The translations under genes and the position numbers were made by a program. Shown here piece after piece: positions 1 through 34,501 of a DNA stretch of 34,501 bases. Each line of letters begins with the position of its first letter. Position 1 is the stretch's first letter. The notes beneath the pieces were generated by a model. The model had not been told where the DNA came from. It saw only the letters and a program-made list of their open reading frames with translations, and did not search any database. The DNA is from Bacillota bacterium (GTDB lineage: Bacteria; Bacillota; Sulfobacillia; JAJZYS01; JAJZLH01): the NCBI GenBank assembly GCA_021803575.1, contig JAJZLH010000075.1, forward strand, positions 1-34,501. The letters run 5' to 3'.

Positions 1-842
1 GCCGCCGTGGTCAGGGTGGTGCTGGCCGGGTGGACGGCAGTGGTCGTGCTGGCACAGGTCGGCACAGTGATCGCATTGTCGATCAAGGTCACAGCTCCGG
101 TGGGGTCTGTCGCTCCGGCCAACACTCGACCGTCGACGCTTGCGCCCTGATCCAGGCTCGCCGAAGTCGCCGCCAGGATCGTTCCCACGAAGGCGGTGGT
201 GGGACCAAGAGTCGCGGAGCTTCCCACCTGCCAGAATACGTTGCAGGCCTGGGCGCCGCCGGTCAGGACGACCGAGCTGGCCGACGCTGTGGTCAAGGTG
301 GAGCCCGCCTGAAAGATGAACACAGCATTGGAGTTACCGTACGCGTCCAGCGTGACGGTCGTGGTCAGATCCAGGCCCGAGGTGTAGTTGTAGACGCCGG
401 GGCCAAACGTTTGACCGTTGAGCAGGCCGCCAGCCACAGTGGTGCTGGTGTCCCCGGCACTGGCTGTACCGGCTGGGGTCACGCTATTGTAGGCGGTGGT
501 CAGATCTGCCATCGCCTGCTGAGCCGTGGCGTCGTTGACGTAAGTCGTGCCATTCACTACGGCCGACGAGAACCCAGTTACTGAGGTTCCAGGGTAGAGT
601 CCTATATTCCCGGTGATCACAGAGGCCCCTGTGTTGGTGATGGTGGCCTGGGCCAGAATGGCGAAGGATCCGGCCGTCCCAAGGCTGACCGCTGCCGGAC
701 TGGCCGCGGCCGCCGGCGATCCAGCGAACCCGCCCAAGACGACCATGGCTACGACGGTGCCTGCCGCAATACTCTGCGCCAGCCAGCGCTGCACCCGGCT
801 CGGGTGGCGGAAACGGGTCTTTGCTCTCAAGTCCTTCTTCAT
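1..842 (-). CDS. Secreted DUF3494 (ice-binding-like) domain protein, partial, 3' end outside window
   Basis: Own translation from ATG at 842: MKKDLRAKTRFRHPSRVQRWLAQSIAAGTVVAMVVLGGFAGSPAAAASPAAVSLGTAGSFAILAQATITNTGASVITGNIGLYPGTSVTGFSSAVVNGTTYVND...GGLLNGQTFGPGVYNY..LTTTVTLDAYGNSNAVFIFQAGSTLTTASASSVVLTGGAQACNVFWQVGSSATLGPTTAFVGTILAATSASLDQGASVDGRVLAGATDPTGAVTLIDNAITVPTC. Signal-peptide-like N-terminus and DUF3494 hallmarks. Open to the window edge, so absent from the ORF track. Confidence 0.93.
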   Translation of the reverse strand, partial: MKKDLRAKTRFRHPSRVQRWLAQSIAAGTVVAMVVLGGFAGSPAAAASPAAVSLGTAGSFAILAQATITNTGASVITGNIGLYPGTSVTGFSSAVVNGTTYVNDATAQQAMADLTTAYNSVTPAGTASAGDTSTTVAGGLLNGQTFGPGVYNYTSGLDLTTTVTLDAYGNSNAVFIFQAGSTLTTASASSVVLTGGAQACNVFWQVGSSATLGPTTAFVGTILAATSASLDQGASVDGRVLAGATDPTGAVTLIDNAITVPTCASTTTAVHPASTTLTTA

Positions 843-937
843 TACGGGCGAGCCCCCCTCAGACATCGAGGGTGCCGCCGTCGGATGCACGTTGTGGAAA
901 TAGTCCCCAGTGTGCCTGAACACCCTACTCGCCCTGA

Positions 938-966
938 AGAATACCTAGTTTTACCATCTCTGTCAA
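938..966 (-). promoter_or_regulatory. Sigma70-type promoter for the DUF3494 gene
   Basis: Minus strand TTGACA (966-961), 17-bp spacer, TATTCT (943-938). Confidence 0.7.
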
Positions 967-1318
967 TAGACATCTTGTCTGTCGCACTGACTCGCAGTTT
1001 CCAGCAGTTTCTTTACCACATCTTGGCCCGCTCAATCTGCGCGCCTGCCCCCATGCTGCCGCACCTCTCCCTGGTCCATCAGTAAGACAAGTCTTCCTGA
1101 CCCGGTTCGCCGGTCACACCAAACCTGTGCGCCGTTCTCTCGACGGTTCCCGCCGCCTCACAACCGGACCTCCCCAGACGCCTCGCTCGGCGGACAGACG
1201 CAAGCCCGCTGCCCCTTGCCGCCAGTTGATTGCGTCTTAGTACCGAAAGACGGAATCGAATCCATAGCGAGGGGTTCAGTTCTAGAGTAAGGCGTCTGGA
1301 CAACCCTGGCGTCGCTGG

Positions 1319-3196
1319 CCCGAGTTTGAACGGAGTTTTCGCGAGATCCGCACGGGATAAGGGTTAGCGGGCGCGAGAAAATTCGTTGGCACTACAAACC
1401 TGCTTCCTGCCCGCTGTCGGCTGGCCCCTTCAGCACCCGCGGCGGCGGCCTGAGACCCACGGCCTGGAAGGCCTCGAAGGCTCTGCCCCCAAGCTGGGAC
1501 CGGACCTCGTAGCGCCTGTCGCCTTGGATCAGCGTTGCCACCGAAAGGCCTCCCAGGTCACGCATCACAGCGTGGTAGTCGTGCTCGGCAAGAAGCCCGC
1601 CGTGCTGCTGCCCCATCGCCTGGCGGAGCGCCATCTCCAGGGCGTAGGCCAGGAAGCAGACCATCACGTGGCCCCGGATCCTGCGGTCTGTGAAGTGGCG
1701 GATGGGACGCAGCTCGAGCGGCCCCTTCACCTCCCGGAACACCCGCTCCACCTGATAGAGCTGGCGATAGGCCCGAAAGATCTGCTCGGGGCTGAGCTCG
1801 GCGCTGGAGCGGAGCACGTACTTGCCGTCGTAGCGGGCCTTCTTTTTCAGCGCCTCGGCGTCCAGGGCCACCAGTTTGCCTTGCACCCGGACGTAGGGCC
1901 GGAAGGAGGTGTTCCGGAGCAGCGCCGATCCAGACGGGTTCTGCTTCAGCACCGCCCTTAGCCGGGTGATGACCTCCTGGCGCCGCTGCTTCTCCCTCTC
2001 TGCCTCTTCCCGGTTGTGGCAGACCACGTACCACTCGCCCTCCACCCGCAGCGGCTTGATCCGGATCGGCAGCCCCTCGAGCTCCCGCCAGACCCCGGCC
2101 CGGTCCGAGATCGCCCGCTCGGCGGCCCGGGTCATGCGGCAGCCCACCACGTAGGGCAGACCGGCCTCCCTAAGGCCCTTCAGAATCTCCTCCGACACCA
2201 TGCCGCGGTCGGCGCACAGGATCACCCGACTGATCGAGAAGCGCTCCTCGAGCGACTTCACCAATCGGGTGAAGGCCCTGGCATCGTGCAGGTTGCCGGG
2301 GAACACCTCATGGCCGATCGGGATCCCGGCCCCGGTGACCAGGACGCCGATCAATAAGAGCCGGCGGTCGTAGCGGCGCTCTTTGCTCTTGCCATACTGG
2401 GCGAGATCGCCTCTGGTCTCGCCCTCCACGTAGGTGTTGGTGGTGTCCACCAGCACCAGGTCCAGCGCCGGGTTGAACAGCCCGCGCGTCTTCTGCCATA
2501 AGGTCTGCTCAAGTGCGTCCTTGGTCTCGGCCAGGAGGTCCAGCGCCCGGTACAGGTGGTGCAGGCGAAGGTCCTCCAGGTCCGGGGCGTACACGGACGG
2601 CAGCCACTCCTCGAAGGTCCGGAGCTTGGAGAGGGGGTCCATCAGCCGCGCAGCCACCATGGCGAACACCGCCCGGTCCAGCAGCATGTCGGTGCGGTTC
2701 GCCCCGCGCAGGAAGGGGCCGACGCCCAGCTCTTCGAACAGGCGGCGGAACACCGGCAAGGCTCCCAGCAGCCGGGATCCCTGGTATCCCTCGTCCTCAC
2801 GGCTGGGGTCCAGGATCAGGGTACGCTGGGCCAGGGGCGCCATGCTCCGGACCAGCTTGTCGATGTCGGCCGGGTCGAGGAGGTCCTTGCGGCCGAGGTT
2901 GGCCACGGTCTTCTGGCGAGGGCCCTTACTGGTGCGGGTGGCCTCCACGATCAGGAGGTACTCGTACCAGCGTCCGTTCTGGTAGACGCGCTTCGTGCGA
3001 ATGTACATTGCACCTCGGGACTTCTCCACACTGTTCCACTATTCCTGCATGTTCTCCCAGAAGACTTTCTGTAACATTGTCACTACACTTTTCGCCATTT
3101 CAGGCCTGTGATTCGAGTCCGCGCCAGATCGCGCGAGGTAGAGCGAGATCCAGCGAGTTGTCCTGGCAGAGACTGGATATCTCGTTCAAACTCGGG
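1319..3196 (-). mobile_element. Complete IS1634-family-like insertion sequence, 1878 bp
   Basis: Perfect 14-bp inverted repeats CCCGAGTTTGAACG (1319-1332) and CGTTCAAACTCGGG (3183-3196), immediately bounded by 5-bp direct repeats GCTGG (1314-1318 and 3197-3201); intact transposase ORF inside. Confidence 0.92.
1392..3029 (-). CDS. IS1634-family-like DDE transposase
   Basis: 545-aa ORF: MYIRTKRVYQNGRWYEYLLIVEATRTSKGPRQKTVANLGRKDLL...LVLVDTTNTYVEGETRGDLAQYGKSKERRYDRRLLLIGVLVTGAGIPIGHEVFPGNLHDARAF...ADRGMVSEE..YRQLYQVERVFREVKGPLELRPIRHFTDRRIRGHVMVCFLAY; translation may start at Met 3008. Confidence 0.9.
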   Translation of the reverse strand: MEKSRGAMYIRTKRVYQNGRWYEYLLIVEATRTSKGPRQKTVANLGRKDLLDPADIDKLVRSMAPLAQRTLILDPSREDEGYQGSRLLGALPVFRRLFEELGVGPFLRGANRTDMLLDRAVFAMVAARLMDPLSKLRTFEEWLPSVYAPDLEDLRLHHLYRALDLLAETKDALEQTLWQKTRGLFNPALDLVLVDTTNTYVEGETRGDLAQYGKSKERRYDRRLLLIGVLVTGAGIPIGHEVFPGNLHDARAFTRLVKSLEERFSISRVILCADRGMVSEEILKGLREAGLPYVVGCRMTRAAERAISDRAGVWRELEGLPIRIKPLRVEGEWYVVCHNREEAEREKQRRQEVITRLRAVLKQNPSGSALLRNTSFRPYVRVQGKLVALDAEALKKKARYDGKYVLRSSAELSPEQIFRAYRQLYQVERVFREVKGPLELRPIRHFTDRRIRGHVMVCFLAYALEMALRQAMGQQHGGLLAEHDYHAVMRDLGGLSVATLIQGDRRYEVRSQLGGRAFEAFQAVGLRPPPRVLKGPADSGQEAGL

Positions 3197-3489
3197 GCTG
3201 GCATCCGTTCACCACACCAGTTTCCACGATCGCACAAGGCTACCGGACGCGCCTGGCGACGCCCAGGGGTGACGCCAGACGCATCCTAATGGGGTTTCTC
3301 TTGCGCCATCCTCACCACTTATATGGCCATGCTCGGTCCCGGAACATTCGCCCCTTTCCCGAGGTTGGAACTGGGCGTCGATTCCAAGGCAAGATACTCC
3401 GGCACCCAGCAGACTCTCGACTACATAATGAGGCCTGTGCGCCCAGGGGGCGGTCGCAAGGCATCCTCTGCTGGTACTATCAGTTCATC

Positions 3490-4131
3490 CTAACCACAGT
3501 CGCAAGAGTCTTCTTGACGTCGGGCTTCTCCAACCGCTTCCCAACCTTCTTTCACCACGTAATAGACGAGGGCTAACGCGGCAACGGAGTCAATCCACCA
3601 CCAGCCGAGTAGCGCCGTCAATGCCACCCCGACTAACAGAATCCATGCCATGTAGGCACAAACGATGCTGCAAGAGCCGTCCGACCGGAGTGCCTGACTA
3701 CCGATTTCAGCGCCGATGTGCTTCTTCACCCGCGACAAGTACGGCATGATAAGACCAGATGCCATGGCTAATCCCACACCGAGGTAGCTCGCCTCTGCCC
3801 CCTGGTGCGTGACCAGTTTCATCAGGGATGCGACCACGATGTAGGCCGCAAGCGACAGGAGCGCGATCCCCACCACCCACGAGGACAGCTGCTCGGCCCG
3901 TCGCACGTCGGCAAGCCGGGCCCCTCGCGCCTCCAGGGTCAACCGCCACAGAAGAACCCCGCCCGCGACGAGTTCAATCACGCTGTCCGCCCCGAAAGCG
4001 GTCAAGGCTAAGGAATGGGCCATGACCCCTGCACCGATGGCCACCACCGCTTCAATGACCATCCAAGTGATCGAGATCACTTCAATATTGACTCCCTGGC
4101 GAACGGACACAGCGCGAGCCGGAGTAGACAC
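3490..4131 (-). CDS. Short CDF-like cation transporter (cation efflux family)
   Basis: 213 aa, about 5-6 hydrophobic segments, motifs FGADSVIELVAGG and WWIDSVAALALVYYVVKEG; Cys-containing C-terminus DSCDCG; adjacent to ArsR-type regulator. Confidence 0.75.
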   Translation of the reverse strand: MSTPARAVSVRQGVNIEVISITWMVIEAVVAIGAGVMAHSLALTAFGADSVIELVAGGVLLWRLTLEARGARLADVRRAEQLSSWVVGIALLSLAAYIVVASLMKLVTHQGAEASYLGVGLAMASGLIMPYLSRVKKHIGAEIGSQALRSDGSCSIVCAYMAWILLVGVALTALLGWWWIDSVAALALVYYVVKEGWEAVGEARRQEDSCDCG

Positions 4132-4134
4132 GGG

Positions 4135-4473
4135 CTAGGCACCTCCTTGACGATAGTTCACGCAATCGGCAATGCGTTGCGCATTGTCGGCCACCACCTC
4201 GTCGGCCAGCGTCAACAATGCCAGGACTCTCTCGTCGACGATCCGATAATGAACATGTCGCCACTCCTGCCGGTTCGAAACCAATCCGCAATCCTTCAAG
4301 CATGCCAAGTGATTGGACACGTTACTGTGGGAACGCCCGATTTCGTCACTTAACATGCTGACCGTCTTTTCGCCTGTGCGCAGTGCATACAGCAAGGCCA
4401 AACGTGAGGGGTCGGCCAATCCACGAAAGAACTTCGCGCGAACGGCTAATCCGGGACCCGTGGTAACGCTCAT
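4135..4473 (-). CDS. ArsR/SmtB-family metalloregulator, CmtR-like
   Basis: FRGLADPSRLALLYALRTGEKTVSMLSDEIGRSHSNVSNHLACLKDCGLVSNRQEWRHVHYRI; Cys-x3-Cys in CLKDC and a later Cys (RIADCVN) resemble the CmtR Cd/Pb site. Confidence 0.88.
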   Translation of the reverse strand: MSVTTGPGLAVRAKFFRGLADPSRLALLYALRTGEKTVSMLSDEIGRSHSNVSNHLACLKDCGLVSNRQEWRHVHYRIVDERVLALLTLADEVVADNAQRIADCVNYRQGGA

Positions 4474-4485
4474 GCCCCCACCTCT

Positions 4486-4536
4486 TCATATCATCATATT
4501 ACTAAGCAATGATATGACAGCCACGAGAGAGTGCAA
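4486..4536 (-). promoter_or_regulatory. Promoter with metalloregulator operator
   Basis: Perfect 9-bp inverted repeat TCATATCAT (4486-4494)/ATGATATGA (4509-4517). On minus strand TTGCAC (4536-4531), 16-bp spacer, TATCAT (4514-4509): the -10 lies inside one operator arm. Confidence 0.75.
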
Positions 4537-4885
4537 CTGTTGCTAGCGAAATGACCCGCTAACCACTTTGCGAGGGACGCGGCGTGCTTGTTGGTACGAT
4601 ACTGCGATGTGACGATGTCGGAATCGGCCTGCGACTGGGGTTCTGGCATCACCGACTTCTACTGGCTGCCCCGCTATCCGTCCGCGTACACCTTCCTGAC
4701 GACACCGCACCCACGATCCTCGGTTCCTTCTGCTGATGACGTCCTGGTGACACGAACTTCGTCTGCCAAGGGTCTCCAGAGTCAGTTCCCGCCATGCTAT
4801 CAGGGTTTCGCACCCCCGTACCTCCGTGCTGGCTTCTCCCTTCTGGTGACGCCAGCTCCACCCGTCGTCGAACCTCCACGACGAT

Positions 4886-4913
4886 GAAAAACCCCACACA
4901 CCGTGCAGGGTTT
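4886..4913 (-). terminator. Intrinsic terminator of the tRNA operon
   Basis: Minus strand AAACCCTGCAC-GGT-GTGTGGGGTTT followed by T's; 11-bp stem including G-U pairs. Confidence 0.75.
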
Positions 4914-4923
4914 CAAATTTTGG

Positions 4924-4999
<76 letters not shown>

Positions 5000-5008
5000 A
5001 CTGAATTC

Positions 5009-5085
5009 TGGCGGAGGCGACGGGACTCGAACCCGTGATCTACGCCGTGACAGGGCGTTATGTTAACCAACTACACCACGCCTCC
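5009..5085 (-). tRNA. tRNA-Asp (anticodon GTC), CCA encoded
   Basis: GGAGGCGTGGTGTAGTTGGTTAACATAACGCCCTGTCACGGCGTAGATCACGGGTTCGAGTCCCGTCGCCTCCGCCA; 77 nt. Confidence 0.97.
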
Positions 5086-5095
5086 GACTCCGCCA

Positions 5096-5170
5096 TGGTG
5101 GGCGAAACAGGGCTCGAACCTGTGACCCCCTCCTTGTAAGGGAGGTGCTCTACCGCTGAGCTATTCGCCC
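5096..5170 (-). tRNA. tRNA-Val (anticodon TAC), CCA encoded
   Basis: GGGCGAATAGCTCAGCGGTAGAGCACCTCCCTTACAAGGAGGGGGTCACAGGTTCGAGCCCTGTTTCGCCCACCA; 75 nt. Confidence 0.97.
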
Positions 5171-5182
5171 GACACGCCGCCG

Positions 5183-5211
5183 ATTATACCATCCTCCCCA
5201 GGCTATGTCAC
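5183..5211 (-). promoter_or_regulatory. Promoter of the tRNA Val-Asp-Phe operon
   Basis: Minus strand GTGACA (5211-5206), 17-bp spacer, TATAAT (5188-5183), ending 12 bp before tRNA-Val. Confidence 0.75.
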
Positions 5212-5324
5212 AGCGGCGAGGCAACTCGTTTCGCCCTGGCCGTCGTTTCCCCCTGCCCACGGAGGGCGCGGCCAGGCTTTACCGAATGCTTGGGACGACC
5301 GATCGGCCGATCTGGGAGGATGCC

Positions 5325-6281
5325 ATGGCCACCCGCGTCAGCGTCGTGATTCCGGTCTACAACGGCCAGCACACCATTGCCGAGGCCATCGAGTCCGTCT
5401 ATGGCCAGACCCGCCAGCCCGACGAGGTGCTGGTGGTGAACGACGGCTCGACCGACGGCACCGCCCAGCTGGTGCGCTCCCGTTTCCCCACCGTCCGCCT
5501 GATTGAGCAGCCGCAGAGCGGGCCGGCATCCGCGCGCAACACCGGCATCGAGGCCGCCACCGGCGACTGGATCGCCTTCCTGGACGCCGACGACGTCTGG
5601 CTTGCCCCCAAGCTGGAGCTGCAACTGGCTGCTGCGGCAGCAGCGGCGGAGGCCGTGATGGTTGGCTCCGGCTGGGCTGCTCCTGGCTCCCAGCCGGCCC
5701 AGCCGGCTGGCCGGGCGGCCCTGTTGCTCGACTTCCGGCAGATCCTGCTCGGCTACTTTCTGGGACCGTCCGGCGTCATTGCCGAGCGGCGGGCGCTGGT
5801 TGCCGCCGGCGGCTTTCGCCCGGACCGCGAGGGCGTGGAGGACCGCGACCTGTGGTGCCGCCTCGCCCAGCGCGGCCAGGTGCTGTTCTACCCCCAGGCG
5901 CTCTGGCTCTATCGGCGCACGCCGGCGAGTTTCTCCCGCGTCCGCCGGCGGGGCTTTGAGGCAGGCCGCCGCCTGATGGCTGAGATGCGGCCCTACGTGC
6001 GGGAGCGTTTTGGCGACCGCACCTGGCAGACGGTGCTGGCCGCGGTGGCACTGCGCTACCGCAGCTATTTCCACCAGGACGGCGACGAGGCAGGTGTGGC
6101 CGCCTGCACCGAGATGCTGGCCGAGGTGGCGCCTGGCGCCCGCCGCCAGGCCACGCTCCGCCTGGTGCTGCCCTATCTCACGGCCAGGGCCAGGCACCGC
6201 CTGACCCATCGGGACGGCTTCTGGTTTGAGCCCCTGCCGCCCGTCTCCGCCTTCGGCCCAGCTAACCCAGGCGGTGGGTGA
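5325..6281 (+). CDS. Glycosyltransferase family 2
   Basis: MATRVSVVIPVYNGQHTIAEAIESVYGQTRQPDEVLVVNDGSTDGTAQLV...SARNTGIEAATGDWIAFLDADDVWLAPKLELQL; GGAGGA at 5316-5321 upstream of ATG 5325 (track ORF begins 5205). Confidence 0.92.
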   Translation: MATRVSVVIPVYNGQHTIAEAIESVYGQTRQPDEVLVVNDGSTDGTAQLVRSRFPTVRLIEQPQSGPASARNTGIEAATGDWIAFLDADDVWLAPKLELQLAAAAAAAEAVMVGSGWAAPGSQPAQPAGRAALLLDFRQILLGYFLGPSGVIAERRALVAAGGFRPDREGVEDRDLWCRLAQRGQVLFYPQALWLYRRTPASFSRVRRRGFEAGRRLMAEMRPYVRERFGDRTWQTVLAAVALRYRSYFHQDGDEAGVAACTEMLAEVAPGARRQATLRLVLPYLTARARHRLTHRDGFWFEPLPPVSAFGPANPGGG

Positions 6282-6558
6282 CGCCGAAACCGCCCTTCGG
6301 ATAGCGCCAGGCGATGTTGTACTCAGGGCAGGCGATCCGGCACGATCCGCACTCGACACAGCCCTCGAAGCGGACGGCCAGCTCCTGGCTGTCCACCTGC
6401 CACTCGTAGACGTTGGCTGGACAGAAGGCCTCACAGGGCCTTCCCCACTTGTCGCCGCACTCCAGGCACTTTTGCATGTCCTTGACCACCAGGTGCGACT
6501 CCTGATCGGCCTTGAACTTCAAGGTGTAGAGCTTTTGCTCGATGGTTTCCCTGGTCAT
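6262..6558 (-). CDS. fixX: Ferredoxin-like protein, FixX family
   Basis: KCLECGDKWGRPCEAFCPANVYEW...FEGCVECGSCRIACPEYNIAWRYPKGGFGVTHRLG; ATG 6558 overlaps fixC stop (ATGA). Confidence 0.88.
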   Translation of the reverse strand: MTRETIEQKLYTLKFKADQESHLVVKDMQKCLECGDKWGRPCEAFCPANVYEWQVDSQELAVRFEGCVECGSCRIACPEYNIAWRYPKGGFGVTHRLG

Positions 6559-7874
6559 CCCCGCATCGCCGCCTTCCACATGCCCCACATGTCCCGGGCC
6601 ATGGTCAGCGGCCGCCGCCTAGCCAGCACCGCCTTGATCAGGCCGCGCTCCTTCTCGTGCTTGGGCACGCCGTCCACCGTCATCAGCGTCTTGGCGGCGC
6701 GATTCACCAGTTCGGGATAGATCTCAAAGAAGGCCTGCCGACTGTGCTCCATGAAGGTCGGCATGTTGCGGTACTGCTTCAGGTCCTTCAGGACGAAGCT
6801 CGCCTCCAGCCGGCTGCGGTAGCCGCGCAGGGTCTGGGCAGAGAAGTCGCCTTTGGCCTTGGCGGCGATCACGGTCTCCCCCGCCAGCTGCCCCGAGGTC
6901 ATGGCCAGGTTGGAGCCTTCCCGGTGCAGCACGTTGATCAGCATGGCGGCGTCGCCGGCCAGGAGAAAGCCGTCGCCGTAAACCTCGGGCATGGCGTTGA
7001 ACCCGCCTTCCGGGATGAGGTGGGCCGTGTACTCGTCCACCTCGCCACCGGCGATCAGGGGGGCGATGGTGGGGTGCTGCTTCAGATCCTCCAGGACGTC
7101 GTAGGGCCGGACCCGGCGCTGCTGGAACTCCGACAGGAGGCAGCCCACACCGAGCGAGATGCTGTCCAGATTGGTGTAGAGCCAGCCCTGTCCGACCATG
7201 CCGTGGGTGGCGTCGCCCATCAGCTCCATCACCACACCCTGGTTGCCCGACACGCCAAAACGCTCCTGGATGGTCTCGGCCGGCAGCCGGATCACTTCCT
7301 TGACAGCGAGCGCCACCTGGTTCGGCAAGAGCTCGCCGCGCAGGCCCATCTCCTTGGCCAGCAGCGAGTTGACGCCGTCTGCGATCACCACCACGTCGGC
7401 CAGGAGTTCGCCGTCCGGCGTACCGGTGGTGACGCCGATCACCCGGCCGGCCTTGTCCTTCAGCACATTGGTCACCGGCATCTGGTTGATCAGGAAGGCA
7501 CCGGCCTCCTCGGCCTTCTTGGCGAACCACTGATCGAACTTGCCGCGCAGCACCGTGAAGGCGTTGTAGGGCTCTTCGCCAAAGGCCGGGTCGCGGTAGC
7601 CGACCGTCACCGCCGTGGACCCTGTCATCAGGCTGATCCGCGACTCCACCACCACTCGCTCCAGCGGCGCCTCCAGCCAGAAGTTGGGCACGAGGTCCTC
7701 CAGCATCTTGCGGTAGAGGACGCCGCCCATCACATTCTTGGCACCCGGGTAGTCGCCACGCTCGAGCAGCACCACGCTGAGTCCGGCCCGGGCCATGGTC
7801 AGGGCAGCGGCCGAACCGGCCGGACCCGCCCCCACCACGATGGCATCAAACTTCTCTGAGTCCGCCATATCCAT
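6555..7874 (-). CDS. fixC: FixC/ETF:quinone oxidoreductase-like flavoprotein
   Basis: FDAIVVGAGPAGSAAALTMARAGLSVVLLERGDYPGAKNVMGGVLY...EVYGDGFLLAGDAAMLINVLHREGSNLAMTSGQLAGETV; followed by FixX. Confidence 0.9.
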   Translation of the reverse strand: MDMADSEKFDAIVVGAGPAGSAAALTMARAGLSVVLLERGDYPGAKNVMGGVLYRKMLEDLVPNFWLEAPLERVVVESRISLMTGSTAVTVGYRDPAFGEEPYNAFTVLRGKFDQWFAKKAEEAGAFLINQMPVTNVLKDKAGRVIGVTTGTPDGELLADVVVIADGVNSLLAKEMGLRGELLPNQVALAVKEVIRLPAETIQERFGVSGNQGVVMELMGDATHGMVGQGWLYTNLDSISLGVGCLLSEFQQRRVRPYDVLEDLKQHPTIAPLIAGGEVDEYTAHLIPEGGFNAMPEVYGDGFLLAGDAAMLINVLHREGSNLAMTSGQLAGETVIAAKAKGDFSAQTLRGYRSRLEASFVLKDLKQYRNMPTFMEHSRQAFFEIYPELVNRAAKTLMTVDGVPKHEKERGLIKAVLARRRPLTMARDMWGMWKAAMRG

Positions 7875-7898
7875 GCCCCTCTCAGGCTGAGCCGCCGG

Positions 7899-8957
7899 TC
7901 ACTCGGTGACGGGTCGGCCGCCCAGCACCAGATGGTGCCCGGATTCAGCCACCACCCGTCCAATCGGCCAGAACTGCACATCCTCTGCTGCGAAGTGGGA
8001 CTCCAGCTCGGCTGACAGCTCCGGCCGGCAACTGATCAAGAGACCGCCGGAGGTGACGCCGTCGGCGTACACGGCCAGTTCCGACTCACTCAGGGCTTCC
8101 ACCACGTCCAGGTCCTTCTCGACGTAGCGCACGTTGTCCCAGGTGCCGCTGGGCACCTCCCCGGCCTTGGCCTGGCGGAAGGCGGTCGGGTGGACCGGCA
8201 CCCGGCTGGCATCGATCTCGAGCGTGACTCCAGACGCCCGCGCCATCTCCAGGGCGTGGCCCAGGAGCCCGAAGCCGGTGACGTCCGTGACCGAGCGGAT
8301 AGTCCCCACCGACCGCACCGCCTGAGCGGCGGCGCGGTTGAGCTGGGCCATCCAGGCCACCATGCTTGCCTCCACCTGGTGGTCGATCACGCCGTCCTTG
8401 GTCGCCTTGGCCAGGATGCCGGTGCCGATCGGCTTGGTCAGGTAGAGCAGGTCTCCGGGCCGGGCGCCCTCCTTGGTCCAGATCTGTCCGGCCGGCACCA
8501 CGCCGGTCACGGCCAGGCCGTACTTGGGTATCGGGTCGTCGATGGTGTGCCCTCCGACCAGCACGGCACCGGCCTCCCGCACCTTATCCAGGCCGCCGCG
8601 CATGATGTCGTGCAAAATGGCCACGGGCAGGTCCTCAATCGGGAAGGCCGCCAGAGCCATGGCGGTGATCGGGGTGCCACCCATGGCGAAGATGTCGGAC
8701 AGGCTGTTGGCGGCCGCCACCTGGCCATAGGCGTAGGCGTCGTCCACGATCGGCGTGAAGAAGTCCACCGTCTGCACCAGCCAGGTGTCGTCACTGACGG
8801 CGTAGACGCCGGCGTCGTCCGTGGCACCGACGATCAGACGCGGGTCGTCAAAGGCCAGGTCAAGCCCAGACAGGATGCCTTGCAGGTCCTCCGGACCCAC
8901 CTTGCAGCCTCAGCCGCTCTTGTTGGAGAGCGTGGTCAGGCGCACGGCCTCGCGCAT
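7899..8957 (-). CDS. selD: Selenide, water dikinase SelD, selenocysteine-containing (UGA at 8912-8910)
   Basis: Track ORF starts at 8900, but upstream in frame is ATG(8957) MREAVRLTTLSNKSG-UGA-GCKVGPEDLQGILSGLDLAF; UGA at codon 16 aligns with the SelD catalytic Cys/Sec site. Starts 3 nt after the selA stop. Confidence 0.95.
8881..8912 (-). promoter_or_regulatory. Putative bacterial SECIS hairpin of selD
   Basis: UGAGGCUGCAAGGUGGGUCCGGAGGACCUGCA: inner stem GGUCC/GGACC with GGA loop, outer UGCA/UGCA, 5-nt asymmetric bulge, apical loop about 17 nt after the UGA. Confidence 0.65.
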
Positions 8958-8960
8958 CCC

Positions 8961-10310
8961 TCAGGCCTCCTTGCTGAGAAGACTCCTCGCCAGAATATCG
9001 GCCACCTCGGCCAAGCGGGTCTCGGGCAGGGTTCTGACATCCACGACGATCATGCCATCTTCGACCTGCACCAGCAACGCGACCCGGCCCTGGCGCAGGC
9101 GGGCCTGGACCCGCGACGCTGACTGGGGCGAGGGGTCGATCGCCACCGCCCACCCGGTCAGTTCGACACCGGGCAGGCTGCCGCCGCCGGCCACGCCGCC
9201 CTTGGGCACCAGGGAGGCCGTCACACCGCGCACCTTGAGCAGGCGACCCAGCCGCTGGGCGAGCGCCCTCAGCCGGGCAGGGTCGGCCTCCAGCATCCGC
9301 CGCACCGGCAGGGCGTCCGGCTCGACCAGAGACTGCCACAGCGTGGCCCTCAGGGCAGCCACCGCCATCTTGTCCGGCCTCAGGGCCCGGTAGAGGGCAT
9401 GGCGCTTCAGGCGCTCGATGACGTCGCGGCGCCCGATCGCCACGCCAGCCTGGGGGCCGCCCAACAGCTTGTCTCCGGAGAAGGTGACGACGTCCGCACC
9501 CTGGCGAAGGCGCGATGCCACCTCGGGCTCTCCCGGCACCGGCAAGAGGCTGCCGGAGCCCAGATCGTCGATCATCAGGAGCCGGTGGGAGTGGGCTAGC
9601 TCAGCCAGGGCTACGGGATCGGCCTGCTCGGTGAAGCCGCGCATCTCGAAGTTGGATGGATGCACCCGCATCAACGCCGCCGTCTCGGGGCCGATCGCCC
9701 GTTCGTAGTCGGCAAGGCGGGTGCGGTTGGTGGTGCCGACTTCGACCAGGCGCGCCCCCGAGGCAGCCATGATGTCCGGCACCCGGAAGGAGCCGCCGAT
9801 CTCCACCAGTTCGCCTCGGGAGATCACCACCTCTCGCCCCTGGGCCAGGGCGGTGAGGGCCAGAAAAACGGCGCCGGCGTTGTTGTTGACCACGACTGCC
9901 GCCTCAGCGCCGGTCACCAGCGTGATGAGGTGCCCCAGGTGGTCCTGACGGCTGGCCCGCTCTCCGCTGGCCAGGTCGAACTCCAGGTCGCTGTAGCCCT
10001 GGGCGGCCTGGGCGGCCATCCGGGTGGCCAGTTCCGAAAGCGGCGCCCGGCCGAGATTGGTGTGGATGATGACGCCGGTGCCGTTCAACACCTCGCGGAG
10101 GCCGGGCCCGGTGGCATCGGCGAGGGCCCGGACCTCTACCGCCAGCTGCGCTTCTCCCTCCGGCCGTCCGCCCAGAGTGAGCCTCTGCCTCTCCTTGGCC
10201 AGCACCCGTTCGATCAGGTCGACCCACAGCCGGTTGGCCGGCAGACCGGTCAGAGTCAACAGCCGGCTCACGGACGGCAGCCGCCGCCTCGGATCCTCAG
10301 GCACCGTCAT
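8961..10310 (-). CDS. selA: L-seryl-tRNA(Sec) selenium transferase
   Basis: LNGTGVIIHTNLGRAPLSELATRMAAQAAQGYSDLEFDLASGERASRQDHLGHLITLVTGAEAAVVVNNNAGAVFLALTALAQGREVVISRGELVEIGGSFRVPDIMAASGARLVEVGTTNRT. Confidence 0.97.
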   Translation of the reverse strand: MTVPEDPRRRLPSVSRLLTLTGLPANRLWVDLIERVLAKERQRLTLGGRPEGEAQLAVEVRALADATGPGLREVLNGTGVIIHTNLGRAPLSELATRMAAQAAQGYSDLEFDLASGERASRQDHLGHLITLVTGAEAAVVVNNNAGAVFLALTALAQGREVVISRGELVEIGGSFRVPDIMAASGARLVEVGTTNRTRLADYERAIGPETAALMRVHPSNFEMRGFTEQADPVALAELAHSHRLLMIDDLGSGSLLPVPGEPEVASRLRQGADVVTFSGDKLLGGPQAGVAIGRRDVIERLKRHALYRALRPDKMAVAALRATLWQSLVEPDALPVRRMLEADPARLRALAQRLGRLLKVRGVTASLVPKGGVAGGGSLPGVELTGWAVAIDPSPQSASRVQARLRQGRVALLVQVEDGMIVVDVRTLPETRLAEVADILARSLLSKEA

Positions 10311-11544
10311 CGCCTCCGCTCGGCCCGTGAGGGCCGTAGCGCTCCTCGAGCACCCGGCGGGACATGGAGATGAAGACCAGTTGCATCTTGTCGGGACTCC
10401 CCTCTCGCCTGGCGCCCTGGGGGTGATAGATCAGCATCAGCCAGTTGCGGTAGGTCTTGGCCCACCAGCCACCCAGGTCCTGGGCCACCGGACTGACCGT
10501 AAAGCCGAGGCTGGAGGCGGGCCGGCCCAGAATGGTGGTGCCGATGAAGACCTCGATGTCTCGCCAGGCGGGCTCTGTCTCCAACCGACCCGCCAATAGC
10601 GCCAGCGAGTGACGGAGCGCCCTAAGACCCCGGATCGCACCGGTCTGGCTGAGCATGGTGTTCTTGAGGTGGATCTCCCCGTAGACCGTACCGGGGGCGA
10701 GGGTGGTGCCGTCGGACAAGACGATGGGCGCTTTGAGCACCCCGCGCTGCAGGCGGAAGATGGACTCGGCACCCAGGTCGTCCACATGATAGATGCGGTC
10801 ATAGAGCGCCTCCCAGAGATCCCAGATCCGCATCCGCAGGGGCACGGTGGCGCGCCCGCCCTTGACCAGCTCGTCGACCGTGACCAGCGCCATACCTCTG
10901 GCCCGCAGCGCCGGAAGTGCCGTCTGGAGCGCCTCCAGGGTGCGGTGTCGGCCGTCGCCGCCCGCATCGTGCAAGAGCACGATGTCTCCGGGCCTGGCTG
11001 CCGCGATGCGCGCCGAAATGTCGGCAGGCGTGTCCTTCTGCCGCCAGTCGAAGGCGTTGACCGACCACAGCACGATCCGATGGTCGAGCCGGGCGGCCGC
11101 CGGCCACAGGGCCAGGTTGAACTGGCCCCACGGCGGGCGGAGCAGGTACGGCCGCTCCAGGGTGTGGCTGGCCAGCACGGCGGATGCCTGCTCAAACTGG
11201 CGCAAGGTAGCCACCGGACCCGTCCACCAGAGGACGGGGTGCGTCTCCGAATGGCTGGCCACCTGGTGGCCGCCGGCTTGCACCTGCCGCACCAGGTCCG
11301 GGTAGCGCTCGGCGCTGCGCCCGACCATGAAGAAGGTGGCCCTGGCATCCGCCTTGGCGAGCAGGTCCAGCAGCTCGGGCGTGAGCGGACCCGGGCCGTC
11401 GTCGAAGGTGAGCGCGACCTCCTGGCGCTCCGTCTTCACCTGGCGGATGGCACCGACGCCCAGGTAGTGGCCGAGCAGCTCTGGGACAGCGGCATAGGCG
11501 AGGGCGATGGCCACCAGCCACTCCAGCCAGCCAAAAACGCTCAT
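10297..11544 (-). CDS. Membrane-anchored polysaccharide deacetylase (NodB) with C-terminal YkoP-like domain
   Basis: ATG 11544: MSVFGWLEWLVAIALAYAAVPELLGHYL..VALTFDDGPGPLTPELLDLLAKADARATFFMVG...VASHSETHP; C-terminal ~180 aa (DGTTLAPGTVYGEIHLKNTML...VFIGTTILGRPASSLGFTVSP) resembles YkoP as recalled. Confidence 0.85.
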   Translation of the reverse strand: MSVFGWLEWLVAIALAYAAVPELLGHYLGVGAIRQVKTERQEVALTFDDGPGPLTPELLDLLAKADARATFFMVGRSAERYPDLVRQVQAGGHQVASHSETHPVLWWTGPVATLRQFEQASAVLASHTLERPYLLRPPWGQFNLALWPAAARLDHRIVLWSVNAFDWRQKDTPADISARIAAARPGDIVLLHDAGGDGRHRTLEALQTALPALRARGMALVTVDELVKGGRATVPLRMRIWDLWEALYDRIYHVDDLGAESIFRLQRGVLKAPIVLSDGTTLAPGTVYGEIHLKNTMLSQTGAIRGLRALRHSLALLAGRLETEPAWRDIEVFIGTTILGRPASSLGFTVSPVAQDLGGWWAKTYRNWLMLIYHPQGARREGSPDKMQLVFISMSRRVLEERYGPHGPSGGDDGA

Positions 11545-12662
11545 AGGTCCTCCACCATGCGCAGCCGCTCCAGGGGGTAGAGGGCGTAAAAGACGGCCAT
11601 GGCGGCCAGAATCACTGCTGCCAGCAAGAACGGCCCCTCCGGTTTCAGAATGCCCCAGGCGGCCGCCCCCAGCACCGGACCCACGGTCAGTCCGAGCCCC
11701 TCCACGGTCATGAACACGCCCCACAGCGCGGCCTCGGCACTGGGGTGCACGGTGCTGGCCAACAGGGTATTCCAGGCTGGCAGGATGAGGGCGAAGCCGA
11801 TGCCCATCAGGGCTGCCAGGAGGGCCGCCGGCCAGAACTGACGGGTCTCGCCCAGCAGGACCAGACCGATCGCCGCCATGGCGAAGCCGGCCACCAGCGG
11901 ACGGCGCACACCCGACTTATCAGCGATCCGCCCCAATGGCACCATCAGCACCACCGCCAGACCGCCGCCCACCGCCAGCAGCTCGCCGTAGCGGAAGCCG
12001 ATCAGGCCGAGCACATTGTGCAAGAAGAGATTGATCACCGGTAAGAGCACGCCGACCGTCATGCTCTGGGCGAACATGCCTGGGAAGAGCACCGACACCT
12101 TGCCGACCCGCCGCCACAGCTTCCAGCTGGGAAGCGGCACGCCGGCATGGGCGGCCCGAGCCGGCAGCAGCAGGGCCATCAGGAAGGCCAGCGCCTGGAC
12201 GGCCAGCACGATCATCAAGCCGGTCTTGAGGTGGGCCGGCAAGAGGAAGTTCATCAACACTGGACCAACGCCGATGGCGATGATCCAGATGGCAAAGACA
12301 CCCCCGATCACCGAGCCGCGCCGCTCCTCGCGGCCCCGGGTGGCGGTCGTGATCACCGACGGCCAAAGCGGCGAGGTGCCAACTCCATAGACGGCGAGAA
12401 ACAGCCAGAGCGGTGCGGTGGGCCCAGCCCGGCTGACCATGAACAGGGCGAGCAGGGACAGCGCCGCGCCCATGCCGGTGACGGCGCGGGCTCCGAAGCG
12501 ATCGACCAGCCAGCCGGACGGGGAGCGGCCGAGGGTGTCCATCAGGTAGTGGGCCGAGATGGCAAAGGCGGCGATGGAGAGCGGCAGCCCGAACTCGACG
12601 GTCACCAGGTCGGGCAGCAGGCTGACCAGAACGGTGGCGCGCACGAACTCGGAGAGGAACAA
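11541..12662 (-). CDS. MFS transporter (LtaA-like by context); start codon uncertain
   Basis: LLLFLSEFVRATVLVSLLPDLVTVEFGLPLSIAAFAISAHYLMDTLGRSPSGWLVDRFGARAVTGMGAALSLLALFMVSRAGPTAPLWLFLAVYGVGTSPLWPS; 12 hydrophobic segments; frame open upstream through the GT gene; listed start is a TTG. Confidence 0.83.
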   Translation of the reverse strand: MFLSEFVRATVLVSLLPDLVTVEFGLPLSIAAFAISAHYLMDTLGRSPSGWLVDRFGARAVTGMGAALSLLALFMVSRAGPTAPLWLFLAVYGVGTSPLWPSVITTATRGREERRGSVIGGVFAIWIIAIGVGPVLMNFLLPAHLKTGLMIVLAVQALAFLMALLLPARAAHAGVPLPSWKLWRRVGKVSVLFPGMFAQSMTVGVLLPVINLFLHNVLGLIGFRYGELLAVGGGLAVVLMVPLGRIADKSGVRRPLVAGFAMAAIGLVLLGETRQFWPAALLAALMGIGFALILPAWNTLLASTVHPSAEAALWGVFMTVEGLGLTVGPVLGAAAWGILKPEGPFLLAAVILAAMAVFYALYPLERLRMVEDL

Positions 12663-12679
12663 GAGCAGGACGGGAAGGG

Positions 12680-13852
12680 CTAGAAGTATCTTGCCAGCAG
12701 GTCCTGAACGATCATCTGGGCTGCCCTCGGCCGACCCGCCCGCAGGGCTGCCTGGCGCATGCCCTGCTGCCGGTCCGGTTCGGAGAAGAAGCGGTGGAGG
12801 CCCGCTACCAGTTCGTCTACCGTTGTCGCCCAAAAACCGGCCCCCTCGTCTACAACCAGACGCACGTTCGCCATCTCCTGGCCGGGAATCGGTCGGAAGA
12901 TGGCCATCGGCAAACCGGAGGCCATCGCCTCGGAGGTGGTGAGTCCCCCCGCCTTGCTGACCAGGATGTCGGCGATCCGCATCACGTCCCAGGTTTCCTG
13001 GAGATAGGCCTGGACTAGCAGTCGATTCGGTGCGCGGCCCGCCACCTCCTTGAGGGCCTGGCCCAGAGCCTGGTCGTGGCCGGTCAGGGCCAGGTAGGTG
13101 ACGGCCGGGCCCCGCTCCACCACCTGGGCGATCACCTCGGCGAAGCCGCCGATCATGCCGTACGCCCCGGCCATCAGGACGACGACTGGCCCGTCGCCGA
13201 CACCCAGCCGCTGGCGCACCGCCGGCACATCGACCGGATCGGCGAAGGCGGGGTGAACAGGGATGCCGCTGGCCACAATCTTGTCTGGGCTGACGCCCCG
13301 CGCCACCATGCCCTGGCGCACCGCCTCCGAGCCCACATAGTAGCGGTCGACGGCCGGGTGCATCCACTGGCTGTGCACCGTGTGGTCCGTCACCACGGCC
13401 ACGTTCGGGGTGTTTAGACGGCCGCTGAGGCGCAGGCTGGAGATGACGCCGGCCGGGGTCGGGAAGGTGTTGACCAGCACCTGCGGGTGGTCTGTCAGGA
13501 TGCGCCGCAATAGGCTCTCCCGCCCCAGGCTGTTCAAAAAGCGCTGGGCCGGCGAATCCGGCCTGACCTGACTGGTGCCCTGGTAGAAGGTGTTCCAGAC
13601 CGCTGGCAGGTGGCGGACGCTCAGCACGTAGATGCTGCGGATCAGGTTGTTCATGGTCGGGCTGAGGTGCTCGAAGAAATCGATCTCGCTGGTGGCGACA
13701 GCCGGCGCCAGGCGCACGAAGGCCTCTGCCAGCGCCTGGGCCGCCCGCTGGTGGCCTGCGCCCATGGTGGCGGACAGGAACAGCACCCGGCCGGCCTTCC
13801 CCGCTGCTTGCATGCTGCGAGCTTCCCCAGGCGTCCACACCGGTCCTGCCAC
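12680..13852 (-). CDS. Diacylglycerol glycosyltransferase, UgtP/MGDG synthase family
   Basis: VLFLSATMGAGHQRAAQALAEAF...SEIDFFEHLSPTMNNLIRSIYVLSVRHLPAVWNTFYQ...VVTDHTVHSQWMHPAVDRYYVGSEAVRQGMVARGVSPDKIVASGIPVHPAF...LVSKAGGLTTSEAMASGLPMAIFRPIPGQEMANVR; GTG start with strong SD GGAGGGGAGGGG. Confidence 0.9.
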   Translation of the reverse strand: MAGPVWTPGEARSMQAAGKAGRVLFLSATMGAGHQRAAQALAEAFVRLAPAVATSEIDFFEHLSPTMNNLIRSIYVLSVRHLPAVWNTFYQGTSQVRPDSPAQRFLNSLGRESLLRRILTDHPQVLVNTFPTPAGVISSLRLSGRLNTPNVAVVTDHTVHSQWMHPAVDRYYVGSEAVRQGMVARGVSPDKIVASGIPVHPAFADPVDVPAVRQRLGVGDGPVVVLMAGAYGMIGGFAEVIAQVVERGPAVTYLALTGHDQALGQALKEVAGRAPNRLLVQAYLQETWDVMRIADILVSKAGGLTTSEAMASGLPMAIFRPIPGQEMANVRLVVDEGAGFWATTVDELVAGLHRFFSEPDRQQGMRQAALRAGRPRAAQMIVQDLLARYF

Positions 13853-13897
13853 TTCGCCCCTCCCCTCCGGCGACGAGCTGTGTGCACTTTGCCTATA

Positions 13898-16207
13898 ATG
13901 GGCCTGTCGCGCAATCGATGGGGAGGGTTCGAGCTGCAGAAGCTGGTCTGGCGCCTGGGCATGGTGGCCCTACTGACCGTGGCCCTGGGGTCGTTTCTTC
14001 CTCGCCAGGCTCAGGCCGCCGCCCCGCCCAGCCGCCATGTGATCGTGCTCCTGGTCAACGACACGTCCATCCAGAACTGGGCCTTCACCAACCTGCCCGT
14101 GCTGCATCAGCTGGCAGATCAGGGCGGTGTCGGACTGATGAACTCCAACACCTCCGGCCCGAGCGTCCCTCCCAATGGTCTGCTCACCATGGCCACCAGC
14201 GCCCACATGAAGACCGCCGGGCCCGAACTCAGCCTGGACGCCAGCGGCACCTATCACGGATTGCCCGTGTCCAGCCTCTATCTGGCCGAGTTCGGCCGGC
14301 TGCCGCCCCCGGGCGCCGTCGTCTCCCTGGACGCCGGTCAGAATCTGGCGCTGAACGCCGCCAACCCATACAGCTTCACCATGGGGGCGCTGGCCCAGGA
14401 GATCATGGCGGCCGGCGGTACCACCGCCGTGTTCGGGAACGAGGACCAGCCGTTTTCCCTCAACTCCGACCACTGGGTGTTCGATCGCTCCGGCGCCCTC
14501 GTCGCCGAGAACGCCCAGGGCATCGCCACCCGGGGCAATGTCGGCGACAACCTGCTCATGCCGTACACCGGCGCCCCCTTCGGCGTGGCCCTCAACAATC
14601 AGCTCCTGTTGCAAGACGTGCTGGCGGCCTATCCCCATACCACGATGACCGTGGTGGACTACGGCGACACGGTGAGGGCCAACCTGTGGCGCCACTTCGC
14701 CGTGTCCTCGGCCGTCGCCAATGCCGCCACCGCCTTCTCCCTCCACCACTTCGATAGCTTCCTCGGCCAGCTCTTGCCCCACGTGAACCGCCAGAACACG
14801 ATGATCATCGTGGTCTCGGCGGCACCCTCCGACCTGGCCGTCACGGAGCACGAGTCGCTGACGCCCCTCTTGGTGGTGGCGCCCGGCTATCAGCCCGGCG
14901 TCCTCTCCTCCGGCACCACGCACCGCTACGGCATCGTCAGCAACATCGACGTGGCACCGACCATCCTGGCGTTCTTGCACGTGCCGGTTCCCACCGACTT
15001 CTTCGGCCGCCCCACCTTCTCTCTGCCCGCCACCCACACGCTCAGCTTCCTCTCCCAGCTGGGCAGCCGCCTGGCCTTTCAGTCCTTCCAGCGGCTGCCG
15101 GTGCTGAAGACCCTGGTCTACTACATCGTGATCGTCTTTCTGGCGGCCATCCTCTACGTCCTATTCAGCCGCCGCACCCGGCCCCGCCTGAAGGCCTTGC
15201 TCAGCGCCACCATGGTCTCCGTGCTCTACCTGCCGCTGGCCATTCTCTTGGCGCCCCTGGCCAGCCCGATGTCGGTTGACGCCAGCTTCGCCGCCATCAT
15301 CGGCTTCACTTTAGTGGCCACCCTGGCCACGGTCTACCTGTCCCGAAACGTCCTCGACCGCATCCTGGTGCCATGCATCCTGACCTCCATCGTGCTCCTG
15401 ATCGACCTTTTGACCGGCGCCCACCTGATCAAGAACTCGGCGCTCGGCTACGATCCGCAGATCGGCGCCCGCTACTACGGCATCGGCAACGAGTACATGG
15501 GAGCCTGGATCGGCGCCGCCTCGATGGGCCTCACCGCCCTCTTGGACCGCGGCCGGCGCCGCTGGCTGATTCCGGTCGCCATCGTCTTCTTCCTGGCCAT
15601 CATCGCCGTGATGGTCACACCTGACCTCGGCACCAAGGCTGGCGGCGCCATCACCGCCACAGCCGCCTTCGGCATCCTGGTCCTGCTCCTCACCGGCCGC
15701 CGGGTCGGTCTCAAGGAAGTGGCCGTGATCGGCGGCGCCATCATCGTGCTCCTATTGGCACTGGTCATTGGCGACATCACCCTGCACAGCGCGGCCAGCC
15801 GCACCGACATCGGGCGGGCCGGGCTGCTCATTGCCTCGGGCGGCCCGCAGCAGGCCTTCTTCATCATCGTCCGCAAGCTGGCCACCGATATGTCGCTGAT
15901 CCAGGGCAGCTACTGGACGCTCCTCTTCCTTGTCGCCCTCGCCATCCTGGTCACCGTGCTGACCGTCCTGGTCGGCACCTCGCGCCAGTTCCAGGCCCGG
16001 TACAAGTATCTGGGCTACGGCTTTGTGGGTGCGATCGTCGGCTCAGGCGTGGGGCTCGTCTTCAACGACACCGGTGTCATCGCCGCCACCACCTGCATCA
16101 TCTACCCGATCGCCACCGTGCTGATGCTGGACCTGATGCAACCGCCGCTGACGCTCCGGCTGACGCCCAGCGCCGAGGTGAGCCCCGAACGGACTGAGGA
16201 GGCCTAG
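13898..16207 (+). CDS. Alkaline-phosphatase-superfamily-like extracytoplasmic domain fused to C-terminal polytopic membrane domain
   Basis: Signal-like N-terminus, HVIVLLVNDTSIQNWAFTNLPVLHQLADQGGVGLMN...VSNIDVAPTILAFLHVPVPTDFFGRP, then about 10 TM segments with ALGYDPQIGARYYGIGNEYMGAWIG. Alternative in-frame CTG start 13934 after GGGGAGG. Confidence 0.8.
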   Translation: MGLSRNRWGGFELQKLVWRLGMVALLTVALGSFLPRQAQAAAPPSRHVIVLLVNDTSIQNWAFTNLPVLHQLADQGGVGLMNSNTSGPSVPPNGLLTMATSAHMKTAGPELSLDASGTYHGLPVSSLYLAEFGRLPPPGAVVSLDAGQNLALNAANPYSFTMGALAQEIMAAGGTTAVFGNEDQPFSLNSDHWVFDRSGALVAENAQGIATRGNVGDNLLMPYTGAPFGVALNNQLLLQDVLAAYPHTTMTVVDYGDTVRANLWRHFAVSSAVANAATAFSLHHFDSFLGQLLPHVNRQNTMIIVVSAAPSDLAVTEHESLTPLLVVAPGYQPGVLSSGTTHRYGIVSNIDVAPTILAFLHVPVPTDFFGRPTFSLPATHTLSFLSQLGSRLAFQSFQRLPVLKTLVYYIVIVFLAAILYVLFSRRTRPRLKALLSATMVSVLYLPLAILLAPLASPMSVDASFAAIIGFTLVATLATVYLSRNVLDRILVPCILTSIVLLIDLLTGAHLIKNSALGYDPQIGARYYGIGNEYMGAWIGAASMGLTALLDRGRRRWLIPVAIVFFLAIIAVMVTPDLGTKAGGAITATAAFGILVLLLTGRRVGLKEVAVIGGAIIVLLLALVIGDITLHSAASRTDIGRAGLLIASGGPQQAFFIIVRKLATDMSLIQGSYWTLLFLVALAILVTVLTVLVGTSRQFQARYKYLGYGFVGAIVGSGVGLVFNDTGVIAATTCIIYPIATVLMLDLMQPPLTLRLTPSAEVSPERTEEA

Positions 16208-18306
16208 CGGTCGGTGCCGGCTTGAGGCGGCCAGAGGCGTAGACCCAATTTCTCGTCCCAGCTTCTGGTCAGGGGCGGGCCGTGCTGGACACTGATCCGG
16301 TACTCGCCGGTGTACACCTCGCAACCGGTCAGCACGTGGCCACCGATGGTCGTGCCATCGGCGCGCCCGGCCACCAGGTGCAGGTGGGCGAAGGGCTGGC
16401 CGTCAGCCAGGGAGAGGTTCCCAGTCAGGCTCAGGATCTCGAGAGGCTCATCGAAGCTCAGCGGCTGGTAGCGCCGCTGCCTCTGGTCAAAGAAGGCGAT
16501 CTGGCATTTGGTCAGGGCACCGATCGCACTCACCCAGGCCGTCTCGACCTGATGCCGGCTCGCCCACTCCTGAAAGAAGGCGAGCAGGTCGGCGCCGGTC
16601 GGTATCCGCCCCATGTCGACCGCCAGCGCTTGGGCATCCTCGGCCCGGGCTGCCTGGGCCGTGGGGACCTCGGCGCGAAGCTGGCGCTGAATGTGCGCGG
16701 CGTCCTGGAGCGGGCGGCTGCACTGCTGGCCGCGGCAGACCACCACACCGGGAGCCATGGCGTCGGCACGGAGCACCGCACCGGGCGGCAGTGCGCTGAG
16801 CACAGCCGCCAGTCCATCCCGGGGCAGATCCTTGGGCAGGCTGACGACGCAGGGCCGCACCTGGTCGATCACCAGCATGCGGCCGTACGCCGCCGCCAGC
16901 AGACTCTGGCCGGCGGCCGCCGAGGCGGCCGCCTTGAGCGCCGCCTGCCAGGCGCCAGCCAGGGTGGGGTCTGGGCGGATGTCATCCAGCCAGGCCATCA
17001 GCTGGCCGGCCCAGGCGTTGACGGCGAGCGGGTACTCAAGGTGACGCAGCCGTCCCAGGCCAAACTCCGGTAGTTCGGGAAAACCATCGGCACTGAGCGA
17101 GCGGAGCAGCAGGTCTGCACACTCGTCCCCGACAGTGCCCAGATCGGAGCCGGGTGTCACGGCACCGAGGAAGAGGGCGGTGAGACCGACCTGTGCCACA
17201 TCCGCGCTGAGATTGGAAAGCGCTCCCGGTTGATCGGTGTGCCGCAGTATGCCAGCGCCGAGGCAGCGGGCGAGCATGGTGCGGAAGGCCGTCTCTCCGG
17301 CTTCGGCCCACTGGGGGCGGTCCAGGATCACTCCGGCCGCCACCAGCGCCCTGGTGGCCCTGGCGACCCAGCCGGCATAGACGGTGCGGTCCACCAGGGG
17401 CGGGGTCCCTTGGCGCCTTGCTGTGAGGTCCCCTGCGTAGTAGGCCTGGTCGGCGTCCTGGCTGCCGCCGAGGCAGCTGCCGTCGTAGAGGACCCGGACC
17501 ATGTAGTCGGCGGTGCCGGCGGTGGCCTCCCGTACCGTCTTTGGCACGTCGTCACCGAGGCCAAGCAGCACCTCCAACATGGCCGCCTGATCGTCCAGCA
17601 TCTTCTCATAGTGTGGCTGGGACCAGTCCTGGGTGGTGCTGTAGCGGAAGAAGCCACCCTCCACCGGGTCGTAGAGCCCATCCTCCACCATCCTGGTCAC
17701 GCTCTCCAGCACCATCGGCCTGGCCTCCACGTGGCCTCCGAGCCCTGCCAGGTCCAGGAGGAAGGCCAGGACATCGGTGAGGGGAAACTTCGGCGCATGG
17801 CCAAATCCGCCGTGGCGCCGGTCATAGGCCCCGGCAATCTCCTCGTAGAGCTGATCAATGTGGCGGCGGTCCGGACTCCTCTTGGGTCTGGGCACAGCGG
17901 GCGGTGCGGGCTGGGCGGGCCTTGCCCGCTGCAGGTAGGAGACCACCTGGCGGATCGTCGCTGCCATCTCCGCGGGCGGCAGATAGGTGGCACCGGTCAA
18001 GAGCTCGCCGTCGGCGTCGAGGAAGGCCGTGGTCGGCCAGCCGCCCATGTTGTAGCGATGGTCGACATCCGGCCTCTGATCCGCATCGACCCGGATCGGC
18101 ACCAAGTGCTCACGGATCAGCTCCATCACGGTGGGGTCCGAATAGGTCGTCTCATCCATCACGTGGCACCAGTGGCACCACACCGCCGACACCGACAGCA
18201 GCACAGGGCGGCCATCGGCGCCGGCCTCGGCGAACGCCTCCGCTCCCCACTCTCGCCAGGCGATCTGGTCGGCCCGGTTCGGCCTTGGCGAAAATCGGTG
18301 GCTCAC
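16204..18306 (-). CDS. DUF255 thioredoxin-domain (YyaL/SSP411-like) protein fused to C-terminal PPC/DUF296 domain
   Basis: N-term VLLSVSAVWCHWCHVMDETTYSDPTVMELIREHLVPIRVDADQRPDVDHRYNMGGWPTTAFLD; middle KMLDDQAAMLEVLLGL; C-term FFQEWASRHQVETAWVSAIGALTKCQIAFFDQRQRRYQPLSFDEPLEILSLTGNLSLADGQPFAHLHLVAGRADGTTIGGHVLTGCEVYTGEYRI. Confidence 0.9.
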   Translation of the reverse strand: MSHRFSPRPNRADQIAWREWGAEAFAEAGADGRPVLLSVSAVWCHWCHVMDETTYSDPTVMELIREHLVPIRVDADQRPDVDHRYNMGGWPTTAFLDADGELLTGATYLPPAEMAATIRQVVSYLQRARPAQPAPPAVPRPKRSPDRRHIDQLYEEIAGAYDRRHGGFGHAPKFPLTDVLAFLLDLAGLGGHVEARPMVLESVTRMVEDGLYDPVEGGFFRYSTTQDWSQPHYEKMLDDQAAMLEVLLGLGDDVPKTVREATAGTADYMVRVLYDGSCLGGSQDADQAYYAGDLTARRQGTPPLVDRTVYAGWVARATRALVAAGVILDRPQWAEAGETAFRTMLARCLGAGILRHTDQPGALSNLSADVAQVGLTALFLGAVTPGSDLGTVGDECADLLLRSLSADGFPELPEFGLGRLRHLEYPLAVNAWAGQLMAWLDDIRPDPTLAGAWQAALKAAASAAAGQSLLAAAYGRMLVIDQVRPCVVSLPKDLPRDGLAAVLSALPPGAVLRADAMAPGVVVCRGQQCSRPLQDAAHIQRQLRAEVPTAQAARAEDAQALAVDMGRIPTGADLLAFFQEWASRHQVETAWVSAIGALTKCQIAFFDQRQRRYQPLSFDEPLEILSLTGNLSLADGQPFAHLHLVAGRADGTTIGGHVLTGCEVYTGEYRISVQHGPPLTRSWDEKLGLRLWPPQAGTDR

Positions 18307-18363
18307 CCTGCCGCCCCCCTTCCCTGTTAGACGCTACAATAAACCCACGCTGGGGGGTGCACC

Positions 18364-19023
18364 ATGCGCTGTCGAGTTCTCCTCTTCGCCCAGGCCGCTG
18401 AGCTGGCCGGTCAGGCCGAGCTGGCTGTGGACCTGGTGGAGGGCACCACACTGGCCCAGATTCGCGATCTGCTGTGCGAGCGCTACGGCGCCGTCTTCTC
18501 CCGCTTCGGCCTGGCTGTGAATCAGACCTGGGCCTCCGATCAGACCCCGCTCATGGACGGCGACGAGGTGGCGGTGTTGCCACCGGTCTCAGGAGGTGCC
18601 CCGCTCCTCACCGAAGAGCCGCTGGACGTCGGCGCCCTGATCCGGGAGGTATCCCGCCCCGGTGCCGGTGCCGTGGCCGTGTTCATCGGCGTGGTGCGCG
18701 ATCAGTTCCAGGGCACGCCATCGGCTGCAGTGCGCTACCACGCGTACGGGCCTATGGCCGAGAAGGTCCTGACAGAAATCCTCCGGGCCAAAGCGGCAGC
18801 CGCGCCGGAACTGCGCCTGGCTGCCCGCCACCGCACCGGCCAGCTGGCGGTCGGCGAGGCCTCGCTGGTGGTGGCGGTCTCCTCGCCGCATCGGCAGGCG
18901 GCCTTCGCCGCCTGCCGTGAGGTGGTGGAGGAGATCAAGGTACGCCTGCCAGTGTGGAAGCAGGAACTGCGGGCCGACGGTGCCGTCTGGCACGAGGACG
19001 GCCAGCTGCCAGACCCGGTCTGA
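18364..19023 (+). CDS. Fused molybdopterin synthase MoaD-MoaE (MoaX-type)
   Basis: MoaD half ends VAVLPPVSGG then APLLTEEPLDVGALIREVSRPGAGAVAVFIGVVRDQFQG...YHAYGPMAEKVLTEI...VSSPHRQAAFAACREVVEEIKVRLPVWKQEL. Confidence 0.93.
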   Translation: MRCRVLLFAQAAELAGQAELAVDLVEGTTLAQIRDLLCERYGAVFSRFGLAVNQTWASDQTPLMDGDEVAVLPPVSGGAPLLTEEPLDVGALIREVSRPGAGAVAVFIGVVRDQFQGTPSAAVRYHAYGPMAEKVLTEILRAKAAAAPELRLAARHRTGQLAVGEASLVVAVSSPHRQAAFAACREVVEEIKVRLPVWKQELRADGAVWHEDGQLPDPV

Positions 19024-19052
19024 AGCGGCGGGCTCCCGACGGCCGGCCCCGG

Positions 19053-20603
19053 TCAGCTAGGGTCTCCGCTCAGCCTCTCGATCAACGACTGGATCAGCCC
19101 GGGCAGCACCGAGAAGGTGTAACCCCTCTCCACCCGCTCGTCCCGGCGATGGGCGCCGTCGCCGCAGGGGCCGGCCAGGAGCACGTCTCCCGCTGGCAGA
19201 TCCGGCTCGGGCAGATGGCGCCCGGCGAGCTGCGGCAAATAGGCGTCCGCTCCGGCCGCCGCCCCGTCTGCCGAGGCGACCATGAAGCTGAGATCCGAGA
19301 TGAAGGGGAAGTGGCCCAGAGCCTCGATGGGACGGCCCTCAGCCTCAATTCCCCTAAGCCGCGCCCTTAGGCCAGCGCTGCTTCTGACCCTGGGAATCGG
19401 CGGCGCCGCCAGGTACACCACCACAGTCGGGGTGCGGACGAGGCGGCCGACCAGGTGCTCCACCAACCGGCGGGCCACCGTATGCGGCGGGCCGCCGGCC
19501 AGGCGGGCGGCCAGGCGGCGAACCGACGCCTGGGCAGCTGGGTCGGCAACCGCCCACAGCTCTGGCCAGCTGAAGACCGGCAGTGGCCAGCCCTGGCTCA
19601 AGCCCGCCAGCGGCTCGGCTAGACTGCCGACCAGCTCCCGGATCTCTCGAACCATCCTCTCCAGGCGCTCCACCGGAGCGGTGTGGACCTGAAGCAGATT
19701 GTAGAGGGCGTGGGCCGAGAGCGCCGTCTGTACATCGTATCGGCGCTTGTGGTCGGACTGGGCGAGCGTAACCACGACGGGCGCCCGCTCGCCATCTGGC
19801 GCCTCGTCGGCCAGGGCAATCCGGTAGGTGAGCCGGCCGGTGATCTCGGCCAGGACCCGGTTGGGGTCCAGTCCGGCCTCCGGCTCGCCGGCGTGAGATG
19901 GCAGCCCGAACACCGACACGCCGAGCAGAAGCTTGCCAACGCTGCCTGTATAGATGCGCCGATGCTGGCCAGGCCGGATGCTGGCCGTGAAGTCGGTCTT
20001 GATCACGCCGGCCAGACGAAGGTGACGCTCGGCCAGGTAGCGGCCCAGCCATGGGCCGAGCGTGCGGGCGCCAAGCGAGCTGGCCTCTTCGTCAGCGCAG
20101 GCCAGAAAAATCAGGTGCGGTCCTGGCGCCTGGCTCCTGGCCTGGGCCAGGAGCACGCCAGCTGCCACGGCCAGCCCGCTCTTCATGTCGAGCACGCCGC
20201 GGCCGAACAGCCAGTTGCCGCTGGCGGCCAGCTTGGCCAGGTCCGGGCCCATGGCCCCGGCCGCCACCCGCTCGGTCAGGGCCACGGGGTCGAGGGCAAG
20301 GGGGCGCACGGCCCCGTAGTCCTCCGTGCCGACCGTGTCTACGTGCCCGAGCAGCACCACTGCATCGCCGCCTGTGCCGGGCAGGTGGGCGAGCAGGTTG
20401 GGCCGGCCGAGGCGGTCGCCCGCCGAGTCAACGATGTGGATGCCGAGCCGGCTGCCGCCGTCTCGATCCTCCAGGTAGCGGCCGAGGGCCGCCACCACGC
20501 CCGCTTCGCCGGGTTGGCCGTTAACCGAATCGATGCGGCAGAGCTGGACGGTCAGCCGCTCCAGCTCGGCTGGGTCGCACCCGTCCCACTCAGGCTCGGA
20601 CAC
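19053..20603 (-). CDS. M20-family metallopeptidase, RocB-like
   Basis: VVLLGHVDTVGTEDYG...WLFGRGVLDMKSGLAVAAGVLLAQ...LIFLACADEEASSLGAR...GKLLLGVSVFGLPSHAGEPEAGLDPNRVLAEI. Confidence 0.85.
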   Translation of the reverse strand: MSEPEWDGCDPAELERLTVQLCRIDSVNGQPGEAGVVAALGRYLEDRDGGSRLGIHIVDSAGDRLGRPNLLAHLPGTGGDAVVLLGHVDTVGTEDYGAVRPLALDPVALTERVAAGAMGPDLAKLAASGNWLFGRGVLDMKSGLAVAAGVLLAQARSQAPGPHLIFLACADEEASSLGARTLGPWLGRYLAERHLRLAGVIKTDFTASIRPGQHRRIYTGSVGKLLLGVSVFGLPSHAGEPEAGLDPNRVLAEITGRLTYRIALADEAPDGERAPVVVTLAQSDHKRRYDVQTALSAHALYNLLQVHTAPVERLERMVREIRELVGSLAEPLAGLSQGWPLPVFSWPELWAVADPAAQASVRRLAARLAGGPPHTVARRLVEHLVGRLVRTPTVVVYLAAPPIPRVRSSAGLRARLRGIEAEGRPIEALGHFPFISDLSFMVASADGAAAGADAYLPQLAGRHLPEPDLPAGDVLLAGPCGDGAHRRDERVERGYTFSVLPGLIQSLIERLSGDPS

Positions 20604-21543
20604 TCATCACCATCACCGCAAACAGCAGGGCGAGGTAGAGGAGCGAATAGCGAAAGGTGATGCGCGCCCAGCGGAAGTCAGGCGGGTGCTCGAACAGCTG
20701 CAGGCTGCAGACCACGATGAAGCCGCCACCCAGCACCGCCGCCGCCCACAGGTAGAGGGCGCTGACCGTGCCGGTGGTATAGAGCAGCAGCGACGATGCG
20801 AGCAGGGCCACCGCGTAGAGCAGGCTCTGCCACTTGGTGGCGCGGTCGCCTGCCACCACTGGCAGCATCGGGATGGCGGCACGGCGATAGTCGTCCTGCC
20901 GGTAGAGGGCAAGCGCCCAGAAGTGGGGCGGCGTCCAGAGAAAGATGATCAAGAACAGCAACACCGGCGCCAGGGCCAGATGCCCGGTCACGGCCGCCCA
21001 GCCGACCAGCGGCGGAAACGCCCCGGCCGCGCCGCCGATCACGATGTTCTGCGGCGTGCGCCGCTTCAGCCACATGGTGTAGATGAAGACGTAGTAGAGG
21101 TAGCCGGCCAGGCCCGAGGCGGCCGCCACCCAGCCCGCAGCCAGGAACAATACGGCGGTGGCTGCCACGCCGGCCCCGATGCCAAAGGTCAGGGCCTGGA
21201 CGGCGCTGAGCCGGCCGGACGGCACCGGGCGCTCCCGGGTCCGTTCCATCAGGGGATCGATATCCCGGTCGTACCACATGTTCACCGCGTTGGCGCCGCC
21301 GGCGGAGAGGAAGAGCCCGAGCATGGTCCAGATGACCAGCCACGTGCTCGGCCAGCCGTGCGCCGCCAGGAGCATGGCGCACAGCCCCGTGATCACGATC
21401 AGAAGGACGATCCTGGGCTTGGTCAGCTCCAGGTAGGCGCCGGCCAGGGCTGCCAGGTCTGACTTCTGGCCAGCGGCTCCCGGCGCTGGTCCGGTATCCA
21501 CAGTCAGTTGATGGTCCACGTGACTCGCCTCAGCTTCAGACAT
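20590..21543 (-). CDS. ctaB: Protoheme IX farnesyltransferase
   Basis: YLELTKPRIVLLIVITGLCAMLLAA...GGANAVNMWYDRDIDPLMERTRERPVPSGRLS...YTMWLKRRTPQNIVIGGAAGAFPPLVGWAAVTG. Confidence 0.96.
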   Translation of the reverse strand: MSEAEASHVDHQLTVDTGPAPGAAGQKSDLAALAGAYLELTKPRIVLLIVITGLCAMLLAAHGWPSTWLVIWTMLGLFLSAGGANAVNMWYDRDIDPLMERTRERPVPSGRLSAVQALTFGIGAGVAATAVLFLAAGWVAAASGLAGYLYYVFIYTMWLKRRTPQNIVIGGAAGAFPPLVGWAAVTGHLALAPVLLFLIIFLWTPPHFWALALYRQDDYRRAAIPMLPVVAGDRATKWQSLLYAVALLASSLLLYTTGTVSALYLWAAAVLGGGFIVVCSLQLFEHPPDFRWARITFRYSLLYLALLFAVMVMSVRA

Positions 21544-21574
21544 TTTGACAGAGCGAAGCGTACCACAACCGCCG

Positions 21575-22192
21575 TCATCCCTGGGCTACCGCCAGGGCGT
21601 AGACGATGTCGAGCTGGGCGTAGGGCTGGATCAGGCTGGCTGTCTCGGGCTCCCCGATCAGCCAGCGCAGCTGGCCGTCCGGTTGGCAGACCAGGAGCCA
21701 GACCCGGCTGCCCCCCGCCGAGGCGATGTGCAGCTGGGCCAGCCAGCCGGCCAGAACCGAGGCCCGCACGCTGCCCGCTTGCCAGTTGGCGAGCCCCGCC
21801 ACTCCCAGCGCCTGGGCCAGCTTTTGGCCCGCCGCCGCCGAGACGGATGGGCGGCTGAGATCGATGCCGATGAACAGCACCTGGGCGGCCAGCGGGCGGC
21901 TGGTGCGGTCGGCGAGGCGGATTTCGGCTCCAAGCAGTTTGCCGGCGGCCATGGCGGTGCCGGGATAGAACACCACGACCAGGGCGCGGCGCGCTGAGGC
22001 CGACGAGGCGGCCCCCGGCTTCGGGAAGCTGGCCAGGAGTCCGTCCAGGCTTCCGCCCACTGGCCGGACCGTGGCGTGGGCCCTGGCTGTGGCCACCTCT
22101 GCCTGGCCAGTGGCTGGCCTGGTCAGGGCGAGGCCGAGGGCTACCAGCAATACGGCCGCCACCGCCAGCGCCACCCTGGTCACCAGACCCAT
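21575..22192 (-). CDS. Exported hypothetical protein
   Basis: MGLVTRVALAVAAVLLVALGLALTRPATG signal/anchor; no recognised catalytic motif; ATG 22192 preceded by GAGGAGGTG. Confidence 0.65.
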   Translation of the reverse strand: MGLVTRVALAVAAVLLVALGLALTRPATGQAEVATARAHATVRPVGGSLDGLLASFPKPGAASSASARRALVVVFYPGTAMAAGKLLGAEIRLADRTSRPLAAQVLFIGIDLSRPSVSAAAGQKLAQALGVAGLANWQAGSVRASVLAGWLAQLHIASAGGSRVWLLVCQPDGQLRWLIGEPETASLIQPYAQLDIVYALAVAQG

Positions 22193-22286
22193 GCTGCACC
22201 TCCTCGCTGGCATTATAGCCGCGCCGCTGGCACTGGCAGGAATCACCGTCTTCCAGCGGGAACCGACAGGGCCGAGGGGGCGTGTT

Positions 22287-23630
22287 ATGTCCAGCCTGAG
22301 GCGGGTGCTCGGCTACCGTACGGCCACCTCGACCAGCGCCGGCCTCGCCTTCGCCGCCATCAACTTCCTGGCCGCGGTGCAGGTGGCCGGCTACATGCTG
22401 GGTGACGGCGCCTGGATCGCCCTGGTCATCGCTGGTGCCCTCTGCCTGCTGTCGGCTGCCAACTTCTCCGAGCTGAACGGCGTGCTGCCGTCAGCGGCCG
22501 GCATCCGGGTGTGGACCCGCCAGGGCATCGGCGACCGCTTCTCTCTGATCTTCACCCTGGCCTACCTGACCACCGTCCTGGCGGTGATCGCGGCGGACAG
22601 CTTCGTGCTGGGCACCGCCATCCAGGCTGCCATTCCCGGCATCAGCGGCTTCTTCTGGATTTTCCTGTTCTTGGTCCTGACCCTGATCGCCAACCTGCGC
22701 GGCGTGAAGATCGCCGGTCTGGTGCAAGACCTCACCACCTACCTCTTGCTCTTCTCCCTGGCCGCCATCTCGGTGATGGTCCTGGTGCACGTCCACCATG
22801 CCTTCATCACGCCGTTTTCGCCGCGCGGCAACCTGTTCGAGGCGGTGGCGGTGGGCGTGTTCATCTTCGTCGGCTTCGAATGGGTGACGCCCTTGGCCGA
22901 GGAGATGACCGATACCCGAGCCATCTCTCGCGGCATGTTCACGGCGCTTGGCCTGATCGCGGTCGCCTTCGGATTGTTCATGCTGGCCATGACGCATCTG
23001 CTCGGCGACCGCGGGCTCGGCGCCAGCCTGGTGCCTCAGCTCCTGGTCGGCCGAGCGGCCTTCGGCGCCTTCGGTTTCTGGTGGATGCTACTGGTCACCG
23101 TGATTACTGCCGGCACCACCTTCAACGGCAGTTTCGTCTCGGCCAGCCGCCTGCTCTACGCCATGTCCCGTGAGCGCACGCTGCCCGCCTGGTTCGGCCG
23201 CCTGAACCAGCGCTTTGTGCCGGTAAACGCCCTCTTCGCCCTGTTTTCGGTGTCCGTGGTGCTGGCCGCCCTCATCTTCCTGAGCCGTCTGTATCAGGTG
23301 CTGATCTACGCTGGCTCCTCACTGGAGGCCTTGATGTACGTGGTGGCTGCCTTGGCCGTGCTGGGGCTGATGCGCCGACTTCCTGATGCGGCGCGCAGCT
23401 TCCGCCTGCCGTTCGGCCGGCTCATCCCGATCCTCACCATCCCGGTGTTCGGAGTGCTGGCGCTGGGTGCGCTCACCGCCACCGCCGGCCTGCCTGGCAA
23501 CTTCCCCTGGACCGTGCCCCTCCTGCTCTTGATCGCACTCGCCGCCACCTTGTACGTGTACCTGTACGCGCCAAGGCTGAAGCGGGTGCCGGTGCCGGGG
23601 CCCGGAGTCGAGGCTGGCGGCGGTCGCTGA
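22287..23630 (+). CDS. APC-superfamily amino acid permease
   Basis: 12-TM pattern; MSSLRRVLGYRTATSTSAGLAFAAINFLAAVQVAGYMLGDGAWIALVIAGALCLLSAANFSELNGVLPSAAGI...VGFEWVTPLAEEM...GSFVSASRLLYAMSRERTLPAWFGRLNQRFVPVNAL; ATG 22287 behind G-rich SD. Confidence 0.9.
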   Translation: MSSLRRVLGYRTATSTSAGLAFAAINFLAAVQVAGYMLGDGAWIALVIAGALCLLSAANFSELNGVLPSAAGIRVWTRQGIGDRFSLIFTLAYLTTVLAVIAADSFVLGTAIQAAIPGISGFFWIFLFLVLTLIANLRGVKIAGLVQDLTTYLLLFSLAAISVMVLVHVHHAFITPFSPRGNLFEAVAVGVFIFVGFEWVTPLAEEMTDTRAISRGMFTALGLIAVAFGLFMLAMTHLLGDRGLGASLVPQLLVGRAAFGAFGFWWMLLVTVITAGTTFNGSFVSASRLLYAMSRERTLPAWFGRLNQRFVPVNALFALFSVSVVLAALIFLSRLYQVLIYAGSSLEALMYVVAALAVLGLMRRLPDAARSFRLPFGRLIPILTIPVFGVLALGALTATAGLPGNFPWTVPLLLLIALAATLYVYLYAPRLKRVPVPGPGVEAGGGR

Positions 23631-23633
23631 CGC

Positions 23634-24239
23634 TCAGGCTCCGCCGTAGCGAAGGGCCAGGGAGAGGCCCCAGCCCATGGCCAGAGCGCCTACCATGCCG
23701 CCGATCACGACCAGGTTGAAGCCGGAGAGCACGATGTTCAGGACCAAGAGCATCGCGATCCAGCCCAGCGGGCTGGACAGGCTGAAGGACATGGACATGG
23801 TGCGCCCGCTCATGACGTGGGCATAGATGCCGGCCAGGGCAAAGGGGGCGAAGGTGGAACCGATCACCCCGCCGGCGATGGTTTGGGCGACCAGGGCACC
23901 GAAGCCGCCGGCCACGAAGAAGATCACGAGGTATTTCCAGGCCTGGTCCAGGTGCTCGATCTGGCTGCCGATCAGCCAGATGAAGATGCCGCTGAAGATG
24001 AGGCCGATCAGACCGGCTGGCGTCACCGCTGTGGCCAGGTCGACCAGGTAGACACCGATGCCGGGCAGTTGGTAGAGCGCCTGCAGCACGGGCGTCCCCA
24101 GCACCATCATCACGGCGGTCACGATGATCAGCCCGATGGTCACCGGATAGCCGCCAAAGCCTGACCCGACCGGCCGCCCGGCTTGCCGGCGCGCCTGTCT
24201 TGCCTGTTCCCGCCAGTACTTCCTGCTCTCCGGGTCCAC
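23634..24239 (-). CDS. Rhomboid-like membrane protein, apparently catalytically dead
   Basis: FIWLIGSQIEHLDQAWKYLVIFFVAGGFGALVAQ...GGVIGSTFAPFALAGIYAHV...LVVIGGMVGALAMGWGL follow the rhomboid fold but lack GxSG and catalytic His. Confidence 0.65.
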   Translation of the reverse strand: MDPESRKYWREQARQARRQAGRPVGSGFGGYPVTIGLIIVTAVMMVLGTPVLQALYQLPGIGVYLVDLATAVTPAGLIGLIFSGIFIWLIGSQIEHLDQAWKYLVIFFVAGGFGALVAQTIAGGVIGSTFAPFALAGIYAHVMSGRTMSMSFSLSSPLGWIAMLLVLNIVLSGFNLVVIGGMVGALAMGWGLSLALRYGGA

Positions 24240-24254
24240 CGCGACACGCCCCTT

Positions 24255-25343
24255 CTAGGTAATCCACGCCTCTTCAGGGTAGCCGTAGGACTCCCAGGTG
24301 CCAAGCGGCCTGGTGGCGGCCAGGCGGATGGCCTTCACCCACTTCACCGACTTGTAGCCGTACATGGCGGGCACCACCAGCCGCACCGGTCCGCCGTGGA
24401 CCACCGGCAGCAACTCACCGTCCATGGCGGTGGCCAGGAAGGCCCGAGAGGCCCGAAGCTCCTTGATGGACAGGCTGTCCACGTAGGTGCCGTCCGCAGA
24501 GAGAAAGACCAGATAGCGGGCGGCCGGCAGCGGCCTCAGGTCGGCGAGCAGCCGTTCCAGGCTGACCCCCTGCCAGCGCACACCGCTCACCACCCAGCCG
24601 GTCACGCAGTGGAAGGGCTCGAGGCGCTGAATCGGAGCCAGCGCCACCAGCTCGTGAAACGTGTAGGTGCGGGGGGCGCCGACCAGCCCGCCCACAGCCA
24701 GGCGGTAGGCTGGAATCGGGACATTGGGGAAGGTGCCGGTGATGGAGTAGATCTGCCAGTTGCCGGCGGCCGCCGCCTGGCTGGAGCCGGCCAGAGACTG
24801 CCACAGCCATGATCCCAGGGCCGCAGCCAGGGCGGCACCGAGCAGGGTCCTGGCACCGGCCGCCAGGAAGGCGCGCCGCTCGGCCTTGGCCGCGCCCTCG
24901 AACGGGATCCGCCAGCCCAGCTTGCGGGCGGCGTGGAAGACCACCCACCCGACCAGCACCCAGCTGGCCACCAGGTGCACGGGCAGCGCAGGGGCGGCCA
25001 GCCACACCGGCATCGCTGCAGGGTAGAGCAATACCACCCCGGACAGGCCGAGGACGATGAGCAAGGTCGCCACCGGCAGCCAGTCCAGCAGGTTGCGGCG
25101 GTAGGGGAAGGCTGCCGAAGCAGCGGCACCGGCCACCAGACCGGCCAGGATCAGGCCGAGGGCGCTGTGCCAGACCCGAATCGCCATCAGCTGTCCGATC
25201 AGGTGGGCATGAGTGAAGGACCAGGTGATCGCCACGCCTGTAGCCAAGGCGGCCAGGGTCAGCAGGATGGCGGCGAGGTGCGCCTGGCGCCACGGCTTGT
25301 TCCAGCGCCGCCGCTGCCTCTGGATCCAGGCCGCTACCGCCAT
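24255..25343 (-). CDS. Membrane cytochrome b-like domain fused to sulfite-oxidase/YedY-like molybdopterin domain
   Basis: Four N-terminal TM segments with His residues (QAHLAAILL, VWHSALGLIL, PVHLVASWVLVGWVVFHAARKLG), internal ERRAFLAAGARTLLGAALAAALG, then PIQRLEPFHCVTGWVVSGVRWQGVSLERLLADL...DGELLPVVHGGPVRLVVPAMYGYKSVKWVKAI. Confidence 0.88.
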   Translation of the reverse strand: MAVAAWIQRQRRRWNKPWRQAHLAAILLTLAALATGVAITWSFTHAHLIGQLMAIRVWHSALGLILAGLVAGAAASAAFPYRRNLLDWLPVATLLIVLGLSGVVLLYPAAMPVWLAAPALPVHLVASWVLVGWVVFHAARKLGWRIPFEGAAKAERRAFLAAGARTLLGAALAAALGSWLWQSLAGSSQAAAAGNWQIYSITGTFPNVPIPAYRLAVGGLVGAPRTYTFHELVALAPIQRLEPFHCVTGWVVSGVRWQGVSLERLLADLRPLPAARYLVFLSADGTYVDSLSIKELRASRAFLATAMDGELLPVVHGGPVRLVVPAMYGYKSVKWVKAIRLAATRPLGTWESYGYPEEAWIT

Positions 25344-25385
25344 TGGCTGCCCCCCTCTGGTCAGAGCATAGCACCGCGGCCAGAC

Positions 25386-26690
25386 TCAGATCTCCTGGGC
25401 TCGCCCGCCGGCTGCGACCAGCTGGCTGAGAAAACTGGGATAGGAGACCTGCCAGATCGGCCCGCCAGCCAGCTCGCTCGCCTCTTCTCCGGCCAAGGCC
25501 AGCACGGCCAGCGCCATCCCCACCCGATGGTCGCCGTGGGCGTCGATCTCGCCGCCATGGACCCTGGGACCGCCCTGGATCCGCCAGCCGTCTTCGGTCG
25601 CCTCGCAGGCGACGCCGAGCTGGCAAAGACCCTCGGCCATGGCTGCGATGCGATCGGACTCTTTGACCCGGAGCTCTCCGGCTCCGCTCACCCGGCTCTG
25701 GCCGGGCGCCACCGCCATCACGCAGGCTAGGAGCGGCAGCTCGTCGATCATGTCTGCAACCGCTTCCGGCGGCACGTCGACCGCCCGGCTGGGCCGGCCC
25801 GCAACCGTGACCGAGCCGACCGGTTCCAGCTCCTCCCGCTCCACCTGCCAGCTGACCGCCACGCCCATCTCCCGCAATAGGCCGAGAAAGCCGATCCGCC
25901 GCTGGTTGAGGCAGACGCCCTCCACCGTCGCCTGCCCGCCGGTGATGGCGGCGGCGGCCCACAGAAAGGCGGCGGTGGAAGGATCCCCTGGCACGGCCAG
26001 GGCCGCTGGCGAACGCAGCGTCCTGGGTCCGACCAGAGCCACCGTCTCCCCGCCAGCAAGGACCTCACGCTCCACCTCTACGCCAAAGCGAGCCAGCATG
26101 CGCTCCGTGTGGTCCCTGGTTGCGGCCGGCAGCGCCACCGCGGTGCGACCCTCGGCCATAAGGCCGGACAGGAGGAGGGCCGACTTGACCTGCGCCGAGG
26201 CGACGGGCACCGTGTGCCTCCCTCCGACCAGGCGGGCGGGGCGAACGGCCAGCGGCAGCCGGCCCGGCGTCCCCAGCTCCTCGATCCTGGCGCCGGCCGC
26301 CCTCAGCGGCGTGACCACCCGGTCCATCGGCCGCTCCGAGAGGGAGCGGTCCCCTTCCAGGCGGGCGCTCACCTGGCCGCCAGCCAGGACGCCGAGCAAA
26401 AGCCGGGCGGTGGTCCCGGAGTTGGCGGCGTACAGGCTGGACGCCGGTGCCAAAAGGTGCCCTGCCGAGCCGCTGACCCGTACCGTGCCGTCCACAAGCT
26501 CGCTGAGCCGTCCACCCAGGGCAGCTAGGCAACGCCAGGTCGCCTCGGTGTCAGCAGAGCGCAGGAGGCCGCTGATCACCGTCTCACCCTCGGCCAGAGC
26601 AGAGAGGATGAGGGCGCGGTGCGAGATCGACTTGTCCCCGGGCACGCTGCCTCGGAACTGGATGGGCGGGCTGGGCTCGATCCGGATCAC
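25386..26690 (-). CDS. aroA: 3-phosphoshikimate 1-carboxyvinyltransferase (EPSP synthase)
   Basis: GSVPGDKSISHRALILSALAEGET...AANSGTTARLLLGVLAGG...SAQVKSALLLSGL...GELRVKESDRIAAMAEGL. Confidence 0.97.
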   Translation of the reverse strand: MIRIEPSPPIQFRGSVPGDKSISHRALILSALAEGETVISGLLRSADTEATWRCLAALGGRLSELVDGTVRVSGSAGHLLAPASSLYAANSGTTARLLLGVLAGGQVSARLEGDRSLSERPMDRVVTPLRAAGARIEELGTPGRLPLAVRPARLVGGRHTVPVASAQVKSALLLSGLMAEGRTAVALPAATRDHTERMLARFGVEVEREVLAGGETVALVGPRTLRSPAALAVPGDPSTAAFLWAAAAITGGQATVEGVCLNQRRIGFLGLLREMGVAVSWQVEREELEPVGSVTVAGRPSRAVDVPPEAVADMIDELPLLACVMAVAPGQSRVSGAGELRVKESDRIAAMAEGLCQLGVACEATEDGWRIQGGPRVHGGEIDAHGDHRVGMALAVLALAGEEASELAGGPIWQVSYPSFLSQLVAAGGRAQEI

Positions 26691-27736
26691 GGCTGTCTGA
26701 GTGCTGGCTGCTCTCCCCTGAGCGTCGCTCTCAGCGTCAGCACGGCGGCCATCAGGCGACTGAAGTTGTCCGGCGTAAGGGACTGGGCACCGTCGGAGAG
26801 GGCGCGGGCAGGATTGGGATGCACCTCCACCAGGAGTCCGTCCGCCCCTGCCGCCACCGCCGCCAGAGCCAGGGGGTGGACCATCCGCCAGCGGCCGGCG
26901 CCGTGGCTGGGGTCAGCGATCACGGGCAGGTGCGACAGCTGGTGGACGACCGGGATCGCCGCCACGTCGAACATGTTGCGGGTGTACGTCTCGAAGCTGC
27001 GCACGCCCCGTTCGCACAGGATCACGTTGGGATTGCCGGCGGCCAGGATGTACTCGGCCGCCATCAGCCACTCCTCGTAGGTGGCGGTCATGCCGCGCTT
27101 CAGGAGCACCGGCCGCTGCCCCTGGCCCACCTCGCGCAGGAGGGCGAAGTTTTGCATGTTGCGGGCCCCCACCTGCAGCACGTCAGCCACCGCGGCGACG
27201 GCCTCCACGTGGCGCGGGTCCAGCACCTCCGTGACGATGGCCAGCCCAGTGCGGGCCTTGGCCTCGGCCAGAAGGCGCAGGCCCTGCGTGCCAAGCCCCT
27301 GGAAACTGTAGGGGCTGCTGCGCGGTTTGTAGGCGCCGCCCCGCATCGCCACGGCCCCGGCCCGGCGCACCGCCTCGGCGGCGGCAAACAGCTGATCGGC
27401 GTCCTCCACCGCACAGGGGCCGGCGATCACACCGAAGTGGCCGCCGCCGATCAGGGCGGTCGGCCCGATCGGCACCGCCGACGGCCCGTCGGAGGCCTCC
27501 TTTGCCACCAGCTTGTAGGGCGACTGCACCGGCACGGCGCGCACCACGCCGTCCATCTGTGGCAGCATCTCTTCCAGTTCGGCGGTGTCGCCGCCGGCCT
27601 CCACGCTGATCAGGAGCCGCTCTCCGACCATCGTGGTGTGCACGCCGAACCCGGTCATCCGGATCCGCTCCAGAACGGCCTCCGTCTCGTCGGCGGCTGC
27701 CTCCGGCCGCATCACCACGATCAGCTCTCCGGCCAT
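26687..27736 (-). CDS. aroF: 3-deoxy-7-phosphoheptulonate synthase with N-terminal ferredoxin-like/ACT-like domain
   Basis: FGVIAGPCAVEDADQLFAAAEAVRRAGAVAMRGGAYKPRSSPYSFQGLGTQGLRLLAEAKARTGLAIVTEVLDPRHVEAVA...DPSHGAGRW. Confidence 0.96.
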   Translation of the reverse strand: MAGELIVVMRPEAAADETEAVLERIRMTGFGVHTTMVGERLLISVEAGGDTAELEEMLPQMDGVVRAVPVQSPYKLVAKEASDGPSAVPIGPTALIGGGHFGVIAGPCAVEDADQLFAAAEAVRRAGAVAMRGGAYKPRSSPYSFQGLGTQGLRLLAEAKARTGLAIVTEVLDPRHVEAVAAVADVLQVGARNMQNFALLREVGQGQRPVLLKRGMTATYEEWLMAAEYILAAGNPNVILCERGVRSFETYTRNMFDVAAIPVVHQLSHLPVIADPSHGAGRWRMVHPLALAAVAAGADGLLVEVHPNPARALSDGAQSLTPDNFSRLMAAVLTLRATLRGEQPALRQP

Positions 27737-27795
27737 GTCGTCACCCCCTCTTCCTGACTGAACGGCGATTCACGATCGGCAGATTCCATCATGCA

Positions 27796-28590
27796 TCATC
27801 TGTGAGCGGCCTGAACCAGTTCTCTCACGAACGCCGCCACCGCCCGGGGGGCCGCCCGGCCCTGGTCCTCGATCAGGTCGACCAGAGCGGAGCCGACGAT
27901 CACCCCGTCGGCGGCGTGGCGGACCTCGGACACGGCCTGTGCACCGCTGATGCCGAAACCGAGCACCAGCGGTGCCTGGATGGCCTGCCGGGCACGGCGG
28001 AGGAGAGGCAGGGCGGCCTCTGGCAGCCCCTGTCTGGCGCCGGTCACGCCCATTACCGAGACGCAGTAAACGAAGGCGTCGGCATCGACCGTGCGGCCGA
28101 TCTCCCCGAGGCGGCGGTCAGTTGTGGTCGGCGCCGCGAAGGGAATGAGGGCGAGGCCAAGGGCGTCCGCCGCCGGCCGGAGGAGGCGGTGCTCTTCCAG
28201 CGCCAGGTCGGGAACGACCAGGGCACACAGCCCGGCCTCAGCCACGGGGTCGAGATCGCCCATGGCCAGAAGCGGGTTCAGGTAGGACAGCAGGAGCACC
28301 GGCAGTGCCGTGCGCTCGTGGATGCGGCGGCAGGTGGCCAGGACCTCTTGGCGCCTCACACCCGAGGCCAGGGCCCGCTGGGCGGCGGCCTGGATGCTGG
28401 GGCCGTCCGCGATCGGGTCAGAGAAGGGCCAGCCGACTTCCAAGAGATCGGCGCCCCCCTCGGCGCAGGCCTCTGCCAGGTCCACGGTGGCGTCGGGACT
28501 GGGATCGCCCGCCACCAGAAAGGGCATCACGGCCGCCCGCCCCTCCCGGGCGGCCCGGGCCAGGGCCTGGCCGATCTCAGCCTTCGCCAT
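27796..28590 (-). CDS. trpA: Tryptophan synthase alpha subunit
   Basis: ATG 28590: [74 protein letters not shown]; track ORF is 5'-overextended. Confidence 0.97.
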
Positions 28591-29776
28591 CTCTGCCAGC
28601 CTCCAAAAACCTGCTGATCTCCTCCACATCCTTGTCACCGCGACCGGACAGGCAGACCACGATCGTCTTGCCAGGTCCAAGTTCAACCGCCCGCGCCATG
28701 GCCTCGGCCATGGCGTGGGCACTCTCCAGGGCGCAGAGGATGCCCTCGCTCTGGGCCAGCTGCATGAGCGCCTGGACGGCCTCCTGATCGGTACAGCTGG
28801 TGTAGGTGACTCGGCCGCTCTCCTTCCACAGGCTGTGCTCCGGGCCCACACCCGGGTAGTCCAGCCCAGCGGACAAGGAGTGCGCCTCCATGATCTGGCC
28901 CTCGGCATCCTGGAGCACATAGCTCCTGGCGCCGTGCAGGACACCAGGCCGACCGCGGCTGAGCGTGGCGGCGTGGCGCCGGTCCAAGCCCTCGCCCGCC
29001 GCCTCCACCCCCACCATCTGGACCGGGTCGTCCAGGAAGGGGTGAAACAGCCCCGCGGCGTTGGAGCCGCCGCCCACCGCCGCCACCAGGAGGTCTGGCA
29101 GCCGGCCGGTCTCGTCTTGAATCTGCGCCCTGGCCTCGCGGCCGATCACGGATTGGAAGGTGCGCACCATCTGCGGGAAAGGATGCGGTCCCATCACCGA
29201 CCCGATCACATAGTGGGTGTCCTCAACCGAACTGACCCAGGCCCGCAGCGCCTCGTTGATGGCGTCCTTGAGGGTTCTGGAGCCGCTGGTCACCGGGCGG
29301 ACCCTGGCGCCAAGCAGTTCCATCCGCCGCACGTTCAGCGCCTGCCGACGGACGTCCTCTTCGCCCATGAACACCTCGCAGTCCATGCCGAACAGGGCTG
29401 CCACGGTGGCGGTGGCCACGCCGTGCTGGCCGGCCCCGGTCTCGGCGATCAGCTTGCGTTTGCCCATGCGCCGGGTGAGCAGCGCCTGACCGATCGTGTT
29501 GTTGATCTTGTGGGCTCCGGTGTGGTTGAGGTCCTCCCGCTTCAGGTAGAGGTCGGCACCGCCCAGCTTTCGGCTGAGGGCCTGGGCGTGGTAGAGCAGG
29601 GAGGGGCGGCCGGTGTACTGCCGATTCAGCCGGTCCAGCTCGCCAAGGAAGTCCCAGTCGGCCATGGCCTCCTGAAAGGCCGCCGTCAGTTGGTCGAGCG
29701 CTGGCACCAGGGTCTCTGGGACGAAGCGGCCGCCAAAGGCTCCGAAGTGGCCCCCCGCATCAGGTTCCGTCGGCAT
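28577..29776 (-). CDS. trpB: Tryptophan synthase beta subunit
   Basis: [20 protein letters not shown]...[76 protein letters not shown]. Confidence 0.98.
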
Positions 29777-30383
29777 CTCGTCTCACCGCCTCTACAAACG
29801 CTCTGATCTTCTTGGGGTCCTTCTTGCCATCCGTCTCCACACCGGACGAGACGTCCACGCCGAAGGGGCGGCTTCGGCGCACAGCCTTCGGCACGTTCTC
29901 GGCGTTGAGGCCTCCGGACAGGATGAGGCGGCTGACCGAGCCGATCTCGCCAGCGGCTGGCCAGAGGCCAGGGCGCCCGTTTCCGCCGTAAGTGCCGGGG
30001 GGTCCCGGTGCCTCCAGCAGATAGGCCCAGGCTGGCGGCAGATGGTGTGGCCAGGGGTCTCCCCGCGCCAGGCGAAGCACGCCGATGTTGAGGTGTGCGT
30101 CGAGGTCCTGGGCCCAGTCCGGGATCGGCCCCCCCGCCCACTGCACGGCGTCGAGCGGAACGGCGGCCAGGACGGCCTCGAGGGCAGGCCGCTCCTGGTC
30201 GACGACCACTCCCACCCGCAGTGTGTGGCCACCCGCCCGGCTGGCCAGCTGGCAAGCCCGTTCAGGTGAGACGTAGCGGCGGCTGGGCGGGTGAAAGACA
30301 AAGCCCACGGCGTCGGCCCCGGCCTCCAGGGCGGCCTCCAAGGCGGCGTCGTCGGCGATGCCGCAGATCTTGACCCAGGTCAC
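29760..30383 (-). CDS. trpF: Phosphoribosylanthranilate isomerase
   Basis: [41 protein letters not shown]...[12 protein letters not shown]...[29 protein letters not shown]. Confidence 0.97.
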
Positions 30384-31126
30384 AGCCGCAGCTCGGCCCC
30401 GAGGATGGCGTCGCCGGTCCCCCGCAACAGGGCCTCACCGATCAGGAAGGCGTCGACGCCTTCGGCCGCCAGCGCTCGGCACTGTTCAGCTGTGCTGAGG
30501 CCGCTCTCGCTGACGATCAGGGCGCGCCCCCGCAGCAGCGGCAACAGCCGCCTGGTGGTGGCGAGGTCAGTCGTGAGCGTATCCAGATCGCGGTTGTTGA
30601 CGCCCACCAGCTTGGCACCGACCGTGAGCGCAGCCTCGGCCTCCGCCTCGTCGTGCACCTCGACCAGCGCCTCCAGGCCAGCGGCCGAGGCTGCCTGAAG
30701 CAGGTCGGCCAGGGCATCGCCGACTACCCGCACGATCAGGAGGATGGCGTCTGCCCCCATCCTTCGGCTTTCCCAGATGTCCTTCTCATCGACCAGGAAG
30801 TCCTTCCGCAACACGGGCAGCCGGCTGACCGTCCGGGCGACGTCCAGATCGCCAGCCGAACCGGCGAAGAACTCCGGCTCGGTCAGTACCGAGAGGGCGG
30901 CGGCACCGGCTTGCTCATAGGCTCGGGCTGTGCGCTCAGGATCGCCGTCCGGTGCGATCGCCCCGCCTGACGGCGAGCGCCGCTTGAACTCGGCGATCAC
31001 GGCCAGCTGGGCCGAGCCGGCCAAGGCGGCGGTCAGGGAGCGCCTGGGCAGGCCGGAGCGGTCGGGCCCGGCGTAGGGGGCGCGCCTGGCCTTGGCGGCG
31101 AGAATGGCATCCAGCACCCCCGTCAC
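30380..31126 (-). CDS. trpC: Indole-3-glycerol-phosphate synthase
   Basis: GTG 31126 overlapping trpD stop; VLDAILAAKARRA...LAVIAEFKRRSPSGGAIAP...AALSVLTEPEFFAGSAGDLDVARTVSRLPVLRKDFLVDEKDIWESRRMGADAILLIVRV...LVGVNNRDLDTLTTDL. Confidence 0.97.
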   Translation of the reverse strand: MTGVLDAILAAKARRAPYAGPDRSGLPRRSLTAALAGSAQLAVIAEFKRRSPSGGAIAPDGDPERTARAYEQAGAAALSVLTEPEFFAGSAGDLDVARTVSRLPVLRKDFLVDEKDIWESRRMGADAILLIVRVVGDALADLLQAASAAGLEALVEVHDEAEAEAALTVGAKLVGVNNRDLDTLTTDLATTRRLLPLLRGRALIVSESGLSTAEQCRALAAEGVDAFLIGEALLRGTGDAILGAELRL

Positions 31127-32157
31127 GCCTTGGCCTCCAGCCGGCGCGAGAAGCCAGCCAGTGCCTCCAGCGCCGCCACCGCCCGGCCGCTGTCGATCAC
31201 CTCGGCCGCCAGTTTCACACCGGTCCGGAGATCCCGCTCCACCTCCGCCGCCCGTAGCCCCAGGGCGGCGTTCAGGAGCACGGCCTGGCGGTGCGGGCCG
31301 GCGGCCCCGGCCAAGACGTTCCGGAGCAGGATGGCGTTGGTGGGAGGGTCGCCGCCCTTCAGGTCGCGCAGCGTCGTCCGCTCGATGCCGGCGTCCTCCG
31401 GTTCCACTGTGTAGGCAGATGCCTTCCCGCCTGCCACTTCGACCACCCAGGTGGTGCCAATCGGTGACCCCTCGTCCAGCGGCCCCTCGCCGTGCACCAC
31501 CAGGGCGCGGCGTGATCCCAGTGCCGCCAGGGCGGGGGCGATCAGGTCCTGGATGCGCCGACTGGCCACGCCCAGCAGCTGAAACTCGGCACCCAGCGGG
31601 TTGGTCAGCGGCCCCAGCATGTTGAAGACGGTGGGCACACCCAGCTCGCGCCTGGGGCCGGCGGCATGGCGCATGGCGCCGTGCCAGGCTGGTGCGAACA
31701 GGAAGCCGATGCCGACGTCGTCCACCGCCCGGGCGGCGTCCTGGGGTGCGACCTGCACGTCCACGCCCAGCGCCTCCAGGACATCTGCCGACCCGCAGCG
31801 GCTGGTGGCGGAGCGGTTTCCATGCTTGGCCACCGCCAGGCCGGCACCGGCCAGCACGAAGGCGGTGGCGGTGGAGATGTTGAAGGTCTGGGATCCGTCG
31901 CCGCCAGTGCCTGCCGTATCGATCAGGGGGCGGCGCTCGACGCGGGCGCTGCTGGCCTGACGCCGCATCGCCCGGGCGCAACCGGTCACCTCATCGGCGG
32001 TCTCGCCCTTGGTGGCCAGGGCCGCCAGAAAGGCTCCGGTCTGAGCCTGGGACGTCTCCCCGGTCATGATCGCCGTCATCGCCGCCTCCGCCTCCTGTTC
32101 GGAGAGCGACTCGCCTCTGACCAGCTTGGCCAGCTGTTCCTGGATCACGATGCACAC
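31123..32157 (-). CDS. trpD: Anthranilate phosphoribosyltransferase
   Basis: IDTAGTGGDGSQTFNISTATAFVLAGAGLAVAKHGNRSATSRCGSADVLEALGVD...FNMLGPLTNPLGAEFQLLGV. Confidence 0.98.
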   Translation of the reverse strand: MCIVIQEQLAKLVRGESLSEQEAEAAMTAIMTGETSQAQTGAFLAALATKGETADEVTGCARAMRRQASSARVERRPLIDTAGTGGDGSQTFNISTATAFVLAGAGLAVAKHGNRSATSRCGSADVLEALGVDVQVAPQDAARAVDDVGIGFLFAPAWHGAMRHAAGPRRELGVPTVFNMLGPLTNPLGAEFQLLGVASRRIQDLIAPALAALGSRRALVVHGEGPLDEGSPIGTTWVVEVAGGKASAYTVEPEDAGIERTTLRDLKGGDPPTNAILLRNVLAGAAGPHRQAVLLNAALGLRAAEVERDLRTGVKLAAEVIDSGRAVAALEALAGFSRRLEAKA

Positions 32158-32717
32158 CCCCTCAGAAAGTTCCGGATCAGCTCGAGCCCGGCATCGGTCA
32201 GACAGGACTCAGGGTGGAACTGGACACCCTCCACCGGCCGCTCTCGGTGCCTGAGGCCCATCAGCACTCCGTCGTCGGCCCAGGCCGTCGCCACGAGAGG
32301 GGCTGGCAGTGTGGCCTCCGGCACTGCCAGCGAGTGATATCGGGTGGCCGTGAAGGGGTCGGGCAGACCGCTGTAGATGCCCCGGCCGTCGTGATGGATC
32401 TCGGAGGTCTTGCCGTGGCGGAGCACCGGGGCGTGACGGACCTCGCCGCCGTAAGCGAGGGCGATGGCCTGGTGGCCCAGGCACACCCCCAATAGGGGTG
32501 TGCTCTCCGGCAGGTGGCGGACCACCTCCAGGCTTCGGCCGGCCGCCTCCGGTCGACCGGGGCCGGGCGAGATGATGACACCGCCTGGCGCCAGGGCGTC
32601 GAACTCGTCCAGATCGAAGGCGTCGTTGCGCCACACCGTGACTGGCACACCCTCCGCCGCCACCATCTGGTACAGGTTGAAGGTGAAGGAGTCGTAGTTG
32701 TCGACCAACAGGATCAC
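32145..32717 (-). CDS. trpG: Anthranilate synthase glutamine amidotransferase component
   Basis: GTG 32717: VILLVDNYDSFTFNLYQMVAAEG...VIISPGPGRPEAAG...TPLLGVCLGHQAIALAYGGEV...VEGVQFHPESCLTD. Confidence 0.97.
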   Translation of the reverse strand: MILLVDNYDSFTFNLYQMVAAEGVPVTVWRNDAFDLDEFDALAPGGVIISPGPGRPEAAGRSLEVVRHLPESTPLLGVCLGHQAIALAYGGEVRHAPVLRHGKTSEIHHDGRGIYSGLPDPFTATRYHSLAVPEATLPAPLVATAWADDGVLMGLRHRERPVEGVQFHPESCLTDAGLELIRNFLRGCAS

Positions 32718-34165
32718 GCCTCCACCTCCCCGCCCAGCGCCTCCAGGATGGCCGCCGCCTTCCTTCCGCACTCCTGCCACTCGGCGGGCGGCGAAGAGTC
32801 CCAGACCACGCCTGCCCCGGCCTGGACCACGGCCTGGTCGCCCTGCACCGTGGCCATGCGGATGGCGATGCAAAGATCCATGTCCCCGTCTGCCGCCAGG
32901 TACCCGACCGCCCCGCCATACGGCCCCCTGGCCGTCGGCTCCAGCTGGTCGATCAGCTCCATGGCGCGCACCTTGGGGGCACCGGTCAGGGTGCCTGCCG
33001 GAAACGTGGCGGCCAGGGCGTCGATCGCATCCTTGCCTGGCAAGAGCTCCCCCACCACCTGGCTGACCATGTGGTGCACGTGCGAATAGGACTCGATGGT
33101 CATCAGGGGGTCGACCCGCACCGTTCCCGGCTGGCTCACCCGGCCGACGTCGTTCCTGCCCAGGTCGACCAGCATCACGTGCTCGGCGCGCTCCTTCTCG
33201 TCCAGCCTGAGTTCCTCGATCAAGGCCCGGTCCAGGCCTGGCGTCTGACCCCGCGGTCTGGTGCCGGCGATCGGGCGCACCACCACCTGGCCGCCGTGCA
33301 CGGAGACCAGCATCTCGGGCGAGGAACCGAGCAGGGTGGCCTCCGGCAGGCGCAGGTAGAACATGTACGGCGACGGATTGATCCGGCGCAGATGCCGGTA
33401 TGCCTGCAAGGGATCCGCCACCCCGGCCAGGTGGCGGCGCACCGACAGCACCAGCTGGAACACCTCGCCCTCGCGGATTGCCTCCTTGGCCTTGTCAACG
33501 GCTGCCAGGTAGACCTCGCGGCTCGGCGACACGCTGACCAGGCGGGCGGCCGGGGGCCGCTCTGGCCGGCTCGGGGTTGCTGAACCAGCCGCCAGTGCCG
33601 CCGCCAGGCGGGACTCCAGCCGCTCTCGCTCAGCGGCTGGGCCGATCACGGTCGCCCTGAGCGTCTGGTGGCGGTGGTCGTAGCGATAGATCAAACCAGG
33701 GGCGAACAGGTCAGCCTCCGGCAACAGGTCGCCGGGCGCGCTGAGGGTGATCTGCTCGAACCGCTGCACCGCCTCGTAGCCGATATACCCGACCAGTCCG
33801 GCGGATAGGGTGCCACCTGGTCCCGCCTCGGCCAGCGGCGCCATTTCCCTGAGCAGCTGGCGCAGGGTACCGGTCAGGTCGCCGGTGAGATGGCGCGCCT
33901 GACCAGCAACCGTGAGGCTGAGCTGACCATGGTGGGAGGTCAGCCGCAAGAGCGGCTCTGCCCCGAACAGGGAGTAGCGGCCCAGCCCCTCACCCCCTGG
34001 GACGCTCTCCAGGAGAAAGGCTGGAGTGGCACTGCCCAGGGCCCGGAACAGACCGATCGGCGTCTCTTCGTCGGCCGGCCGCTCATCGCTCAGTGCCATC
34101 AGTTCGCCATCGAACAGTGTCCTCGTCTGCGCATCCAACCGTTCAGCCACCCAGGCGACCTCCAT
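32714..34165 (-). CDS. trpE: Anthranilate synthase component I
   Basis: FLLESVPGGEGLGRYSLFGAEPLLRL...VFQLVLSVRRHLAG...NPSPYMFYLRLPEATLLGSSPEMLVSVHGGQVVVRPIAGTRPRGQTPGLDRALIEELRLDEKERAEHVMLVDLGRNDVGRVS...FPAGTLTGAPKVRAMELID. Start ATG 34165 or, with better SD (GGAGG, 8 nt), GTG 34150. Confidence 0.97.
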   Translation of the reverse strand: MEVAWVAERLDAQTRTLFDGELMALSDERPADEETPIGLFRALGSATPAFLLESVPGGEGLGRYSLFGAEPLLRLTSHHGQLSLTVAGQARHLTGDLTGTLRQLLREMAPLAEAGPGGTLSAGLVGYIGYEAVQRFEQITLSAPGDLLPEADLFAPGLIYRYDHRHQTLRATVIGPAAERERLESRLAAALAAGSATPSRPERPPAARLVSVSPSREVYLAAVDKAKEAIREGEVFQLVLSVRRHLAGVADPLQAYRHLRRINPSPYMFYLRLPEATLLGSSPEMLVSVHGGQVVVRPIAGTRPRGQTPGLDRALIEELRLDEKERAEHVMLVDLGRNDVGRVSQPGTVRVDPLMTIESYSHVHHMVSQVVGELLPGKDAIDALAATFPAGTLTGAPKVRAMELIDQLEPTARGPYGGAVGYLAADGDMDLCIAIRMATVQGDQAVVQAGAGVVWDSSPPAEWQECGRKAAAILEALGGEVEA

Positions 34166-34186
34166 CCGTCCAGCAAACCAGAACAC

Positions 34187-34457
34187 GCCTCCGCCCCCGA
34201 GGGGCGAAAGCGTGCTTTCGCGGTGCCACCCTTGTTGAGTCCGAAGACCCATCTCTGCGGCACAGGCCATGAGTCTGGCCGATGCCCGCCTCCCGATATC
34301 GGCGGAGGTGGCCGGCAGGGCCTTCCGGTGGCGGCCACCGGTCGGGCTGCTGCTCCCGGGTCCATTCGCCCTGGTCTGCCCACCGGCTTTTCAGCAAGCG
34401 CCGGCTCTCTGTGGGTGGCTCCAGGGGTACTCGTCCCGATCATGGCGTGGGCGATAT
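34187..34457 (-). promoter_or_regulatory. T-box leader (riboswitch), tryptophan specifier UGG, upstream of trpE
   Basis: Stem I: GACGAGUACCCCUGG...CAGAGAGCCGGCGCUUGCUGAAAAGCCGGUGGGCAGACCAGGGCGAAUGGACC (UGG at 34364-34362); T-box core AAGGGUGGCACCGCG (34233-34219); competing hairpin GCUUUCGCCCC-UCG-GGGGCGGAGGC (34211-34187). Confidence 0.95.
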
Positions 34458-34463
34458 GGGGGC

Positions 34464-34492
34464 ATCTTAGACGGCCCTGGCGCAGCTGTCAA
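34464..34492 (-). promoter_or_regulatory. trp operon promoter
   Basis: Minus strand TTGACA (34492-34487), 17-bp spacer, TAAGAT (34469-34464), just upstream of the T-box leader. Confidence 0.85.
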
Positions 34493-34501
34493 CTGCCACG
34501 G

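Follow-up and report, generated by a model that had tools for sequence, protein, structure and literature searches.

Gene content of the locus

Four genes were confirmed in this part of the window (the whole stretch of DNA analysed, 34,501 nucleotides). On the reverse strand lie a UgtP/MGDG-synthase-type glycosyltransferase resembling processive diacylglycerol glycosyltransferases (GT; 12680..13852), an LtaA-like MFS glycolipid flippase (11541..~12690) and a membrane-anchored NodB-type polysaccharide deacetylase with a YkoP domain (10297..11544), and on the forward strand lies the gene for a protein (P0001; 13898..16207, 769 aa as read from the ATG at 13898) with an alkaline-phosphatase (AP)-like domain followed by a polytopic membrane domain. 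The end of the GT gene overlaps or abuts the start of the MFS gene, and the MFS stop codon and the deacetylase ATG share a 4-bp overlap (ATGA); no ATG, GTG or TTG start lies close to the first MFS helix. Every gene of the locus has highly significant homologues in other genomes, which excludes chance as the source of the observation, and the first-pass annotation was correct that all four genes, and the folds of their domains, are real.

The AP-like gene is likewise real, but the ATG at 13898 from which it had been annotated is doubtful as its start. The sequence TTTGCCTATAATG is invariant in three congeneric genomes, one of which carries a +1 indel just downstream of it that places ATG 13898 out of frame; the TATAAT that overlaps this ATG (13894..13899, forward strand), also invariant in the three genomes, is therefore likelier to be a -10 box. 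No full sigma-70 promoter turned up here in a scan for the consensus. Further downstream on the same strand (13920..13936), a Shine-Dalgarno-like GGGGAGGG (13920-13927) and an in-frame CTG (13934-13936) are both conserved, and the protein probably starts at this CTG rather than at ATG 13898.

The GT, MFS and deacetylase genes form a conserved glycolipid cassette

The GT matches PF06925 (MGDG_synth; E 1.7e-31, 110 bits against a Pfam cut-off of 25), reaches 236 bits with the NCBIfam diglucosyl-DAG synthase model PRK13609, under its 500-bit cut-off, and has the processive DAG beta-glucosyltransferase 9wde as its best solved relative (E 4.7e-40). The MFS protein (MFS_1, E 2e-32) is closest in the PDB to LtaA (6s7v, E 1.8e-32, versus 3e-7 for NorA) and in NCBIfam to the LtaA model NF047396 (4e-43, versus 1e-9 for Tet); as its 148 bits fall under the 450-bit equivalog cut-off of that model, the protein is classed by sequence as a relative of LtaA and not as a strict equivalog. 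The headgroup pocket of LtaA is formed by E32, R35, D68, W127 and W150 (PMC8866510), and all five residues are kept in the window MFS and in 18 of 18 homologues. Drug efflux was ruled out as its role, LtaA being its nearest relative and the pocket residues being conserved. The deacetylase belongs to the NodB/CE4 group (Polysacc_deac_1, PF01522, E 1.5e-30, 106 bits) with its metal and catalytic motifs TFDDG, HSETH, RPPWG and LHD all intact. Its YkoP domain (PF22790, E 2.7e-29) had gone unnamed in the first-pass annotation, and a literature search found no paper describing a YkoP-deacetylase.

The LtaA-like MFS gene adjoins the UgtP-type GT gene in the window, in 14 of the 20 loci of the class fetched around the GT, and in locus L035, and the order GT-MFS-deacetylase is conserved across the class. 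The GT and MFS had been proposed to make and flip a glycolipid, and this proposal is supported: the MFS is closer to LtaA than to drug-efflux proteins, and its neighbourhood is conserved. Neither a PF00884 sulfatase/LtaS nor a PF04464 teichoic-acid polymerase was found in the genome of the window. On sequence grounds, these three genes (unit 1) are an ordinary cassette for making, flipping and deacetylating a glycolipid. A make-and-flip pair of the UgtP-LtaA type can thus occur without LtaS and coupled to a deacetylase, which calls into question the reading of ugtP-ltaA as a marker of lipoteichoic acid (LTA).

The AP-like gene is not part of this class-wide cassette. The neighbourhood survey bore out the co-occurrence of GT and MFS across the class, but the cassette usually lacks an AP-like gene there, and a sister family within the order retains it in genomes that have no AP-like match. 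An AP-like gene stands next to the cassette only in the genus of the window, and 1.9 kb away from it in one further family. The idea of one co-functional five-gene locus was rejected on these grounds, and the locus is two neighbouring, separately conserved envelope units.

Loss of the metal motif from the AP-fold domain

Structure prediction of the 13898-16207 product upheld the view that its N-terminal domain is AP-like (residues 46-378; 14033..15031, forward strand). Foldseek searches with the AF2 model of this domain (pLDDT 87.7) identified an AP alpha/beta fold, with 129 PDB chains at E <= 0.001; all 50 of the 50 matches listed were AP-superfamily or AP-like-fold proteins, among them PH0037, YejM and LtaS 2w8d (E 1.9e-6 to about 1e-5), LtaS 4uor and full-length PbgA 6xlp. 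The DHG metal motif, already reported as not evident in the window protein, is absent from it and from all of the 107 family members aligned (0/107). The position of the first metal Asp varies across these members (D in 73, N in 14, P in 12) and is Asn in the window protein. No PF00884 match was found in P0001, and among 22 members scanned a single one matched, at E 0.013 only. Our best guess is that the AP-fold domain is catalytically dead.

These results bear directly on the proposal of the first-pass annotation, in which the AP-like protein would polymerise an LTA-like chain of phosphoglycerol, or of another phospho-group, by AP chemistry. In its favour, the fold matches include LtaS structures (2w8d, 4uor), a UgtP-LtaA-like pair is encoded next to the gene, and the eukaryotic GPI ethanolamine-phosphate transferases likewise have an AP domain ahead of a polytopic one. 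Against this stand the family-wide loss of the DHG motif, the unconserved first metal Asp, the absence of the gene from the class-wide cassette, and a genome with no PF00884 or PF04464 protein for teichoic-acid synthesis. The proposal is largely refuted by motif loss and missing linkage, and we regard it as highly improbable.

A widespread family with a GT4 partner

Among 299 genomes sampled from the phylum, 208 have a match to the AP-like/polytopic family (about 185 of them a strong one), including Thermaerobacter marianensis and Thermacetogenium phaeum; the family has no Pfam model, and a literature search found no paper describing it. Of 63 loci, 38 have a GT4 glycosyltransferase gene directly adjoining the AP-like gene, and in 35 of these it lies immediately upstream and on its strand. 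In L048 and L049, two genomes belonging to one family, a GT4 part is followed by an AP-polytopic part in a single open frame. In another family, AP-like, NodB deacetylase, L,D-transpeptidase and AP-like genes lie in a row. The usual neighbour is thus a GT4 gene and not UgtP/LtaA genes, which also counts against a single functional locus. The GT4 partners matched no specific polymer pathway.

In the order to which the window belongs, the AP-like gene has lost its GT4 neighbour, and the GT4 link seen elsewhere in the family is not shared by the window. The four GT4 proteins of the window genome were considered as the lost partner and rejected; none is linked to the AP-like gene, and against the profile of the adjacent GT4 proteins three scored 165-189 and one 62.

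Invariant residues lie in the membrane domain

The C-terminal domain (residues 379-750; 15032..16147, forward strand) was modelled with high confidence (pLDDT 93.5, pTM 0.91) as a bundle of about 12 helices, and the modelled order of the two domains agrees with the earlier description of it as the reverse of that in LtaS. This domain holds every invariant polar residue of the family, the AP domain none. In the topology predicted from the helices and the positive-inside rule, these residues occur only in outer loops, the K/R-rich loops being on the other side of the membrane, and R525, N531, E532, K660, W673, N723 and D724, invariant in 107 of 107 members, lie on or near the predicted outer face.

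On the forward strand, the loop between TM4 and TM5 carries R525-YYGIG-N531-E532 (15470..15493), in which G528 and G530 are also invariant (107/107), and that between TM6 and TM7 carries PDLGTKAGG (15620..15646; P.LGAN.GG in the family), with Lys in place of N580. R659-K660 and W673 form a further motif region (15872..15916), and the outer loop ahead of the last helix holds NDTG (16064..16075; NDSG in the family, with G726 as invariant as N723 and D724). D637 (15806..15808) occupies the site of a near-invariant His (SHxG; His in 103/107), and Asp occurs there only in the genus of the window and in one further family of its order.

With the substitutions H637D, N580K and S725T, and with its GT4 neighbour gone, the window copy could be a decaying relic of the family. 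Its frame, however, is open and intact, its remaining invariant residues are all kept, its upstream region is conserved, and the same substitutions are shared by the copies in two congeneric genomes (86% identity) and in another family of the order (42%); we consider decay very unlikely.

A non-catalytic role, as a sensor or regulator like YejM (PbgA), was also weighed; the dead AP domain would bind a glycolipid of the outer leaflet, and relaying the signal, or regulating an envelope enzyme, would fall to the membrane half. The metal motif is absent from 107 of 107 members, YejM periplasmic domains and PbgA 6xlp are among the closest folds listed, and YejM has been described as a metal-free pseudo-hydrolase scaffold that reads lipid A (PMC13125744). 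However, the strongest invariance falls on charged and polar residues of the membrane half that look like a catalytic set, and not on the AP domain, the membrane helices of YejM are N-terminal, and adjacency and fusion to GT4 suggest a biosynthetic step; one paper moreover argues, in its title, that YejM itself is a metalloenzyme (PMC7576196). This role appears unlikely.

Fold and profile comparisons of the membrane domain

Alignment of the C-domain profile to WaaL/Wzy with hhalign gave scores of 34.2-34.9 over 307 columns, compared with 19.0 +/- 2.4 for shuffled profiles (z of about 6 with the first alignment) and at probabilities of only 9-29%. The WaaL/Wzy register shifted when a quick, poorer alignment of the 107 members was used, and was restored by a careful alignment, for the full set and for most random halves. 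STT3/OST subunits and WaaL were the only biologically sensible top matches in Foldseek, where no match of the C-domain had E < 0.04 and TM-scores were <= 0.35 (WaaL 7tpg, E 0.43, TM 0.35). PF04932 (Wzy_C) matched none of the 22 members scanned at E 0.1, and neither the full profile nor that of the C-domain gave a useful match when the PDB was searched by sequence alone. SEDS, PMT_2, Wzx and MFS were rejected as relatives on background or weak hhalign scores (Wzx and PMT_2 at background). The similarity to the WaaL/Wzy (GT-C) superfamily is weak and serves as a lead only.

The same comparisons speak to a role in export, in which a lipid-linked glycan made by GT4 would be moved across the membrane by the C-domain and received by the AP-fold domain. 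A cytosolic GT4 adjoining or fused to a polytopic protein would fit coupled synthesis and export, as would some 12 helices, but Foldseek matches to MFS, MATE and ABC transporters do not rise above noise, hhalign scores with Wzx and MFS profiles are at or near background, the invariant residues are predicted to cluster at one membrane face and not along a pore, and the window already encodes an LtaA-like flippase. We judge export improbable.

Proposed function of the two units

We favour, with confidence somewhat short of even, an explanation in which unit 1 is a glycolipid cassette and the AP-like protein (unit 2) is a glycan transferase that acts at the outer face of the membrane and carries a dead AP-fold domain. 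The GT would glycosylate a lipid, probably diacylglycerol, at the cytoplasmic face, the MFS would flip the glycolipid, and the anchored deacetylase would probably de-N-acetylate a hexosamine outside the cell. The membrane half of the AP-like protein would act as a ligase or polymerase, with its active site in the loops bearing R525-N531-E532, N580, H637, K660 and N723-D724, and the AP-fold domain, its metal chemistry lost, would bind or position the acceptor or the lipid-linked donor. In most relatives this donor would be begun by the GT4 enzyme encoded next door or fused; in the order of the window, where GT4 is gone, Asp replaces His and the gene is divergent from the adjacent unit 1, the glycolipid of that unit may now be the substrate. 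We infer the transferase chemistry, its substrates and the link between the units.

A broader reading, possible though doubtful, is that the family constitutes an unrecognised class of extracytoplasmic glycan ligases or polymerases, in which a divergent GT-C domain is combined with a pseudo-phosphatase module for the acceptor and is served by a GT4 partner of its own. Such proteins would build a surface glycan or glycolipid that is common across much of a large lineage of Bacillota but has yet to be described, and in the order of the window they would have been rewired to a UgtP/LtaA-type glycolipid. A family so strongly represented, with seven invariant polar or aromatic residues and ties to GT4, has no assigned function. 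Should its members prove to be glycan transferases, a common step in envelope polymer synthesis has been overlooked in anaerobic and thermophilic Bacillota.

Comparison with known systems

Unit 1 resembles YpfP (UgtP)-LtaA of Staphylococcus aureus in its GT family, in having LtaA as the nearest solved MFS, in the adjacency of the two genes and in the five pocket residues, whereas its scores under the NCBIfam equivalog cut-offs, the added NodB-YkoP deacetylase and a genome without LtaS set it apart. The AP-like protein shares an extracytoplasmic AP-superfamily fold with LtaS/MdoB-type enzymes (2w8d, 4uor), but has the reverse domain order, about 12 membrane helices instead of 5, a metal motif lost family-wide and no PF00884 match that passes the cut-off. 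GPI ethanolamine-phosphate transferases (PIG-N/Mcd4 type) are eukaryotic and have an N-terminal AP domain, a polytopic C-terminal domain and an intact metal site; the AP-like protein had no sequence match to them in Pfam. Like YejM/PbgA, it is a membrane protein with an AP-like fold lacking the canonical metal site, yet its membrane domain is C-terminal instead of N-terminal, larger and much more conserved, and it comes from a different phylum and has a GT4 partner gene. It differs from the GT-C proteins WaaL/Wzy (PF04932) in having no Pfam match, in the AP-fold domain that precedes its membrane half and in its family motifs (GARYYGIGNE, P.LGAN.GG, SHxG, RK..MN, NDSG), but its C-domain resembles them weakly in profile and fold, and like them it has an invariant Arg and a near-invariant His in outer loops.

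A glycolipid cassette and its neighbour from a widespread, unnamed protein family

All four genes read in the first-pass annotation as an LTA-like polymer locus were found at the positions described. A UgtP-type glycosyltransferase (GT; 12680-13852), an MFS gene (11541 to about 12690) and a NodB deacetylase with a C-terminal YkoP domain (10297-11544) form the cassette on the reverse strand, with one ATGA serving both to end the MFS gene and to begin the deacetylase gene; the MFS gene has no obvious ATG, GTG or TTG start. The AP-like/polytopic protein is encoded on the forward strand (13898-16207), and its gene end is overlapped by 4 bp by that of a reverse-strand gene (16204-18306) whose product joins a DsbH-like thioredoxin domain (DUF255) to a PCC domain at its C-terminus. 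The deacetylase gene is followed directly by selA and selD (7899-10310, reverse strand), as it is in four further genomes (L149-L152) of the same order; the cassette thus borders selenocysteine machinery. An IS1634-family transposase is encoded at 1392-3029 (reverse strand). The window genome is 1.5 Mb (completeness 97%), its nearest named relatives being Bacillota metagenome bins.

The closest relatives of the GT are processive diacylglycerol glucosyltransferases, with 9wde matching at E 4.7e-40. Set against drug-efflux relatives, the MFS protein is far closer to LtaA (6s7v, E 1.8e-32) than to NorA (3e-7), and matches the NCBIfam LtaA model at 4e-43 with 148 bits, below the 450-bit cut-off. 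The residues by which LtaA recognises the glycolipid headgroup and protons (E32, R35, D68, W127 and W150; PMC8866510) are all present in the window MFS and in 18/18 aligned homologues. The deacetylase motifs are intact, and the position of this gene after the flippase suggests that the product is an amino-sugar glycolipid.

Among 20 loci fetched around GT homologues within the class, the order GT, MFS, deacetylase was retained in 14, and the remaining six, including a putative T. marianensis, had the GT and deacetylase with the MFS undetected. None of the 20 carried the AP-like gene, so the cassette is an independent unit. The glycolipid probably does not anchor LTA, since neither a PF00884 protein (hence no LtaS) nor a PF04464 teichoic-acid polymerase is encoded in the window genome. 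An LTA-like operon is not what the locus represents: the cassette is an ordinary glycolipid one, and its neighbour belongs to a widespread protein family that has no name.

Homologues of the AP-like protein occur in 25/61 related genomes and in 208/299 genomes of the phylum (about 185 at E < 1e-20), and no model in Pfam or NCBIfam covers the family. In the window its gene is divergent from the adjacent cassette; at a related locus (L035) the two are 1.9 kb apart. Another 11 genomes of the order, most of them from a third family, gave no AP-like match, and cassette loci fetched from four of these retained the GT, deacetylase, SelA and SelD (4/4) and the MFS (3/4), which indicates that the adjacency is recent and narrow.

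Genomic partners and start of the AP-like gene

In 38/63 loci the AP-like gene has a GT4 glycosyltransferase gene as its direct neighbour in the same orientation, immediately upstream in 35 of them (spacing -28 to 257 nt); this count leaves out two further cases, L098, where the GT4 gene lies between two AP-like copies, and L048. In two genomes of one family (L048:7634-10834, L049:7248-10535), GT4 and then AP-like/polytopic domains, with a hydrophobic stretch between them, share a single stop-free frame of about 1,070-1,100 codons, Rosetta-stone evidence linking the AP-like family to glycan synthesis. At L105:5470-12467, from a family with 2-4 AP-like copies per genome, one strand encodes an AP-like protein, a NodB deacetylase, an L,D-transpeptidase and a second AP-like protein. 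S-adenosylmethionine decarboxylase (speD) was seen just downstream of the AP-like gene at about 31 loci, roughly half (e.g. L039:11515-11952, L036:5789-6172), and menaquinone/heptaprenyl genes at others (L069).

The window copy lacks a GT4 neighbour, and its adjacency to the cassette may represent a transferase rewired to the glycolipid or mere proximity. Elsewhere in the window genome, on contig C8, a GT4 gene (L118:4634-5743) lies near a PF04932 (Wzy/WaaL) gene (C8:7122-7547), possibly a separate glycan locus.

The ATG start at 13898 is doubtful. Within 13888-13936, TTTGCCTATAATG is identical across three congeneric genomes, one of which carries a one-base insertion immediately 3' of it that puts this ATG out of frame; given this indel, TATAAT resembles a -10 box. 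Judged from sequence, the true start is more likely a CTG in the reading frame at 13934, preceded by a conserved GGGGAGGG.

The membrane half as a candidate glycan transferase

Conservation across 107 aligned members is strongest in the membrane half, where (numbering from ATG 13898) R399, R525, N531, E532, K660, W673, N723 and D724 are present in 107/107 and H637 in 103/107. Four sequences, drawn from the window genus and from a second family of its order, have Asp for H637 and Thr for S725; N580 is Lys in the same four and in three others. Mean net charge is +1.4 to +2.9 in the short loops 419-430, 479-488, 551-558, 597-606 and 689-703, -1.0 to +0.3 in loops 455-461, 573-582, 629-637 and 721-727, and +1.1 in the R525 loop. 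With the AP domain taken as outside, the modelled helices and K/R distribution would put the loops that carry the motifs at the outer face of the membrane. GT-C type lipid-linked glycan transferases act at this face.

The AF2 model of the AP-like/polytopic protein is of good quality, with a pLDDT of 87.7 (C-domain alone, 93.5). A Foldseek search of the PDB with the C-domain returned nothing below E 0.04; the top match was a yeast STT3 subunit (E 0.045), followed by several other OST subunits, with WaaL 7tpg ninth (E 0.43, TM 0.35). Against a profile of 21 PF04932 proteins of the phylum, the C-domain scored 34.9 over 307 columns (block-shuffled profiles, 19.0 +/- 2.4), compared with 25.6 for SEDS, 18.5 for PMT_2 and 20.0 for Wzx (nulls near 17-18). 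With a 107-member alignment made in haste, the score was lower and the register different; a careful alignment restored the original register with a score of 34.2, and 6/8 random halves behaved likewise. HHalign probability was 9-29% throughout. Membership of the WaaL/Wzy superfamily is unproven, and a GT-C-like transferase is the leading hypothesis for how the C-domain works.

The AP-fold domain

Foldseek matches of the modelled N-domain were AP-superfamily folds (PH0037, YejM, sulfatases and LtaS 2w8d), as the first-pass annotation had recognised. Its doubt about the metal site was justified: the DHG motif occurs in 0/107 aligned members, and the first metal Asp position is variable. In YejM/PbgA the AP fold has been described as a non-catalytic lipid-reading scaffold (PMC13125744), a precedent for an AP fold without catalysis, although a case that YejM is a metalloenzyme has been made in one paper (PMC7576196).
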